From assembly GCF_030408635.1 (NCBI RefSeq), contig NZ_CP047198.1:992001-1056000 (forward strand): DNA of 64,000 nucleotides, written 5' to 3'. The notes below the pieces were generated by a model. The model did no database searches. It saw nothing but the letters and a program-made list of their open reading frames with translations, and was not told where the DNA came from. The translations under genes and the position numbers were made by a program. Origin of the DNA: Corynebacterium coyleae (GTDB taxonomy: Bacteria; Actinomycetota; Actinomycetes; Mycobacteriales; Mycobacteriaceae). Positions 1 through 64,000 of the stretch are shown here, one piece after another (the stretch's first letter is position 1; each line of letters opens with the position of its first letter).

Positions 1-1
1 C

Positions 2-832
2 GATACAACACAAACCGCCGACCAGTTGCGCTCCGGCCAGCTCGCGTTCGTCGACGTCACGCCGCAGGAAACCACGCAAGAGGTCTTTCGCCGGGTGCCT
101 GGAGTAGAGGTGCGCGAGGGGTCGTCGTCACGCGTGCTTGGCGTCGTCATCTCCGCGACAAGCGGGCTCGACCAAGCAATGCGCGAGCAAGTGCGATCGC
201 TTATCGACGTCCCCCTGCTCGCCCACATCGCCGCCGGCCGCAGCACCAACCTGGCCGTAGCAGAGCATGCGTTCACGCCGGGGGAGAAGGACACCGCAGC
301 GCTACGAGCGCGCACCGTGCCCATCCGCGTCGGGGCGGATGCGATGGACCCGGCGGCGGCCGCGGTGGCGCGCACCCTTGTCGACATCCTCAACGGCGCC
401 GGCATCCCTGCAAAACTCACCTCTACCGACGCGACGACGCTCGCCGGGCGCAGCCTGCCGTCGTCGGAAGTTGACCTGGCAGTGGTGTGGCAGCGCAACT
501 CCGCATCCATGACGACGCTCGCCAGCCGTATGGCGTGTCCGTCCAAAACTTCGCGTGCTGGCAACCTCTCCGGCCTGTGCTCCGTGGGCAACGAAGCGCT
601 CGCCGGGCGAATCCTGGACGGGACCATGAGTGCGACCGAGGCCCGAGCAGCCGTGGCCGAAGCCGAAGAGCGCGACGCCGTATGGGTGCCCATCCTCAAC
701 GAAACACGCATCGCAGCATCCTCCGGTGGCGTCGCCATCCCAGGCGTCTCCACCTGGCCCGGGGGTATCAGCGACGCCGCCCGCTGGCAACTGGCCGATA
801 CAGTAGGCCCGACACCGAAGGAGAAACCATGA
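2..832 (+). CDS. lpqW: LpqW-like family 5 substrate-binding protein, C-terminal part
   Basis: Only the C-terminal 276 or so residues are in the window; the frame is already open at the first base, so the start and any lipoprotein signal lie upstream. The fragment looks like the second lobe of a family 5 (peptide/oligopeptide type) solute-binding protein. Its place directly before mshB, ferredoxin and dapC matches the position of LpqW in C. glutamicum and mycobacteria, where the protein steers lipomannan/lipoarabinomannan mannosylation rather than feeding a transporter. That role is inferred from gene order. The stop overlaps the mshB start (ATGA), so the two are likely translationally coupled. 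Confidence 0.65.
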   Translation, partial: DTTQTADQLRSGQLAFVDVTPQETTQEVFRRVPGVEVREGSSSRVLGVVISATSGLDQAMREQVRSLIDVPLLAHIAAGRSTNLAVAEHAFTPGEKDTAALRARTVPIRVGADAMDPAAAAVARTLVDILNGAGIPAKLTSTDATTLAGRSLPSSEVDLAVVWQRNSASMTTLASRMACPSKTSRAGNLSGLCSVGNEALAGRILDGTMSATEARAAVAEAEERDAVWVPILNETRIAASSGGVAIPGVSTWPGGISDAARWQLADTVGPTPKEKP

Positions 833-1704
833 CAACGCGCGACCTCACCGGCTACCGAGTAGTGGCCGTCCACGCCCACCCTGACGACGAAGCCATCACC
901 ACCGCAGGCGTCATCGCCGATCTGACCCGACGTGGCGCCGACGTCCTCGTCGTCACCTGCACACTCGGCGAAGAAGGCGAAGTTATCGGCGAGCCGTACC
1001 AGCACCTCGTCGTCGACGAAGCCGACCAGCTAGGCGGATTCCGCATCGGCGAACTACGCGAGTCGTTGGCCGCCATCGGCGCGCGCGGCACCTTCCTCGG
1101 CGGAGCCGGCCGCTTCCGCGACTCCGGCATGGCCGGCTCGCCCGCAAGCCGCAACCCGCGCGCCTTTGTCAACTCCGGCGACGCCGCAGTAGCCGAACTT
1201 GCCGCAATCTTCGAAGCGGAGCGCCCCCACCTTGTCATCACCTACGGCCCCGACGGCGGCTACGGCCACCCGGACCACATCCGCGCCCACGAAATCACCC
1301 ACACCGCCGCCGAACGCGTCGCTATCTCGCGCATCCTGTGGGCCGTGCGCCTCGCCGAAGAAACCGCAGCGCTTACGCCCGAGACCGCCCCCGACGGCTG
1401 GCGCCTTGCCCAACCCGGCGAACTCGACGGAGTCGCCACCTCCGACATCGCCGTCTCCCTTGACGACCACGCCTACAGCGCCAAAATCGCCGCCATGCGT
1501 GCCCACGCCACCCAACTCTGGATCGCCGACGGCCGCACCACCGACGTCAACCCCCACGCCGCCATCGCCCAAGGTCCCGTCGTCTACTACGCCCTGTCCA
1601 ACCTCATCACCCAGCCCATCCAACGCGTCGAACACTTCCAACTCGGCGCAGGCACGCCACTTCACGACGACGCCACCCACGTCCTATCCGGAATCCCCAA
1701 ATGA
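829..1704 (+). CDS. mshB: N-acetyl-glucosaminyl-inositol deacetylase MshB
   Basis: 291 residues, PIG-L/LmbE-type zinc deacetylase that removes acetate from GlcNAc-Ins in mycothiol synthesis. The N-terminal zinc/catalytic motif is visible as AHPDDE near residue 15, and the second metal-site motif as YGHPDH near residue 145, which also carries a catalytic His. The length fits the family. The ATG at 829 overlaps the stop of the upstream gene by four bases and gives the canonical N-terminus before the HPDDE motif; the longer open frame to 487 is antisense-like noise inside lpqW. The next gene also overlaps by ATGA, so lpqW-mshB-membrane protein form one coupled unit. Confidence 0.93.
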   Translation: MTTRDLTGYRVVAVHAHPDDEAITTAGVIADLTRRGADVLVVTCTLGEEGEVIGEPYQHLVVDEADQLGGFRIGELRESLAAIGARGTFLGGAGRFRDSGMAGSPASRNPRAFVNSGDAAVAELAAIFEAERPHLVITYGPDGGYGHPDHIRAHEITHTAAERVAISRILWAVRLAEETAALTPETAPDGWRLAQPGELDGVATSDIAVSLDDHAYSAKIAAMRAHATQLWIADGRTTDVNPHAAIAQGPVVYYALSNLITQPIQRVEHFQLGAGTPLHDDATHVLSGIPK

Positions 1705-2024
1705 GCCACCCCGTCATCCGAACCGAATTTTCACGCGGGGAAGCCATCGCCGGCATCACCTGGCTGAGCGTCGGCGCCCTCGGCTCGCTCATCCTGGAAG
1801 TGGCGTACCTGAACTGGTTCTGGGTCATCATCGCAGCGGTGTTTAATGCGGTGTTGGCGAAGACGGCGCGGCTGTGGTCGTCGAAAAGCATGATTGTTCC
1901 GCTTGCCGTCTGGGCAGCAGCACTGTTCGCCTCCATGGTCATCCTCCCGCCAACCGGGTGGACCCTCGCACTCCTTATCGCGGGGCTAGCGGGAGGCGTT
2001 TGGCCACTACTCAAGGCGAAGTGA
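1701..2024 (+). CDS. Small membrane protein of the mshB operon
   Basis: 107 residues with three to four hydrophobic segments (about residues 17-36, 38-52, 63-82 and 85-102) and a basic C-terminus. No enzymatic motif is seen. The ATG overlaps the mshB stop (ATGA), and a ferredoxin follows 14 bases later, so it is probably co-translated with mshB. Homologues occupy this slot in other corynebacteria (from memory of gene order). Function is unknown. Confidence 0.8.
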
Positions 2025-2037
2025 CATACTGTTTCCC

Positions 2038-2361
2038 ATGACTTACGTGATTGCTCAACCGTGCGTCGACGTCATGGACCGCGGCTGCGTCGAAGAATGC
2101 CCCGTTGACTGCATCTACGAGGGCAAGCGCATGCTCTACATCCACCCCGACGAATGCGTCGACTGTGGCGCCTGCGAACCTGCCTGCCCCGTCGAAGCCA
2201 TCTTCTACGAAGACGACACCCCCGACGAGTGGAGCGAATACTACGACGCCAACGTCGGCTTCTTCGACGAACTCGGCTCGCCAGGCGGCGCCGCCAAGAC
2301 CGGCCCACAGGACTTCGACCACCCCTTCGTCGCAGCACTGCCGCCGCAGAACCAGGACTAA
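2038..2361 (+). CDS. fdxA: 7Fe ferredoxin (FdxA type)
   Basis: 107 residues, very acidic electron carrier. Two cluster-binding sets are visible in the first 60 residues. The first half has Cys at about residues 8, 16 and 20 (a Cys-x7-Cys-x3-Cys-Pro arrangement typical of the 3Fe-4S site). The second is a Cys-x2-Cys-x2-Cys-x3-Cys-Pro 4Fe-4S motif at about residues 39-50. The C-terminal half is the usual acidic tail of actinobacterial FdxA. It sits 13 bases after the mshB-operon membrane protein and 3 bases before dapC. Likely redox partners are not evident from the context. Confidence 0.93.
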
Positions 2362-2364
2362 ACC

Positions 2365-3474
2365 GTGGCACGCACCCCACTCGGATCACAGCTGCCCGAC
2401 TTCCCATGGGACACCATCGCCGACGTGCGCAAGCACGCCGCATCCCATGAGGACGGCCTGATCGACCTTTCCGTCGGCGGCCCCGTCGACCCAGTCGCCC
2501 CATCCATCCAACTCGCGCTGTCCGAAGCTGCCGCAACGCCCGGCTACCCGCAAACCGCGGGTACGCCGGAACTGCGCGAAACGATCGTGGCCTCCCACGC
2601 CCGCCGCTTCGGCATCGCAGGGTTGACCGAACGCTCCGTGCTGCCCGTGATCGGGCTCAAAGAAGCCGTCGCGTGGCTGCCCACATTGTTGGGCCTGCGC
2701 GGCGAGAAAGTTGTGATCCCCGAGGTCGCGTACCCCACCTACGAAGTCGGCGCGCTGATGGCAGGCTGCGAAGTTATTCGTTGCGACGACCCCGCCACCG
2801 CACCCCGCGACGCCGCCTTCGTCTTCATCAACTCGCCGTCGAACCCAACCGGCGCAGTCCTTGGCGTCGAGCAGATGCGCGCCTGGGTGGAATTCTCCCG
2901 CGAAACCGGCGCAATCATCGCCTCCGACGAGTGCTACCTCTACCTCGGCTGGTCCGCCGAACCGGTATCCATCCTGCACCCGTCCGTCACCGACGGCGAC
3001 AACACTGGCCTGCTCGCCCTGCATTCGCTGTCCAAGACGTCCAACCTGGCGTCGTATCGCGCCGGCACCATCTCCGGCGACGAGGCCCTAGTGCAAGAAC
3101 TTCTGCTTATCCGCAAGCACTCGGGTCTCATCGTGCCCGGCCCAATCCAAGCCGCCATGGTGGCCGCCCTCGGCGACGACCTGCACGAACAAATGCAGCG
3201 CTCCACCTACGCCGCGCGACGGCTTGTACTCATGAAGGCCCTCCAAAACGCAGGTCTTACTATCGACGACTCCGATGCCGGCCTCTACCTCTGGGTCCAC
3301 CACGACGGCATGGATTCCCGCGAACTCCTCAACTGGTTCGCCGACCACGGCATCCTCGGCGCCCCCGGCGACTTCTACGGCCCCGCCGGCGCCCAACACG
3401 TGCGCATCTCGCTCACCGCACCCGACGAGCGCATCGAAGCGGCAGTCGCCCGCCTAGGAAACACCGTTGACTAA
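2365..3474 (+). CDS. dapC: N-succinyldiaminopimelate aminotransferase DapC
   Basis: 369 residues, fold-type I PLP aminotransferase that converts N-succinyl-2-amino-6-ketopimelate to N-succinyl-LL-diaminopimelate in lysine and cell-wall synthesis. Seen: the substrate/PLP motif NSPSNPTG near residue 152, an Asp-Glu-Cys-Tyr segment near residue 189 and the PLP lysine in SLSK near residue 221. The start is GTG at 2365, three bases after the ferredoxin stop. Assignment to the succinylase branch is supported by dapD and dapE a few kb downstream. GtrA overlaps its end by 8 bases. Confidence 0.92.
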   Translation: MARTPLGSQLPDFPWDTIADVRKHAASHEDGLIDLSVGGPVDPVAPSIQLALSEAAATPGYPQTAGTPELRETIVASHARRFGIAGLTERSVLPVIGLKEAVAWLPTLLGLRGEKVVIPEVAYPTYEVGALMAGCEVIRCDDPATAPRDAAFVFINSPSNPTGAVLGVEQMRAWVEFSRETGAIIASDECYLYLGWSAEPVSILHPSVTDGDNTGLLALHSLSKTSNLASYRAGTISGDEALVQELLLIRKHSGLIVPGPIQAAMVAALGDDLHEQMQRSTYAARRLVLMKALQNAGLTIDDSDAGLYLWVHHDGMDSRELLNWFADHGILGAPGDFYGPAGAQHVRISLTAPDERIEAAVARLGNTVD

Positions 3475-4066
3475 CCCCACTCATCCGTCGCCGGCCGCCG
3501 GCGACCAACACGCTGCCGCGCCCGAAAGCGGCAGCACTGCCGTACGCCTCGTTGCCGGGCTGCGCCAATTTTTGCGCTTCGGCATCGTCGGTGGCTCCGG
3601 CGTGCTCGTCAACTTCGTCGTGTTCTACCTGGCCAACAAAGCCCTAGAGAACGGCTTTGATCTGCACGCCAACGACGTGTTCATGCAACTCGGCTCCACC
3701 CGTTGGAACATCCGCTGGTACCACCTCATGTCCACCCTGGCGTTCCTCCTGGCCAACACGTGGAACTACCAGCTCAACCGCTCCTGGACATTCCGTGGGG
3801 TGCACGCGCGCTCCTGGCTGCGCGGGTTCTTCCCCTTCTTGGCCACCGGCGCGCTCGCGTTCGCGGTGTCACTGACATGCATGACGCTTTTGATGAACCC
3901 CACCACGCCAGTTGGCCTGCCGGACCACATCTTCGACGACTCCACCGGCCTGCGCACCAAATCCTACTGGGCCCAAGCCATCTCCACACTGATCGCGATG
4001 CCGGTGAACTTTGTCATCAACAAGGTCTGGACCTTCGGAAAACCGAAAACACCAAAAACGACCTAA
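3467..4066 (+). CDS. GtrA family membrane protein
   Basis: 199 residues. A hydrophilic N-terminus (about 35 residues) is followed by four hydrophobic segments with the GtrA pattern: FGIVGGSG at the first helix, the NY-x-LNR-x-WTF motif after the second, and a final NF-x-INK-x-WTF motif. GtrA proteins act in polyprenyl-linked sugar translocation or cell-surface glycosylation. The frame can start at TTG 3467, overlapping the dapC stop by 8 bases. An extra stretch between helices 1 and 2 (about residues 60-85) is longer than in the minimal GtrA domain. Confidence 0.85.
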   Translation: MTNPTHPSPAAGDQHAAAPESGSTAVRLVAGLRQFLRFGIVGGSGVLVNFVVFYLANKALENGFDLHANDVFMQLGSTRWNIRWYHLMSTLAFLLANTWNYQLNRSWTFRGVHARSWLRGFFPFLATGALAFAVSLTCMTLLMNPTTPVGLPDHIFDDSTGLRTKSYWAQAISTLIAMPVNFVINKVWTFGKPKTPKTT

Positions 4067-4142
4067 CCAGCGGTTTGTGGAATTTGGTGTTGGAGTTATC
4101 CACATTTTCGTGGTGGGTCTTGTGCGGTGGTTTATCGCTTCG

Positions 4143-4148
4143 TAGCGT
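4143..4148 (+). promoter_or_regulatory. Putative -10 box of the HNH gene, leaderless mRNA
   Basis: TAGCGT fits the corynebacterial TANNNT -10 consensus and ends exactly 7 bases before the ATG at 4156, so transcription would start at the A of the start codon. No Shine-Dalgarno sequence is present. The same geometry recurs at many genes in this window. Confidence 0.5.
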
Positions 4149-4155
4149 GTGATGC

Positions 4156-5199
4156 ATGGCATTTGTAGACCTTCTCGGCTTCCGGCTTACGGACATCGCC
4201 GACTTCGACCGCGACACAGCCCTCGCTGCCGGGCTGAACCCGTCGCGCATCCGAGAATGGTCACGCGTACACGACGTCTACTACGGGGCAACAAAATTCA
4301 CGCGGAAACAATCCGACGCCCGCCTGATGGCAGCCGATACTCCCTTGGATCAGTTGTGCTTGATTGAACGCAAACTTGCCGTGGTTGAAGATGCGGCGAA
4401 GCGTTGGCGGTTGCGTTTTACCTTGTTGCAGTTCGAGGGCCGCTTTGATGCGCTGTCGCGCTATGCCGATCGGGTTATTGATGCGAAGAAACCCGCACCT
4501 GAAAAGCAAGTGCGTTTTTCTAAGGCGCGTGAGGGTATGGCCACGCTGCACTTGACGCATTCGGCGCGCAATATTGCTGATATTGAGCACACGCTGCGTG
4601 GGTTGATCGATACGGAACTGCCACCAGCCGGCCAGATGGCTGATGCGCTTATGGGTATCTTGCGTGGCGAGGGCGGTGGGGTGCCGCATGCAGTGCCACG
4701 GCCGATTGTTATGGTGCCGCTTCCCGAATGGACGCGGATCCAATCCGGTGCCGGTGACGAGGTCACCTTGACCTTGACGGATGGCACCACGATGACGGGT
4801 GCGGAGTTTCTCGCGCAGCATGTCGGCGACGAGCTGGAAGTCGCGGCGTTTCACCCGACCGAGGGTGCAGTCAACTTGTATCGCACCCAGCGGTTTGCCA
4901 ATGGGAAGCAACGCGCGTTGGCATCCATGATGTCGCCAACGTGTCCGGTGCCGGATTGCCGGCATGGAGCTGACAACTGCGACATGCACCACATCCAGGC
5001 CTGGCGGCACGGCGGGGAGACCAACCTTGCCAACTTAGTGCCGTTATGCCGGTTCCATAACGGGCGCAACGACGATGACCCGCGTGAAAACCGCTACGGG
5101 CGGATACAGATACGCGATGGGATACCGGTGTGGGTATCGCCGGGAGGGTCGGTTGTCGAAAAGCATCCGCCCGGAGCCATGCAACAACTCTTTAACTAG
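4156..5199 (+). CDS. HNH endonuclease domain protein (DUF222/13E12 type)
   Basis: 347 residues. The N-terminal 250 residues are a helical region of the type found in actinobacterial 13E12/REP-like proteins. The C-terminus (about 265-320) carries a zinc-HNH domain: two Cys in CPVPDC, another Cys before MHHIQAW, then GGETN, and a final LC-x2-HN. These supply the zinc ligands and the H-N-H catalytic set. Such proteins are abundant and multi-copy in Corynebacterium and Mycobacterium; no cellular role is firmly known. It is monocistronic, with its own promoter and a terminator at 5202-5227. Confidence 0.85.
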   Translation: MAFVDLLGFRLTDIADFDRDTALAAGLNPSRIREWSRVHDVYYGATKFTRKQSDARLMAADTPLDQLCLIERKLAVVEDAAKRWRLRFTLLQFEGRFDALSRYADRVIDAKKPAPEKQVRFSKAREGMATLHLTHSARNIADIEHTLRGLIDTELPPAGQMADALMGILRGEGGGVPHAVPRPIVMVPLPEWTRIQSGAGDEVTLTLTDGTTMTGAEFLAQHVGDELEVAAFHPTEGAVNLYRTQRFANGKQRALASMMSPTCPVPDCRHGADNCDMHHIQAWRHGGETNLANLVPLCRFHNGRNDDDPRENRYGRIQIRDGIPVWVSPGGSVVEKHPPGAMQQLFN

Positions 5200-5201
5200 C
5201 C

Positions 5202-5227
5202 AATAACCCGCCAGCGAGCGGGCTATT
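5202..5227. terminator. Bidirectional hairpin between HNH gene and acetyltransferase
   Basis: Ten-base arms (5202-5211 and 5218-5227, one mismatch) with a 6-base loop. The arms begin with AATA and end with TATT, giving T-rich tails on both strands. It lies just after the HNH stop and overlaps the stop codon of the convergent acetyltransferase. Confidence 0.6.
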
Positions 5228-5732
5228 CGGCATGCTTGACATACTCCACGTGGCCGTCGCGCTCGCCGGAAAAGGCGAAACCGTTAACTTCCGCGACATG
5301 GCGCGAAGCAGCATTGCCCGGCAGCGCCCGAATAATAAGCAGGGGAGCCCCCTCGGCGAAAGCGTGATCGGTCACCAGGCGCACGGCACGAGTCATCAGG
5401 CCACGCCCGCGCGCCCACGGGGCAGTGTTGTAACCAAAATCGGCACCACCGGAATCGTCGAGGCGCAGCTCGATGCTGCCGCAGTACCGGTCATCGACGA
5501 CAAGCGCCCACCGTGCACACCCGTCACCTGAGTCGCCGAGGAACGCCTCGGCCATCTCGACGGTGTACGGCGACGGCACCGTGGTCCACTCAACCATCCG
5601 TGGGTCAACCGACGCAGCGAACAGGTCGTCGCGCACGCCCGGAACGGTTTTCACGCGCGACCACGGCAGGAGCGTCAACTCGCCGTCGGTGAGAGTGTCG
5701 TTGGCGGGTGGGAACCAGGGGTTAGTTGGCAT
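5223..5732 (-). CDS. GNAT family N-acetyltransferase
   Basis: 169 residues, RimJ/RimL-like acetyl-CoA transferase. The acetyl-CoA loop is seen as [11 protein letters not shown] near residue 108 (the Q/R-x-x-G-x-G/A motif), followed by the conserved [13 protein letters not shown] segment near residue 140. The substrate cannot be read from the sequence. The start overlaps the dapD stop by 11 bases, making it the last gene of the minus-strand dapD unit. Confidence 0.85.
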
Positions 5733-6696
5733 GGAGGGCCTCGTTGAGTTCGATGCCCTTTGCAGGGACGGCTTCGACGGAGCCGGTGACGGAGTTGCGA
5801 CGGAATTGCAGGCCGTTCGCGCCGGAGAGTTCGAGAGCCTTCACTTCGGCGCCGGCTTCCTTGCCCAGGGCTTCGGCGACGGGTGCGGTGAGGACGACCT
5901 TTGTGCCGGCGGTGACGTAGAGGCCGGCTTCGACGATGCAGTCGTCGCCAAGCGAGATGCCCACGCCGGCGTTGGCGCCGAGGAGGCAGCGTTCGCCAAG
6001 CGAGATGATTTCTTTGCCGCCGCCGGACAGGGTGCCCATGATGGAGGCGCCGCCGCCGATGTCGGTTCCGTCGCCAACGACGACGCCTGCGGAGATGCGG
6101 CCTTCGACCATGGATGCGCCGAGGGTGCCGGCGTTGAAGTTCACAAAGCCTTCGTGCATCACGGTGGTACCTTCCGCGAGGTGGGCGCCGAGGCGGATGC
6201 GGTCGGCGTCGCCGATGCGCACGCCGCTCGGCACAACGTAGTCGACCATGCGTGGGAATTTGTCCACGGAGAAAACGACGACGGGGCCGTTTTCGGCGAG
6301 GCGTGCGCGGGTCATTTGGAAGTCGGCGACGGCGCAGGGGCCGTAGTTGGTCCAGACGACGTTGGACAGGAGGCCGAACACGCCGTCCATGTTGGCGCCG
6401 TGTGGGCGGATGAGGCGGTGGGACAGTAGGTGGAGGCGCAGGTAGACGTCGTATGCGTCGATGGCCGGTGCGCTGAGGTCGGCGATGGTGGTTTCGACTG
6501 CGACGCGGGCGACGCCGCGGGCCTCGTCGGGGCCGACGAGGTTGGTGAAGCGGGCGTCGGGCTCTTCTAATCGACGAGTGCCTGTTTCCGTCACCGCCTC
6601 GTCAACCTTGGGGGCGGGGTACCAGACGTCGAGAACGGTGCCGTCGTGGGTGATGGTCGCGATTCCGCGTGCAATTGCAGTCGTGGGGGTAGTCAT
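5722..6696 (-). CDS. dapD: Tetrahydrodipicolinate N-succinyltransferase DapD
   Basis: 324 residues, actinobacterial-type DapD, first committed enzyme of the succinylase branch (succinyl-CoA plus tetrahydrodipicolinate). The C-terminal half is a left-handed beta-helix with hexapeptide repeats. The VEGR segment carries the glutamate proposed as catalytic in the mycobacterial enzyme, followed by the glycine-rich [14 protein letters not shown] loop and [17 protein letters not shown]. The ATG at 6696 is chosen because it gives the usual N-terminus; the same frame stays open to 7746 only because it runs under the permease gene. The permease stop is 5 bases upstream. Confidence 0.93.
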
Positions 6697-6701
6697 GGCG
6701 A

Positions 6702-8060
6702 CTACCTTACGACACCGCGTTTCTTGGTCAGTAGCGACAAGCCGACCAGGGCGAGGGAGAGGATGGTGACGGAGATGACTTGGGAGCGGGCGGCGTCGTC
6801 GAAAAGCATGAGCACCGTCAAACCGACGAGGGCGGTGAGCGTGACCCATGGCACCCAGGTGGCGCCGTGGACGCGGACGGCGGATTCGCTGATGCGTGGG
6901 TGGAGTTTGATGAAGCTTAAGGTGATCATGATCCAGGTGACGATGAGGCAGCCGCCGGTTGCGGACATGATGAAGTCGATCATTCCTGGCGGGTTCCACC
7001 ATTGCAGGCCGACGGCGAGAAACGCGAACACCACGGAGACGAGCACGGAGTTCATGGGCACGTTGTTGGCGTTGGTTTTCGCCATCCATTTCGGAGCGTC
7101 GCCTTCGAGCGCTTGTTGGTAGCCGAGGCGGGAGGTGCCGTAGAGCTGCGCGTTGAATGCGGAGAGTAGTGCGAGCACGATGACGACTTCCATGAAGGCT
7201 GCGGCGCCTGGGATGTTTGCCATTTCGAGCACGGCGGTGAAGGGGGAGTCTGCGGCGGAGTCGGCGCCGTCGATGGTTGCGTATGGCAGCAGCAGGGTGA
7301 TCACGGCGACGGAGCCGAGGTAGAAGATCGCGATGCGCCAGATGATGGAGTTGACGGCGCGTTTGACGTTGTCGGCGGGGTCTTCGGATTCGGCGGCTGC
7401 GATGGTGACTACTTCGATGCCGCCGAATGCGAATGCCACGGCGAGGAGGCCTGCGGCGATGCCGGCGACACCGTTGGGGGCGAAGCCGGATTCGCGCACG
7501 TTGTCGAAGCCGACGAAGTCGCTGGCGGGCAGCACGCCCAGCCAGAGGAGAACGCCGATGATGAGGAAGCCGACGATGACGGCGATTTTGATCATGGCGA
7601 ACCAGTACTCGAACTCGCCGAAGCCTTTGACCTGTGCGAGGTTTACGGCGGTGAGTACGACGACGACGATGAGCCCGGGCACCCATTGGGGTACGTCGAA
7701 CCAGGAGGCCATCATTGCGGAGGCGCCGGTGAGTTCGGCACCACACGCCATGATCAGCAGGAAGTAATACAGCCAGCCGAGGAGGAATCCTGCCCAGTGG
7801 CCGTACGCCATGCGTCCGTAGGTGGCGAATGAGCCCGATGATGGGTGGGCGGCGGCCATTTCGCCGAGCATGCGCATCACGGCGATGACGATGAGTCCGG
7901 CGATGGCGTATGCGACCAGAATCGCGGGGCCGGCGGCACGAATGCCGACGCCGACGCCGAGGAACAGGCCCGCACCCACGGCAGTGCCGAGCCCCATGAG
8001 TGTCAGGTGGCGGGACTTCAGCCCGGTGCCGAGCTCGCTATTGCTTGTCGACGACCCCAT
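6702..8060 (-). CDS. APC-superfamily amino acid permease (AAT type), copy 1
   Basis: 452 residues, about 12 hydrophobic segments. The family signature is seen at the first helix ([17 protein letters not shown]) and in helix 3 as the [18 protein letters not shown] segment. It is clearly paralogous to the next gene upstream (near-identical helix 6-8 region, with [14 protein letters not shown] against IELVTVAAAESENP). Substrate is unknown. Placement between two dapD-type genes makes a cationic amino acid or diaminopimelate-related substrate thinkable, but this is inference. Its ATG overlaps the stop of copy 2 (TAATG), so the pair is translationally coupled. Confidence 0.88.
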
Positions 8061-9478
8061 TACCGCACCTCTTCCTTCTTCACGTTCTGTCCTGCAGCGG
8101 TCTTTCCTGCGGTGCGGGTCCACAAAATTCCCGCGAGGGAAACGACACCGACAACGACGGCGACGGCGAACATTTGGAATCGCCCGTCGGGGTCGGCGAG
8201 CATGAGCAGGATGACTCCGCCGGCGAGCGCGATCATGACCCAGGGCAGGACGTTGGGGGCCCACATACGTACGTCGGTGATTTCGCCGCTTGCTTCGAGC
8301 TTCGGGTGCAGGCGGACGAACGACAGGGCGACGACGATCCACAGCACGATCAGGCAGCCACCGACTGCGTTGAGGAGGAAGGCGAGCAGCCCGGGCGGGT
8401 TCCAGTACTGCAGGGCAACGGCGACGAAGCCGAAGAACACGGACACGATCACGGCACGGACGGGCACGCCGCGGGGGTCGGTTTTAGCGAAGATCTCGGG
8501 GGCGTCGCCACGCACTGCAAGGTTTTGCATGAAGCGCGACGAACCGTAGATCTGCGTGTTGCAGGCGGACAGCAGGGCGACGACGATGACGGCCTCCATG
8601 ATGCCGACGGCGCCCGGGATGTTTGCCATTTCGAGCACTGCAGTGAACGGGGAGTCGGCTGCGGAGTCCGCGCCGCCGATTTCGTCGAAAGGCAACAGCA
8701 GCACGATCAGGAGCACGGAGCCGATGTAGAAGATGGAGATGCGCCAGATGATGGAGCGGATCGCGGAGTGGACGCCGGCTTCGGGGTTTTCGGATTCGGC
8801 GGCGGCGACGGTGACCAGTTCAATGCCGCCGAACGCGAAGGCGACCGCGAGCAACGCGGTGGCCACACCAGCCCAGCCGTTGGGCATGAAGCCGACCTCG
8901 CTGATATTCGACAGGCCTACGAACCCGCCGGTGGGCAGCACACCGAGCCACAGGGCCACACCGATGCACAGGAACGCCACGATCACAACGACCTTGATCA
9001 GGGCGAACCAGAATTCGAACTCGCCGAAGTTTTTCACCGCGGCGAAATTGATTACGGTGAAAAACCCAATGGCGATCAGCGCGGGGATCCACGGGGAGAT
9101 GGCGAACCATTGGGCGACGATCGCGGACGCGCCGGTGATTTCGACGGCCATGATCATGATCATCATGAACCAGTACAGCCAGCCGATGGCGAAGCCGGCC
9201 CAGCGGCCGAAGGCTTGCTCGGCGTAGGTGGAGAACGTGCCCGACGACGGGCGTGCGGCGACCATTTCCGCGAGCATCTGCATGAAGCACACGGTGATGA
9301 AGCCTGCGACGACGTAGGCGAGGATGACGGCGGGGCCTGCGGCTGCGATGCCAACGCCGGTGCCAAGGAAGAGTCCGGCACCGATGGCTGAGCCGAGGCC
9401 CATCATGGTGAGGTGGCGCGTTTTCAGGCCGCGTGCGAGCGCGGTGGAATCGGCGACGGGGGAAACGGGGGTTGACAT
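8060..9478 (-). CDS. APC-superfamily amino acid permease (AAT type), copy 2
   Basis: 472 residues, about 12 hydrophobic segments, with the same AAT signatures as its neighbour (LMGLGSAIGAGLFLGTG, then AARPSSGTFSTYAE). The ATG at 9478 is preferred over the in-frame ATG at 9502 because an AAGG-type ribosome site lies about 10 bases upstream of it and the permease alignment begins nearby. A TATAAA -10-like box lies upstream on the minus strand in the 62-base gap to dapD2. The C-terminus is longer and more basic than copy 1. Confidence 0.88.
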   Translation of the reverse strand: MSTPVSPVADSTALARGLKTRHLTMMGLGSAIGAGLFLGTGVGIAAAGPAVILAYVVAGFITVCFMQMLAEMVAARPSSGTFSTYAEQAFGRWAGFAIGWLYWFMMIMIMAVEITGASAIVAQWFAISPWIPALIAIGFFTVINFAAVKNFGEFEFWFALIKVVVIVAFLCIGVALWLGVLPTGGFVGLSNISEVGFMPNGWAGVATALLAVAFAFGGIELVTVAAAESENPEAGVHSAIRSIIWRISIFYIGSVLLIVLLLPFDEIGGADSAADSPFTAVLEMANIPGAVGIMEAVIVVALLSACNTQIYGSSRFMQNLAVRGDAPEIFAKTDPRGVPVRAVIVSVFFGFVAVALQYWNPPGLLAFLLNAVGGCLIVLWIVVALSFVRLHPKLEASGEITDVRMWAPNVLPWVMIALAGGVILLMLADPDGRFQMFAVAVVVGVVSLAGILWTRTAGKTAAGQNVKKEEVR

Positions 9479-9540
9479 GTCGAACACCTTAAACCTCGAC
9501 ATGCAGTGAAGTGCATTCTTTTCCGGTTTATATGCGTGTG

Positions 9541-10491
9541 TTACGTGCGCGTGGTTTCTGCCGGGCGCAGCACGGGGGCGGTGGTGTAGGGCTCGTGTTG
9601 GATGCGCAGGTTGTCGCGGCCGGTGAGTTTTCCCGCGGGAAAATCTTCTCCGGTGGCGGGGTCGAAGATTCGGGTGTGGGGTTCGAGGGTGATGCCGGCG
9701 CCGATGTCGCAGTTGTTGCCGAGGGTGATGCCGTTGATGCTGGCGGTGGGGTGGAGGTGGCAGTTGGCGCCGATGCGCATGGGTTGGCGGGCGAGGGCGT
9801 TGTTGTTGGTGGGGGTGGCGATGAGGGCGGTGCTGCGGGCGAGGGTGGTGTTGGCGCCGACGGCGACTGCGGAGGAGATGGTGCCTTCGATGCGTGCGGG
9901 GCCGAGGGTGCCGGCGTTGTAGGAGATGTAGCCTTCGCGGACGACGGTGGTGCCTTCGGCGAGGTGGGCGCCGAGGCGGACGCGTTCGGCTTCGGTGATG
10001 GTGACGCCGGTGGGGACGACGTAGTCGACCATGCGGGGGAGACGGTCGATGCCGTAGACGTGGATGGGGCCGCGGGCGCGGAGGTTGGTGCGTACGGTTT
10101 CGAAGTTGTTGGGGAGGCAGGGGCCTTTGTTGGTCCAGGCGACGGGGGTGAGGTGGTCGAGGGCGCCGTCGAGGTTGATGGTGAGTGGTTCGACGAGGCG
10201 GTGGGACAGCAGGTGGAGGCGGAGGTAGACGTCGTGGGCGTCGATGGGTGGGGCGTCGAGGTCGGCGATGGTGGTGCGTACGGGCACGGTTTCGACGAGT
10301 CGGTCGCGGTCGGCGCCGATGAGGCGCAGGAACTCCGGGGAGAGGTTGTGGGCGGAGGTGCGTTGGGTGGTGGTGGGGTGGTCGTCGTTAAGTGTGAGCT
10401 TGGGGGTGGGGTACCAGGTGTCGAGCACTGTGCCGTCTATGGCGATGTTGGCGATTCCGAGGCCGTGTGCTCCCAAAGACATGGCCGTCAT
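9541..10491 (-). CDS. dapD2: Second, degenerate DapD-like acyltransferase
   Basis: 316 residues, homologous to DapD over the whole length (shared [25 protein letters not shown] and [12 protein letters not shown] segments). The region that in DapD holds the glycine-rich loop is replaced by an Ala/Thr/Asn stretch (about residues 215-235), and the following CLLGANAG coil becomes NCHLHPTASI. The glutamate of the VEGR-like motif is kept (IEGT). It is probably a hexapeptide acyltransferase with altered substrate or a poorly active DapD. Corynebacteria commonly carry two dapD-like genes here. ATG 10491 is used; ATG 10482 is also possible. It is divergent from dapE with only 20 bases between. Confidence 0.82.
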   Translation of the reverse strand: MTAMSLGAHGLGIANIAIDGTVLDTWYPTPKLTLNDDHPTTTQRTSAHNLSPEFLRLIGADRDRLVETVPVRTTIADLDAPPIDAHDVYLRLHLLSHRLVEPLTINLDGALDHLTPVAWTNKGPCLPNNFETVRTNLRARGPIHVYGIDRLPRMVDYVVPTGVTITEAERVRLGAHLAEGTTVVREGYISYNAGTLGPARIEGTISSAVAVGANTTLARSTALIATPTNNNALARQPMRIGANCHLHPTASINGITLGNNCDIGAGITLEPHTRIFDPATGEDFPAGKLTGRDNLRIQHEPYTTAPVLRPAETTRT

Positions 10492-10499
10492 TGTAAACG

Positions 10500-10505
10500 T
10501 AGGAT
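10500..10505 (+). promoter_or_regulatory. Putative -10 box of dapE, leaderless
   Basis: TAGGAT followed by 6 bases and the GTG start of dapE at 10512, with no ribosome site. The divergent dapD2 start at 10491 lies inside the expected -35 region, so the two promoters must overlap. Confidence 0.45.
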
Positions 10506-10511
10506 CGCGGT

Positions 10512-11600
10512 GTGACTTCCTTAGATCTTTTTGCGGACCCTGTTGTTTTGTCGGCTGCGTTGGTGGATATTGAGTCGCCGTCGCACCATGAGGAGGCGAT
10601 CGCGGACGCCATTGAGGCTGCGTTGCGTGGCCTTGAGCATGCAGAGGTGCAGCGCTTCGGTAATACCGTGGTGGCGCGTACGAGTTTCGGGTTGGATTCG
10701 CGGGTCGTGTTGGCGGGCCATATTGATACGGTGCCGTTGGCTGATAACACGCCGCATCGGCTCGCGGACGGTATTTTGCACGGCTGTGGCTCGGTGGATA
10801 TGAAGTCGGGTTTGGCGTGTTATTTGCATGCGTTTGCCACGTTGGCGCAGCCGGGGAAGGCGGCGCATGATTTGACGCTGATCGCTTATGAGGGCGAGGA
10901 GGTGGCGCAGGAATACAACGGCCTGTATCACCTTGAGCGTGATCATCCGGAGTTGCTGCAGGGCGATATTGCGTTGTTGGGTGAGCCGTCGGGTGCGATC
11001 ATTGAGGCTGGTTGTCAGGGCACGATCCGCGTGTTTGTGGATGCGCATGGCACGCGTGCGCATTCGGCGCGCTCTTGGCTTGGCCATAATGCGGCGCATG
11101 ATCTTGCGGGTGTGCTCACTCGGATCGCGGCGTATGAGCCGCGCACTGTGCTTATCGACGACTGCGAGTACCGCGAGGGCTTAAACGTCGTCGGGCTGGA
11201 GGGCTTCGTGGCGACGAATACGATCCCGGATCACGCGCGACTGATCGTGAATTTCCGCTACGCGCCGGATCGCAGCGTCGAGGACGCGAAGGCGCACTTG
11301 GAAGAGACACTCGCGCTGGAGGAGGGCCTCGAGCTTATTTACGACGACGTCGCGCCGGGGGCGTTGCCTGGCCTGGGGGACCCGGTCGCGGCCGGGTTGG
11401 TCAAGGCGGTGGGCGGGAACTTCCGCGCCAAGTTTGGGTGGACGGATGTGGCGCGCTTTTCTAGCCTGGGTGTTCCTGCGGTGAACTTTGGGCCTGGCGA
11501 TCCGGGGTTTGCCCATAAGAAGGACGAGCAGTGCCCGGTCGATGAGATTCGTCAGGTGGCGGCGCAGTTGCTCGATTACCTGAGTGCTGAAAGCGAGTAA
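10512..11600 (+). CDS. dapE: Succinyl-diaminopimelate desuccinylase DapE
   Basis: 362 residues, M20 family di-zinc hydrolase releasing succinate to give LL-diaminopimelate. Metal ligands and catalytic residues are visible: His and Asp of GHIDTVP near residue 69, Asp of GSVDMKSG near residue 95, the Glu-Glu of AYEGEEVA near residue 128, a Glu in LGEPSG near residue 157, and the final His in GFAHKKDE near residue 340. The start is GTG at 10512. It completes the dapC-dapD-dapE set of this window. The LOG protein follows after 5 bases. Confidence 0.94.
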   Translation: MTSLDLFADPVVLSAALVDIESPSHHEEAIADAIEAALRGLEHAEVQRFGNTVVARTSFGLDSRVVLAGHIDTVPLADNTPHRLADGILHGCGSVDMKSGLACYLHAFATLAQPGKAAHDLTLIAYEGEEVAQEYNGLYHLERDHPELLQGDIALLGEPSGAIIEAGCQGTIRVFVDAHGTRAHSARSWLGHNAAHDLAGVLTRIAAYEPRTVLIDDCEYREGLNVVGLEGFVATNTIPDHARLIVNFRYAPDRSVEDAKAHLEETLALEEGLELIYDDVAPGALPGLGDPVAAGLVKAVGGNFRAKFGWTDVARFSSLGVPAVNFGPGDPGFAHKKDEQCPVDEIRQVAAQLLDYLSAESE

Positions 11601-11605
11601 GAGAT

Positions 11606-12391
11606 ATGGCTCCGTTGAATTTCCCCCGCCCGGACCGCGACCGGAAGCTGCGTGGGCCGATGGCGCTGCGCAATGAGGCTGAGCAGGCCACGACCTATGA
11701 TCAGCGTTTGTTGGAGTCCATGGGGCAGTCTGATGGGTACTGGAAGCACCAGGATCCGTGGCGTGTGATGCGGATCCAGTCGGAGTTTGTGGCTGGGTTT
11801 GATGCGTTGTCGGAGTTGCCGAAGGCTGTGACGGTGTTTGGCTCCGCACGTCTTGGCGAGGGCACGCCTGAGTACCAGTTGTCCTACGAGGTTGGTCGCG
11901 CGCTCGTGGAGGCGGGCTACGCCGTGATCACCGGTGGCGGTCCGGGTTTGATGGAGGGGCCGAACCGGGGTGCTCACAACGCGGATGGTTTGTCGGTCGG
12001 TTTGGGCATCGAGTTGCCGTTTGAGCAGGGCCTGAACGACTGGGTGGATCTGGGGCTGAACTTCCGGTACTTCTTCGCCCGCAAGACGATGTTTTTGAAG
12101 TACTCGCAGGCGTTTATTTCGCTGCCCGGCGGTTTCGGCACGATGGACGAGGTCTTTGAGGTGCTGTGCATGGTGCAGACCGGCAAGGTGACCAACTTCC
12201 CGATCGTGCTCATGGGCACGGAGTTTTGGTCTGGGCTGGTTGAGTGGATCGAGCAGCAGTTGCTTGGCCGTGGGTTGATCTCGCCGGGGGATGAGAAGTT
12301 GTATCTGGTGACTGATTCCGTGGAGGAGGCCGTGGCGCACATTGTGGAGGCCCACAAGGTGATGACGGATCAGCGTCTGCGTGATGAGTGA
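11606..12391 (+). CDS. LOG family (TIGR00730) Rossmann-fold nucleotide hydrolase
   Basis: 261 residues, of the family once called lysine decarboxylase-like and now known to contain cytokinin riboside 5'-monophosphate phosphoribohydrolases. The two diagnostic motifs are present: GGGPGLMEGPNRGAH near residue 112 and PGGFGTMDE near residue 173, which hold the phosphate loop and catalytic Arg/Glu. The N-terminal 60 residues are longer than in plant LOG. It lies 5 bases after dapE and overlaps folP2, so it is part of the same transcript. The substrate here is unproven. Confidence 0.88.
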   Translation: MAPLNFPRPDRDRKLRGPMALRNEAEQATTYDQRLLESMGQSDGYWKHQDPWRVMRIQSEFVAGFDALSELPKAVTVFGSARLGEGTPEYQLSYEVGRALVEAGYAVITGGGPGLMEGPNRGAHNADGLSVGLGIELPFEQGLNDWVDLGLNFRYFFARKTMFLKYSQAFISLPGGFGTMDEVFEVLCMVQTGKVTNFPIVLMGTEFWSGLVEWIEQQLLGRGLISPGDEKLYLVTDSVEEAVAHIVEAHKVMTDQRLRDE

Positions 12392-13223
12392 GGTCATGGC
12401 GATCGTGAATCGCACGCCCGACTCGTTCTACGACAAGGGTGCGACGTTCGCGATTGAGAAAGCATTATTGCGTGCCGACGACGCCGTTGCCGCCGGCGCC
12501 AGCATCATCGATATCGGTGGTGTGAAGGCGGGGCCGGGCGACGACGTGTCTGTTGCCGAGGAGATCGATCGCGTCGTGCCGCTTATCGCCGGAGTGCGTG
12601 AACGCCACCCGGACGTGACGGTGAGCGTGGACACCTGGCGCGCCGCGGTGGCCGAAGAGGCGATTGCCGCCGGTGCGGACCTGATCAACGACACGTGGGC
12701 CGGTTTCGACCCTGAGCTGGTTGAGGTCGCCGGCGCGCACCGCGTGGGTTACGTCTGCTCGCACACCGGTGGGGTCACGCCGCGCACCCGTCCGCACCGC
12801 GTGCATTACGACGATGTGGTCGCCGACGTGATCGCCGAAACCACCGCGCTGGCCGAGCGCGCCGTCTCCCTCGGCGTGCCGGAGGAGGCGATCTTCATTG
12901 ACCCCACGCACGACTTTGGCAAGAACACCTACCACGGGCTGGAGATCCTGCGGCGTATCGACGAAATCGTCGCCACCGGCTGGCCCGTCCTCATGGCCCT
13001 GTCCAACAAGGATTTCGTAGGCGAGACCGTCGGGCGTGGCCTCAACGGTGCCGACATCACCCAGCGCGTGCCCGGCACCCTCGCAGCAACCGCGTGGGCG
13101 GCCGCGCGCGGGGTGGCGGCGTTTCGCGTCCATGAGGTCGAGGCGACCATCGACGTCATCCGCATGATCGAGGCGATCCAGGGCACCGCGGCACCGCTTG
13201 CCACTGTGCGGGGGCTCGCGTGA
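12384..13223 (+). CDS. folP2: Dihydropteroate synthase homologue FolP2
   Basis: 279 residues, TIM-barrel pterin-binding family. It departs from true DHPS at several key points: the first loop reads NRTPDSFYDKG, the canonical ESTRPG loop becomes VKAGPG, and the pterin loop reads THDFGKN. The C-terminal NKDF and RVHE remain near DHPS. This matches mycobacterial FolP2, which is reported not to make dihydropteroate. The position immediately before gpgS is conserved and hints at a role there, but none is proven. ATG 12384 is used; GTG 12381 and ATG 12396 are alternatives. It overlaps the LOG gene by 8 bases and gpgS by 4. Confidence 0.85.
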   Translation: MSEVMAIVNRTPDSFYDKGATFAIEKALLRADDAVAAGASIIDIGGVKAGPGDDVSVAEEIDRVVPLIAGVRERHPDVTVSVDTWRAAVAEEAIAAGADLINDTWAGFDPELVEVAGAHRVGYVCSHTGGVTPRTRPHRVHYDDVVADVIAETTALAERAVSLGVPEEAIFIDPTHDFGKNTYHGLEILRRIDEIVATGWPVLMALSNKDFVGETVGRGLNGADITQRVPGTLAATAWAAARGVAAFRVHEVEATIDVIRMIEAIQGTAAPLATVRGLA

Positions 13224-13969
13224 GTGCCGACACGCTCGCCGGCATGCGCACCGATGTACGAATCAGTGTGGTGATTCCTGCGCTGGATGAGGAGGCGACG
13301 GTGGGTGGGGTCGTCGAAAAGTGTGTGGCTTCGTCAGCGGACGAAGTCATCGTCATCGACTCAGACTCCACCGATCGCACCGCCGAGCGCGCCGCCGCAG
13401 CCGGGGCAACCGTGGTGAACTGGCGCGACGTCGACCCACGCACACCCTGGCCCGGCAAGGGCGAGGCGCTGTGGCGCGGCGTGAAAGCCGCATGCGGCGA
13501 CGTGGTGGTCTTCGTCGACGCCGACGTGACCTCACTCGAACCCTGGTGGGTCGACGCGCTCGCCGAGCGATTTATCGACGACACCGTCCACCTCGTCAAA
13601 GCCTCCTACACCCGCGAAGGCGCCGGCGGTCGCGTGACCGAACTGACCGCGAAACCCCTCCTGCGCGCCCTCTTCCCGGAGATCGCCGTGGACCAGCCGC
13701 TCGCCGGCGAATACGCCATCCGGCGCTCAACCGCGCTTTCGCTGCCATTCGTCGCAGGCTACGGCGTGGAAGCGGGCTTGCTCATCGACGTCGCCCGCGC
13801 CCACGGCCCAAAAGCCATCCAGCAAGCGCAACTGAGCCCCCGCACCCACCGCAATAGGCCGCTGTATGAACTTGCCGGGATGGCTGATGTCGTCGCAAAG
13901 ACGATTCTCGCGCGCGCGGGAAAATTCCCCGTCGAGGTCAGCGAGCGCCCCGCCTGGGCCGACAGCTAA
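13220..13969 (+). CDS. gpgS: Glucosyl-3-phosphoglycerate synthase GpgS
   Basis: 249 residues, GT81 glycosyltransferase that moves glucose from a nucleotide sugar to 3-phosphoglycerate, the first step to glucosylglycerate and methylglucose lipopolysaccharides. The GT-A core is visible: VVIPALDEE near residue 18, IDSDSTDRT near 45, the GKGEALWRG loop near 80 and the metal-binding DAD of VFVDADVT near 96. It is shorter than the mycobacterial protein (about 320 residues), mainly because the N-terminal extension is missing. The GTG start overlaps the folP2 stop (GTGA). Confidence 0.9.
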   Translation: MSADTLAGMRTDVRISVVIPALDEEATVGGVVEKCVASSADEVIVIDSDSTDRTAERAAAAGATVVNWRDVDPRTPWPGKGEALWRGVKAACGDVVVFVDADVTSLEPWWVDALAERFIDDTVHLVKASYTREGAGGRVTELTAKPLLRALFPEIAVDQPLAGEYAIRRSTALSLPFVAGYGVEAGLLIDVARAHGPKAIQQAQLSPRTHRNRPLYELAGMADVVAKTILARAGKFPVEVSERPAWADS

Positions 13970-13979
13970 ACTAACCCGC

Positions 13980-14285
13980 ATGCTTTCCTGGATCATCCTC
14001 ATCCTGGTGCTCGCACTGCTGAGCATCATTGGCCTGAAACTGTTCGCCACCGTCTTCGGCCGCGGCGAGGCCCTGCCGCCCATGCCACCAACAGAAGAGG
14101 TGAAGGAAGCCAACCGCCGCGCGGTGGAAGAAGGCAACTTCGGCGACATTCAGCTCGAGGTTGTGCACCGCGGTTACCGCATGGATCAGGTCGATGCGCT
14201 CATCGAACAGTTGGCGGGCGGCAACCTTGCGCCGGAAACACGGGTAGAATCTCCGGAAGAACACGTTTCGGAAACAAAGCAATAA
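13980..14285 (+). CDS. Small membrane-anchored DivIVA-like protein
   Basis: 101 residues. One N-terminal transmembrane helix (about residues 3-25), a Pro-rich linker and a C-terminal segment with the DivIVA-type GYRMDQVDALIEQL motif near residue 62. The ATG at 13980 follows the gpgS stop by 10 bases; the longer frame to 13866 lies inside gpgS. DivIVA-domain proteins guide polar growth in corynebacteria, but this short form lacks the long coiled coil and its role is unknown. Confidence 0.8.
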   Translation: MLSWIILILVLALLSIIGLKLFATVFGRGEALPPMPPTEEVKEANRRAVEEGNFGDIQLEVVHRGYRMDQVDALIEQLAGGNLAPETRVESPEEHVSETKQ

Positions 14286-14297
14286 GGAGTGTTGACG

Positions 14298-14468
14298 ATG
14301 GCAGCAATGAAGCCGCGTACCGGTAGTGGCCCGATGGAAGCGGTGGAGGAGTCGCGCAAGATCGTCATGCGTATCCCGTCTGACGGTGGCGGACGCCTCG
14401 TCATTGAACTGAGCAAGGAAGAGGCTGGCGAACTTGGCCGCTTGCTCACGGAGGCTGCTGGAGAGTAG
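14298..14468 (+). CDS. DUF3117 family small protein
   Basis: 56 residues, too short for routine ORF calling but highly typical of the actinobacterial DUF3117 family: MAAMKPRTGSGPMEAV at the start, then RIPSDGGGRLVIELS and a helical C-terminus. A good ribosome site (AAGGAG) lies 11 bases upstream of the ATG, and the gene starts 12 bases after the DivIVA-like gene. Function is unknown. Confidence 0.9.
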   Translation: MAAMKPRTGSGPMEAVEESRKIVMRIPSDGGGRLVIELSKEEAGELGRLLTEAAGE

Positions 14469-14496
14469 TTCCGGTCAAACGCGGTAGTATCACCAC

Positions 14497-15357
14497 ATGC
14501 TCAACGAGATCGTGGATGTACTCGCGGACCCGGTAGACCTGACCCCGCTTCGGGGCGAGGACGATTTTGGTCGTCTCGTCTCCGAATCGGGGCATTCTTA
14601 TGACGTAGCCAAGCAGGGTTATGTCACGCTCGCGTCGGGGCGCGGGCTGAATCATGAGGGCGATTCGCTGGAGATGATTAACTCCCGCGAAACGTTCCTG
14701 TCGAATGGCCATTTCGCGCCGTTTGTGGAGGCGGTGTCGGATCGTGTGGCGGATGTTGTGGAGCATTCCGCGGGCGATCGGGATCCGGTGATTCTGGAGG
14801 CCGGTGCCGGAACCGGCTACTACCTCGCGCACACGCTGGACCTAATTGATGGCGCGCGTGGCGTGGGGTTGGATATTTCGGTGCCTGCTGCGAAGCATTT
14901 GGCTAAGGCGCATCCGCGTTTGGGTGCGATTGTGGCGGATGTGTGGGAGCAGCTGCCTATCCGCACGGGAGCGGTTGATGTGGTGACCGTGGTGTTCGCG
15001 CCGCGGAATCCTGCGGAGTTTGCGCGTGTGCTTAGCGACGACGGCGAGGCCGTCATCCTCGTCGCCGACCAAGGCCACCTCGATGAGCTGCGCGAGCCGC
15101 TCGGCATCCTCGGGGTGGAGGACGGCAAGGTGGCGCGACTGATCGAGCAGTCGGCGCAGTGGCTGACCCCGGTGGCCGATCCGGAGTTGATTTCGTTCCC
15201 GATGAATCTGGGCCGTGACGCGATCGCCGCGCAGGTGGGTATGAGCCCGTCGGCGCGTCACCTGGATAAGGACGTGCTGCACGCGCGACTCGAGGACCTC
15301 CCGGAGCAGATGGAGGTCACCGCCCGCGCCCAGCTGATCCGCCTGCGCAAGAAGTAG
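14497..15357 (+). CDS. RlmA-like SAM-dependent methyltransferase
   Basis: 286 residues. The class I methyltransferase core is seen as EAGAGTGYY near residue 101, VGLDIS near 123 and a VFAPRNPAEFARVL segment near 166, all typical of the RlmA/TlrB 23S rRNA guanine-N1 methyltransferases. The N-terminus keeps GHSYDVAKQGYV, but the four-cysteine zinc finger that RlmA uses to hold rRNA has no cysteine here. It is likely an rRNA methyltransferase; the exact base is not deducible. A strong terminator follows. Confidence 0.8.
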   Translation: MLNEIVDVLADPVDLTPLRGEDDFGRLVSESGHSYDVAKQGYVTLASGRGLNHEGDSLEMINSRETFLSNGHFAPFVEAVSDRVADVVEHSAGDRDPVILEAGAGTGYYLAHTLDLIDGARGVGLDISVPAAKHLAKAHPRLGAIVADVWEQLPIRTGAVDVVTVVFAPRNPAEFARVLSDDGEAVILVADQGHLDELREPLGILGVEDGKVARLIEQSAQWLTPVADPELISFPMNLGRDAIAAQVGMSPSARHLDKDVLHARLEDLPEQMEVTARAQLIRLRKK

Positions 15358-15395
15358 CGCGCCGGCGCTTCGCTCACGCTGCGCTAAAGAAACGG

Positions 15396-15424
15396 AGAAG
15401 GCCCGCGTGATGCGGGCCTTCTTG
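15396..15424 (+). terminator. Terminator after the RlmA-like gene
   Basis: Perfect 11-base stem (15396-15406 with 15412-15422) and a 5-base loop. The 3' arm ends in CTTCTT. It closes the dapE-to-methyltransferase gene run and may also serve the convergent GH32-like gene. Confidence 0.75.
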
Positions 15425-15475
15425 CTGTGCCTAGCTCATGTGCCGGCTCATGCGCCGACTCACGTGCCGGCTGGC

Positions 15476-16900
15476 TTAGAAACGTGCGGGGTATCCGCGG
15501 CGCCACTCGCCGCTGATGGATGCTTCGCCGGTGGCGCGGCTGCGGATGCCGTTGCAGCCGCCTTCGGGCCAGATGCGCGACGACATGACAACGCTGCCGC
15601 CGCCGGCGTAGACCTCGAGGGTGCAGCCGTCGACGATGACGGTGACGTTGTCTTCGTCGTCGTCGTGAAGCGGTGCGGTTGCGGGGGAGCCGTCGCGGCG
15701 GTCGAGTGTGAGCTGCTCGCCGTTATGAGTGATCACCGCAGCCGGTTCGTTGTTGCCGTCGAGCACCTCGAGGGTGACCTGGGATCCGGCCGGGATTTCG
15801 CACAGGCCGGCCCACATGCGGGCGCGGTCGGTGGCGCTGACGGCGTCTGGCAGGCCTGGTGCGGGCACCTGGAAGAGGCGCCCACCTTGCAGGGTGGCGC
15901 GGCGCGGGAGGGTGAGGGCGTTGGCCCAGCCTTCGGTGGCCCAGTTGGGTTCGAGGGTGGGGTCGCCGGCGCGGTCGGTGTTGGTCATGAACCCGAGCAG
16001 GTAGGCGCGCTCGTAGCGGTTTTCCGCAGTGGTTTCGTCCAGCGGGTAGTTGGTGTTGCGTGGGCGAGTGAAGTCGTGGCCGTAGTCGAGAAGCGTAAAC
16101 GGCGTGGTGATGTCGAAGACGTTGCCCCGCAGCCGGCCCACGGCGTAGACGGCGGTGTCTTTGCCGTCGCGTTCGAGGGTGATGAACAGGACGTCGCGGA
16201 TTTCGCCGTCGACTTCGTCGCGCAGGCGCACGATGCGTGGGGCAACGAGGGAGGCATCGAGGGTGATGCCCGTCTCGCCATTGAACTCGAGCGGGCCTTG
16301 CAGCTCCCAGTCTCGGCCGTCGGGGGAGGTGAGGACGACCGGCTTGGGGTCGGTGACAGGCCCGGTCACGGCGAGCATGAGCCAGCCGTCGTGGCCTTGG
16401 TCGCGGTCGGCTTCCGTGTCCCAGGCGGGTACGACGCAAGGCGAGCGGAAATTGGTGTCGCCGGCGGTGTCGTCGACGGCGGTGCCGGTGCGCTCGGCGG
16501 CATCGGAGACGTCAGTGTCGTCAGCGTCAGCGTCGTCGGCGTCGAGGTCGTCGTAAAGCCTGTCCACGTGCGCAACGTGGGCGATCTGGATGGTGTTTCC
16601 TGCCGGGGTTTCGGAGGAGAAGTACAGGTTGACGCCGTCGCCCGCGGAGGTGACGGACCCTGCACGGATGTTGGTTTCGTCGCCGGTGGGGACGATGACG
16701 TCGTTGCAGTCGAGCCAGTTGAATGCGTCGTCTTCGCTGACTTCGTGGCCCCAGCGGCTCGGGGCGTCGGGGGTTGGGCGGTACTGGTAGAACATGTGCC
16801 ACAGGCGGTTCTCGCGGCTGCCGATGCGGAATACGCCGGCTGGGCCTTCGAGAATGCCGCGTTCTGCGGTGACGTGTAGTTCGGGACGGTAGACCGTCAT
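15476..16900 (-). CDS. GH32-like protein, probable pseudoenzyme, coupled to glgA
   Basis: 474 residues, with the layout of GH32 sucrose/fructan hydrolases: a start of the RPELHVTAERG type, then FYQYRP, WGHEVSEDD and a C-terminal beta-sandwich with an IVDGCTLEVYAGGG segment. All three catalytic acid sites look lost. The WMNDPNG nucleophile motif reads ILEGPAG, the RDP motif reads RSP, and the ECP motif is best matched by VAP. An Asp-rich insertion lies near residues 115-150. Its ATG overlaps the glgA stop (ATGA), so it is co-translated with glycogen synthase. It may bind a sugar or glucan rather than cleave one; this is inference. Confidence 0.75.
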   Translation of the reverse strand: MTVYRPELHVTAERGILEGPAGVFRIGSRENRLWHMFYQYRPTPDAPSRWGHEVSEDDAFNWLDCNDVIVPTGDETNIRAGSVTSAGDGVNLYFSSETPAGNTIQIAHVAHVDRLYDDLDADDADADDTDVSDAAERTGTAVDDTAGDTNFRSPCVVPAWDTEADRDQGHDGWLMLAVTGPVTDPKPVVLTSPDGRDWELQGPLEFNGETGITLDASLVAPRIVRLRDEVDGEIRDVLFITLERDGKDTAVYAVGRLRGNVFDITTPFTLLDYGHDFTRPRNTNYPLDETTAENRYERAYLLGFMTNTDRAGDPTLEPNWATEGWANALTLPRRATLQGGRLFQVPAPGLPDAVSATDRARMWAGLCEIPAGSQVTLEVLDGNNEPAAVITHNGEQLTLDRRDGSPATAPLHDDDEDNVTVIVDGCTLEVYAGGGSVVMSSRIWPEGGCNGIRSRATGEASISGEWRRGYPARF

Positions 16901-18054
16901 CAGATCAACCCCTTGTAGATGTCTACGGTTTGTTTCGCGATTGTGCGCCAGGAGAAGGATTCTTTGGCTCGGGTGAGTCCGGCGCTGCCCATGGCGGCGG
17001 CGCGTGCTTTGTCGCCGGCGACAGCGTTGACCGCCTCGGCGAGGAGTTGTTCGAAGTCGGTGGTGTCGTCGGGCGTGTAGTCCACAAGCACGCCGGTTTC
17101 GCCGTCGACGACGACTTCGGGGATGCCGCCGACGCGCGAGGCTACCACTGCGGTGCCGCACGCCATGGCCTCCAGGTTCACGATGCCCAGCGGTTCGTAG
17201 ACGGATGGGCAGACGAAGACGTCGGCGATGGTGTAGACCTGGCGTACTTTTTCGGCGGGCAGCATGTCTTGAACCCAGAACACGCCGTCACGCTGCGCTT
17301 GTAGCTTTTCGACGAGCCCACGCGTCTCAGCAGCAATCTCCTCGGTGTCGGGGGCGCCGGCGCAGAGGATGAGCTGGACGTCGTCGTCGAAAAGCTGCGC
17401 TGCTTTGAGCAGGTGGGCGACACCTTTTTGGCGGGTGATGCGCCCGACAAACGCGACGACTGGGCGTGTGGTGTCGATGCCGAGTTCGTCGGCGATGGTG
17501 CCGGTGTCCGGGTACCAGTTGGCGGGGTCGATGCCGTTGAGGACGACGTGGACGCGGGAGTCGTCGATACGCGGGTAGGCGCGCAAAATGGCATCTTTCA
17601 TTCCGGCAGATACGGCGATGACCGCGTCGGCGTTTTCCATCGCGTTTTTCTCCGACCAGGACGACACGTTGTAGCCGCCGCCGAGCTGCTCGCGCTTCCA
17701 CGGGCGGTCCGGCTCCAGCGAGTGGGCGGTGACCACGTGGGGGATCTCGTGGAGCAGCCCGGCGAGGTGGCCGCCGAGGCCTGCGTACCACGTGTGCGAG
17801 TGCACCACGTCGAGCCCGGCTGCGGCATCGGCCATGCGCAGGCCTGTGGACAGGGTTTTGATCGCGCTATTGGCCCCTTCGAGTGCGGGGTCGACGCCGT
17901 GGACGTATACACCTGCGGCGTCGCGTGGGGCGCCCATGCAGTGGACGTCGACGTCGGCGAATTCGCGCATGAACCGCGTGAGTTCTGTGACGTGCACCCC
18001 GGCGCCGCCGTAGACCTCCGGCGGGTATTCGCGCGTGAGCATTCCTACCTTCAT
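16900..18054 (-). CDS. glgA: Glycogen synthase GlgA, actinobacterial GT4 type
   Basis: 384 residues, GT-B glycosyltransferase of the GT4 family (the mycobacterial GlgA/GlgM group, which forms alpha-1,4-glucan or maltose-1-phosphate from ADP-glucose). Seen: [13 protein letters not shown] at the N-terminal glycine loop, [11 protein letters not shown] in the linker, and the donor-site motif [18 protein letters not shown] near residue 300 with the two conserved Glu. ATG 18054 gives the standard [12 protein letters not shown] start; the longer frame to 18231 runs under glgC. Divergent from glgC, 67 bases apart. Confidence 0.92.
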
Positions 18055-18108
18055 GTCCGCCGAGCCTACTGACGTTGCGGAATCCCTGCACGAGCCTGGA
18101 ATTGGCAT

Positions 18109-18114
18109 TAGCCT
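18109..18114 (+). promoter_or_regulatory. Putative -10 box of glgC, leaderless
   Basis: TAGCCT followed by 7 bases and the ATG of glgC at 18122. No ribosome site is present. It lies in the 67-base divergent region shared with glgA. Confidence 0.5.
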
Positions 18115-18121
18115 TGCGGTT

Positions 18122-19339
18122 ATGAAAAGCCAGCCTCGAGTTCTCGCCATTGTCCTGGCCGGCGGGGAAGGCAAGCGCCTGTTTCCCCTGACGGCTGACC
18201 GTGCCAAACCCGCCGTTCCGTTCGGCGGCAACTACCGTTTGATCGATTTTGTGTTGTCGAATTTGGTCAACGCCGGCTATATGCGCATTGCGGTGTTGAC
18301 GCAGTACAAGTCGCACTCTCTGGACCGCCATGTGGCTACGGCGTGGAACATTTCTGGGCCAACGCAGCAGTACATTGCGTCGGTGCCGGCGCAGCAGCGT
18401 CGCGGGAAGCGTTGGTACAACGGGTCGGCGGATGCGATTGTGCAGTCGCTGAATCTCATTTACGACGACATGCCTGACTACGTCTTGGTCTTTGGCGCGG
18501 ACCACGTCTACCGGATGGATCCGTCGCAGATGGTTGAAGATCACATCGCTTCGGGTAAGGCTGCCACCGTGGCAGGCATTCGCGTGCCGCGTGCGGAGGC
18601 GAGCGCGTTCGGTTGCATCCAGGCCGACGATGACGGCACGATCACCGAGTTTTTGGAAAAGCCGGCCGACCCACCGGGTACCCCGGACGATCCGGAGATG
18701 ACGTTCGCATCGATGGGCAACTATTGCTTCTCTACCGAGGCGCTAATCCAGGCGCTGCTGGAGGACGAGCAGAACGAGGATTCCAGCCACGACATGGGCG
18801 GCGACATCATCCCGTACTTCGTCGCGCAGGGCGAGGCGAATGTGTACGACTTCTCCATCAACGGCGTGCCGGGCGCAACCGATCGTGACCGCGGCTACTG
18901 GCGCGATGTGGGCACGATTGATTCGTTCTACGAGGCCCACATGGATCTGATTTCCTCGCACCCGGTGTTCAACCTGTACAACAAGGCGTGGCCGATCCAC
19001 GCGACTGACGACGACAACCTGCCCCCGGCAAAGTTCGTCCTCGGTGGTATTGCGCAGGAGTCCATTGTGGCGTCCGGCTCGATCATTTCCGGTGCGACGG
19101 TGCGTAACTCGGTGCTGTCCACCGACGTGCGCATCGAAGAAGGCGCGACGGTGGAGGGCTCTGTGCTCATGCCGGGTGTGCGCGTGGGCAAGGGCGCGGT
19201 GGTGCGCCACTGCATCCTGGACAAGAACGTTTACGTCTCCGATGGGGAGACGGTCGGTGTGAACACGGAGCGCGACCGCGAGCGGTTCACGGTGTCCGAC
19301 GGGGGTGTTGTGGTCGTCGGTAAGAGCGAAGTTGTTTAG
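18122..19339 (+). CDS. glgC: Glucose-1-phosphate adenylyltransferase GlgC
   Basis: 405 residues, makes ADP-glucose from glucose-1-phosphate and ATP for glycogen synthesis. Seen: the nucleotide loop [13 protein letters not shown] near residue 15, [16 protein letters not shown] near 29, [10 protein letters not shown] near 122, FLEKP near 174 and a C-terminal left-handed beta-helix with hexapeptide repeats. The length is typical. The ATG at 18122 is chosen because the family N-terminus begins there and a -10 box sits 7 bases upstream. It overlaps the convergent methyltransferase by 4 bases. Confidence 0.95.
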
Positions 19340-20025
19340 CCGATTTTGGTGATCAGCGTCAGGCCGCCGTCAAGCGGCAGACGCGCCACCGCGGCGCCTC
19401 GCTCGGCAGTCAGCGTATCGACGAACTCATCCGCCTCACGGGCGGCCTCTGTTTCGCGGTCGCGGCGGGTGGGGTCGGCCACGGTGCCGTCGAGAAGCGA
19501 ACCTGCAAGCACCAACGTGCCGCCCGGGGCCAGCAACGGCCAGGCGGCCTCGATGAGCGGGCGCAGTTCGACGGGGGAGACGTCTGCGTAGACGATCTGG
19601 TAGGCGTCGTTAGCCAAGCGCCCCATCACTTCGAGGGGACGTGCGGTGAGGAAACGCACACGCGACGGGCTAAACCCTGCGTTGCGCACCGCTTCCTTCG
19701 CGCCGGCCTGCAGTGCGGCTTCCGGCTCGATGCAGGTCATGGTGGCCTTCTCCGGCAGGCCTGCGAGCAGGTGCAAGCCCACAACACCGGCGGCCGGGGT
19801 CACCGCAACCGCACCCTGGGATGCGTTCGGGGTTGCCGCCGCGAGCACCGTCAACAGGTCGCCGACCACCGGGCTGGGTGCCGGGGTGCCGTTTTCGGCA
19901 GCGTCCTCGCGCGCTGCGCGCAAAGCTTCCGCAACCTGGTTGGAAAGGTGGCCGCCTTCGGTGGAACGGGCGGCGAGGTACGAGTTCATCTGGGTAAATG
20001 CGGTCTCACTCACACGCCACATCAT
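19336..20025 (-). CDS. O-methyltransferase (class I, SAM-dependent)
   Basis: About 229 residues, related to the catechol-type O-methyltransferase found next to sigE in mycobacteria (the Rv1220c position). A glycine-rich region near residue 75 ([17 protein letters not shown]), YADVSP near 145 and [11 protein letters not shown] near 167 outline the Rossmann core. Several SAM-site residues differ from the textbook motif. The start is uncertain: tandem ATGs at 20025/20022 and a GTG at 20013 are all possible. It is divergent from sigE and convergent with glgC. Confidence 0.8.
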
Positions 20026-20100
20026 AGCCGTGTTGCGTTCACAGGATTCTGTTAACTGGTTGGCTGGCTTTGGGGCAGTGAGTCTGCGAAACTGTTGCGC

Positions 20101-20691
20101 ATGAGCACTGACGTTCCACTCACCGGTACCGCAGCGTTTGACGCAGGCCAGGCAGCAATGCCGACCTGGTCTGAACTGGTGAAAGAACATGCCGACAGTG
20201 TCTACCGCCTGGCGTTTCGCCTCTCCGGTAATCAGCACGACGCGGAAGATCTTACGCAAGAGACGTTCATGCGTGTGTTCCGCAACGTGAAGCAGTACCA
20301 GCCTGGAACATTCGAGGGGTGGCTGCACCGCATCACCACGAACCTGTTTTTGGATATGGTTCGTCGTCGCGCCAAGATCCGCATGGAGGCCCTGCCCGAG
20401 GATTACGAGCGCGTGCCCGGCACCGACATGACCCCGGAAGATGCGTACTCCGTGACCAACCTGGACCCTGCGTTGCAGAAGGCGTTGGACGATCTGAAGC
20501 CGGAGTTCCGCGTGGCCGTGGTCCTGTGTGATGTGGTGGGGATGAGCTACGAGGAGATCGCTGAAACCCTCGGAGTGAAGATGGGTACTGTACGATCGCG
20601 TATCCACCGTGGTCGCGCGCAGATGCGCGAGTCGTTGGAGAAGCAAGCCCTCCACAGCGCCGCCGCGAAGGAACTTATCCGCGCCCGGTAG
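20101..20691 (+). CDS. sigE: ECF sigma factor SigE
   Basis: 196 residues. Region 2 is visible with [24 protein letters not shown] near residues 35-58 (two fragments of the standard motif) and a [13 protein letters not shown] segment near 76. Region 4 is near 140-180, with [20 protein letters not shown] as the helix-turn-helix. SigE in corynebacteria directs the surface-stress response. It lies 19 bases before its anti-sigma factor and two genes before tatB, the standard sigE-cseE-tatB order. The promoter was not recognised; no clear GGAAT/GTT pair was found. Confidence 0.93.
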
Positions 20692-20710
20692 CAGGGAAGG
20701 AGTCGGCGCC

Positions 20711-21031
20711 GTGACCAGGTTTAACTCCACCGATCATCTCAATCCGGAGGCGATTGCCGCCTATGTGGACGGCGAGTTGTCCAAGGCTGCCACCGTGCGC
20801 GCCGAGCGGCACCTGCGGTTGTGTGGGGAGTGTTGTGAGGAAGTTCAGGCGCAGCGGGGGACGTCGCAGCGTCTGCAGGTGTGTAATTCCTCCGACATGC
20901 ACGCCCCGGCGTCGCTTGTGGAGCGACTGGCGATGCTTTGCGACGAAGACGTGACCGACACCCCCGAAACCCCCAAGGGGATCCGGAGCCGAGTGGAGTC
21001 TGTGATTCGCTCGCTGACGCACCGTGAGTAA
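20711..21031 (+). CDS. cseE: Zinc-type anti-sigma factor CseE
   Basis: 106 residues, partner of SigE. The ZAS motif is visible as a His-x3-Cys-x2-Cys (ERHLRLCGECC) near residues 34-44, preceded by the NPEAIAAYVDGELS helix typical of zinc anti-sigma domains. There is no membrane segment, so it is a cytoplasmic redox- or stress-sensing inhibitor. GTG 20711 has a strong GGAAGGAG ribosome site 10 bases upstream; the upstream frame is inside sigE. Confidence 0.9.
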   Translation: MTRFNSTDHLNPEAIAAYVDGELSKAATVRAERHLRLCGECCEEVQAQRGTSQRLQVCNSSDMHAPASLVERLAMLCDEDVTDTPETPKGIRSRVESVIRSLTHRE

Positions 21032-21041
21032 GGTGAGTTAG

Positions 21042-21428
21042 GTGTTTTCTAGCATCGGTTGGGGCGAGATTTTCTTCATCCTGATCATCGGGTTGATCGT
21101 GATCGGGCCCGAACGCCTGCCTTCTGTCGTCGAGGATGTGCGCGCCGCGATCTATGCGGCCAAGAAAGCGATCAACAACGCCAAGGCGGAACTCAATGGT
21201 GAACTGGGGGAGTTCGAGGAGTTTAAGAAGCCGATCGATACTGTCTCGCGCTATGCGGCGATGGGGCCGAAGCGTGCGATGGCGAAGGTGTTGTTCGAAG
21301 ACGACGACCCCAGCGAGCCTCCAGCGCCGAAGACACCACCACAGGCGCCGCCGCAACAACAAATGCGCCCCGAGCCGCGCGGTACGCAGCCGGAGCGCAA
21401 AGGGTTCTCCTGGGAGGACGTTATTTAA
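21042..21428 (+). CDS. tatB: Twin-arginine translocase subunit TatB
   Basis: 128 residues. Short N-terminal membrane helix (residues 7-23) with the IGPERLP hinge, then an amphipathic helix and a long polar Pro/Gln-rich tail. That is the TatB layout rather than TatA. TatB forms the substrate receptor with TatC for export of folded proteins. The start is GTG at 21042, 10 bases after cseE. It converges with mrp and overlaps it by 8 bases. Confidence 0.9.
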   Translation: MFSSIGWGEIFFILIIGLIVIGPERLPSVVEDVRAAIYAAKKAINNAKAELNGELGEFEEFKKPIDTVSRYAAMGPKRAMAKVLFEDDDPSEPPAPKTPPQAPPQQQMRPEPRGTQPERKGFSWEDVI

Positions 21429-22557
21429 CCTGCGGGTTCAGGCTCTTGCCTGCCAGTGAGTTCGGGCGCACCTTTAGCTTGTCGACGATCTCAAGCACCG
21501 CCTTGGCCGCCGGCGACTCCGGATCGGAGATGACAACCGGGGTGCCAGTATCGCCGTGTTCACGCAGCTTCGGGTCCAGTGGCACGGAGCCGAGTAGTTT
21601 CACATCGGAATCGGTCAGCTGGGTCAGGCGCTCGGCGACGTGCTCGCCGCCGCCCTCGCCGAAGATGTTGAGTACCGTGCCGTCCGGCATGGTCATGCCC
21701 GACATGTTTTCGATCACGCCGGCGATCTTCTGATCAGTCTGCTGGGCAATCGTGCCGGCGCGCTCCGCGACTTCGGCTGCCGCAGCCTGAGGGGTGGTGA
21801 TGATCAGCAGCTCCGCGTTTGGCACCAACTGTGCGACGGTGATCGCAACATCACCCGTTCCCGGCGGCAAATCCATAAACAGCACGTCCAGGTCGCCCCA
21901 GTACACGTCACCCAAGAACTGCTGGATCGCACGGGTGAGCATCGGACCACGCCACACGATAGGGGCGTTGCCTTCTACGAACTGTCCCACCGAGATGTGA
22001 CGGACGCCGTGGGCGATAGGGGGCATGATCATTTCGTCGACAAGCGTGGGGCCCTGCTCCTCAGAACCCATCAAGCCTGGCACGGAGTGGCCGTAGATAT
22101 CAGCATCCACAATGCCCACCGTCAGGCCCTGGGCTGCCATCGCGGTAGCCAGGTTGACCGTCATCGACGACTTACCCACGCCACCCTTGCCGGAAGCCAC
22201 CGCGATAACGCGCGTGCGCGTATCCGGATCTGCGAACGGGATAGCCGGGCCGGTCTGCTCGCCACGAAGTTTCTGGGCAAGCGCTCGGCGCTGCTCGTCG
22301 CTCATGGTGTGCAGCGTGACGCTCACGTTGCCAACCCCGTCGAGCTCCTCGACCACGGCGCGTACATTCGACTCGATGGTGTCGCGCATGGGGCAGCCCG
22401 CGATCGTGAGATAAATACCGACCGCAACATCGTTGCCGTCGATGGTGACCGATTCCACCATGTCGAGCTCCGTGATCGGTTTGCCGATCTCCGGATCCTC
22501 AACGCGCGAAAGCGCCTCGTGGACATCGCTTTCCAAAATCTGATGTTCAGTAGCCAT
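21421..22557 (-). CDS. mrp: Mrp/ApbC-type Fe-S cluster carrier ATPase
   Basis: 378 residues. N-terminal MIP18/DUF59 domain (about 8-85) with the conserved AGCPMRD cysteine, then a MinD-like P-loop ATPase with the deviant Walker A SGKGGVGKSS near residue 118 and switch motifs DADIYGHS and DLPPGTGD. Near residue 280 the usual Cys-x-x-Cys that bridges the cluster is absent and reads MPDGT, a form I associate with actinobacterial Mrp. ATG 22557 is chosen by family start and by the promoter at 22567-22572. Overlaps tatB convergently. Confidence 0.9.
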   Translation of the reverse strand: MATEHQILESDVHEALSRVEDPEIGKPITELDMVESVTIDGNDVAVGIYLTIAGCPMRDTIESNVRAVVEELDGVGNVSVTLHTMSDEQRRALAQKLRGEQTGPAIPFADPDTRTRVIAVASGKGGVGKSSMTVNLATAMAAQGLTVGIVDADIYGHSVPGLMGSEEQGPTLVDEMIMPPIAHGVRHISVGQFVEGNAPIVWRGPMLTRAIQQFLGDVYWGDLDVLFMDLPPGTGDVAITVAQLVPNAELLIITTPQAAAAEVAERAGTIAQQTDQKIAGVIENMSGMTMPDGTVLNIFGEGGGEHVAERLTQLTDSDVKLLGSVPLDPKLREHGDTGTPVVISDPESPAAKAVLEIVDKLKVRPNSLAGKSLNPQVK

Positions 22558-22566
22558 TGCCACCGA

Positions 22567-22572
22567 ATTATA
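22567..22572 (-). promoter_or_regulatory. Perfect TATAAT -10 box of mrp
   Basis: TATAAT on the minus strand, 9 bases before the mrp ATG, so the 5' leader would be only two or three bases. It lies back to back with the -10 box of the stress-protein gene at 22604-22609. Confidence 0.55.
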
Positions 22573-22603
22573 CGGCCGTTCCTGGGTGATTTTGGAATCC
22601 CGA

Positions 22604-22609
22604 TACACT
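22604..22609 (+). promoter_or_regulatory. Putative -10 box, leaderless, of the stress-protein gene
   Basis: TACACT followed by 7 bases and the ATG at 22617, with no ribosome site. Same leaderless geometry as elsewhere in the window. Confidence 0.5.
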
Positions 22610-22616
22610 ACGCAAC

Positions 22617-23144
22617 ATGACTCAACCCATGAACCCGTCGTTGAACAAGGCTCTCGGCGCAACAGAAGTGCCTACCGGCTGGCCAGTTGGCAGCTTCACC
22701 ACCTACGCCGAGGCTCAACGCGCAGTGGACAACTTGTCCGACAGAGAATTCCCTGTAGAGAAACTTTCCATCGTCGGCGTAGACCTGATGCAGGTAGAGA
22801 AAATCACTGGCCGACTCACCTGGCCGAAGGTACTGGGCACCGGTGCGCTGTCTGGTCTGTGGATGGGCCTGTTCTTCGGCCTGCTGCTCTCGTTGATCTC
22901 TGTTCCGGGCGCTGGCCTGAGCATGTTCGTGTGGGCCATTGTCATCGGTGCGATCTTCGGTGCTGTGGCCTCCGCAGTGGCGTACGCATTTACCGGTGGC
23001 AAGCGCGACTTCGCGTCTGCAACCACCATCGTGGCTGGCCGCTACGACGTGCTGTGTGAGCCGGATGCTGCGCCGCAGGCCCGCGACATGATCGCACAAG
23101 CCGGCGGTCGCACTCCCGGCTCTGACAACGTCATCGGTGAGTAG
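22617..23144 (+). CDS. General stress protein 17M-domain membrane protein
   Basis: 175 residues. The N-terminal part (about 25-62) has the general-stress 17M pattern, GSFTTYAEAQRAVDNLSD followed by a hydrophobic strand. Two membrane helices (about 78-98 and 103-124) with glycine-rich faces follow, then a soluble tail. Proteins of this type are usually annotated as putative transmembrane stress proteins. It lies 6 bases before a lipoprotein gene and is probably co-transcribed with it. Confidence 0.8.
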   Translation: MTQPMNPSLNKALGATEVPTGWPVGSFTTYAEAQRAVDNLSDREFPVEKLSIVGVDLMQVEKITGRLTWPKVLGTGALSGLWMGLFFGLLLSLISVPGAGLSMFVWAIVIGAIFGAVASAVAYAFTGGKRDFASATTIVAGRYDVLCEPDAAPQARDMIAQAGGRTPGSDNVIGE

Positions 23145-23150
23145 CAGACC

Positions 23151-23861
23151 ATGAAGACACACCACCAGTTCGTTGCAGCCGCAGCCATGTGCACAGCCGC
23201 GGTTGCGCTTTCTAGCTGCGCGTCAGAGGACAACATTTACACCCAGGCGCGCCCGGAGAAGGCTGACATCGCCATTGCTATCGACGGCGCCTCCAACGAA
23301 CAGATCGTGCTGGGGGAGATTTACAGCCGCGTCCTCAAAGGACAAGGTCGGCCGACGAGCGTGACCTCAGTGACGGGGCTGGATGACGCGCCGACGCTTG
23401 AGGTGTTGCGTGAGCAGCCGATTGACTTCGTCGTCACGTGCACTGGGCGTCTGCTCGAAGAGTCGGACCCGAAGGCCGCCAAGGAGCTAGCGGGCGGCGA
23501 TGTTACCGATGGCGCATATACCGACGAGGTCTATGGGGCCGCTGTCGCCGCCATGCCGGGGGATATGCGCACCGTCGACCCGTCACCCGCCCAAGCGTGC
23601 GGAGAGAGCGAACTGTCGCAAAACGTCATCCCGGTGTTCCATAAAGGCACCTTCGACCGCGGTGAGATCAACCGCCTGAACTTCATCACCCGCGTGCTGT
23701 CCACTGACCGTCTCGAGGAGATGGCGGAAGAAGTGGACAAGGGTGCCACGGTGGAGGATGCGATTGCGGAGTGGATGATCGAATACGCCCAAATCGACGT
23801 CCACCAGGACACCCCGGCAGACCCGGAGGATGTGATCGACCCGGACTCTGCGTCCAAATAA
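23151..23861 (+). CDS. Lipoprotein related to OpuAC-type binding proteins
   Basis: 236 residues. Signal peptide with lipobox LSSC at about residues 21-24. The mature part begins with an IAIAIDGASNEQIVLGEIYSR-type stretch (split here: IAIAIDGASN, then EQIVLGEIYS) that resembles glycine-betaine/choline-binding (OpuAC) domains, then FVVTCTGRLLEES and an acidic tail. No ABC permease or ATPase gene is next to it. It may be a free-standing sensor or a binding protein serving transporters elsewhere. Follows the stress-protein gene by 6 bases. Confidence 0.75.
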   Translation: MKTHHQFVAAAAMCTAAVALSSCASEDNIYTQARPEKADIAIAIDGASNEQIVLGEIYSRVLKGQGRPTSVTSVTGLDDAPTLEVLREQPIDFVVTCTGRLLEESDPKAAKELAGGDVTDGAYTDEVYGAAVAAMPGDMRTVDPSPAQACGESELSQNVIPVFHKGTFDRGEINRLNFITRVLSTDRLEEMAEEVDKGATVEDAIAEWMIEYAQIDVHQDTPADPEDVIDPDSASK

Positions 23862-23870
23862 CCACATAGC

Positions 23871-23913
23871 AAAAACTCCGGCCCGGCTTTTCACAAGCCG
23901 GGCCGGAGTTTTT
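23871..23913. terminator. Strong bidirectional terminator between lipoprotein and odhA
   Basis: Perfect 19-base stem (23871-23889 with 23895-23913) and a 5-base loop. The arms start with AAAAA and end with TTTTT, so a T-run follows on either strand. It ends both the plus-strand lipoprotein unit and the minus-strand odhA gene. Confidence 0.92.
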
Positions 23914-23924
23914 AGGTGTGCAGG

Positions 23925-26900
23925 TTAGTCAGCGAATGCTTCCTCAAGCAGCTGCTTTTCTTCCTGCTGGTGCACCTTGGCCACACCGGTTGCGGTGGTG
24001 GACTGTGCACGGCGGGACACGCGGACCATTTCCGGCATGTCCGGGATCAGGGTGCGCAGGTGCTCGTTGTAGAACGGCCATGCGCCCTGGTTTGCCGGCT
24101 CGTCCTGAACCCAGCGGATCTCCTTGGCGTTCGGGTAGTTCTTGAACGCATCCGACAGGCGGTTGAACGGGATCGGGTGGAGCATCTCCACGCGGACGAT
24201 CGCAATGTCGTCGCGGCCGTCCTTCTGACGCTTCTTGTCCAGCTCCCAGTAGATCTTGCCGGAGCACAGCATGATGGTCTTCACCTTGTCAGTGTCGGCG
24301 ATCTTCTTGTTGCCACGCTCGACGAAGTTCGGGTCGTCGATGACGGACTGGAAGCGGTTGACCTCGATGAAGTCAGACGGCTGGGACACTGCTGCCTTGT
24401 TGCGCAGCATGGACTTCGGGGTGAAGACGACCAGCGGACGCTTCATCTCGCCGAGAGCCTGGCGACGCAGCAGGTGGAAGTGGTTAGCCGGAGTGGACGG
24501 CTGGGCGATGGTCATGGAGCCTTCGGCGACGAGCTGCAGGTAGCGCTCGATGCGTGCGGAGGAGTGGTCCGGACCCTGGCCCTCGTAGCCGTGCGGCAGC
24601 AGGGAGATCAGGGAGGACACTTCGCCCCACTTGGTCTCGGAGGAGGACAGGTATTCGTCGATAATCGTCTGGGCGCCGTTGGCAAAGTCGCCGAACTGTG
24701 CTTCCCAAGCGACGACGGCGTCCTTGTTGCCAAGGGTGTAGCCGTACTCGAAGCCCATGCCTGCGTACTCGGTCAGTGCGGAGTTGTAGACCTGGAACTG
24801 GCCGCCGTTGCCGGCTTCCTGCGCGTTGTGGTCGAGCGGGTTGAACGGCTCGGCGTTGTCAGGGTTGTACAGCACTGCGTGACGCTGGGTAAAGGTACCG
24901 CGCTGGCAGTCCTCACCGGCGAGGCGGACGAACTTGCCCTGCTCAGCCAGGGAACCGAAGGCGAGCAGTTCGCCCCAGCCCCAGTCGATGTCGCCGTCGG
25001 TGAACGAGCCGCCGCGCTTGGACAGGACGGACTTGAGACGCTTGTTCGGGGTGAAGTCCTCCGGCAGGTTGGCGTACGCGTCTGCGAGGCGCTTGAACTG
25101 CTCTTCGGAGATGTTCGTGTCCAGGCCGCGGGTGAGCTTCTGGGAATCGGTGATACCGGTCTGCTCGCTCGGCTGGCCCTTTTCGGACTTCACGTCGGTG
25201 AAGACGGCGTCGAGCTGGTCGTGGAAGTCCTGTGCGGCCTTCTCTGCGTCTTCCTGGGTGATGTCGCCACGGCCGATGAGGTCCTGGGTGTAGCGGGTAC
25301 GCACCGACGGGTGGTTGTTGATGCGCTCGTACATGACCGGCTGGGTCACGGTCGGGTCATCAGCCTCGTTGTGGCCGCGCAGGCGGTAGCAGATGAGGTC
25401 GATGAAGACGTCCTTGCCAAACTCGCGGCGGTACTCGGTAGCGAGCTGCGCAACCCATGCGGCTGCCTCCGGGTCGTCGCCGTTGACGTGGAACACCGGG
25501 CAGTCGAAGCCCTTGGCCAGGTCGGTGGCGTAGTAGGAGGAACGGCCGGAATCCGGGGTGGTGGTGAAGCCGATCTGGTTGTTCACCACGATGTGGATGG
25601 TGCCGCCGACGGTGTAGCCCGGCAGGCGGGACAGGTTCAGGGTCTCCTGGACGATGCCCAGACCGGTGAACGATGCGTCGCCGTGGAGCATAAGCGGAAC
25701 GACCGGGTGGTCTTCGCGGCCCTTGGTGGCCTTGATCTGGTCTTCCTTGGCGCGCGCCATACCGACGAGCACCGGGTCGACTGCCTCAAGGTGGGACGGG
25801 TTCGCAGCCAGGGAGACCTTGATCTCGCCGTCGCCGAACATCTGGATGTGCTCGCCCTCGAAGCCGAGGTGGTACTTCACGTCGCCGGAGCCACCCTGCT
25901 GGGCTGCGCGCATGTTGCCTTCGAACTCGTTGAAAATCGTTGCAACTGGCTTGCCCACGATGTTGAACAGGACGTTCAGGCGGCCACGGTGCGGCATGCC
26001 GATGACAACCTCTTCCAGGCCCTGGCCTGCAGCGGTGTCGATGATGGCGTCCATCAGCGGGATGAGGGTCTCTGCGCCCTCGAGGGAGAAGCGCTTCTGG
26101 CCGAGGTACTTCGTCTGCAGGAAGTTCTCAAAGGCCTCAGCGGCGTTGAGCTTCTGCAGGATGTACTTCTGCTCTGCACCGGTCGGCTTGGGCATGCCAG
26201 CTTCGACGCGGTCGCGCAGCCATTCGCGCTCGTCGCGGTCCAAGATGTGGGAGTACTCGGAGCCGACCTTGAGGGTGTAGGAGGAGCGCAGGCGCGCCAT
26301 AACCTCGCGCAGCGTCATCTGCTCCTTGCCGCCGAAGCCACCGACGTGGAAGGTGCGGTCCAGGTCCCACAGGGTCAGGCCGTGGGTTTCCATGAGCAGG
26401 TCACGGGAATCCGGCTTCGGCAGGCCCGGCTGGTGCCACTGCAGCGGGTTGGTGTCAGCGATGAGGTGGCCGCGGGAGCGGTATGCCTCGATGAGCTGCA
26501 TGACACGGGTGTCCTTGTTGATGCCCGTGTTCGGAAGATCCTGTGCCCAGCGCAGCGGGGAGTACGGGATCTGCATGGACTGGAAGATTTCGTCCCAGAA
26601 CTTGTCGTCGATAAGCAGCTGCGAAATGTCGCGCAGGAACTCGCCGGACTCTGCACCCTGGATGACGCGGTGGTCGTAGGTGGAGGTCAGCGTGACCAGC
26701 TTGCCAACGCCGAGCTCAGCGAGGCGGTCCTCGGAAGCGCCGGCGAACTCTGCCGGGTAGTCCATAGCGCCAACGCCGACGATGGTGCCCTGGCCCTTGG
26801 TCAGGCGCGGGATGGAGTGGCGGGTGCCGATGCCGCCCGGGTTGGTGAGCTGGATGGTGACACCGGAGAAGTCATCCATGGTCAGCTTGCCGTCGCGTGC

Positions 26901-27659
26901 ACGAGCGACGATGTCCTCGTATGCGTCAACGAACTCGGAGAAGGACTTCTTCTCGCACTCCTTGATCGCAGCGACGACGAGGGAGCGGGAACCGTTCTTG
27001 CCCGGAAGGTCGATAGCCAGGCCGAGGTTGACGTTCTCTGGCTGGATGGCGAAGGACTTGTTGCCGTCCTCCTTGTAGTTCTTGTTCATGTCCGGGTGCA
27101 GCTTCGTCGCCAGGACGATGGCGTAGCCCAGGATGTGGGTGAAGGAGACCTTGCCGCCACGGGTGCGCTTGAGATGGTCGTTAATCAGCGCGCGGTTCTC
27201 AAACATGAGCTTGACCGGCATGTCTCGCACGGTCGTCGCCGTCGGCACCTCGAGCGACTCGTTCATGTTCTTCGCAATCGCACGGAATGCGCCCTTGAGC
27301 TGGAACTCGCCCGGCTCGACCTCGACCTGTGCGATCTTGTCCAGCGGGGAGGCCTTCGGCTTCGGCAGGGTGCGCTGCGGGCGGTTAGAGACCTTTGCTG
27401 CGGCCTCGTCGACCTTGGTCTCGCGACCATCCTGCGAAGGTGCGCCGGTGGAACGGGCAACCTTCGGGTCGGTCTTCGCCTGGCTTGCACCTGCCTGCGA
27501 AGGGGTGACGTTGGACGTGCCATTAGCGGTCTTCGGTGCACCCTTTTTCTCAAACAGTTCACGCCATTCGGCGTCGACCGAGTTCGGGTCGTCCTTGTAC
27601 TGCTGGAACATCTCGTCAACCAGCCAGCTGTTCTGGCCGAACGTGTTTTCGCTGCTCAC
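23925..27659 (-). CDS. odhA: 2-oxoglutarate dehydrogenase E2/E1 fusion (OdhA/KGD)
   Basis: 1244 residues. An E1-type N-terminal tail (about 1-40) is followed by a low-complexity linker, then a succinyltransferase-like E2 catalytic domain without lipoyl domain (about 110-350, ending in YDHRVIQGAESG). Then comes the thiamine-diphosphate E1 domain with GMPHRGRLNVL and the GDASFTGLG...NN cofactor site. This is the corynebacterial/mycobacterial fusion that works with PDH subunits and is inhibited by OdhI. The start is GTG 27659. A purine-rich GAAGGAAGG lies upstream, rather far (about 12 bases). A stable terminator follows the stop. Confidence 0.96.
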   Translation of the reverse strand: MSSENTFGQNSWLVDEMFQQYKDDPNSVDAEWRELFEKKGAPKTANGTSNVTPSQAGASQAKTDPKVARSTGAPSQDGRETKVDEAAAKVSNRPQRTLPKPKASPLDKIAQVEVEPGEFQLKGAFRAIAKNMNESLEVPTATTVRDMPVKLMFENRALINDHLKRTRGGKVSFTHILGYAIVLATKLHPDMNKNYKEDGNKSFAIQPENVNLGLAIDLPGKNGSRSLVVAAIKECEKKSFSEFVDAYEDIVARARDGKLTMDDFSGVTIQLTNPGGIGTRHSIPRLTKGQGTIVGVGAMDYPAEFAGASEDRLAELGVGKLVTLTSTYDHRVIQGAESGEFLRDISQLLIDDKFWDEIFQSMQIPYSPLRWAQDLPNTGINKDTRVMQLIEAYRSRGHLIADTNPLQWHQPGLPKPDSRDLLMETHGLTLWDLDRTFHVGGFGGKEQMTLREVMARLRSSYTLKVGSEYSHILDRDEREWLRDRVEAGMPKPTGAEQKYILQKLNAAEAFENFLQTKYLGQKRFSLEGAETLIPLMDAIIDTAAGQGLEEVVIGMPHRGRLNVLFNIVGKPVATIFNEFEGNMRAAQQGGSGDVKYHLGFEGEHIQMFGDGEIKVSLAANPSHLEAVDPVLVGMARAKEDQIKATKGREDHPVVPLMLHGDASFTGLGIVQETLNLSRLPGYTVGGTIHIVVNNQIGFTTTPDSGRSSYYATDLAKGFDCPVFHVNGDDPEAAAWVAQLATEYRREFGKDVFIDLICYRLRGHNEADDPTVTQPVMYERINNHPSVRTRYTQDLIGRGDITQEDAEKAAQDFHDQLDAVFTDVKSEKGQPSEQTGITDSQKLTRGLDTNISEEQFKRLADAYANLPEDFTPNKRLKSVLSKRGGSFTDGDIDWGWGELLAFGSLAEQGKFVRLAGEDCQRGTFTQRHAVLYNPDNAEPFNPLDHNAQEAGNGGQFQVYNSALTEYAGMGFEYGYTLGNKDAVVAWEAQFGDFANGAQTIIDEYLSSSETKWGEVSSLISLLPHGYEGQGPDHSSARIERYLQLVAEGSMTIAQPSTPANHFHLLRRQALGEMKRPLVVFTPKSMLRNKAAVSQPSDFIEVNRFQSVIDDPNFVERGNKKIADTDKVKTIMLCSGKIYWELDKKRQKDGRDDIAIVRVEMLHPIPFNRLSDAFKNYPNAKEIRWVQDEPANQGAWPFYNEHLRTLIPDMPEMVRVSRRAQSTTATGVAKVHQQEEKQLLEEAFAD

Positions 27660-27782
27660 GGCAGGTTCTCGCCTTCCTTCTGTTTCGATTTCGCGGAACG
27701 TTTCTTTGACTGTAATCGTCCGCGCTGATATGGCGCGAACTTGGGTTGTTCCTGTCCACGGGGTTTCCGTCTTTCACCCCCG

Positions 27783-30700
27783 TTAGCGGTTGGCAGCCCA
27801 CATTTGGGCATACCTACCGCCGGCGGTGAGGAGGTCCTCGTGGCAACCGTCCTCAATGATACGTCCTTCGTCGATGACGAGTATTCGGTCGGCCCGCGCA
27901 GCGGTTGCGAGGCGGTGTGCGACGACCACTGACGTGCGGCCCGAGGTTGCGCGGTCGGCGGCGTCGAGTACCGCGCGTTCGGTTGCGGGATCAAGGGTGG
28001 CGGTGGCTTCGTCGAGAAGCAGCACGGCAGGGGAGAGCATCTCCGCGCGTGCGAGTGCGATGATCTGGCGCTGCCCGGAACTCAAGCCTCGGCCGCGTTC
28101 ACCGACGCGCGCGTTGAAGCCGCCGGGGATCGTATCGACGACACCGAGCGCGCCAATGCGGTTCACCGCCGCCTCGATCTCCTCTGGGGTCGCGCCCGGC
28201 GCGCCGTAGGCGATGTTGTCTGCGACGGTGCCAGGGAAGAGGTAGGACTCCTGTGGGACCTGGGCGAGTGCGCGGCGCCAGTCTGCAAGCGGGAACTCCG
28301 CGATGTTTGTGCCGGATGCGCGCACCTCACCGGAGGTGGGGTCGTAGAACCGGACGAGCAGTTTGACCACGGTGGATTTGCCTGCGCCGGTAGGGCCGAC
28401 GAGTGCCACGGTGGTACCTGGCTCGATGGTCAGGTCCATGTGGTCGATCACGGGGGAGGCGTCTGTATCGGTGGAGGCGGAGTAGGAGAAGGTGGTGTCG
28501 TCGAAAAGCAATGGCCCACTTGCGGCGCTGTGAGCACCCGGGTTGGTGCCGGTATCGGGGACGGTGGTGCGCTGGGCAAGGAGTGCGCGGATGCGGTCGA
28601 AGCTGACGGTGGCTTGCTGCCAGGAGTCGAAGATTTGGCCAAGCTGCTGGATAGGGCCGTAGAGCTGGCCGAGGTACATGGTGAATGCAACGAGCACACC
28701 GACGGACAGTGATCCGTCGGCGATGCGTCCCGCGCCAAAGCCGACGATGACGGCGGTCATGGTTTGGGAGATGAAGTGCATGCCTGGGAAGTACAGCGCG
28801 ACCAGGGTGACGGAGCGCATGCGCAGGCGGCGGTATTCGTCGCTTAGGGCCGTGAAGTGTGCTTCGAAGTGGGTCTGCGCGCGGTGGGTTTGGGTGGTGC
28901 GGATGCCGCCGATGAGTTCCGCGAACTCGCCGTTGACCGTGGAGATGTGTTCGCGTGAGGCTTGGTAGTAGCGCTTGGAGAGGACTCTGAACGCCCAGGT
29001 AGCGGCGACAATCACTGGGACGGCGGTCAGCGCGATGAGGGTGAGTTCGCCGTCGGTGGCGACCAGCATGACGATCACGCCCACGAGCGAGCCGACGGCG
29101 ACAATCGCCTGGGCAAGCCCGGTTTGTAGGAAGCTCGACAAGGTGTCGATGTCCGTGGTCATGCGCGTCATGATCTTGCCGGACAGTCGCGATTCGAAGT
29201 AATTCAAGCCCAGTTGCTGCAGGTGTGCGTAGGAGCGCAGCCGCAGCCCGTAGAGGAGGCGTTCGCCGGAGCGCGACGACAGGACAGTCATCAGTGCATC
29301 CGAGGCCCAGGCGATCGCGATCACACCGAGTGCAATGAGCCCCGCGTTGATCAGGTTCTCCTGGTTACTTGGGGTAATGCCGCGGTCCACGGCGGCGCGC
29401 ACGATGGTGGGGAAGGCCAAGTCCGCCAGCACGCCCACAATGAGTAGGGCGACGGTGCCTGCGATGAGCCAGCGCACGGCCTTGAACATGTCGCGGATGT
29501 GGAATTCGCTTGACGGGGTGCGCAGGCGGGTCAGTGTCTGCTCGGCCAGATCTGGCAGTTCGCGCGCTTCCGGGAGGCGCTCCACACGCGCGAGCAGTTC
29601 CGGGGTGGCGTTGATGGTGGAGGCGCGCCCGCTCGTCGGCACGATCACGCGCTCCTGGGGTTCGGTGTCCACCTCGGGCCACAGGTCGCCAACCTCCTCG
29701 TACAGCGTTTCGGACTCGGGGTCCATGGAGGCGCGATACTCGTCGGTTGCCATGACCTCGTCGCGGGGCCCTTGCTTGACGACGACCCCACCGCGCACCA
29801 CCGCTACCCGATCCGCATGATCCACCGTTGATTGGCGGTGGGCCACGGTCAGCACTGCGATGTCGCTGAGTGCCTCGCGCAGGTTGGCCAAGATGTTGGC
29901 TTCGTTGATGGAGTCGATGGCGCTGGTGGCGTCGTCAAGCACGAGCACCTTTGGTTTTGACATGAGCGCGCGGGCGAGTGCGATGCGCTGGCGCTGGCCG
30001 CCGGAAAGTGTGAGGCCACGCTCACCGACCTGGGTGTCGTAGCCGTCGGGGAGGCGCTCGATGAACTCGTCTGCCAGGGCGAGACGTGCCGCCTCACGCA
30101 CCGCGACATCAAGTTCGTCCGGCGACATGTAATCGGCAGCCCCCATGGCGATGTTGTCGCGCACGGAGGAAGAGAAAAGGAAGGCGTCGTCGAAAACGCA
30201 GACCACATCGCCACCGGTGACCGTGCCCGTATCCGGGGCGTAGAACCCGCCAGCTAGCTGCACCGCCATGGTTTTGCCCGCGCCGGGCGGGCCGACCATT
30301 GCAACGGTCTCGCCCGGCGCGACCGAAAGGGTGAAGCCGTTTAAGACGTTGTGGCCGCCGGTGGAAAAGTGCACGTCGCTAAAGTGCAGGCCGGGTTCGG
30401 CAGGCAAGTTTTCGGTGGAATTCACGGTGGAATTCACGGTGGACTCTTCAGGTGCGAGTGCCAGCACATCCGCGAGCCTGTCGAAGGAGCTCATGCCCAT
30501 CTGCATGCGGACGTACTGGTTGGTCAGCATGGAAAGGGCGGACGTCATCGTGGTCAGGTACGCGGTGAATGCGACGAACTGGCCGATGGAGATCCTTCCG
30601 TGGATGGCGAGCATGCCGCCGGCGATGATGGTGACCACCAGCGCCACCTTGGGCAGTTGGGAGAGCATCGGCTGGAAGCGTGCGGTGAGTTTCGCCGCCC

Positions 30701-31397
30701 GCATTTTTACCGCGTAGAGGTGGCGACCAAGGTTGTCGAGCTGGTCGATCTCTCGCTGTTCTTGTCCGAACGCCTTGACCACGCGCACGCCGGAGACGGT
30801 TTGTTCGACGTGTTCTGCAAGTTCTGCGGTGGCGTGCTGGTTGACCCACGTTGCTGCGTAGAGCGTTTTGCGCGACCGGTTGGCCTCCCACAGGAGCACG
30901 GGCAGCAGCGCCAGCGACATCGCGGTCAGTGCGACGTCCATGCTCAGCATGACGATCAAGGTGGCTACCAGTTGCACGATGCGCGTGAGCATCATCGCCA
31001 GAGTGTCCAGCACCGTCTGGTACATGTTCAGATCCGAGATCGAGCGCGAGACAATCTGGCCGGTCACGATCTTGTCCTGTCCCGGCCCGTCCAGGCGGTG
31101 CAGCGTGCGCAGGATCTTGGTGCGCAACCAGTGTTGCGAGGTCGTTGCAAGGCGACCGGAGGTGGTGCGCCGGATGATGCTCAGGACGTAGGTGGCCGCT
31201 GCGACTGCCACCATCAGCCACGCCACGCCGGCAACGGAACCGTCTGCATTCCCGGTGGCAATATCAATCGCTTGGCCAGTAAGAGCGGGCTCGGCCACGC
31301 GGGTGAGCGCGGCCAAGATGGCAGCAGCGAACGCGACGGCGGCAGGCGCGCGGTTCGCCTTGAGCGATTGAGTAAGAAGTGGGCTAGTGGTCCTCAT
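27783..31397 (-). CDS. Fused two-half ABC exporter (TMD-NBD-TMD-NBD)
   Basis: 1204 residues: membrane domain, nucleotide-binding domain 1, membrane domain, nucleotide-binding domain 2. NBD1 has Walker A GPPGAGKT and signature LSGGQ, but its Q-loop reads VFDDAFLF and Walker B ends LDDATS (catalytic Glu to Asp). NBD2 has GPTGAGKS, Q-loop VPQES, LDEATATLD and a slightly altered signature LSSGQ. One composite site is thus degenerate, as in heterodimeric multidrug or lipid exporters. The substrate is unknown. The ATG overlaps the previous gene by 14 bases; odhA lies 123 bases downstream. Confidence 0.9.
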   Translation of the reverse strand: MRTTSPLLTQSLKANRAPAAVAFAAAILAALTRVAEPALTGQAIDIATGNADGSVAGVAWLMVAVAAATYVLSIIRRTTSGRLATTSQHWLRTKILRTLHRLDGPGQDKIVTGQIVSRSISDLNMYQTVLDTLAMMLTRIVQLVATLIVMLSMDVALTAMSLALLPVLLWEANRSRKTLYAATWVNQHATAELAEHVEQTVSGVRVVKAFGQEQREIDQLDNLGRHLYAVKMRAAKLTARFQPMLSQLPKVALVVTIIAGGMLAIHGRISIGQFVAFTAYLTTMTSALSMLTNQYVRMQMGMSSFDRLADVLALAPEESTVNSTVNSTENLPAEPGLHFSDVHFSTGGHNVLNGFTLSVAPGETVAMVGPPGAGKTMAVQLAGGFYAPDTGTVTGGDVVCVFDDAFLFSSSVRDNIAMGAADYMSPDELDVAVREAARLALADEFIERLPDGYDTQVGERGLTLSGGQRQRIALARALMSKPKVLVLDDATSAIDSINEANILANLREALSDIAVLTVAHRQSTVDHADRVAVVRGGVVVKQGPRDEVMATDEYRASMDPESETLYEEVGDLWPEVDTEPQERVIVPTSGRASTINATPELLARVERLPEARELPDLAEQTLTRLRTPSSEFHIRDMFKAVRWLIAGTVALLIVGVLADLAFPTIVRAAVDRGITPSNQENLINAGLIALGVIAIAWASDALMTVLSSRSGERLLYGLRLRSYAHLQQLGLNYFESRLSGKIMTRMTTDIDTLSSFLQTGLAQAIVAVGSLVGVIVMLVATDGELTLIALTAVPVIVAATWAFRVLSKRYYQASREHISTVNGEFAELIGGIRTTQTHRAQTHFEAHFTALSDEYRRLRMRSVTLVALYFPGMHFISQTMTAVIVGFGAGRIADGSLSVGVLVAFTMYLGQLYGPIQQLGQIFDSWQQATVSFDRIRALLAQRTTVPDTGTNPGAHSAASGPLLFDDTTFSYSASTDTDASPVIDHMDLTIEPGTTVALVGPTGAGKSTVVKLLVRFYDPTSGEVRASGTNIAEFPLADWRRALAQVPQESYLFPGTVADNIAYGAPGATPEEIEAAVNRIGALGVVDTIPGGFNARVGERGRGLSSGQRQIIALARAEMLSPAVLLLDEATATLDPATERAVLDAADRATSGRTSVVVAHRLATAARADRILVIDEGRIIEDGCHEDLLTAGGRYAQMWAANR

Positions 31398-32289
31398 GTT
31401 CCTTGTCGTCGCTGTCCTTCCCGCTACTGTCTTTGCCGTCGCGGAAGATCTTCAAAATCCACGCAGCGAATTCCTTCGGGTTGAAGCCACCCTTGATGCG
31501 ACCGGTCTCGTCGGCCTTGTCTTCGGGCTCGAGCGGGGTGGCAAACTGCAGCGGCACCGGGCCGAGGGCCTGCTGAATGTTATCGATGATGTTGCCGGCC
31601 AGCTTGCGGTTCACCGTGGTACCGGCAACTGCGCCCAGGCCGAGCGGCAGCATCTTGCCCAGCCAGGCGCGACGCATGGAACGACGCAGCGAACGCATAG
31701 CCATGCGCTGCAGCACGTTGTTGGTCTCATTGAGCGTCGGGCCAGAAAAGCGCGACAGGGTGGCCTTGCCAGGCAGCTTGCGGGAGTTTTCGCCGAGCAG
31801 CGTATCCACGATTGCTAGACCCTTCGTACCCATCAGCGTGGTCAGCACGATGGCGCGGCGGTGCTCGGCGTCGGAGATGTCGTCGCCACGCAAATATGCC
31901 GAGGACATGGCGTAAAACGCCGCGAGATCCAGAAAGAGGGCGGACTCGCCGGCCACAGCAGCAGCACCTGTGAACAGGCCAACGCCTGGTACTGCCGCAG
32001 CGGCACCCACACCGGCACCGGTGCCCGTGACGGTGTTCTTTAGATGCTTATCCATAATCGCCTGGATCTGTGCCGGCGACTTATCCGGGTTGTCGCGGCG
32101 CAACCAATCTACATATCCGCGGATCACAGAGGTCTGCAGTCGCACGGCCTTGTCCACCGCGCCGATGAAAACACGACCGAGTTTGCCCGCGTCCTTTTCC
32201 AGCTGCGCTGAATTTTCCTGCAGCGCGACCTCGATTTCCTTGCGGAGCTCCGTCTCGTCGGTCTGTGCTGATTTCTTTTTACCGAACAC
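31384..32289 (-). CDS. Membrane-associated protein of unknown function, possibly EcsC-like
   Basis: 301 residues. Helical N-terminus, then a glycine/alanine-rich hydrophobic stretch (about 93-125, GTGAGVGAAAAVPGVG) and a long helical region ending in a charged Lys/Asp tail. The composition recalls EcsC-family proteins, but I cannot confirm this. GTG 32289 is chosen because a perfect AGGAGG lies 7 bases upstream. It overlaps the ABC exporter start by 14 bases, so the two are coupled. Confidence 0.7.
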   Translation of the reverse strand: MFGKKKSAQTDETELRKEIEVALQENSAQLEKDAGKLGRVFIGAVDKAVRLQTSVIRGYVDWLRRDNPDKSPAQIQAIMDKHLKNTVTGTGAGVGAAAAVPGVGLFTGAAAVAGESALFLDLAAFYAMSSAYLRGDDISDAEHRRAIVLTTLMGTKGLAIVDTLLGENSRKLPGKATLSRFSGPTLNETNNVLQRMAMRSLRRSMRRAWLGKMLPLGLGAVAGTTVNRKLAGNIIDNIQQALGPVPLQFATPLEPEDKADETGRIKGGFNPKEFAAWILKIFRDGKDSSGKDSDDKEHEDH

Positions 32290-32376
32290 GTTTATCCTCC
32301 TGCCGTGAACTGGCGATGGGTAATTGGTACAGCATAGAACGACTTCATATCCCGGGAAGACCGGGCGGAAACGCTC

Positions 32377-32382
32377 TAGGCT
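32377..32382 (+). promoter_or_regulatory. Putative -10 box of the carboxylesterase gene, leaderless
   Basis: TAGGCT followed by 7 bases and the ATG at 32390, with no ribosome site in front of it. Confidence 0.5.
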
Positions 32383-32389
32383 TGAACGC

Positions 32390-33919
32390 ATGAATGCGCG
32401 CCGCCAACCAGTCGTACAGACAACGGCCGGAGCCGTGCGCGGTCAAGTCGACCCGCACACCGGAATGCGCACCTGGCGTGGCGTGCCATTCGGCGCCAAC
32501 ACCGCTGGTACTCACCGGTTCCGCGAACCGAAACCCGTCCAACCCTGGCCTGGGGTGCGCGACTGCACACGCTTCGGCCCACCCGCCATGCAAGGCACCT
32601 TCGGCATCCGTGGCACGGTGCTTGGTTCGGAGGACTGCCTCAACTTAGACATCGTCAGGCCCGACACTGATGAGGTCTTGCCTGTCGTTGTCTGTTTCCA
32701 CGGCGGCACTTTTGTCACCGGCGCCAGCCACGAAAAAGTCCTCCAAGGTCATCGCCTCACCGCCGCGACGAACATTGTCTACGTCTCCTTAAACTTCCGC
32801 CTCGGCGTGCTCGGCTACCTCGATGTGCGATCGCTTGGCGACGACTGCGTGGCCAACCCCGCTATCCGCGACCAGATCCTCGCCCTGCGGTGGATCCGGG
32901 ACAACATCGCAGCCTTCGGCGGCGACCCAGATGCTGTGACCATCATGGGCGAATCGGCAGGCGGTGCTGCCGTGCTGCATCTCATGTGCGCACCCGATGC
33001 CCGCGGCCTGTTCCACCGCGCAATCGCGCAGTCCCCGCCACCGGCCAGCGTCCACTCGAGGCGCCAAGCCGCCAGGTGGGTCCAAGCCCTCATCAGGAAA
33101 CTCGGGCTCGCACCAGACACCACCCTTGACCAGCTGCGCGACATCCCCGCAGAAACCCTCGTGCGCGCCGGGCAATCACTGATGTTTAACAGCAAGGAAG
33201 CGCTGCAATTCAACATCAGCTTCATGCCCACCCTGGACAGTGCCAGCCTGCCCCAACACCCCATTGACACGTTCAACGCTGGCGAGCAAGCCCGCGTGCC
33301 ACTGATCGTGGGAACCAACTCCGACGAAGCCAGTTTCACCAAAGCCATCTACCAAACCTCCCGCCAGCGCCAACGTGCTGCGCGCCGGGCGTTGAACGTG
33401 TTTGACCCGGACAATGCGCTGGATGTCATCGAGGCGTACGACGATGTCGGCGCACGCGGCGACTTTGCGGAGTTGATGGCAGACGCCGTGTTCTGGGCCC
33501 CGAGTGTCATCCTGGCCACCGCGCACCGCATGGTTGCGCCGACCTATATGTATCGGTTCGCCTACGCATCTGCCGCGATGCGCAAGTTGGGCCTCGGCGC
33601 GATTCATGCAGCTGACCTGGTTGCGGTCTATGGCGATCCCTTTGCCACAGTGACCTCCAAACTGGATCGCTTCGGGCCGCGGGACACGTTCCAAGAGGTC
33701 AGCCGGCTCATGCAGTACCACTGGGGCGAGTTCTTCCACACCGGCACACCTGGTACGGAGTGGCCCAGCTATGGGTTTAAGCGTGGCGACGACCCGGGGC
33801 GTGCGACTGCGGTGTTTGAGTACGGCATACGTGTGGAATACGACCCGAAAGCGGAGCAACGCACCGCGTGGGAGTCGTTTGACATGCGCGAGTGGGGAAT
33901 TAGCCGGACGGATTTGTGA
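32390..33919 (+). CDS. Type B carboxylesterase
   Basis: 509 residues, alpha/beta hydrolase of the carboxylesterase B family. Nucleophile elbow GESAGG near residue 187, acid Glu in GTNSDEASF near 312, catalytic His in GAIHAADL near 404, and the oxyanion segment HGGTFVTGA near 105. There is no signal peptide, so it is cytoplasmic. It is a single-gene unit, divergent from the EcsC-like gene and followed about 90 bases later by an acidic-protein gene. Substrate unknown; generally short-chain esters. Confidence 0.9.
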   Translation: MNARRQPVVQTTAGAVRGQVDPHTGMRTWRGVPFGANTAGTHRFREPKPVQPWPGVRDCTRFGPPAMQGTFGIRGTVLGSEDCLNLDIVRPDTDEVLPVVVCFHGGTFVTGASHEKVLQGHRLTAATNIVYVSLNFRLGVLGYLDVRSLGDDCVANPAIRDQILALRWIRDNIAAFGGDPDAVTIMGESAGGAAVLHLMCAPDARGLFHRAIAQSPPPASVHSRRQAARWVQALIRKLGLAPDTTLDQLRDIPAETLVRAGQSLMFNSKEALQFNISFMPTLDSASLPQHPIDTFNAGEQARVPLIVGTNSDEASFTKAIYQTSRQRQRAARRALNVFDPDNALDVIEAYDDVGARGDFAELMADAVFWAPSVILATAHRMVAPTYMYRFAYASAAMRKLGLGAIHAADLVAVYGDPFATVTSKLDRFGPRDTFQEVSRLMQYHWGEFFHTGTPGTEWPSYGFKRGDDPGRATAVFEYGIRVEYDPKAEQRTAWESFDMREWGISRTDL

Positions 33920-34007
33920 CATCCGCGATGATAATTCCAGGCACGCGTCAGCGAACGTGGCTAGGCTGAAGCCAGTCTGAAGGTCAATGCGGAAGGAACC
34001 CACTGTC

Positions 34008-34826
34008 ATGAGCTTTTTCGAGGACATCGCGGCCGCGTTGGACCGCGACGGTATTGAGTCGCGTGTAGGCGGGGACACGATGTTTGTCCCCATGTCTGCG
34101 GCGTTGGAATTGCAGTTTGTGGAAATTGATCCGCACCTGCCGGCAGCGAACGTATACATCGCCGCGGCTGACGTGGACGAGGACGACGAAGAGTTTGAGG
34201 CCGTCTTAGTCGCTGTGGTGTTCTCCGTGGAGGCAGCGGTGACTGCTGTTGCTGAGCACATGGCGACCGACCAGGTGGTAACAGTGCTGCGCGACCTGCT
34301 GGAAAGCACGGACGAGCGCATTGGGGATCTCGAGTTCTTCCAGGACCACGTCAACCCGCAGCAGGTGCGCGCCGAAGTGGGCGCGAATGCCGAGTTGCAG
34401 GTCGTCGTCGAAGCCGTCAACGGCGTGCCGAGCGCCACAGTGACCTTCGTTGCACTCCCGGATGACTACGACGATGTCATCGAGGACGCCGAGGGCGAGT
34501 TGTGGGAGTCCGACGGCGATGCGGAACTGTCTGAGGAGGACCGCGCACGTCTGTTTGACGTCATCCATGATGAGGCAGTTGCCGACGCTGAGAAGCTCGA
34601 GCTGGGCAGCTTCACCGACTTCGACCGCCTCTTTGACGTGCTGTCGCTCGCCGCCGACCAGGCAGAGGAATGGGAGGCGCAGCTGCTTCCAGTCGACGAC
34701 GAGATTGACGAGCCGGACGTCTACGACATCTTCGGCCAAGACGACGAAGACTACGACGAGGACCTCGATGATGAGGATGATGAGGATCTCGACGACGAAG
34801 ACTTCGACGAGGACGACGAGGACTAA
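34008..34826 (+). CDS. Acidic protein with extreme Asp/Glu C-terminus
   Basis: 272 residues. The first 130 residues look like a YbjN-type small alpha/beta sensor-like fold (FFEDIAAALDRDGIESRVGGD, given here as two parts: FFEDIAAALD and RDGIESRVGGD). The C-terminal 40 residues are almost only Asp and Glu. No catalytic motif is seen. The ATG at 34008 is preferred to 33987 because GGAAGGAA lies 9 bases before it. A TAGGCT -10 box at 33962-33967 would give a leader of about 33 bases. It converges with the next gene, overlapping by 4 bases. Confidence 0.75.
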   Translation: MSFFEDIAAALDRDGIESRVGGDTMFVPMSAALELQFVEIDPHLPAANVYIAAADVDEDDEEFEAVLVAVVFSVEAAVTAVAEHMATDQVVTVLRDLLESTDERIGDLEFFQDHVNPQQVRAEVGANAELQVVVEAVNGVPSATVTFVALPDDYDDVIEDAEGELWESDGDAELSEEDRARLFDVIHDEAVADAEKLELGSFTDFDRLFDVLSLAADQAEEWEAQLLPVDDEIDEPDVYDIFGQDDEDYDEDLDDEDDEDLDDEDFDEDDED

Positions 34827-35350
34827 GCCGCGCTGAGTCCTTCGAACATGGAGGAGGGCGACTCGATCGGGGTGAACGCCCCGTCGACGAGCCAGACGTA
34901 ACTTGCTGCCTTCGCCCCCGGAATTTCGTGGACGGTGTGGGCAGCATCATCGGGGATGACCGCGCGCACCCAGGACTCGGCAAGCAACGTGTCCACAGGA
35001 ACCCCAGCGGAATCCGTAATGCGCAATTCGATCAGGTATGCCGGGATGTGGCGCTGCCCGTAGCCCTGGATACGTGCGCGAGCGCGCGGGCCAACGCGCC
35101 GCCGCGTGACCGCCAGCGACAACGTCGGACCGTTGTCTATCCGGGGTAGCGATATCACTGGTGGCCGCCAGGTCGCAGCCGGGCGCGACAGCGAGCGCGG
35201 GTGGTGGATCATCGCGTTGATGGCGTGCAGCTTCTCGAGGAAGAGGTCTCGGATTTCGGCAGCCAAGGAATCGGCACTGGCGTATGCATCGGCATCCACA
35301 GTGGGCGAGGTGCGGAACATGGACAGGGCATTCTTTGCGTTCAACTTCAT
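34823..35350 (-). CDS. Hypothetical protein, cytoplasmic
   Basis: 175 residues, no signal peptide or membrane helix. A helical N-terminus (about 25-50), then a predicted beta-rich part with basic motifs (RRRVGPRARARIQG near residue 82) and LLAESWVRAV near 122. I do not recognise a family. It has its own leaderless promoter at 35358-35363 and shares its 3' end with the acidic-protein gene. Confidence 0.7.
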   Translation of the reverse strand: MKLNAKNALSMFRTSPTVDADAYASADSLAAEIRDLFLEKLHAINAMIHHPRSLSRPAATWRPPVISLPRIDNGPTLSLAVTRRRVGPRARARIQGYGQRHIPAYLIELRITDSAGVPVDTLLAESWVRAVIPDDAAHTVHEIPGAKAASYVWLVDGAFTPIESPSSMFEGLSAA

Positions 35351-35357
35351 GGCTCAA

Positions 35358-35363
35358 ACACTA
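35358..35363 (-). promoter_or_regulatory. Putative -10 box of the hypothetical gene, leaderless
   Basis: TAGTGT on the minus strand, followed by 7 bases and the ATG at 35350. Confidence 0.45.
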
Positions 35364-35431
35364 AAAGTGGCCCCGACATCATCGGGCACACATTCGAACA
35401 CATTAGCGATACGGTTATTTGACGCGTTGTG

Positions 35432-35437
35432 TAACCT
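35432..35437 (+). promoter_or_regulatory. Putative -10 box of the MFS gene
   Basis: TAACCT followed by 8 bases and the ATG at 35446. No ribosome site is seen. This also argues against the upstream TTG at 35419 as start. Confidence 0.45.
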
Positions 35438-35445
35438 TGCTGTTT

Positions 35446-36645
35446 ATGAGTGCGAATAAGGTGGTGAAACCGTCGATCCCCCGCACCATTTGGGTGCTCA
35501 CGGGCGCCGCCTTCATTGTTGCGCTCGGGTACGGGTTAATCGCTCCGGTTCTCCCGCAGTTTGCGAGAAGTTTCAACGTATCCATGGCCGCAGCAGGTGC
35601 GGTCGTGTCTGTGTTTGCTCTCGCCAGGTTGCTTGGTGCGCCCGGCGCGGGTGTGCTGGTGGACAAACTGGGCTCGCGCCCGATCTACCTCACAGGCTTG
35701 AGCATTGTGGCTGTCTCCACGTTCTGCGTGGCGTTTGCCCAGGCGTATTGGCAGATTCTTGCGTTGCGGTTCATCGCGGGTTTCGGCTCGACGATGTTCA
35801 CGTTGTCGGCACAGGCACTGATTGTGCGGGTGACGCATCCTTCGATCCGTGGCCGCGCGAACGCGTTGTACGCTTCGGCATTTCTTGTGGGCAATGTGTT
35901 CGGTCCGATCGTGGGCGCAGCGTTGTCGTATTTGGGATTCCGTATCCCGTTTGCCATTTATGGCGTGGCGGTCGCGGTTGCGGCCGGCCTCGTCGCGTGG
36001 CTTACACAGCCGCGTCCAGGTGCGAAGGCGTTGCCGAAGGCGAAGCCCGCGATGCGGCTGCGGAGCGCCTGGAAGGTGCCTACCTACAGGGGATTGCTGG
36101 TCGCGGCGTTTACCAATGGATTTGTGAATATGGGCGCGCGCGTGGCGGTGTTGCCGCTCTTTGCCGCCGCGGTGTTTGAGCAAGGCGGGGCAGCGGCTGG
36201 TTTCGCGCTTACGGCGTTCGCGCTCGGTATGGCAATCATGTTGCAGTTCTCTGGGCGCATGTCGGATCACTTCGGTCGGCGCCCGATGATCTTCGCGGGC
36301 ATGGCAATGTCTGCGGTGTTTACAGCGGTGCTTGGCACGGCGACAAGTTTTTGGCCGCTCGTCATCTGGTCGGTGCTGGCCGGCGTGGCTTCCGGCACGA
36401 TGAGCCCGTCCATTCAGGCAGCGTTGGCGGACATCATTGGCAATGAACGCTCCGGCGGTAAGGTGTTGTCCACATTCCAGATGACACAGGATGCGGGCCA
36501 GATTTTCGCGCCTGTGGTTGTCGGTGCGATTGCGCAGACCGCGGGTTTTACTGCCGCGTTCGGCGTATGCGGTGCAATGTGTGCGGTGGCGGCTGTTGTG
36601 TGGCTGATCATCGGTAAGGAAACGATGGTGAAGGAGCCACGATGA
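35446..36645 (+). CDS. MFS permease (DHA1-like)
   Basis: 399 residues with 12 hydrophobic segments. Family motifs are visible: RLLGAPGAGVLVDKLGSRP between helices 2 and 3 (motif A) and SGRMSDHFGRRP between helices 8 and 9. The cytoplasmic loop in the middle is short and basic. Such proteins often act as drug or metabolite exporters. Here the ATGA overlap with a nucleoside hydrolase suggests nucleoside or base transport, which is inference. A short N-terminus is kept by choosing ATG 35446. Confidence 0.85.
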   Translation: MSANKVVKPSIPRTIWVLTGAAFIVALGYGLIAPVLPQFARSFNVSMAAAGAVVSVFALARLLGAPGAGVLVDKLGSRPIYLTGLSIVAVSTFCVAFAQAYWQILALRFIAGFGSTMFTLSAQALIVRVTHPSIRGRANALYASAFLVGNVFGPIVGAALSYLGFRIPFAIYGVAVAVAAGLVAWLTQPRPGAKALPKAKPAMRLRSAWKVPTYRGLLVAAFTNGFVNMGARVAVLPLFAAAVFEQGGAAAGFALTAFALGMAIMLQFSGRMSDHFGRRPMIFAGMAMSAVFTAVLGTATSFWPLVIWSVLAGVASGTMSPSIQAALADIIGNERSGGKVLSTFQMTQDAGQIFAPVVVGAIAQTAGFTAAFGVCGAMCAVAAVVWLIIGKETMVKEPR

Positions 36646-37637
36646 GAGTAATTCTGGACTGCGACCCGGGTATCGACGACACCTTAGCCCTCATCTGGCT
36701 CACCGCGGCCACGCAGGCAGGCATCCATGAGCTTGACTGCGTGACCACGACTGCCGGCAACGTCGACGCCGACCAGTGCGCGAGAAACGCTGCTTGGATC
36801 CTGTCGCTGTGCGGGTTGCCGATCATTTCCCTTGCTGCTGGTCTGCCGGCGCCGCTTGAGGTGGAACTGACCACGACGCCGGAAACTCACGGCGAGACAG
36901 GACTTGGGTACGCCACCGCGCCCGAGCGTCACGTTGAGCACGATTGGGAGGCGCTGTGGGTCGACGCGATTGAGCGCGGTACGGACGATCTGCACCTTAT
37001 CGTCACCGGCCCCATGACTAACCTGGCATTTTTTGCCCACGCCCACCCGCAGCACTTCGCGCGCCTGAAGCACATCACGGTGATGGGGGGTGCGGTGAAC
37101 TATCCGGGCAACACCACGCCGACGGCGGAGTGGAACTTTTGGGTCGACCCGCACGCCGCCGCCGACGTCTTCGACATGACACCGACCCCGATCACGTTGT
37201 GCTCACTTGGTGTGACGGAGAAGATGTTGCTTGAGCCTGAGCGGTTGGAGGGGGTCGTCGCAAAGCTAGGCGCGAGCCCGATTGCCCAGCACTTGGGTGA
37301 CATTGTGCGGTTCTACTTCGAGTTCCACGAGGAGGTCGGGGAGGGCTATCGCGCGCAGATCCATGACCTGCTCACGGTGCTCATCGCGCTTGGTGCGGTG
37401 GACGTTGAGCATTGCTTAACGACGATTGCCGTCGAGGCCGATTCCAACCTCACCCGCGGCACCTCTGTGGCGGATCTGCGTGACATTTGGGAGCGCGAAC
37501 CCAACGCGCGCCTGGTCACCGCTGCGGACATCGATGCCGCGTGGGAGTCATTTGACTGGGCCTGCGGCATCCATGCACGCGTGGCGGCGGGGGATGCGAG
37601 TCTTATGGAACTGCGCCACCTCAAAGCGGACGACTAA
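36642..37637 (+). CDS. Inosine/uridine-preferring nucleoside hydrolase family protein
   Basis: 331 residues, cleaves the N-glycosidic bond of ribonucleosides. The calcium-binding N-terminus DCDPGIDD near residue 6 and the conserved MGGAV near residue 148 followed by AEWNFWVDPHAA are typical. A final Asp of the metal site is in the HDLLTVL segment near 244. Overlaps the MFS stop by ATGA. Downstream, after a 91-base gap, is a complete ECF transporter, forming a plausible nucleoside or vitamin-precursor salvage locus. Confidence 0.92.
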   Translation: MRVILDCDPGIDDTLALIWLTAATQAGIHELDCVTTTAGNVDADQCARNAAWILSLCGLPIISLAAGLPAPLEVELTTTPETHGETGLGYATAPERHVEHDWEALWVDAIERGTDDLHLIVTGPMTNLAFFAHAHPQHFARLKHITVMGGAVNYPGNTTPTAEWNFWVDPHAAADVFDMTPTPITLCSLGVTEKMLLEPERLEGVVAKLGASPIAQHLGDIVRFYFEFHEEVGEGYRAQIHDLLTVLIALGAVDVEHCLTTIAVEADSNLTRGTSVADLRDIWEREPNARLVTAADIDAAWESFDWACGIHARVAAGDASLMELRHLKADD

Positions 37638-37728
37638 CTGCTACACTGCCTGATCTGGACGTTCCTGCCGAGGTGACATAGGCAAGGGCGCAATTGCACA
37701 TTTGCCCGTGAGAATTACGGAAAGTTCC
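37638..37728 (+). promoter_or_regulatory. Structured leader before the ECF transporter
   Basis: 91 bases between the nucleoside hydrolase and the S-component gene. Several short inverted pairs are visible: TGCC with GGCA (flanking GAGGTGACATA), GGCAA with TTGCC (around a GCAATTGC palindrome), and CCGT with ACGG directly before the GGAAAG ribosome site. The last could hide or expose the ribosome site. It may be an RNA switch or only chance; I do not recognise a known riboswitch class. Confidence 0.3.
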
Positions 37729-38535
37729 ATGTCACACACCACTTCTCAAAACTCGCAGAAGGCGCAGTGGACCCCGCTGCGTCGCGTTCTCGTTGCCCTT
37801 GGCGCGTTGATTATCGCCGCGACCTGGCTCTACTTCGTTCTTGTCCGCCCCGCTGACTGGGATCAGGTCACAGGCTCCGGTCCTGGCATTACGCTGCTGG
37901 CGGGCTACGGCGTGGGCACCCTGCTGCTACTCGTGGCCATCGTCCCTGTGTTGCCGGCGCGCACGCTCGGGCTGATTCCGATTGCGATCATCATCAACTC
38001 CGTCATCGGCGAGATCGTCGGCTCGATTGGTCTGCCGCTGTACCTCGACTCCGTGGGCACCGTACTGGTCGCAGCCCTGGCCGGCCCGGTTGCGGGCATG
38101 GCCACCGGTGCGCTGAACAACGTGGTGTGGGGTCTGGTCAACCCAGCCGCCCTGCCGTTCGCCGCCGGTGCGGCCTTGGTCGGCTGGTTGGCGGGTGTGT
38201 TCATTCACCGCTTCAACGCGTTCCGTAACCCTGGCACCGTGGTTGGCTTTGGCCTTGTGCTCGGCGTGGTGGGCGGCATGGTTGCAGCCCCGGTTGCCGC
38301 ATATGTCTACGGCGGTACCGCCGGTGTGGGCACCGGTGCGCTGGTGAGCCTGTTCCGCGAGATGGGTGGGTCCCTGATCGCGTCGGTAACCACCCAGGCG
38401 TTCATCTCTGACCCGGTGGATAAGCTCATCGTCCTGTTCATCGCATACGCCACGGTCAAGGCGCTGCCGAAGCGCACCGTGGCTGCCTTCGCGCCACAAG
38501 AACCTGTCGCACCAGCATCGACACCTGAGGCGTAA
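37729..38535 (+). CDS. ECF transporter S component
   Basis: 268 residues, about six to seven hydrophobic segments with many glycines and short loops, the usual build of an ECF substrate-binding subunit. Loops such as NSVIGEIVGSIGLPLYLDSVGT and a GPVAGMATGALNNVVWGLVNP segment (cited in part) fit the S-component layout. It is longer than typical 180-200 residue S proteins because of both termini. The ATG at 37729 has a GGAAAG ribosome site; GTG 37708 or upstream are less likely. The ligand is unknown. T and A subunits follow directly. Confidence 0.82.
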   Translation: MSHTTSQNSQKAQWTPLRRVLVALGALIIAATWLYFVLVRPADWDQVTGSGPGITLLAGYGVGTLLLLVAIVPVLPARTLGLIPIAIIINSVIGEIVGSIGLPLYLDSVGTVLVAALAGPVAGMATGALNNVVWGLVNPAALPFAAGAALVGWLAGVFIHRFNAFRNPGTVVGFGLVLGVVGGMVAAPVAAYVYGGTAGVGTGALVSLFREMGGSLIASVTTQAFISDPVDKLIVLFIAYATVKALPKRTVAAFAPQEPVAPASTPEA

Positions 38536-38544
38536 AGCACTTCC

Positions 38545-39252
38545 GTGGCAGACCGTCTGAGCCCTTCAACCCGTGTGAACCCGTTGACCGCTTTGGCCAT
38601 CGGGGCGTCGGGCTGGATTCTGGTGCTCGGGCTGAACCGGCCAGAAGTTTCACTCGCAGTGCTGGCCGCGGCAATGGTGCTGGGGACGTGGCGCACCCGC
38701 AACGTCGCGCTCATTGCGGCCACCGCGTTGCTTGCCGCCCCGGTTGCCGCATCCATGGTGCTCATCCACGCGCCCTACGGGGAGCATCGCATCGCGCCGC
38801 TGCTGACCAGCGATGGCCTTGCCACAGCAGGGGAGTTAGCCGCACGTTTCACCGCACTGATTGCCAGCCTGCTCGCGGCCGTCGCATGGTCGCGCACCCC
38901 GGACCTGGCCAAGGCACTGCAGGCGGCACCGGGTGGCAACAGGGTCGGCTACATCGCCGGCACGACTCTGCAACTCGGGCCCCAAGGCGCACACCGGGCA
39001 CGCATCGTCCGCGACGCCAACCGGCTCAAAGGCGAGCACATCACCGTAAAAACCGTGGTCCCGAATCTGATCATGCCGGTGCTTACCGAGTTGCTCACCC
39101 AAGCGGGCGCCCGCGGACAAGCCTTGGAAACCGCAGGCTACGACCTCACCGGCCCTCGCACCGTGCTGCGCCCTGTCCACGACAGTCCGATCCAGCGCGC
39201 CGCCCGCATCCTCATCCCACTTGCGTGTTTGGGGGTTGTGCTTTGGATCTGA
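38545..39252 (+). CDS. ECF transporter T component (EcfT)
   Basis: 235 residues with hydrophobic segments in the N-terminal half and a long cytoplasmic helix region. The coupling-helix motif Ala-Arg-Gly is seen once clearly (GARGQALETAGY near residue 190), close to the ARG-x-RG pattern that binds the ATPases. GTG 38545 starts 9 bases after the S gene, and the next gene overlaps its end, so S-T-A form a single unit. Confidence 0.85.
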   Translation: MADRLSPSTRVNPLTALAIGASGWILVLGLNRPEVSLAVLAAAMVLGTWRTRNVALIAATALLAAPVAASMVLIHAPYGEHRIAPLLTSDGLATAGELAARFTALIASLLAAVAWSRTPDLAKALQAAPGGNRVGYIAGTTLQLGPQGAHRARIVRDANRLKGEHITVKTVVPNLIMPVLTELLTQAGARGQALETAGYDLTGPRTVLRPVHDSPIQRAARILIPLACLGVVLWI

Positions 39253-40406
39253 CATTGCTCACCCAGGCGCTCAACGAGCACCGCGCGGTGCAGGTGATCG
39301 GCAACTCCGGAGCAGGCCTAACCACCCTGGCAGCGCAGGTGCACCGCGAGTGGGAGAACGCCGCAGTAGTCCAACAGGACGCCACCGCGCACGTGTCCTA
39401 CCTTCGAGATACCGTCATCGAGGAAGTTGCGCTCGGTCTCGAGCAGCGCGGCATTCCCGCCGACGAGATGCGTCAGCGTTGCGAGCGCATCCTCCACGCC
39501 GCAGGGCTAAGCGATCTCGCAGAGCGCAACCCAGCGCAACTCTCTGGCGGACAAACGCGACGCCTTGCCATCGCAGCCGTTGCGGTGCTCGAGCCGGGCA
39601 CCTTGCTTCTCGACGACCCCTTCGCCGGCCTCGACCCAACCTCCTGCACCCGCATCACCGAACTGCTGGCTTCGCTGCCGTCGAAGGTGGTCATCCTGGG
39701 CACACGGCTTCGCAACATCGACTCGGCCGCACTCGGACTTGTCGGTGGCGTTCTCCAGCCGGACGTCCCACCCAACCCGAATCTGCAGTTGCCTGACCGC
39801 GTCACAGCAACTGATGAACCGATCGACCTTGGCGAGGTCTCCGCAGTGCGCGGCGAAACACCTCGCAAGTGGTGGCAGTTCCACGCCTCGTCAGAGCCAT
39901 CGTTCACGGCCGGCCCAGTGCACCTGACCATCCGCCCCGGTGAGGCTATGTGGCTGCGTGGCGACAACGGCGCCGGCAAGACAACACTGCTGCGCGCGAT
40001 GGCCGGCCTGGACGACAACCCGGGCCTGCAACAGACTCGCGGTCTGACCGTGTCGCTGGCACTGCAGCGCGCCGCAGACCAGCTCGCCGAATCCACCGTG
40101 GGACGGTTCATTGGCGACGATGACACCGTCGCCGCTTTAGGACTCGACCCAGACACCCACCCGTTGGATCTTCCGTCAGCGCACTTCCGGCTCGCACAGC
40201 TCGCCCAGGTGTTCGCCCAGGGGCGCGACCTTGTGCTTCTCGACGAGCCCGACGTCGGCCTCGACATCCCCTCCCGCGAGCGTGCCCACGCCCTCATCGC
40301 AGCGGGGCTGGCAGGCGGCCAGGCAGTGATCTTCACCTGCCACGACACCAGCTTCGCCGCGGAGGTGGGGGAGTATGCGGTGGTTAGAGCAAGTCTTCTT
40401 CGATGA
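39243..40406 (+). CDS. Fused ECF ATPase (A-A') with split ATP-site motifs
   Basis: 387 residues, two ABC ATPase domains in tandem. Domain 1 keeps the signature LSGGQ but has Walker A GNSGAGLTT (Lys to Leu), Walker B LLLDDPFAGLD with Asp in place of the catalytic Glu, and no H-loop His. Domain 2 has an intact Walker A GDNGAGKTT, LLDEPDVGLD and CHD switch His, but its signature is degenerate (LPSAHF). Only one composite site (domain 2 Walker plus domain 1 signature) can be complete. TTG 39243 is chosen from the GGGGG 7 bases upstream; GTG 39225 is an alternative. Overlaps EcfT by 10 bases. Confidence 0.82.
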   Translation: MDLTLLTQALNEHRAVQVIGNSGAGLTTLAAQVHREWENAAVVQQDATAHVSYLRDTVIEEVALGLEQRGIPADEMRQRCERILHAAGLSDLAERNPAQLSGGQTRRLAIAAVAVLEPGTLLLDDPFAGLDPTSCTRITELLASLPSKVVILGTRLRNIDSAALGLVGGVLQPDVPPNPNLQLPDRVTATDEPIDLGEVSAVRGETPRKWWQFHASSEPSFTAGPVHLTIRPGEAMWLRGDNGAGKTTLLRAMAGLDDNPGLQQTRGLTVSLALQRAADQLAESTVGRFIGDDDTVAALGLDPDTHPLDLPSAHFRLAQLAQVFAQGRDLVLLDEPDVGLDIPSRERAHALIAAGLAGGQAVIFTCHDTSFAAEVGEYAVVRASLLR

Positions 40407-41286
40407 TCACAACGGAGCCGCTTTCTCCCTTGCACACCGGACGGGTGTTGATGTTATTCCACGGCTGCCCTGGCGGGTGGTGTCCACGGGCGCACTCCCA
40501 TCCGTTTGGGGCGGTCCAATCAAGACTGGTGCTTGTTGCTCCGCCTCCTGTTGGGTTCGGCGATGTGTAGTCGTTGACTACTTCCATTGCCGCCACGCAA
40601 TCGGTGTCCTGTTTTAGCGCGATGACAGCACGGTCGGGACCTTCGGTACCGGTTACGGTTCCACACCGGGTGCCTTCAGCAGCGGAAGTATCAGTGGAGT
40701 TCTCGCGGTCCGGGTCGGGGTTAGCCTGGACGATCTCACCGTCTTTGATAGTGATCTTGCTCAGACCGCGTTCCACGATGAGCGTTTCTTCATCCACGCG
40801 AGTGAAGGTGAACCCGGTAAGTGTGACGCGCTCACCAGGGTTGAGCTGGGGAGCGTCCATCGCGAACGGATCTGTTTTCGAGCTAAACGTGTAGAAGCCG
40901 ATTACCGGGTCGTAGCGCACTGAGGTGGCGATATTGCCTTCCTCGGGATTGCCGAGGTCAGCTAATGCAGGTTCAGATGCGTCGAGTCGAATCTTACATT
41001 CGAAGACTGGCCCGTTTTGGGCTTCTTCGCGGGTCGGAACTACACATCCACGTTCGGAGGAGGCCGCACCGAAGAAGGCATACGCGAGGGGGTCCACCTT
41101 GAATGTCTCAGCCGGTACATCCGTGTAGGTCTGTTCTGCTTCTGCCTCAGGTGAGGTATTTTCCACCGCTGAATTTGAAGCAGAAACGGAAGGCTCGGGA
41201 AGGTCCTCCGGCTCGCTCGAACAAGCGGTTAGGGCCAGGCCTAGCGAAGTGATAATCGTGGCTGTGCGCATCAAGTGCAGAGACAT
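40384..41286 (-). CDS. Secreted lipoprotein, paralogue of 49126-50121
   Basis: 300 residues. Signal peptide with lipobox LTAC (about residues 19-22), a Ser/Glu/Pro-rich linker, then a cysteine-containing extracellular part. Segments NPGERVTLTGF, KITIKDGEIV and a Cys-Gly-Thr ... Cys-x-Ala-Ala-Met pair resemble the lipoprotein at 49126-50121 in the same order, so the two are paralogues. Function is unknown. It overlaps the 3' end of the ECF ATPase convergently by 23 bases. Confidence 0.8.
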   Translation of the reverse strand: MSLHLMRTATIITSLGLALTACSSEPEDLPEPSVSASNSAVENTSPEAEAEQTYTDVPAETFKVDPLAYAFFGAASSERGCVVPTREEAQNGPVFECKIRLDASEPALADLGNPEEGNIATSVRYDPVIGFYTFSSKTDPFAMDAPQLNPGERVTLTGFTFTRVDEETLIVERGLSKITIKDGEIVQANPDPDRENSTDTSAAEGTRCGTVTGTEGPDRAVIALKQDTDCVAAMEVVNDYTSPNPTGGGATSTSLDWTAPNGWECARGHHPPGQPWNNINTRPVCKGESGSVVIIEEDLL

Positions 41287-41293
41287 GATCTCG

Positions 41294-41299
41294 ATTATG
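41294..41299 (-). promoter_or_regulatory. Putative -10 box of the lipoprotein gene, leaderless
   Basis: CATAAT on the minus strand, then 7 bases and the ATG at 41286. It sits in the 32-base gap after the helicase gene. Confidence 0.45.
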
Positions 41300-41318
41300 G
41301 CACTAATGCGGGTGCCTT

Positions 41319-44300
41319 TTACACCACTGCGCGTCCTTGTTCATACAGCTCTGCAGGCATCGGCCTGTGTAGCTGCCATTCGAAGCGAATCGGTTTTTCG
41401 CCGGAGTGTCGTACGTGTGACACGTTGCCAAGGAGCGTGAAGGCGCTTGCAACTCCAGCGGCGTTGAGGCGTGTGTTGCGTACGCACAGGTAGATCGAGT
41501 GGTTGTTCTCCAAGTGATGGATGTATCGCTGGCCGTCCTTTGAATCCAGCTTCGTCGTCGACTGTGATTCCCACTGGAACAGATCAGGAGATATTGGGTA
41601 GTCGGCGTAGCGGGTGGTTTCGGAGAAGTCCGCTTCGTTCTTGGAAAGAGTGACGAAGAACAGGTCCAGATCGGATTCGGTGGCGTGGTACACACCTTCG
41701 CGCGGCAAATGGAGAAGCTTCTTCAGGGGAGCGGTACGTACAGCAGCAGTCAGCTCAGCGGTGGAGTAGTCCGCGTGGGTGAACAGCACAGGTGCGCCGG
41801 GGCCAGTAACGGGTTTTGGAGTCACGCGTGATTGGTCAAGGCGGTAGTCGAAAATCTGCTGAAGTTCATTCCTAAAGGAAGGGACGCTTCGGATAGCTGA
41901 CAGTGCGTCGTCGAAAGTCTCCGGTGGTTGGACTCCCGATTGGTTTGCCCAAATCATCGTGACCAACATGCGGGTAAACGTCTGGTCCTCAGGCGACATT
42001 GCGTCGTACGTCGGCCCGTTCGCATCCACAATGGCAAGGTATCGTTCTGCTCGAAGCGGGTCGTTGACGTGCAACATTGAGCGAATCCGAGTGAGGAAAA
42101 ATTCTTCGCGCTCGGGAACTGTTTCGGGGACAGGGAGAAGATCTTGGCTCCGCAACAACCGTGTCCATCCACCGTCGGCCCGGTTGCGGTAGAGATCTTC
42201 GAGTGAAAGACCAGTGTTAGCTAGGAATGACGAAAGATCCGTCGTCGCTTCTTGCTGTACAAGCTCACGGATCTTGACGATTGAATTGCCTGCAACACGC
42301 TTGACGTTTTGAAGTACCCGTTCTTGTGTGACTCGGTCGAGTTGAATATGGGTGCCACCAGGAAGGGAGGGAAACTCTTGCTCAATCTCCGTCTTTAAGC
42401 GTTTGCCACGCCGACCGGTGAGCGCTGCATACCTGCGTTCAAAGTCGAAGTTTGTGTGTTGTTCGCCGATGAAGTCCAGGACGGTACACACCTTGCCTGG
42501 CATCTTGCGCAAGCCGCGGCCGAGCTGTTGGAGGAAGATGATCGGGCTCTCAGTCGGGCGCAGCAGCAACAAGGTGTTGAGCTCGGGGATGTCGACACCC
42601 TCGTTAAACAGGTCGACGGTGAACAGCACTTTGAGCTCGCCGTCGCGGAGGCGTTGGATAGCCTGGTCACGGTCAATTTGTGGTGTCTTTGAAGTAACGG
42701 CTGCAGCCGGAATACCAAAATGGTTAAACCGTTCCGCCATGAATCGTGCGTGATCGATGCTGACGCAGAAGCCGAGAGCCTTGAGCTCCGCGAGGTCGAA
42801 CACACGTTTTTGGAGTTCGCTGAGGATGAGTTTTACGCGGGAATCTCCAAGCCGAACGTAAAACTCGCTCAGTGAAGCGGTGTCGTAAGCGCGGCTTGAG
42901 CGCGACCATTTCACGCTTCGGAGGTCCGTCTCGTCGTTGATGCCGAAGTAGTGCATTGGTGCCACGAGGCCGAGTTGCAGTGCATCCCAGAGACGCAGTT
43001 CGTAGGCGACGCGATAGTCGAAGAAACGCTGGACGTTGACGCCGTCGCCGCGCTCGGGTGTGGCGGTAAGACCGAGGAGTTCCTTCGGCTTGAGGTAGTC
43101 GAGCACCTTTTTGTATGTGGAGGCTTCGGCGTGGTGGAACTCGTCGATAGCCACCACGTCGAACTTCTCAGGAGGGAAGCTTTCCACGTGTTTATGCAGC
43201 GTTTGGATAGTGGCAAAGATGTGTGTGCCCTGCCGTGGCGTGTGCGTTCCATCAAACAGTTCGCCAAAGTTATTGTCGCGAAGTACCTCCCGGTACGTGC
43301 GCATCGCCTGTCGTAACAATTCGCGCTGATGCGCGACGAAAAGGAGCGAAGGCTTGCTTTTCGACGCCGCAGCCAACCCCTTGTAATCCAACGCCGCAAC
43401 AACGGTCTTTCCAGTGCCAGTTGCTGCGATGAGAAGGTTTCGGTGACGGTCATGTACGTCGCGCTCTGCCTCCAGTGCCTCAAGCATTGCCTGTTGGTAC
43501 GGCCAAGGCTGCACCTCAAGGCCGGAGAGCTCAATGCGGTCGGATGGGGTAGTGCCAAAACGTTCGCGCTTGAGGGCTTCGAAAAGCCGGTCGTGGTCAG
43601 CCTTCGGCTCGTAGGTTGCGTAGTGCTTGTCGTTCCAATACGTCTCAAAGACTGCCTCGAACTTGCGCAGGATCTCAGGCGTGGAGGTTCGCGATGCGCG
43701 GACGTTCCACTCCACGCCATCGATGAGCGCAGAGTTGGACAGGTTTGAGCTGCCGATATATGCGGTGTCGAAGCCTGAATTACGACTGAACAACCAGGCC
43801 TTGGCATGCAGTCGCGTATCGCGTGACTCATAGCCCACCTTGACTTCGGCACCGAACTCTTCGACAAGCCGGTTAATCGCCTCGATATCGGATGCGCCGC
43901 AGTAGGTCGATGTGATCACGCGCAACGGAATGTTGTTGTCGCGGAGGTACTCGAGCTGGTCACGGATGACTGCGATGCCGGAGTTTTTGATAAACGCGCA
44001 GAGTAGGTCGACGCTGTCGGCGGTTCGGATCTCGCGTTTAATTTCTGCCGCCATGCTGAGATCACTACTGGCGTTCGTGAGCAGAGAAGCACCTGTCAGT
44101 GATGTTGGTTGGAAGCGCGGAGGCTCACCGAGCGACGCCTCGTACACCGCGTGGAGCAGTGTCTCTGACTCAATCGCATCATCGGGGTCGATGAGTTCCG
44201 CAAGCGTGTTAATCAGTTCGACGCGTTGCAGCGGCTCGCGAGTATTCAAAAGCTTCTGTGTCAGATGATCTGCGAGAACCCGAGTGATGGCGTCGGTATA

Positions 44301-44447
44301 GCGTTCGCGGTGCTGATCTGTGGCGTCCTCCAATGCGGGGCGCTGAAAACCATGTTCTGCTTCCGTAGCAGCGAGCCGCTCAAGAATGCGCTTGGTTACG
44401 GGGGTCTCATATGCGCCGAGGGGAAGCGAGGCGTCGTCGATAGGCAT
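41319..44447 (-). CDS. PLD-domain / SF2 helicase / DUF3427 protein
   Basis: 1042 residues. A phospholipase D-like domain (about 130-310) shows the HxK motif LHAKAWLFSR and IGSSNLSNSAL. A DEAD/DEAH SF2 helicase follows: Walker A ATGTGKTVVA near 395, DEFHHAE near 470 and QLGRGLRKMPGK near 690. The remaining about 300 residues form the DUF3427-type C-terminus. Such fusions are mostly of unknown role, with repair or anti-phage defence proposed. ATG 44447 is 7 bases after the MutT stop. G+C looks a little lower and codon use less biased than in neighbours (impression only). Confidence 0.87.
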   Translation of the reverse strand: MPIDDASLPLGAYETPVTKRILERLAATEAEHGFQRPALEDATDQHRERYTDAITRVLADHLTQKLLNTREPLQRVELINTLAELIDPDDAIESETLLHAVYEASLGEPPRFQPTSLTGASLLTNASSDLSMAAEIKREIRTADSVDLLCAFIKNSGIAVIRDQLEYLRDNNIPLRVITSTYCGASDIEAINRLVEEFGAEVKVGYESRDTRLHAKAWLFSRNSGFDTAYIGSSNLSNSALIDGVEWNVRASRTSTPEILRKFEAVFETYWNDKHYATYEPKADHDRLFEALKRERFGTTPSDRIELSGLEVQPWPYQQAMLEALEAERDVHDRHRNLLIAATGTGKTVVAALDYKGLAAASKSKPSLLFVAHQRELLRQAMRTYREVLRDNNFGELFDGTHTPRQGTHIFATIQTLHKHVESFPPEKFDVVAIDEFHHAEASTYKKVLDYLKPKELLGLTATPERGDGVNVQRFFDYRVAYELRLWDALQLGLVAPMHYFGINDETDLRSVKWSRSSRAYDTASLSEFYVRLGDSRVKLILSELQKRVFDLAELKALGFCVSIDHARFMAERFNHFGIPAAAVTSKTPQIDRDQAIQRLRDGELKVLFTVDLFNEGVDIPELNTLLLLRPTESPIIFLQQLGRGLRKMPGKVCTVLDFIGEQHTNFDFERRYAALTGRRGKRLKTEIEQEFPSLPGGTHIQLDRVTQERVLQNVKRVAGNSIVKIRELVQQEATTDLSSFLANTGLSLEDLYRNRADGGWTRLLRSQDLLPVPETVPEREEFFLTRIRSMLHVNDPLRAERYLAIVDANGPTYDAMSPEDQTFTRMLVTMIWANQSGVQPPETFDDALSAIRSVPSFRNELQQIFDYRLDQSRVTPKPVTGPGAPVLFTHADYSTAELTAAVRTAPLKKLLHLPREGVYHATESDLDLFFVTLSKNEADFSETTRYADYPISPDLFQWESQSTTKLDSKDGQRYIHHLENNHSIYLCVRNTRLNAAGVASAFTLLGNVSHVRHSGEKPIRFEWQLHRPMPAELYEQGRAVV

Positions 44448-44454
44448 TGGTGCT

Positions 44455-44850
44455 CTACCCAAACCTTTCTGCCAGTAGCTCGACAGTTGGAATGTCTGCA
44501 GGCGCCCAGGTGAGGTCTGAGAGCTTGTTGGCCGCAACCCAGCGGACCTCTTCGTGCTCGGTGAGTATGGGTGTTCCGGAGACGAGCTCGCAGATGTAGG
44601 TAGACAGTTCCACAACAACATCACCAGTGTCATGCCTGGTAGTCACAACAAACTCGCCGACTTCCGCTTCGATCCGGAGCTCTTCCTTAAGTTCGCGTGC
44701 AAGTGCTGCTTGAGGGCTCTCGCCGGGCTCAATCTTGCCGCCAGGAAACTCCCAGAAACCCGCCATGGATTTACCTTTTCCGCGCTTGGCAGCGAAAATG
44801 CGGCCATCTTGGGCGATGACCGCACCGACGACCTCGATCGTTTTCACCAT
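44455..44850 (-). CDS. mutT: MutT-type Nudix hydrolase
   Basis: 131 residues, 8-oxo-dGTP diphosphatase-like. A complete Nudix box runs from GGKIEPGES near residue 37 through RELKEEL near 52 (G-x5-E-x7-REUxEExGU). RGKGKSMAGFWEFPGG before it is typical of MutT. It is the first gene of a two-gene unit with the PLD-helicase, the pairing often seen for DUF3427 helicases. It may sanitise nucleotides or hydrolyse a signal made by the partner; the latter is speculation. Confidence 0.9.
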   Translation of the reverse strand: MVKTIEVVGAVIAQDGRIFAAKRGKGKSMAGFWEFPGGKIEPGESPQAALARELKEELRIEAEVGEFVVTTRHDTGDVVVELSTYICELVSGTPILTEHEEVRWVAANKLSDLTWAPADIPTVELLAERFG

Positions 44851-44856
44851 GGGGTC

Positions 44857-44862
44857 AGTTTA
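44857..44862 (-). promoter_or_regulatory. Putative -10 box of mutT-helicase, leaderless
   Basis: TAAACT on the minus strand, then 6 bases and the ATG at 44850. It lies in the 52-base gap after ldh. Confidence 0.5.
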
Positions 44863-44902
44863 AACAGAGTGTCGACGTGGGGTCGTCGATACGCAAATGC
44901 TC

Positions 44903-45862
44903 TCAGATCTCTGCCTTGTCGATGACGTCGCGCAGGGTTTGGGCGGAGTGGTGGAATTTGGCGGTCTCGGTGTCGTCGAGACGGAGCTCGACGACGTTGC
45001 GCACGCCGCTGCGGTTGAGCACGGTTGGGGTGCCGATGTAGATGTCGTTGAGGCCGTACTCGCCCTCGAGAAGCGCGGAGACCGGCAGGACGACGTCCTC
45101 GTTGCGCAGGATTGCGCGCGTGATGCGGGCGAGCGCGTTGCCGACGCCGAAGGACGTGTTGCCTTTGCGTTTGATGATGTCGTAGGCGGCGTCGCGGGTT
45201 CGCACAAACATTTCGTCGATCTGTTTGTAAATATCCGGGTTGCGGGCGGCCTCCGTCTTAAGCAGCGCGGGGAGGGGAACGCCACCGATGGAGCCGGAGG
45301 ACAACACCGGCAGTTCGGTGTCGCCGTGCTCGCCGATGATGTGGGTGTGCACCGCAGAGGGCGCGATGTCGAAGTACTGGCCCAGGTTGTGGCGCCAACG
45401 CGCCGTATCCAGCACGGTGCCTGCGCCGATGACCTGGTTCGACGGCAGGCCGGTCTGCTTCCAGGACACGTAGGTCAGCACATCCACCGGGTTGGTGGCT
45501 ACAACGTAAATGCCGTTGAAACCGGCGGCCATGACTTGTTTGTTGATGGACTCGAAAATCTTCACGTTGCGCGCCACAAGATCCAGACGCGTCTCGCCGG
45601 CGCGCTGGGCAACGCCGGCGCAATTGACCACGAGTGCAGCATCCTTGCAGTCCTCGTAGGTGCCAACCGTGACATCCATGTGGTGGCCAGAAAACGGGAT
45701 AGCGTGGCTGAGGTCTTCTACCTCTGCCCAGGCGAGGTCCTCGTTGATGTCGATGATGGCCAGGTGGTCTGCCAGCCCTTGGTTCAAGACTGCGTAGGCG
45801 TATGCGATGCCGACAGCGCCGGCGCCGATAATGACAACTTTCGAACCTTGAGTGACAAACAT
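44903..45862 (-). CDS. ldh: L-lactate dehydrogenase
   Basis: 319 residues, NAD-dependent reduction of pyruvate to L-lactate, the main fermentative exit of corynebacteria without oxygen. The NAD loop is VVIIGAGAVG near residue 9, DI near 39 fixes NAD, and the active-site His lies in IGEHGDTELPV near 178; the substrate Arg set is present (RAGETRLDL, and NPVD near 125). Length is typical. It is divergent from hisD with 134 bases between; an AATAAT box lies 6 bases before the ATG. Confidence 0.95.
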   Translation of the reverse strand: MFVTQGSKVVIIGAGAVGIAYAYAVLNQGLADHLAIIDINEDLAWAEVEDLSHAIPFSGHHMDVTVGTYEDCKDAALVVNCAGVAQRAGETRLDLVARNVKIFESINKQVMAAGFNGIYVVATNPVDVLTYVSWKQTGLPSNQVIGAGTVLDTARWRHNLGQYFDIAPSAVHTHIIGEHGDTELPVLSSGSIGGVPLPALLKTEAARNPDIYKQIDEMFVRTRDAAYDIIKRKGNTSFGVGNALARITRAILRNEDVVLPVSALLEGEYGLNDIYIGTPTVLNRSGVRNVVELRLDDTETAKFHHSAQTLRDVIDKAEI

Positions 45863-45996
45863 ATGACCATTATTCCATGTGTTGATTACGGGGAGCGGGA
45901 TGGGTTGGCGGCTTCGAGGTTACTTCGTCAATCCGCTTTTTAAAGGGCGAATGCTGGATAACATCTATTGATGTCCACGACAATCAAAGGAGCATC

Positions 45997-47295
45997 ATGC
46001 TAAACGTGACAGACCTGCGAGGGCGAGAGACCTCGGTACGAGAACTGCGTGCAATTCTTCCTCGTGCAGGTACCGATGTCGGCTCCGCAGCAGAACAGGT
46101 CGCGCCGATTGTCGACGACGTCCGTCGCCGCGGTGCCGAGGCAGCACTTGAATACGGGGAACGTTTTGACGGAGTACGCCCAGAAGCGGTTCGAGTTTCT
46201 TCGGATGCCATGCGGGCCGCGTTGGATGGTTTGGATGCTGATGTTCGCGCTGCACTGGAAACCTCGATTCAGCGGATCCGACAGGTACATGCTGAGCAAA
46301 AGCCAGCTACGCGCAAGACCGAACTCGCGACAGGAGCAGTTGTTACTGAGGTGTTCCGTCCGGTACATCGCGTGGGGCTTTATGTCCCGGGCGGTAAGGC
46401 TGTGTATCCGTCGAGTGTGCTGATGAATGTGATTCCGGCCCAGGAGGCGGGCGTGGAGTCCATGGTGGTGTGCACCCCGCCGCAGGCAGACTTTGACGGT
46501 CAGCCGCACCCGACGATCCTCGCCGCATGTGCGCTGCTTGGTATCGACGAGGTCTGGGCCGTTGGCGGCGCACAGGCGGTGGCGCTGATGGCCTACGGTG
46601 ACGATGACCTCGAGCCGGTCGACATGATCACCGGCCCCGGCAACGTGTTCGTTGCAGCGTCTAAGCGCCTGGTCAACGGCGTAGTTGGCATTGACGCGGA
46701 AGCCGGTCCGAGCGAGATCGCGATCATTGCCGACGACACCGCCGACCCCGTCTACCTCGCCTACGACCTGATCTCCCAGGCGGAGCACGACGAGCAGGCC
46801 GCATCGATTCTGATTACGGATTCTCCGGAGCTGGCTGAGGTCGTCGACAAGGAAATCGCGAAACGCTACGGCATCACGCTCAACGCTGACCGCGTGCGCG
46901 ACGCGCTGGAAGGCCCGCAGTCCGGGATTTTGATTGTGGACGACATCGAGACTGCCGTGCACGTGACCAACGTCTACGCGCCCGAGCACCTGGAGATCCA
47001 CACCGCGAATGCGCAGGCTGTGGCGCGCGAGATCAACAATGCCGGCGCCATCTTCGTCGGCCCGTACTCGCCGGTGCCACTGGGGGACTACTCGGCAGGT
47101 TCGAACCACGTGCTGCCAACGTCAGGTACCGCAAGGTTTGCCGCGGGGTTGAGCACGCACACCTTCCTCAAACCGATGAACATCGTCGAGTACTCCGCTG
47201 AGGCACTGGAAGAGGTCGCGGATGCCGTGATCACCCTTGCAGACGAAGAAGGCCTCCCCGCACACGGGGAGGCCATCAAGGCAAGGCGGGGCTAG
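45997..47295 (+). CDS. hisD: Histidinol dehydrogenase HisD
   Basis: 432 residues, last two oxidation steps of histidine synthesis. Zinc and catalytic residues are conserved: SQAEHDEQA near 262 (Gln and His ligands), YAPEHLEIH near 330 (Glu-His proton relay), [15 protein letters not shown] near 366 (Asp ligand) and the final His in [10 protein letters not shown]. The ribosome site AAAGGAG lies 6 bases before the ATG. In most corynebacteria hisC and hisB follow hisD; here the next gene is a convergent permease, so hisD stands alone. Confidence 0.93.
47251..47274 (+). terminator. Perfect hairpin inside the end of hisD
   Basis: Ten-base perfect stem (47251-47260 with 47265-47274) and a CACA loop, 18 bases before the last base of hisD. 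No T-run follows. A second 7-base stem (47302-47308 with 47322-47328) spans the permease stop. These may together stop convergent transcription, or only reflect coding constraint. Confidence 0.35.
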
Positions 47296-47316
47296 CCGCC
47301 GGAGGCGAGGTACGTA

Positions 47317-48726
47317 CTACTTCGCCTCGTACTCATATTCAGTCTCGGCGACAGCCTGTGGACGACCGGTAACGAAGTACAGGATGGTCATCACGATCAG
47401 GAAGCCCACACCGACGGCGAGTGCTACATGGTATTCAGGCAGCCACACCATCGTGCCGAAGGTGAAGAGGATGAACGCCACCGCGAACCACTGACCATAA
47501 GGCCAGAACGGAACCGGGAACTTCAACGCCTTGACCTCTTGGGCGGTCATCTCGCGGCGGGAAGCGATGTGTGCGATCAGAATCATCAACCAGACGAAGA
47601 TGGTGGCAAAGGTTGCAAGTGCTGCAATGGTGCCGAAGATGTCCGGGTAACGCTGGTTCAGGTACACACCGACGATCAGGGCGACGATAAGCATGGCCAC
47701 AGTCATCACCGGAACATCGCGGTAGGTCTTTGCCATGGACTTCGGCGCCAGGTTTTCCTTGGCCAGACCTGCAAGCACACGACCGGTGGAGAACAAGTCA
47801 GCGTTAATCGCCGACAGGGAAGCGCTGAGCACAACCACGTTCAGCAGAGCTGCGGCCCAGCTCACGCCGAGGGTGTCAAAGATCTGGACGAACGGGGAAT
47901 CATCACCGTTAATCGTGCGCCACGGGTTGATCATCAAGATGACCAGAATGGACAGTACGTAGAAGATCAGGATGCGCATCGGGACAGTGTTGACTGCCTT
48001 CGGGATAGAGCGGTCCGGATCCTCAGCCTCAGCGCCCGCGACACCGATGATCTCGGTGCCACCGAAAGCGAAGAGGACGAGGATGAACGAGGCTGCCATG
48101 CCGGAGAAGCCGTTAGCGAAGAAACCACCGTCGTTCCAGAGGTTGTCAATACCCATTGCCTCTGGGGACTCACCAATGTTGAAAATAAGGATTGCAGCGC
48201 CGCCGATGATCATGGCGACCACTGCGCCGACCTTGATCAGCGTGAGCATGAACTCAAGCTCGCCAAACAGGCGGACAGCGGCAAGGTTAGCTGCACTGAT
48301 GATCAGCAGTGTGACGGTAATCCAGACCCACGCTGGTGTTGTGGGGAACCAGAACTTCATATAGATCGTGATTGCTGTCAGGTCAGCCAGGCACACAATC
48401 ATCATCTCGAAAGCGAACATCCAGCCGGTGATGTAGCCGCCGAGGCCGCCCAGGTACTCGCGGCAGTACACCGCGAAGGAGCCACGCACTGGGTGACGCA
48501 CACTCATCTCACCGAGTGCACGCAGAATGAAGTACATCACCGCGCCACCCAGGAGGTAGACGAGGAGCACAGATGGGCCAGCCTCCTGGATTGCGCCGGC
48601 GGAACCGTAGAACAGGCCGGTACCAATCGCGGAGCCCAAGGCGATGAAGTGAATGTGGCGGGCCGTCAAACCTGGCCGTTTCGGTTTGGGAGTGTCTTGT
48701 TGTGTAGGTGCAGTCATGGTGGACAT
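47317..48726 (-). CDS. Amino acid permease, predicted histidine importer
   Basis: 469 residues, about 12 hydrophobic segments, AAT family of the APC superfamily (ProY/HisP/CycA-like). Seen: HIHFIALGSAIGTGLFYGSA at helix 1, GEMSVRHPVRGSFAVY in helix 3 and FAFGGTEIIGVAGAEAEDP near the middle. ATG 48726 is chosen because AAAGAG lies 10 bases upstream; ATG 48717 and the longer frame to 48828 have no ribosome site. The substrate is inferred to be histidine, because a leader peptide with three His codons and an attenuator precede the gene. Convergent with hisD. Confidence 0.85.
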   Translation of the reverse strand: MSTMTAPTQQDTPKPKRPGLTARHIHFIALGSAIGTGLFYGSAGAIQEAGPSVLLVYLLGGAVMYFILRALGEMSVRHPVRGSFAVYCREYLGGLGGYITGWMFAFEMMIVCLADLTAITIYMKFWFPTTPAWVWITVTLLIISAANLAAVRLFGELEFMLTLIKVGAVVAMIIGGAAILIFNIGESPEAMGIDNLWNDGGFFANGFSGMAASFILVLFAFGGTEIIGVAGAEAEDPDRSIPKAVNTVPMRILIFYVLSILVILMINPWRTINGDDSPFVQIFDTLGVSWAAALLNVVVLSASLSAINADLFSTGRVLAGLAKENLAPKSMAKTYRDVPVMTVAMLIVALIVGVYLNQRYPDIFGTIAALATFATIFVWLMILIAHIASRREMTAQEVKALKFPVPFWPYGQWFAVAFILFTFGTMVWLPEYHVALAVGVGFLIVMTILYFVTGRPQAVAETEYEYEAK

Positions 48727-48914
48727 TAACTGTGCTCTTTCAAATGACAATGTGCGAATCGAATCGCTTCGGGAAAATATTGGTGATGACAATGCCCTGG
48801 CTGGGCTGCGTCTTCCCGGTTTGACCATCCGGCGGGTGCACAGTAGAAGGGGGCTCGCCGCGGGGGAGGGTCTCCGGGTGCGCGGCGTGTTCCGACGAAT
48901 CCTTGACGCTAACG
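48727..48914 (-). promoter_or_regulatory. Long untranslated region between attenuator and permease
   Basis: About 190 bases between the terminator hairpin and the permease ATG. I see no open frame or further strong hairpin with a T-run. It contains the permease ribosome site AAAGAG near 48736-48741. A second promoter inside it is possible but no clear -10/-35 pair was recognised. Confidence 0.4.
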
Positions 48915-48982
48915 AAAAATCCCCCGCGCTTTGCTGCGAAGGGCAGTTAGCGCAGGGGCGAAAAGTCGGCCGACACCGCGCT
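48915..48982 (-). promoter_or_regulatory. Histidine attenuator: antiterminator/terminator switch
   Basis: Terminator: 48949-48958 pairs with 48921-48930 (ten pairs, one G-U), followed by five T at 48915-48919. Antiterminator: 48976-48982 (AGCGCGG, overlapping the leader stop) can pair with 48949-48955, the 5' arm of the terminator. A protecting hairpin is possible between 49041-49047 and 48968-48974. A ribosome waiting at the His codons would favour the antiterminator; one reaching the stop would cover 48976-48982 and let the terminator form. Read by eye, not folded by program. Confidence 0.75.
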
Positions 48983-49073
48983 ACAGATGATGATGCAGGC
49001 GGGCCGGCTGGGTATTCGGCAACGCGAAAGCGACGGCCTGGTCGGCCGTGGCGGAAAATGCGTTGCGGTTCAT
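48981..49073 (-). CDS. Histidine leader peptide
   Basis: 30 residues, ending in Arg-Leu-His-His-His-Leu before TAG. The three consecutive CAT codons lie directly in front of the antiterminator/terminator pairings, the arrangement of classical amino-acid attenuators. No ribosome site precedes the ATG, but a GTG codon directly before it (49074-49076) would be the first base of the mRNA if the -10 box at 49084-49089 is used, so the leader is probably translated from a leaderless transcript, with or without one extra residue. Confidence 0.75.
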   Translation of the reverse strand: MNRNAFSATADQAVAFALPNTQPARLHHHL

Positions 49074-49083
49074 CACGAAGAGA

Positions 49084-49089
49084 ACCATA
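49084..49089 (-). promoter_or_regulatory. Putative -10 box of the leader peptide/permease transcript
   Basis: TATGGT on the minus strand, then 7 bases and the GTG-ATG start of the leader peptide. It lies 36 bases after the lipoprotein stop. No clear -35 element, as is common in corynebacteria. Confidence 0.5.
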
Positions 49090-49125
49090 ACACGGCTGTC
49101 TTGAGTTTGGGGCGGAAATGCGAAA

Positions 49126-50121
49126 TTAATTTTTCAGACGGTGTGCTTCGGACGGGTCGAGCAGGATCACGCCGCCTGAGCCCTCGAACGCTTTAGCGCC
49201 GTTCATCTGCGAATCTGTGCAGGCGGTTCTGCGGTTTTCGGGAAGGTCCTCGTCGTCGCCAAGTCGGTAACGGCCAATGCAACCCCAGCCGTTCTTCTCA
49301 TTCGTCCATGCGGACACACTGCCTTGGATCTCACCGTTCTTCGCGGCTTCCTTGTATCCCTCAAGCGTCATCATTGCGACATCGCACGTGGTGTTGTCCT
49401 CCAGGGCGTACACGCCCATCTCAGTGCCAAGAATGTCGGAGGTGCCGCACTGTTCGCCCTTTGCCACCGTGTGTTCTTCGGTGATGCTCTGGGTCTTGCC
49501 CGGGCGGGAGTACACGCCGTCGTGGACCTCGAAGGTGTCATTGCCATACTCGACGCGGACACCGCCACCGTTGAGGTTGGTGATCACGACGTCATTGATC
49601 GTGACACGTTCGCCTTCGTTGAGATGGTTCGGCTGGATGTCGTAACCCTGGGAGCCGGGAGAGACTGCGGTGATGAATCCACCGCGGTCCGGCTTGTACC
49701 AAATGACATTGGGGATTTTGGTGTTCGGATCGCCACCGGTGTGCTCTACCGGTGGGATCGGATCGACAAACTTGGCTTGGCAGAAAACAGGGGTGTCGTC
49801 AGGGTTCCTGCCGATCCGACACCCGAATACTCCAGACTCCAGCCCAACAACGTTGTGCTCGAACCGTGAAGGGTCAACGTCGGTGTATTCGTCCTTTTTC
49901 TTGTCCTTTTTCTTGTCAGCCTTGGACTCGGTGGTCTCCTCGGTCGAGGATTCCGGAGTTTCCGATGTCGGTTCAGAGGGGTCTGAGTTTTGTGCTGAAC
50001 CTGTAACCGTCGGCTCTGGTAAGGCCTGCTCAGAGCTATCGCCGCAACCGGTCAAGGTTGCGGCGACAATAAGCGCTGCAGCAGCGAAAGATGTGGTGTG
50101 GCGTGCGCGGGAAATATGCAT
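49126..50121 (-). CDS. Secreted lipoprotein, paralogue of 40384-41286
   Basis: 331 residues. Signal peptide with lipobox LTGC (about residues 23-26), a linker rich in Ser, Glu, Thr and then Lys-Asp repeats (KKKDKKKD), and an extracellular part with several cysteines (FGCRIG, VFCQAKF, EQCGTS, TTCDVAMM, WGCIGRY). Blocks NEGERVTIND and EVHDGVYS match NPGERVTLTG and TIKDGEIV of the lipoprotein at 40384-41286. Unknown function. Leaderless promoter at 50129-50134. Confidence 0.8.
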   Translation of the reverse strand: MHISRARHTTSFAAAALIVAATLTGCGDSSEQALPEPTVTGSAQNSDPSEPTSETPESSTEETTESKADKKKDKKKDEYTDVDPSRFEHNVVGLESGVFGCRIGRNPDDTPVFCQAKFVDPIPPVEHTGGDPNTKIPNVIWYKPDRGGFITAVSPGSQGYDIQPNHLNEGERVTINDVVITNLNGGGVRVEYGNDTFEVHDGVYSRPGKTQSITEEHTVAKGEQCGTSDILGTEMGVYALEDNTTCDVAMMTLEGYKEAAKNGEIQGSVSAWTNEKNGWGCIGRYRLGDDEDLPENRRTACTDSQMNGAKAFEGSGGVILLDPSEAHRLKN

Positions 50122-50128
50122 GTCACCC

Positions 50129-50134
50129 AGTTTA
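50129..50134 (-). promoter_or_regulatory. Putative -10 box of the lipoprotein gene, leaderless
   Basis: TAAACT on the minus strand, then 7 bases and the ATG at 50121. Confidence 0.5.
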
Positions 50135-50159
50135 GGAAAGCCGCTGAGGGGCGTCCGGG

Positions 50160-50273
50160 TTACGGCGCTGGTGTGAAGTGGTCAGAGGAGAACTGGCCAT
50201 CGGGGGAGATCTCAAACCAGAAGTCGGCGGGGGAGACCTCAAGACGGCTTCGGTTGCTTGGCGCATGCCTCTT
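50160..50273 (-). other. In-frame 37-codon extension after the citrate-transporter stop
   Basis: Directly after the TAG of the 50274-51623 gene the same frame stays open for 37 codons to a TAA at 50160. The peptide would contain a plausible globular end (ADFWFEISPDGQF, then SSDHFTPAP). No start codon or ribosome site is seen for it. It may be a readthrough tail, the remnant of a lost gene, or chance. Confidence 0.25.
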
Positions 50274-51623
50274 CTAGACGAAGACGCCCACCGCCCAGGA
50301 TCCGAGCACCAAAATTATGGAGAACACCCAGCAAACCGGGAAGGCGATGCGCAGGTACTTGCCCATCTCACCGCGAGCCAAGCCAAGCGCCAGCCACAGT
50401 GCGGGGGAGAAGGGGCTGACGAATGTGCCGATGACATTGCCCACGATCATGGCGGACGCTGCACCCATGCCAGAAACGCCGAAGGCCTCGGCGGTCTGCT
50501 GCACGATCGGCAGCACGGAGAAGTAGTACGCGTCCGTCGACGTTGCCAGATCCAGTGGTACGCCAAGCAAGCCGATGATCACGTGGATATACGGGCCGAC
50601 AGACGCCGGCAGGATGGCAATTAGCGACAGTGCGATCTGCTCCAGCATGCCGGTGCCGTCCAAAATGCCGAGGAACATTGCGGCAGCGAGGATGACGCCG
50701 GCCATGGAGAGGGCGGTGGGGGCGTGTCGTCGCAAAGCATCGCTCTGATCGTCGAGCGACGGGAAGTTCAACGCCATGAGCAGCGCCGTACCGACGAGGA
50801 ACGCGGATGCCGGCGATGCCAAACCAGCAACCAGCACGCCGATGAGTGCGAGTGTGATCAGGGTGTTTGCCCACGTCACCCACGTGCCGCCGCGCTGGGT
50901 GAACTCCAGCTTGGAGCGCTCTTCTGCTTGACGACGAGAAAAGTCTTCTGCAACCGCGTGAACATCCACCAGCTGGTGGTCACCATCCTGCTTGGCAGTA
51001 CGGCGCTGTTCGATGATGCCGAAGATCGCGGCAACGACGAACACGAGGACAATGGCCACACCCTGGACCGGCAGGAGGTGGGCCCAGATCTCGTTCGGGG
51101 AAGGGCCGATGACGGAACTTGCGCGGCCAACCGGGCCACCCCACGGCAGCATGTTCATCACCGACGCCGACAGAGCGACGAGCGTGAGCAGGACGTAGCG
51201 CGACATACGCATCGCCTCGTAGAGCGGCAGCAACGCGGGGATGGTGAGCAGGAATGTTGTGGAGCCAGAGCCGTCCAAGTGCGCGACGATCGCGATGGCA
51301 GCAGTGCCGATTGTGACCAAAATCGGCTTGCCGCGAGTCGCGCGGATCAACGCCTTAATCACTGGTTCGAACAGGCCGACGTCCGAAAGAATGCCGAAGT
51401 AGATGATGGCGAAGATGAACATCACCACGACCTTCATGACTCTGTCGAGTCCGTCGAGGTAGAAGTCCGAAATCTCCGCAACGCCTGCGCCGGTGAGTAT
51501 CGCACCGACGATCGGGATCAGCGTCATTGCGACGATCGGATGGGTTTTGCCTTTGAGGAGCAGGCCGACCGTCACCACGATGATGGCAAGGCCAAGCACT
51601 GTCAGTGCGAGGGGAGAAGTCAT
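50274..51623 (-). CDS. CitMHS family citrate-type transporter
   Basis: 449 residues, 11-12 hydrophobic segments. Features of the CitMHS/ion-transporter superfamily are seen: HLDGSGSTTFLLTIPALLPLY near residue 115 (cited in part), the PWGGPVGRA re-entrant loop near 163, and a long cytoplasmic loop with a charged stretch (about 205-245). CitMHS proteins import citrate with a divalent metal ion. No two-component citrate regulator is next to it. Leaderless start at ATG 51623. Confidence 0.9.
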   Translation of the reverse strand: MTSPLALTVLGLAIIVVTVGLLLKGKTHPIVAMTLIPIVGAILTGAGVAEISDFYLDGLDRVMKVVVMFIFAIIYFGILSDVGLFEPVIKALIRATRGKPILVTIGTAAIAIVAHLDGSGSTTFLLTIPALLPLYEAMRMSRYVLLTLVALSASVMNMLPWGGPVGRASSVIGPSPNEIWAHLLPVQGVAIVLVFVVAAIFGIIEQRRTAKQDGDHQLVDVHAVAEDFSRRQAEERSKLEFTQRGGTWVTWANTLITLALIGVLVAGLASPASAFLVGTALLMALNFPSLDDQSDALRRHAPTALSMAGVILAAAMFLGILDGTGMLEQIALSLIAILPASVGPYIHVIIGLLGVPLDLATSTDAYYFSVLPIVQQTAEAFGVSGMGAASAMIVGNVIGTFVSPFSPALWLALGLARGEMGKYLRIAFPVCWVFSIILVLGSWAVGVFV

Positions 51624-51629
51624 GGCTGG

Positions 51630-51635
51630 ATACTA
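51630..51635 (-). promoter_or_regulatory. Putative -10 box of the citrate-transporter gene, leaderless
   Basis: TAGTAT on the minus strand, then 6 bases and the ATG at 51623. It lies in the 99-base region divergent to deaD. Confidence 0.5.
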
Positions 51636-51722
51636 AATGATTGCTGAGAAAAAGCGGGTATGATTCTTTAAAAACCGTTGAAATAGCAGATTGAGGGGGT
51701 AATGCCGTAGTGTTGGCAGGCG

Positions 51723-53864
51723 ATGAGCATTTCCGAAAACGCCACCGGCGGCGAGAACGAGCCGGATATGAATGTGTCGGAAAATCAGGAAAACCCGCAG
51801 GATGTCGCGGCCGAGATTGTTGAGGCCGTAGTAGAGGACACCAGGGATGCGGAGATTTCTGAGGTAACCGGCGCCGCACAAGAAGAAGCGGCCATTGAAA
51901 TTGAAGACAACGTGGTAAAGATCGCGGATACGGACGAAGAGTCCGATAACAGCGATAACGCTGCAGATACCGCAGAGGAAAAGGCAGAAGAGGTAAAGCC
52001 GGAGAACGGCTTTGAAACCCTCGGCCTGCCAGACAAGGTTGTGGAGGCCGTCAAGCGCGTCGGTTTCGAGCAGCCCTCGCCGATTCAGGCACAGACCATC
52101 CCGCTGCTGATGGAAGGCCGCGACGTCGTCGGCCTCGCGCAGACGGGTACGGGTAAGACCGCAGCATTCGCGCTGCCGGTGCTGTCCCAAATTGATCCCA
52201 AGAAGCGTCACCCGCAGGCACTTGTGCTCGCCCCGACGCGTGAGCTGGCACTGCAGGTGTCGGACTCCTTCCAATCGTTTGCAGATCACCTGGGCGGCAT
52301 CAACGTGCTGCCGATCTACGGCGGCCAGGCCTACGGCATTCAGCTCTCAGGCCTGCGCCGTGGCGCACAGGTGATCGTCGGTACGCCGGGTCGCGTCATC
52401 GACCACCTGGAGAAGGGCTCCCTGGACATCTCCAACCTGCGCTTCCTCGTGCTTGACGAGGCAGACGAGATGCTGAACATGGGCTTCCAGGAGGATGTCG
52501 AGCGCATCCTCGAGGACACCCCGGATGAGAAGCAGGTTGCGCTGTTCTCGGCGACGATGCCGAACGCGATCCGTAAGATTTCGCGCGACTACCTGAACAA
52601 TCCGGAAGAGGTCACCGTTAAGTCGGAGACCCGCACCAACACGAACATCACCCAGCGCTACCTGTTTACGGCGCACCGCAACAAGCTCGACGCGATCACC
52701 CGCATTCTTGAGGTGACCGAGTTTGAAGCGATGATCGTGTTCGTTCGCACCAAGAACGAGACCGAGGACGTTGCAGAGAAGCTGCGCGCACGCGGTTTCT
52801 CCGCCGCTGCCATTAACGGCGATATTCCGCAGCAGCAGCGCGAGCGCACGGTGGATCAGCTTCGCGACGGCCGCCTGGACATCCTCGTGGCCACCGACGT
52901 CGCAGCCCGCGGCCTGGACGTCGAGCGCATCTCGCACGTGCTTAACTACGACATTCCGAACGACACGGAGTCGTACGTCCACCGCATCGGCCGCACCGGC
53001 CGTGCAGGCCGTACCGGCGAGGCAATCCTCTTTGTTACCCCGCGTGAGCGCCGGATGCTGCGCTCGATTGAGCGCGTGACCAACGCGACCATCGAAGAGA
53101 TGGAACTGCCGACTGTCGACGAGGTCAACGAGAGCCGCAAGACCAAGTTCATGGACTCCATCACCGAGTCGCTTGAGGCTTCTGAGCTGCAGATCTTCAA
53201 GACCATGGTGCGCGAGTACTCCGCGGCCAACAACGTGCCGATGGATGACATTGCCGCAGCGCTTGCGACCCAGGCGTTGGCTGGCGACGAGTTCCTGATG
53301 AAGGAGCCGCCGCGCGACAAGCGTGACCGTCGTGATCGTCGTGACCGCGATCGTTTTGACCGCGACGACCGTCGTGGCCGTGACCGCTTCGATCGTGGGG
53401 ACCGTGGTGGTCGTGGCCGTCGTGGTGACAGCGAGAACTTTGATACCTACCGTCTCGACGTGGGTAAGCGCCAGCACGTGCGCCCGGGTGCCATCGTGGG
53501 TGCCCTGGCCAACGAGGGTGGCCTGAGCTCCAAGGACTTCGGACGCATCACCATCGGCGGTGACTTCACCCTGGTGGAACTGCCGAAGAACCTTGACCGC
53601 GCTGTACTGGACCGTCTGGAGGACACCCGCATCTCCGGCCAGCTGATCAACATTCAGCGTGACCATGGTGCACCGCCACGTGATCGTGGCGGACGTGGCC
53701 GTGGCGGCTACCGCGGTGGGCGCGACCGAGACGATCGTGGGTACGGCGGCCGTGGCCGCGGTGACCGTGACCGCGGTGGATACCGTGGCGGGCGCGACCG
53801 TGATGACCGCGGTTACGGCGGCCGTGGCCGTGGCGACCGGGATCGCGGTGGATACCGCGACTAG
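51723..53864 (+). CDS. deaD: DEAD-box RNA helicase DeaD/CsdA
   Basis: 713 residues. An acidic N-terminal extension of about 95 residues precedes the helicase core: Q-motif (GFEQPSPIQAQ), Walker A AQTGTGKT, PTRELA, TPGR, DEAD, SAT, then VATDVAARGLD and HRIGRTGRAG. A C-terminal DbpA/CsdA-type RNA-binding domain (about 585-645) is flanked by Arg/Asp/Gly-rich stretches. Likely acts in ribosome assembly and cold adaptation. ATG 51723 is assumed; there is no strong ribosome site. The last 54 residues are mostly a perfect duplicate of a 24-residue unit. Confidence 0.93.
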   Translation: MSISENATGGENEPDMNVSENQENPQDVAAEIVEAVVEDTRDAEISEVTGAAQEEAAIEIEDNVVKIADTDEESDNSDNAADTAEEKAEEVKPENGFETLGLPDKVVEAVKRVGFEQPSPIQAQTIPLLMEGRDVVGLAQTGTGKTAAFALPVLSQIDPKKRHPQALVLAPTRELALQVSDSFQSFADHLGGINVLPIYGGQAYGIQLSGLRRGAQVIVGTPGRVIDHLEKGSLDISNLRFLVLDEADEMLNMGFQEDVERILEDTPDEKQVALFSATMPNAIRKISRDYLNNPEEVTVKSETRTNTNITQRYLFTAHRNKLDAITRILEVTEFEAMIVFVRTKNETEDVAEKLRARGFSAAAINGDIPQQQRERTVDQLRDGRLDILVATDVAARGLDVERISHVLNYDIPNDTESYVHRIGRTGRAGRTGEAILFVTPRERRMLRSIERVTNATIEEMELPTVDEVNESRKTKFMDSITESLEASELQIFKTMVREYSAANNVPMDDIAAALATQALAGDEFLMKEPPRDKRDRRDRRDRDRFDRDDRRGRDRFDRGDRGGRGRRGDSENFDTYRLDVGKRQHVRPGAIVGALANEGGLSSKDFGRITIGGDFTLVELPKNLDRAVLDRLEDTRISGQLINIQRDHGAPPRDRGGRGRGGYRGGRDRDDRGYGGRGRGDRDRGGYRGGRDRDDRGYGGRGRGDRDRGGYRD
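53703..53846 (+). repeat. Two 72-base tandem repeats in deaD
   Basis: Copies 53703-53774 and 53775-53846 encode the same 24-residue RGG-type unit (beginning GGYRGGRDRDD), and a third, partial copy GGYR ends the protein. Synonymous differences show the copies are not brand new. Confidence 0.8.
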
Positions 53865-53931
53865 TTCTTAGCGCGTCAACGGCACGGGGCCACCTTGGTA
53901 CCGGGTACAGTGTGGAAAGCATTTGCCCGGC

Positions 53932-53949
53932 CGGGGTGGCCCCGTTTTT
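53932..53949 (+). terminator. Terminator after deaD
   Basis: CGGGG/CCCCG hairpin (53932-53936 with 53940-53944) with a 3-base loop and a T5 run. The 3' arm can also pair with 53884-53894 in an 11-base stem across 40 bases, so a larger structure is possible. Confidence 0.65.
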
Positions 53950-53973
53950 GTTTTGTAGAGAGAGCACGCCTTC

Positions 53974-54789
53974 ATGCTTCAACCGCGCTTGTTGTCCACC
54001 ATCGCTGCATTTGTGATTGCGTTCGTCGCTGGGGTTGGGGTGCTTCCAGTGGAGGCGTCAGCGCAAACCCGCACTGTCACGCAGGGTGGATCTGTCGTGG
54101 TGCATGGCACCGGTGTGTGCACGGTGGGTTACAACGATCCGGCACGTCACCGTAGTTTTGTTGCGGCGCACTGCGGACGGAACGGAGCTCGGGTGGAAAT
54201 CGTCGACCCCGCTACCAATGCACGCAGCGGGGCAGTGGGCACCTTGTACCGTTCGCGGGCGTACGACGGCCACCTGGGCAACGACTGGGCTGCAATCCAG
54301 TGGGCTCCAGGTGTGCGCCTTGACGGCAACCGCATCACAGGCGATGCCTGGGTGCACCCCAACGACATTCGAATGGGTGAGACCGTGTGCTATTTCGGTC
54401 GAACCTCGCATGCGGGTGGCGGACGCACCTGCGGTTCTTTTGGTGGGTCGGCGGATAACACGTTTCTCCTTAACGCACCTCTGACTCGCCCCGGTGATTC
54501 GGGCGGGCCGATGTGGGTGCCCGGTCGTGGTTTCGTTGGAGTGATCTCCAGCATGTGGACCTCGCGCCAGTTGCCGCTCGTGCAAGGCAAGAACTTCGTC
54601 GTCGGGGTCGTGCCGCAGGACGGTCCGCCGGTACCAGATGCGCGCCTTGTCGGACTGTGGGCGCAGAACACGTTCCTACCGGGGCTGACTGGTCCTGTCG
54701 CTGAGGGGATCCGGGCAGTTATCGACGGCATCTTGCGCCTGTTCACCGGGCTTGGCTTTCATGGTCCTGCGTCGCTGCACTACGGCTAG
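53974..54789 (+). CDS. Secreted S1-type serine protease, first of two
   Basis: 271 residues. Signal peptide (about 1-31, cut near ASA-QT), then a chymotrypsin-like domain. Catalytic His in AAHCGR near residue 66, Asp in GNDWAAI near 103 and Ser in RPGDSGGPMW near 177 form the triad. Cys near 48/67 and 138/149 could make two disulphides. It ends with a hydrophobic C-terminus without a clear anchor. Paralogous to the next gene (shared CTVGYND/CTIGYND and SGGPxWVPGRGF). Confidence 0.87.
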   Translation: MLQPRLLSTIAAFVIAFVAGVGVLPVEASAQTRTVTQGGSVVVHGTGVCTVGYNDPARHRSFVAAHCGRNGARVEIVDPATNARSGAVGTLYRSRAYDGHLGNDWAAIQWAPGVRLDGNRITGDAWVHPNDIRMGETVCYFGRTSHAGGGRTCGSFGGSADNTFLLNAPLTRPGDSGGPMWVPGRGFVGVISSMWTSRQLPLVQGKNFVVGVVPQDGPPVPDARLVGLWAQNTFLPGLTGPVAEGIRAVIDGILRLFTGLGFHGPASLHYG

Positions 54790-54887
54790 GTGTTTCGCCG
54801 CGCGATTGAACGTGGAATTTGCCTGCGTGATGCGGTGTGCGCAGGTAGTCTAATGCGCGTCACCCATGCCATAGGAAAGTCATACAA

Positions 54888-55916
54888 ATGAGAAAATTGG
54901 GATTCGCCGCCACTGCGAACACCGAGATCCGTAGCCTCGTAGCCGCAGCTGGGGCTGCTGCGCTGGTGCTGAGCCCAGCGGTTGCAACCGCGGCAACGCC
55001 GTCCGTTGTCGAGCAAGGCAAGGCCATCTACATCGAGGGCCACGGGGCCTGCACCATCGGCTATAACGATGTGGCGAACCGAAAGAGCTACACCGCTGCA
55101 CACTGCGGCAGCGAGGGCGCGCGTGTGTCCCTCATGGACCGCGCGACAATGGAATTTAGCGAAGAGATGGGCACGTTCCACCCATCGAAGAACTTCACCC
55201 GCCTGCCTTACAACGACTGGGGCTGGATCGAATGGGACGCCGGTGCGGCAATTGCCGGTAACTCGTATTCCGGCGACAAGGTGCTGACCAAGGACGACGT
55301 GAAGATCGGCGACGAGGTCTGCTCACACGGCGAAACCAGCCACATGGGCACACGCAACATCTTATGCGGCACGTTTGCCGGATGGTCTGCGGAATCCTTT
55401 GGCGTGCAGCTCGAAGGCTGGCAGCAGGGCGATTCCGGCGGACCAGTGTGGGTACCGGGACGGGGCTTCCTCGGTGTGATGTCGGCTGCGGCACTAGGAG
55501 AGGCCAAAGCACCTTCGATCGTGATTGGCGGGAAGAGGCAAACGGGCAAACCGGTGGGCTGGGCCGCGTCAATCCACGACGGCGAGACGCTGTCGGATCG
55601 TCAGTTCCAGATTGATTTTGCCAAGGCAGGCGGGCTGGACACCAGTATGTTTGAGGGCACCCCCGGAACACCAGGCACTACACGCCCGCCGATTGCTGTG
55701 CCGAATCTGCCAACGAAGCCAGCCCCGGCCCCAGTGCCTGGGCATCCAGGCGCCCAACAGGACAACCAGGCAGGCACCCCGCCGGGTGCGCAGCAGGATG
55801 TCCAGGGGGAGAAGGGGTCGTCGACAAGCAGTAGTTCGCTGTCTACCGGCGAGATCATCGGCATCATCGTCTCGATCTTGATCGCCGCCGTCCCTGTTGC
55901 GATGCAGTTTCTCTAA
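54888..55916 (+). CDS. Secreted, C-terminally anchored S1-type serine protease
   Basis: 342 residues. Signal peptide (about 1-36), protease domain with His in AAHCGS near 71, Asp in YNDWGWIEW near 109 and Ser in GDSGGPVW near 183, then a Pro/Gly/Gln-rich linker (about 255-315) and a C-terminal membrane helix (about 322-340). It is thus likely held at the envelope, unlike its neighbour. Ribosome site AGGAAAG 9 bases before the ATG. A terminator follows. Confidence 0.87.
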   Translation: MRKLGFAATANTEIRSLVAAAGAAALVLSPAVATAATPSVVEQGKAIYIEGHGACTIGYNDVANRKSYTAAHCGSEGARVSLMDRATMEFSEEMGTFHPSKNFTRLPYNDWGWIEWDAGAAIAGNSYSGDKVLTKDDVKIGDEVCSHGETSHMGTRNILCGTFAGWSAESFGVQLEGWQQGDSGGPVWVPGRGFLGVMSAAALGEAKAPSIVIGGKRQTGKPVGWAASIHDGETLSDRQFQIDFAKAGGLDTSMFEGTPGTPGTTRPPIAVPNLPTKPAPAPVPGHPGAQQDNQAGTPPGAQQDVQGEKGSSTSSSSLSTGEIIGIIVSILIAAVPVAMQFL

Positions 55917-55930
55917 CCTGCGCACATGAA

Positions 55931-55969
55931 AATCGCCCCGGATCCGCGCAGTACGGATGCGGGGCGATT
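55931..55969. terminator. Terminator between protease and DUF2269 gene
   Basis: AATCGCCCCG with CGGGGCGATT (55931-55940 and 55960-55969), extended inside by a 5-base ATCCG/CGGAT stem. It lies between convergent genes and has A- and T-rich flanks, so it can act on both strands. Confidence 0.7.
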
Positions 55970-55986
55970 GCTTGTGTCGAGGAGGT

Positions 55987-56472
55987 TTAGAACAGGTCCG
56001 TCGGCAGGAACATCAGGACAAGCACCAGAACCCACAGCACGTTGAACACGCCGGCACCAGCGTTCGCCTTTGCCTTGGACTTCTCAAAGTCCTCGGTGAC
56101 ATCAGTCGGATCAGCCTCATCAGGGGCGAGCGCACCGATCGTGCCCAGCATCTTGCGCTGCTGCGGGATCACCATAGCCAGCAGGATCGCCCATGCGATC
56201 ACGGACAGGATAATGGCCGAGTGCAGCCAGTAGTTGGTGCTGTAGCTCGCCCAATCAGCGAACATGACAACACCGCCGAGCAGCGGAACAAGCGCGGAAA
56301 GCAAGCCGTAGGTCTTCGTGATGCGGTACAGCACCGACGCGCGACCCATCGCTTCTTCGCCACCGTTACGGGCTTCTTCAGCCTGGCGGGGGAACATGGA
56401 GGCGGAAACGACAACTGGGCCGAGCAGCAAAATGGCAGAGGCCACGTGCAGGAAGACAAGCAATGTATTCAT
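55987..56472 (-). CDS. DUF2269 family membrane protein
   Basis: 161 residues with four membrane helices: LLVFLHVASAILLLGPVVV at the start (His of the LHV motif is typical of DUF2269), a second near 53-70, a third near 80-102 and the last near 140-158. An acidic loop lies between helices 3 and 4. Function unknown. It is the last gene of a minus-strand set with the secreted HNH nuclease and putP. Confidence 0.82.
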   Translation of the reverse strand: MNTLLVFLHVASAILLLGPVVVSASMFPRQAEEARNGGEEAMGRASVLYRITKTYGLLSALVPLLGGVVMFADWASYSTNYWLHSAIILSVIAWAILLAMVIPQQRKMLGTIGALAPDEADPTDVTEDFEKSKAKANAGAGVFNVLWVLVLVLMFLPTDLF

Positions 56473-56488
56473 GTGGCGCTACTCTACC

Positions 56489-57109
56489 TCACAGTTGTTG
56501 ATTGGCGACGAGTCCCATAACGCCAGAACATGCACGTTTGATCACTTTCACATCTTCTGCCGGTAGCGGAAGGCGGTATTGGGTGGCCACCTCCACGATA
56601 CGGGTGCCGTACGCGCAGCGGGCTCGGCGATTCGGCGGCATCCACTCGGAGGGCAGTTTGTCGGACTTGGCCTGGTTCGCTGCGGAAGATACGGCGATGA
56701 GGTTGAGCGGATCGTTGTAGAACGCGATACGCGTGGCGTCGTCCCAACGGTGCGCACCGAGGTCCCAGGCGGCGGAAACAGGGAGGATGTGGTCGACCTC
56801 GATGTCTTCGCGACGCATCACGTCCCCGGTAAAAGGGTCGACACCGGTAGCGGTGGCTCCGGCACGCGCTTGGGCGACGGGCAGCATGTCCGGTGCGCAT
56901 TGCGCGCCGTCGAGGTCGCGGACCACGATGCGCTCGCGTGTCGTGCACCCGGTGCCATCAATGGCCCAGCCGGGGCCAAACGCGGTGCGGTCGTAGCCCA
57001 GCACGGTCGCGCGCTGAGGGAGAGTCGGGATAGAAAAACGCGATCGTGCCGTGGGAAACGGCACGATCGCGAGGGTGAGAATCACCAGGATTGTCAGGTA
57101 GGTACGCAT
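56489..57109 (-). CDS. Secreted HNH nuclease (DUF1524/GmrSD C-terminal type)
   Basis: 206 residues. Signal peptide (about 1-22) and a DUF1524-type HNH domain: DVMRREDIEVDHILPVSAAW near 98 (His of the DHILP motif), NPLNLIAVSSAANQAKSD-type segment near 135 (here DPLNLIAVSSAANQ) and PSEWMPP near 153. Two Cys pairs could stabilise it outside. It could digest external DNA for nutrients or competition. Ends 16 bases before the DUF2269 gene and starts 6 bases after putP. Confidence 0.87.
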   Translation of the reverse strand: MRTYLTILVILTLAIVPFPTARSRFSIPTLPQRATVLGYDRTAFGPGWAIDGTGCTTRERIVVRDLDGAQCAPDMLPVAQARAGATATGVDPFTGDVMRREDIEVDHILPVSAAWDLGAHRWDDATRIAFYNDPLNLIAVSSAANQAKSDKLPSEWMPPNRRARCAYGTRIVEVATQYRLPLPAEDVKVIKRACSGVMGLVANQQL

Positions 57110-57115
57110 ACCTCC

Positions 57116-58690
57116 TTAGACGGCGGTTGAGCCTGCCTGGTTCCCACGGGTTGCCTCGAGGGCCTCCTGGAAGGTCGCGTCTGGGTGTGCAAGGGCGTAG
57201 TCGGTAGCAGCGATAGCCTGGTTGAACTCTTCCTCCACGCCTTCCTTCGGGCGAGTAGCAAGGGACACACCGACCATGGCGATGGTGGCAAAGGCGACGC
57301 CCGGGACGATCTCGTAGATGATGTCGCTGAGGTACGTGCCCCAGACGAAGACCGTGACTGCGCCGACGATCATTCCGGCCAGTGCACCCGGCGCGGTGAG
57401 CTTGCGCCAGTACAGCGACGCCAGGATTACCGGGCCGAAGGAGGCGCCGAAGCCTGCCCATGCGAAGCCGACGAGACCCAGGATCGTGTCGGACGGGTTG
57501 AGCGCCATGACCATGCCAATTGCGGCAACGACAACCACCATCGTGCGCGAGAGCACGAGCAGGGTGGTGTGGTTCGGGTTCTTCTTAAAGATGCGGTAGA
57601 GGTCCTCGATCAGCGCCGAGGAGGTGACCAGCAGCTGCGAGGACATCGTGGACATAATCGCCGCCAGCACGGCGGTGAGCACGATACCTGCGATCAGCGG
57701 GTGGAACATGATGCGAGCCAGGTCGAGGAAGACCGTTTCAAAGCCGGACTGGTCGGTCACCGATGCGGACTTTTGGCCGAAGTAGGCGGTGCCCACTAGG
57801 GCGGTGAGTGTTGCGCCGGCGAAGCAAATGAAGACCCAGATGCTGCCCGTACGGCGAGCGGTCTTTGCCTGTGCAGGGGAGCGCAGCGCCATGAAGCGGG
57901 TGACAATGTGCGGCTGGCCGAAGTAGCCAAGGCCCCACGCCAAGTTGCCGATAATCGTTGCTGCGGACACGCCGGCGATCATGTTGAAGTACTCCGGGTT
58001 GCCGTTCTCCCACGGGCCGTACGGCTGGGAGGTCGGCCACGTGAGGACGTCGGACGGGCTATTGAGTGCAAACAGCGCGAGCACCGGCACGATCAGCAGA
58101 GCCAGGAACATCAAGGTGCCCTGCACGGCATCGGTGTAGCTCACAGCCAGGAAGCCACCGATGAAGGTGTACAGCACGGTGACAGAACCGACGATCAACA
58201 CACCGGTCAGGTAGTCACCGTCGAAGGTGGACTCGTAGTAACGGCCACCGGCGACCATGCCGGAGGAGACGTAGAACGTGAAGAAAACGATGATGATCAC
58301 TGCGGAGGTGAAACGCAGCGCGCGAGACTGGTCGTGCGTGCGGTTTTCAAAGAAGCTCGGCAGCGTGATCGAGTCGTTGGACACTTCCGTGTAGGCGCGC
58401 ATGCGGGGTGCGACCCACTTCCAGTTCGCCCACGTGCCAAGGAAGAGGCCGATGGCGATCCAGAGCTCACTGAGGCCGGAGACGAACAGCGCGCCGGGCA
58501 GGCCCATCAGCAGCCAGCCGGACATGTCCGAAGCACCGGCAGAAAGCGCCGCGACGAACGGATTGAGGCCACGGTCGCCTAGTACGTAGTCGTCGTACTT
58601 CTCGGTCTGTAGCCATGAGTAGAATCCGATGGCTACCATGACACCGAAGTAGAGGACGATCGCGAGGACAAGCCAGAAACTCTCTGACAT
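57116..58690 (-). CDS. putP: Sodium/proline symporter PutP
   Basis: 524 residues, 12-13 hydrophobic segments, SSS family. Seen: GDRGLNPFVAALSAGASDMSGWLLMGLPGA in the first two helices (quoted piece: SAGASDMSGWLLMGLPG), the GRYYESTF loop, RFMALRSPAQAKTAR after helix 6 and the SSQLLVTSSALIEDLYR segment near 340. These are the PutP sodium- and proline-site regions. Length is typical for PutP. Upstream is a GlxR-like site at 58708-58723. Confidence 0.92.
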   Translation of the reverse strand: MSESFWLVLAIVLYFGVMVAIGFYSWLQTEKYDDYVLGDRGLNPFVAALSAGASDMSGWLLMGLPGALFVSGLSELWIAIGLFLGTWANWKWVAPRMRAYTEVSNDSITLPSFFENRTHDQSRALRFTSAVIIIVFFTFYVSSGMVAGGRYYESTFDGDYLTGVLIVGSVTVLYTFIGGFLAVSYTDAVQGTLMFLALLIVPVLALFALNSPSDVLTWPTSQPYGPWENGNPEYFNMIAGVSAATIIGNLAWGLGYFGQPHIVTRFMALRSPAQAKTARRTGSIWVFICFAGATLTALVGTAYFGQKSASVTDQSGFETVFLDLARIMFHPLIAGIVLTAVLAAIMSTMSSQLLVTSSALIEDLYRIFKKNPNHTTLLVLSRTMVVVVAAIGMVMALNPSDTILGLVGFAWAGFGASFGPVILASLYWRKLTAPGALAGMIVGAVTVFVWGTYLSDIIYEIVPGVAFATIAMVGVSLATRPKEGVEEEFNQAIAATDYALAHPDATFQEALEATRGNQAGSTAV

Positions 58691-58707
58691 AGTTTCTCCA
58701 ATCTTCT

Positions 58708-58723
58708 TGTAACGTTCGCCACA
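58708..58723 (-). promoter_or_regulatory. Possible GlxR (CRP-type) site before putP
   Basis: TGTGG-N6-TTACA on the minus strand, 17 bases before the putP ATG; it matches the TGTGA-N6-TCACA consensus at 8 of 10 arm positions. It lacks the central TA. A single weak match; other sites of this quality occur by chance. Confidence 0.25.
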
Positions 58724-58795
58724 CTTTAACGCAAGGGTGCTCTACGTTGCACATAATCCTTAAAAACTTTTAGGGGTCAATTTCGGGGTGGGTGG

Positions 58796-58801
58796 TATAA
58801 G
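58796..58801 (+). promoter_or_regulatory. Putative -10 box of the SNF2 gene, leaderless
   Basis: TATAAG, then 7 bases and the ATG at 58809; the last base departs from TANNNT. No ribosome site is seen. Confidence 0.35.
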
Positions 58802-58808
58802 GGTGGGT

Positions 58809-61800
58809 ATGCCTAAATACGTTTTGCACGGGCTCTGGACGTCCGACGCTGGACTTGTCATTTGGGCTGAGCAGGTAGAAGGCCACAAAATTGTGACGAT
58901 TGGCCAAATTCCGGAGGGGACTTTTCCGCCAATTGTGCATTCGCTTCTCGACGATTCCCGGTTCCGTCATCGAGAAATCCTGCTCCTGCAAACTCCGAAA
59001 GGCCGCCAAGTAACACTGCGTGCTCCGGTGGCAAAGTTCGCGCCCGAGGATGCGATCAGGTTCTTGGAGAGCATCGCACATCTCGACGGGCCATCACCGG
59101 CAGCAACCCCGTCGCAGCGCCAATCGATCGCACCTGACCTGTATTGGCTCATTCGTATGTACGCGGGGTTGACCAAGTTCATCCGCGCCGGGCGGGTGTC
59201 GATCCATGTGCCGTACCGGCAGAACCAGTGGTTTGCACAGTGGCAGTTGGGCACAGGTCTTGAGGAGCGTGGCTGGCTCGCGGAGATGATCGCCGCGGCC
59301 CCCGGCGTGCTCACGGCCAATAACCACAAGTTAAGCGAGGATTGTGCGACGACGTTTACGCACTGGATTGCCTCGACTCGTCTGCGTGATACGGCGACGT
59401 CAGAAGCTGGCCGTCCGTTTCCGCGCCACGACTTTGTGCTGTCGCTGATGTTCGACACCCCGCTTCGTCGCGGCGGACCGAGCCTGGCGCAGCAGATCGG
59501 TGATTGGAACGGCACGATCACCGCGGCGAATCTGCAGCTGGTCTTCATTGCGGAAGACCCGCAAGAGCCGTTGACAGATCTTGACGCCAACCGCGACGGC
59601 GACGGCAGTAGCAACAGTGACGCCGCTGCAGCGGAGCCGTTGTGGCCGGTGCGGATCCAGGTCCGCTCGCAGGCGGATTCACCCCGCCCGGTTCGCATGG
59701 CGGATTTTGATAGCGCGTCGGCGGATCACCTTCGTGGCCAGTTGCGCTCCGCGATCGCAGTGTCGGAGCTGCTCGATCCCTCACTGCATGGTGCCCAAGG
59801 GCGTACTGACGGTGATTGGGATGTGCTGCTCACGGCTGATCAGATCGTCGAGTTCGTCCAAAACGTTGCGCCCGCGTTGCGTGCGGAAGGCTTCGTCGTC
59901 ATGCTGCCGCGAACGTGGGCGACGGCGGAGACATCGTCGCAACTGAAACTTGCCCGACACGAGGACCCGCACGATTCCGCCACGGTCACTCGCATGGGCT
60001 TTGACACGCTGGTCAAGTACGACTGGCGCCTTTCCATCGGCGGAGTGGAATTGACTGACGATGAGATGGCGGAACTTGCGCGCTCCAAAACCGGGCTGAT
60101 CAAACTGCGCGGGGAGTGGGTGCTGGCCGATACCAAGCATCTGTCTAAGTCCGCGAAGTATCTGAACAAGCTCAAGGAAAGCACGCTGAAGAACGCGCTC
60201 GCCGAGGCGGAAGCCGCCGAGATCCACGCGCGTCTTGCAGAAGCCGGTGGCAGCGAAGATGCCGAACAACTTGCAGAGATCGCTCGTGCGGCTCGCGTGG
60301 AGTACGAACGGTTAAAAGAAGCGCAGGGCGAGGGCGTGGTCTCTGCTGCGGAGCTGCGTCAGCTGGCCTTGGAAACTGGCGACGATAGCCCGATCGCGTT
60401 CACCGGCTCACCCTGGTTTACCTCGCTTGTCGGCGGCACCGACCGCCCAGCGCCTGAGCGCGTAGAGGTCCCTGAGACTGTCAACGCCGAACTGCGCGAG
60501 TACCAGCGCCGCGGTGTGGACTGGCTGTACTACATGTCCCGCAACAACCTAGGGGCTGTGCTTGCAGACGATATGGGGCTCGGCAAAACCCTCCAACTGC
60601 TGACCCTGCTTGCGGTGGAAGAGGCGAACGGCAGGAAAACCGGGCCGACGCTTGTGGTTGCACCGACCTCTGTGGTGGGTAACTGGGCGCGCGAAGCGGC
60701 CCGCTTCGTGCCGGGTATGAAGGTGCGGGTCCACCACGGTACGGGACGGCTCAAAGGCGACGAGCTGTTCGCTGCGGCCGAAGAAGCGGACATTGTCATT
60801 TCCTCCTACGGCACGGTCGCCCGCGACGTGAAAGACCTAGCCAAGGTGCGTTGGGATCACGTGGTGCTGGATGAGGCGCAGGCGATTAAGAATTCGGGCA
60901 CGCAGGCGTCGAACAGCGTGCGCGCCCTGCCAGCCCGCCACCGCATCGCGCTGACCGGCACGCCGATTGAAAACAAACTGTCGGAGCTGCGTAGCATCCT
61001 CGACTTTGTTAACCCCGGCATGCTTGGCTCCCAGTCGTTTTTCCGCAACCACTTTGCCAAGGTCATCGAGGCCCACAGCGAAGATCCTGTCGCGCTCGAG
61101 ATGAGCGAGCGGCTTCAGCGTCTCACCGCGCCGTTTATCATGCGCCGGCTGAAAACTGACACGGCGATTATCAGCGACCTGCCCGAAAAGGCCGAACATG
61201 TCATCGCCGTAGACATGACAGCCGAGCAAGCCGCACTGTACAAGGCGCTCGTGGACACGATGCAGGAAGAACTGCAGAACCGAAAAGGCATTGCGCGCAA
61301 AGGCCTGGTGCTGTCCACCATCACGCGCATCAAGCAGATTTGTAACCACCCGGCGCACTTTCTTGGCGATGGCTCCCCAGTCACCATCAAAGGCGTCCAC
61401 CGCTCCGGCAAAGTACAAAAACTCATGGAACTGCTGGACAACGCTATCGAAACCGACCAGCGCGTCCTGATCTTCACCCAGTACAAGGCCTTCGGCGACA
61501 TCCTCCAGCCCTACCTTTCGGAGCGCCTCGGCGGGAAGATCCCATTCCTCCACGGCGGCGTGGGCAAAACCGCGCGCGACAAGATGGTGGAAGATTTCCA
61601 AACTGAAAACGGCCCGCGCGCCATGATCCTGAGCCTGAAGGCCGGCGGCACAGGACTCAACCTCACCGCGGCCTCTATGGTCATTCACCTCGACCGCTGG
61701 TGGAACCCAGCCGTAGAAAACCAGGCGACCGACCGCGCATTCCGCATCGGACAAGACAAAAACGTTACCGTGTACAAAATCATCACCCGCGGCACCATGG

Positions 61801-61937
61801 AAGAATCCATCCAAGACATCCTCGACGGCAAAACCCAACTCGCAGGCACCGTCGTCGGCCAAGGCGAAGGCTGGATCACCGAACTGGACACCGATGATCT
61901 GGCACAACTGATCAGCTACAGGGGGCAAAATGACTAA
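58809..61937 (+). CDS. SNF2-family helicase with N-terminal DUF3670-type domain
   Basis: 1042 residues. The N-terminal about 560 residues have a bacterial SNF2-associated region; around 440-480 it reads [16 protein letters not shown]-like (seen as [16 protein letters not shown]). The ATPase core has DMGLGKTLQ near 598, DEAQAIKN near 688, [15 protein letters not shown] near 720, then [20 protein letters not shown] in motif V/VI. HepA-type enzymes act on nucleoprotein complexes. The ATG at 58809 is preferred over GTG 58788. A SWIM protein overlaps its 3' end by 8 bases. Confidence 0.92.
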   Translation: [1042 protein letters not shown]

Positions 61938-62745
61938 ACGCCCACGCGAAGACAACGTCATCTACGCCAACTTCGGCGCACGCACACGCGTCTCCAGCCC
62001 AGCCGAAACCGGGGCGCAGACCAGCGAACCCTCGCGCGTCAACAGGCTATCCGCACCAGCGATGCGCATATTCAACGCTGCAGTGCGCCAAACCGACGTC
62101 GCGCGCGCCAAACGCGGCCGCACCTACGCCGACGGCGGGCATGTCCTTGGGCTGACCGCCGTAACTAATGGAATGCACGCAGACGTTGCAGGCAGCCAAA
62201 ACGAGCCCTTCCGCACCACACTCGTCCTGCCGCACCGCAGCCGCGAAGACATCGAAACAGCCATCGGCTCGCTTGTGCGCGAAGCAGGTTCCCTCGAGCG
62301 CCTCCGTGCCGGGGAACTCAATGACGACGTCCTTGACATCCTGCTCTGCTCCTCACCCGACGAGGTGCGGTTTTACTGCGACTGCCCGGACAACGCCCAA
62401 GTTTGCAAGCACGCGGTCGCGTTCGCACAGTGCGCTGCCGAACTTATCGACGACGACCCGAGCCTCATCCTCTCCATGCGCGGCATCACGCTTAACGCGC
62501 TCGAAGACCGCAAACGGCGCGAATCACACAACATGGCGCTCGAGAACTCCGCGCCGGGTTCGCCGTACTTCTGGGATGGGCACGACCTGCCCGATCTGCC
62601 ACACCCGAAGATCGCGCCGATGATCGAAGATTCGGACATCCACTTGCTGCACCGTGCGATGCAATCTGTGTCGTTTACCAACATCGACCAATTGCGCGCG
62701 GTAGCAGATATCGAGGATCTTTACGACGACCTCACGCGTTCATAG
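61930..62745 (+). CDS. SWIM zinc finger protein, partner of the SNF2 helicase
   Basis: 271 residues. The SWIM motif (Cys-x-Cys-x-n-Cys-x-His) is seen as CDCPDNAQVCKHAVAF near residue 148. The N-terminal part has a basic RAKRGRTYADGG stretch resembling other SWIM proteins that pair with SNF2 helicases. Overlap of 8 bases with the helicase gene implies coupled translation. It likely targets the helicase to DNA or protein partners. Confidence 0.9.
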   Translation: MTKRPREDNVIYANFGARTRVSSPAETGAQTSEPSRVNRLSAPAMRIFNAAVRQTDVARAKRGRTYADGGHVLGLTAVTNGMHADVAGSQNEPFRTTLVLPHRSREDIETAIGSLVREAGSLERLRAGELNDDVLDILLCSSPDEVRFYCDCPDNAQVCKHAVAFAQCAAELIDDDPSLILSMRGITLNALEDRKRRESHNMALENSAPGSPYFWDGHDLPDLPHPKIAPMIEDSDIHLLHRAMQSVSFTNIDQLRAVADIEDLYDDLTRS

Positions 62746-62758
62746 TTCATATGTTCGA
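62743..62758. promoter_or_regulatory. Imperfect LexA (SOS) box before sbcD
   Basis: TAGTTCATATGTTCGA against the corynebacterial TCGAAM-ANNT-GTTCGA consensus: 11 of 14 fixed positions match, with an intact right half and a poor left half. It overlaps the SWIM stop codon and ends 45 bases before the sbcD ATG. Confidence 0.35.
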
Positions 62759-62803
62759 ATATATTGTGTGCTGTGTCGTGATGGGGTGGTAGTTGTTGTG
62801 GGT

Positions 62804-63952
62804 ATGACGCGCACGACATTCATTCACACGTCCGACCTGCAGTTGGGCATGACAAGGAAGTTCCTGTCCGCCGACGCCCAATCGCGTTTCAACGAAGCCC
62901 GGCTCCGCGCGGTAACGCGCCTCGGCGAGATCGCCGAAGAGCGCGGAGCTGAATTTATCGTGGTTGCAGGCGACGTGTTCGAACACAATTCGCTCAAGCG
63001 CGAAACGCGGGGGCGCGCACTCGAAGCATTGCGGCATCTCCCGGTGCCGGTGTATCTGTTGCCGGGAAACCACGACCCGTTGGTGGCGGATTCCATCTTT
63101 AATTTCACCTCTGACATTGATGGGGTGACGGTCTTGGGAGACTCCACGCCCGTGGAGGTCCGCGAAGGCGTGGAGATTGTCGGTGCGCCACTGCTGGCCA
63201 AGCATGCCTCCGAGGATTTGTGCGCGAAGGGGATTCGGAATCTGGAGCCGACAGAAAACGTGCGCATCTTGGTCGGCCACGGCCAGGCAGAAGGCTATGG
63301 CACCGAGGAGACGGCGGCGCTTATCGACATTGCCAAACTAGATGCGGCAATCGATCGCGGCGTGATCGATTACGTGGCGTTGGGAGATACCCACTCCACG
63401 CAATCACTGTCGGACTCAGGTCGAGTGTGGTTCTCCGGCTCCCCGGAAACCACCGACTACTTCGACCGTTCACCTGGCGCGAAGGGCGGGGAAGTGGATT
63501 CCGGCAACGCGCTAGTCGTGACCGTGGAGAAGGACAGTCTGACATCCACAGTCGAGGTTGAGAAGGTTCCGGTTGGCACCTGGACGTTCGAAGCACGCTT
63601 CTGGGAGGTCAACGATGCCGACGATGTTGCCGCGGTTATCGACGATCTGAAGGCCTATCCTGCGAAGGATCGGACCGTGATCAAGTATGCGCTCTCCGGC
63701 ACGCTTGGCCTGGAAGCAACCCGTACGTTGCAACGAGAGTTAGACGAGTTAGAGCCGGTCTTTGCCGCTCTCTACGAGCGGGAGCGGTTGATGAGCCTGC
63801 ACCTCGAGCCAGACGAGGAAGAGCTAGAGAATTTGCCGCTGACGGGTTACGCCAAGGAGGCGATGCGCGAGCTTATAGGTGTTGCTGGCGATGAGGCTAC
63901 AGCGCGCGATGCCGTGAACTTGTTGTTCCGTCTGTCTAAGGAGGTCCACTAA
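62804..63952 (+). CDS. sbcD: Exonuclease SbcD (Mre11 family)
   Basis: 382 residues, nuclease subunit of the SbcCD complex that opens hairpin and blocked DNA ends. Metallophosphatase motifs are seen: HTSDLQLG near residue 8, VVAGDVFEHN near 52, LPGNHDP near 87, VGHGQAEGYG near 153 and YVALGDTHS near 193 (Asp/His of the two-metal site). The C-terminus is shorter than in E. coli. ATG 62804 gives the family start; the frame to 62768 adds an unlikely Val-rich piece. A GGAGG before the next ATG couples it to sbcC. Confidence 0.92.
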   Translation: MTRTTFIHTSDLQLGMTRKFLSADAQSRFNEARLRAVTRLGEIAEERGAEFIVVAGDVFEHNSLKRETRGRALEALRHLPVPVYLLPGNHDPLVADSIFNFTSDIDGVTVLGDSTPVEVREGVEIVGAPLLAKHASEDLCAKGIRNLEPTENVRILVGHGQAEGYGTEETAALIDIAKLDAAIDRGVIDYVALGDTHSTQSLSDSGRVWFSGSPETTDYFDRSPGAKGGEVDSGNALVVTVEKDSLTSTVEVEKVPVGTWTFEARFWEVNDADDVAAVIDDLKAYPAKDRTVIKYALSGTLGLEATRTLQRELDELEPVFAALYERERLMSLHLEPDEEELENLPLTGYAKEAMRELIGVAGDEATARDAVNLLFRLSKEVH

Positions 63953-63954
63953 TC

Positions 63955-64000
63955 ATGCGTATCCATTCGCTGACCCTCGACAATGTTCGTGCGATTGAGC
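63955..64000 (+). CDS. sbcC: SbcC-like ATPase, N-terminal fragment
   Basis: Only the first 15 codons are in the window, reading MRIHSLTLDNVRAIE. That is the typical start of SbcC/RecN-type SMC-like ATPases (strand leading to the F/V-R-x-I motif before Walker A). It begins two bases after the sbcD stop with a GGAGG about 11 bases upstream. The rest lies beyond the window. Confidence 0.75.
   Translation, partial: MRIHSLTLDNVRAIE

Follow-up and report, generated by a model that had tools for sequence, protein, structure and literature searches.

In Escherichia coli and Salmonella, the his attenuator (RF00514) joins tandem His codons to a choice between terminator and antiterminator that follows the charging of histidyl-tRNA (PMC9413887, PMC3896937). 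Short open reading frames with His codons, followed by a terminator, have also been described for hisS*/hisZ in bacilli (PMC2965389) and for some his operons in Firmicutes (PMC9413887). In the passages of the latter report cited here, the His attenuators of Firmicutes are those described on his operons, and transporters are placed under HisR or T-boxes (PMC9413887). For Actinobacteria, the cited part of a 2005 analysis lists candidates for Trp, Cys, Leu and ileS and gives the other amino-acid biosynthesis pathways as being without conserved structures (PMC1262725). Leaderless leader peptides are known in Corynebacterium for ilvB (PMC5784534, PMC11857589).

Here, we analyze a locus in a stretch of 64,000 nucleotides from Corynebacterium coyleae (the whole of which we call the window), where an initial annotation had recognized the logic of a His-type attenuator in front of a transporter gene. 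That proposal is supported by conservation in 12 genomes that carry the leader, 10 of them with the full element. We conclude that a ribosome-mediated transcription attenuator very probably couples the supply of histidyl-tRNA to the synthesis of a histidine permease in predicted histidine auxotrophs.

Results

All elements of the attenuator that the initial annotation quoted are in the sequence where it had placed them, which confirms the observation (Table 1). On the minus strand, the leader ends, as described there, in CTG CAT CAT CAT CTG TAG (48998-48981, with the stop codon at 48983-48981), and the tail of its peptide reads TQPARLHHHL. The length given at first, 30 codons, becomes 31 when counted from GTG 49076, the likely start, which lies 7 nt after TATGGT and aligns with the ATG or GTG of relatives. 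In the alignment, TANNNT stands 7 nt 5' of this ATG or GTG in 12/12 leader genomes; the spacing was measured by script in seven leaders, and the masked-folding script, which presupposes it, ran on all ten canonical leaders. A promoter search found neither a -35 hexamer nor a two-hexamer sigma-70 promoter near the leader; in C. diphtheriae, a weak -35 is reported to be usual (PMC5784534). With a predicted transcription start at 49076, the leader mRNA is probably leaderless.

Table 1. Features of the locus, in window coordinates
Feature	Position	Strand	Basis
Predicted -10 box TATGGT	49084..49089	-	Alignment
Leader ORF VMNRNAFSATADQAVAFALPNTQPARLHHHL, likely GTG start 49076, 31 codons + TAG	48981..49076	-	Frame, start and C-terminus conserved
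Predicted His sensor, tandem CAT CAT CAT	48987..48995	-	Identical in 10/10 canonical leaders
Segment 1, 5' arm of 1:2 hairpin	48994..49008	-	Folding; pairing across canonical leaders
Segment 2, 3' arm of 1:2 hairpin, includes TAGCGCGG	48969..48985	-	Folding; pairing across canonical leaders
Antiterminator 5' arm TAGCGCGG, takes in stop codon	48976..48983	-	Pairs with 48956-48948
Segment 3, antiterminator 3' arm CCTGCGCTA, overlaps terminator 5' arm	48948..48956	-	Masked folding; pairing
Intrinsic terminator hairpin CCCCTGCGCT (48958-48949) ... AGCGCGGGGG (48930-48921), inner stem CTGC/GCAG	48921..48958	-	
Terminator T run TTTTT	48915..48919	-	Sequence
Amino-acid permease, PF00324, predicted histidine importer	47317..48726	-	Family; alignment
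hisD (histidinol dehydrogenase), convergent with permease	45997..47295	+	Sole hisD found in genome

At -80.7 kcal/mol, the fold of the 172-nt leader has a z-score of -5.35. Shuffled sequences held 1.0 +/- 1.1 terminator-like sites, against one observed in the region, and the 8-nt antiterminator match was equalled in 264 of 5000 shuffles. Since terminator and antiterminator alone are not rare, and no two-hexamer promoter is seen, comparison with relatives is needed: the fold z-score apart, evidence from the single sequence is modest, and conservation decides.

Scanning genome contigs with the permease gave 80 loci, of which five have a leader ending in TQPARLHHHL (Corynebacterium sp. HMSC05H05, sp. 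MSK008, C. haemomassiliense, C. mucifaciens and sp. Marseille-P4321). A covariance model, R1, made from these five leaders and that of the window matched 16 of 242 Corynebacterium genomes at E <= 0.1 and 12 at E <= 1e-3, six of these 12 having built the model and thus scoring high by construction. Each of the 12 matches at E <= 1e-3 is followed by a permease related to the window's (76-100% identity); at E <= 1e-120, the permease is found in 132 of the 242 genomes. The weak matches L098-L101 (E 0.025-0.075) and two in the window's own genome (E 1.4 and 3.56) have no permease within their 1.5-kb flanks and were discarded. In a family sample of 401 genomes from 31 genera, R1 matched six genomes at E <= 1e-3, all of them Corynebacterium; these large searches used stricter filters, with which weak matches are lost. 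Our searches recovered the element from just 12 genomes, all of a single genus. The Rfam His leader RF00514 had no match at its gathering threshold, nor up to E = 5 on 48860-49120, and T-box RF00230 did not match the leader region.

The comparison with other corynebacteria that the initial annotation had proposed came out in its favor. His codons, frame and the geometry of -10 box and start are kept in 12/12 leader genomes, where the length of the leader ORF varies in multiples of three, and the complete attenuator is kept in 10/12, an intrinsic terminator preceding the gene in the window and nine others. Compared in pairs, the ten canonical leaders share 47.1% identity 5' of the -10 box, 72.9% over the N-terminal part of the leader, 96.8% over TQPARLHHHL, 86.8% from stop to terminator, 82.2% over the terminator and 60.8% beyond it. 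The sequence CATCATCAT is identical in 10/10 of them; TQPARLHHHL is altered in two of the 12 leader genomes. This near-identity extends to third codon positions, which suggests that a constraint on the RNA acts on the segment beside the coding one.

The pairings fared differently. AGCGCGG (48982-48976), named from the start as an antiterminator element, is present as placed and belongs to the 2:3 antiterminator (48976-48983 with 48956-48948), whose 8/8 pairs occur in 10/10 sequences with zero variation; being invariant, these pairs show no covariation. The terminator stem with its five T was likewise read correctly, and the full hairpin is kept in 10/12 leader genomes, one pair of its inner stem being A-U in eight sequences and U-A in two. 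A third pairing, GGCCGAC (49047-49041) with GTCGGCC (48974-48968), had been proposed to block the antiterminator. It can form in the window, and it is not the conserved blocking stem: the 7-bp match occurs in the window only, and the other nine canonical leaders lack GGCCGAC there and reach 5-6 bp. The conserved blocking stem is 1:2 (49008-48994 with 48985-48969): its 15 pairs are formed in 98.7% of cells across 10 sequences, and its loop holds most of the His codons. Taking 1:2 and terminator together, 96.3% of cells are paired across the ten canonical leaders. Their covariation score was equalled in 1 of 500 shuffles, and the number of pairs changed on both sides, only 2, in 31 of 500, for sequences that are close kin in an alignment fitted to the model.

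Switching was computed by masked folding, with the transcript cut just past the terminator 5' arm and the edge of the ribosome footprint assumed at A+12; by construction, segment 1 is covered in a stall at the first His codon and segment 2 with the ribosome at the stop. Placing the first His codon in the ribosomal A site yielded 2:3 in 10/10 canonical leaders. The transcript without a ribosome yielded 1:2 in 9/10, the exception being G095, whose 1:2 is broken at two places and which in that state folds mostly into 2:3. Stalls at the second or third His codon left only a partial 2:3. The complete leader at equilibrium formed the terminator in every state tried (seven leaders). Therefore, the antiterminator would have to act kinetically.

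Two leader genomes, G052 and G079 (L096, L097), have lost the terminator 5' arm and kept the His codons and the frame. Their leaders have four His codons (HLAHRHQH) and no longer the TAG stop, so that they read through its old position. Such leaders might be expected if control of the permease ran by Rho-dependent termination, polarity or translation coupling, with the hairpin secondary; G052 and G079 could represent that condition. For the element as a whole, however, we consider that explanation improbable, given that the hairpin is kept in 10/12 leader genomes and that in the window it lies about 190 nt from the permease start, which makes direct coupling unlikely. As a separate observation, the G052 leader resembles that of G079, yet its permease clusters with the ones from G095 and G154.

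A scan for other His-rich leaders covered 129 upstream regions of 800 nt, from 133 permease matches, leaving out G087 and G202 as well as the window's own and the leader-side copy of G079, the leaders of the last two being covered by the alignment of leader genomes. Leaderless-type ORFs with at least three His in six residues appeared in 10 regions, all from leader genomes, and ORFs with exactly two in G077, G018 and G203. We rejected those of G018 and G203, for which an 11-row alignment, judged by eye, contains no counterpart leader; the HHLG end of the G203 ORF recurs in G233 at the permease start, with no room for a terminator. The genome G077, which has no hisB, carries a leaderless-type MLSNLVWVSTQHHPSRGTPAV (L147) in which His occurs twice, and also a strong terminator. 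ORF and terminator occupy the stretch from about 279 to about 130 nt 5' of the permease match and differ from the other leaders, and masked folding gave no antiterminator; this is perhaps a second, independent attenuator. No such leader was seen in G028 and G106, both without hisB.

Parts of the spacer between attenuator and permease are conserved as well (48887-48808, minus strand), in blocks surrounding CGCCGCGCACCCGG and AACCGGG. The second motif does not vary among 10 aligned spacers, and the blocks possibly form a stem. A TACTGT in the window's spacer, considered as an internal promoter 3' of 48915, was dismissed for lack of conservation among the 10 spacers in the alignment.

The distribution of the leader follows the loss of hisB. 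Among the 242 Corynebacterium genomes, hisB (PF00475) is present in 226 and absent in 16; the leader occurs in 12 of these 16 and in 0/226 genomes with hisB (Fisher 2.9e-17, kinship not corrected), and since the leader genomes are related, this link amounts to one or a few independent events. The gene hisG is missing from 15 of the 16 as well. The exception, G189, is 53% complete and has no permease match at E <= 1e-120; together with G028, G077 and G106 it makes up the hisB-less genomes without this leader. The window's genome has neither hisB nor hisG. By the loss of both genes, the leader genomes are predicted histidine auxotrophs, and in the window's species attenuation is predicted to sit on uptake. 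In G236, which is 77% complete, the permease behind the leader (L093) matches the window's in two different frames and may be broken or misassembled.

The best NCBIfam match of the window's permease is the proline permease ProY, at 509.9 against a cut-off of 736 bits, so far below it that the family gives no substrate. The gene probably starts at ATG 48726, an upstream ATG at 48828 not being conserved in the alignment. The permease has one match, with 72% identity, in G064, which we take to be C. glutamicum ATCC 13032, the match presumably being Cg1305 in a place that fits NCgl1108. The window's permease is probably the orthologue of Cg1305. In the cited part of one report, Cg1305 is given as the histidine uptake system of C. 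glutamicum, and its deletion in a hisG mutant is said, as an unpublished observation, to have almost abolished growth on histidine (PMC3896937). According to the same report, Cg1305 takes up Phe, and His failed to compete with it (PMC3896937). The import of histidine foreseen for this permease is supported by the absence of hisB and hisG and by the account of Cg1305 (PMC3896937), and remains a prediction from these data. One could suppose instead that the leader senses, or the permease carries, something other than histidine, the His triplet being a by-product of the 1:2 loop and the transporter serving mainly Phe or others. The unsettled substrate of the family and the Phe data fit that supposition. 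We nonetheless regard it as very improbable, because His codons persist in both altered leaders, the leader is restricted to genomes without hisB and the growth data of the cg1305 deletion (PMC3896937) point to histidine.

Least credible of all is a hairpin that serves only as the 3' terminator of the lipoprotein-like gene upstream (49126-50121), with the short ORF incidental. In favor of this reading, the gene is on the same strand and its end lies some 50 nt short of the leader, and chance alone would supply roughly one terminator-like site here. Against it, the hairpin is conserved jointly with leader ORF, -10 box and the 1:2 and 2:3 segments, conservation is highest in the His segment, and a relative of the gene was detected at only 3 of the 9 other leader loci searched (L016, L237 and L238), certainly adjoining the leader only in L238.

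Tests for hisB, hisD and hisG in the window's genome found hisD alone. It is found in five of the 16 hisB-less genomes (the window's, G052, G079, G095 and G154), each time facing the permease, and its dN of 0.06-0.21 and dS of 0.7-2.2 in 10 pairs indicate purifying selection. In a tree, the permeases of leader genomes form two clades: P2 with the window, G052, G095, G154 and one G079 copy, and P1 with G099, G152, G236, G116, G002, G187, G091 and the other G079 copy. All five P2 leader genomes have hisD and none of the seven P1-only genomes does (p = 0.0013, kinship not corrected). This association suggests histidinol salvage, in that keeping HisD after the loss of hisB and hisG would make sense if histidinol were imported. 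In G079 (L237, 4915-7812), two permeases in tandem, with 83% and 76% identity to that of the window, stand behind one leader, and hisD faces them with about 1 kb between; this arrangement may be ancestral. A citMHS tree groups the window with G099 (99/99) and an LDH tree does not; the two leaders share the inner-stem variant, though the window's permease belongs to P2 and that of G099 to P1. If the lineages descended from an order leader - P1 - P2 - hisD and lost genes alternately, the grouping would be explained despite the mismatch, for which recombination is another possible cause.

Discussion

From the elements described above, we infer where transcription starts, when it ends, when the permease is induced and what it carries. 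Transcription would begin on GTG 49076, and ribosomes would bind the resulting leaderless mRNA. Under a shortage of charged His-tRNA, one of them would stall with the first CAT in its A site and its 3' edge just before TAGCGCGG; the exposed TAGCGCGG would pair with the emerging CCTGCGCTA (2:3), pre-empting the terminator, and the permease would be transcribed. With ample histidine, a ribosome at TAG would cover TAGCGCGG, the terminator would form and transcription would end. In an untranslated leader, the 1:2 hairpin would sequester TAGCGCGG, and the terminator would form too.

More tentatively, and with considerable doubt, the locus could be a regulated scavenging module for histidine and histidinol, in which P2 imports both, HisD converts histidinol and the His attenuator sets uptake. 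An ancestral order leader - P1 - P2 - hisD, still seen in G079, would have been lost alternately to leave either P1 alone or P2 with hisD behind the same leader.

If the attenuator reading holds, amino-acid attenuation has shifted from biosynthesis to uptake in species without the pathway, and loss of hisB and presence of the switch match closely. The leaders would then offer a natural series (canonical, terminator-less and, perhaps, the independent one of G077) for the origin and decay of attenuators, as well as a leaderless leader peptide that gives a clear readout, and a route to assigning the substrate of an amino-acid permease. The lone hisD next to one subtype of the permease opens histidinol salvage to a direct test.

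A search of the open-licence literature by title and start of abstract returned, among the matches listed, no earlier description of this element. Ribosome-mediated attenuation itself is known; what is new is that the target is a permease, together with the taxon, the tie to loss of the pathway and the association with hisD. The E. coli and Salmonella his attenuator shares its logic with that of the window, but it has seven His codons and controls biosynthesis, whereas here three His codons precede a permease on a probably leaderless mRNA, in another phylum and without a match to RF00514. The His leaders of bacilli and other Firmicutes cited above have synthetase-family or biosynthesis genes as targets (PMC2965389, PMC9413887), in contrast to the permease here. 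Histidine control of uptake has been reported for the His T-boxes on hisXYZ and yuiF in auxotrophic Firmicutes (PMC9413887), which, unlike the element in the window, are tRNA-binding RNAs without a translated leader. The same genus also has the ilvBNC attenuator of C. glutamicum, with leader MTIIRLVVVTARRLP, whose leader start is reported to lie one nucleotide from the transcription start and which shares terminator, antiterminator and anti-antiterminator with the window's element (PMC11857589); it differs in its leader, in sensing branched-chain amino acids and in controlling biosynthesis.
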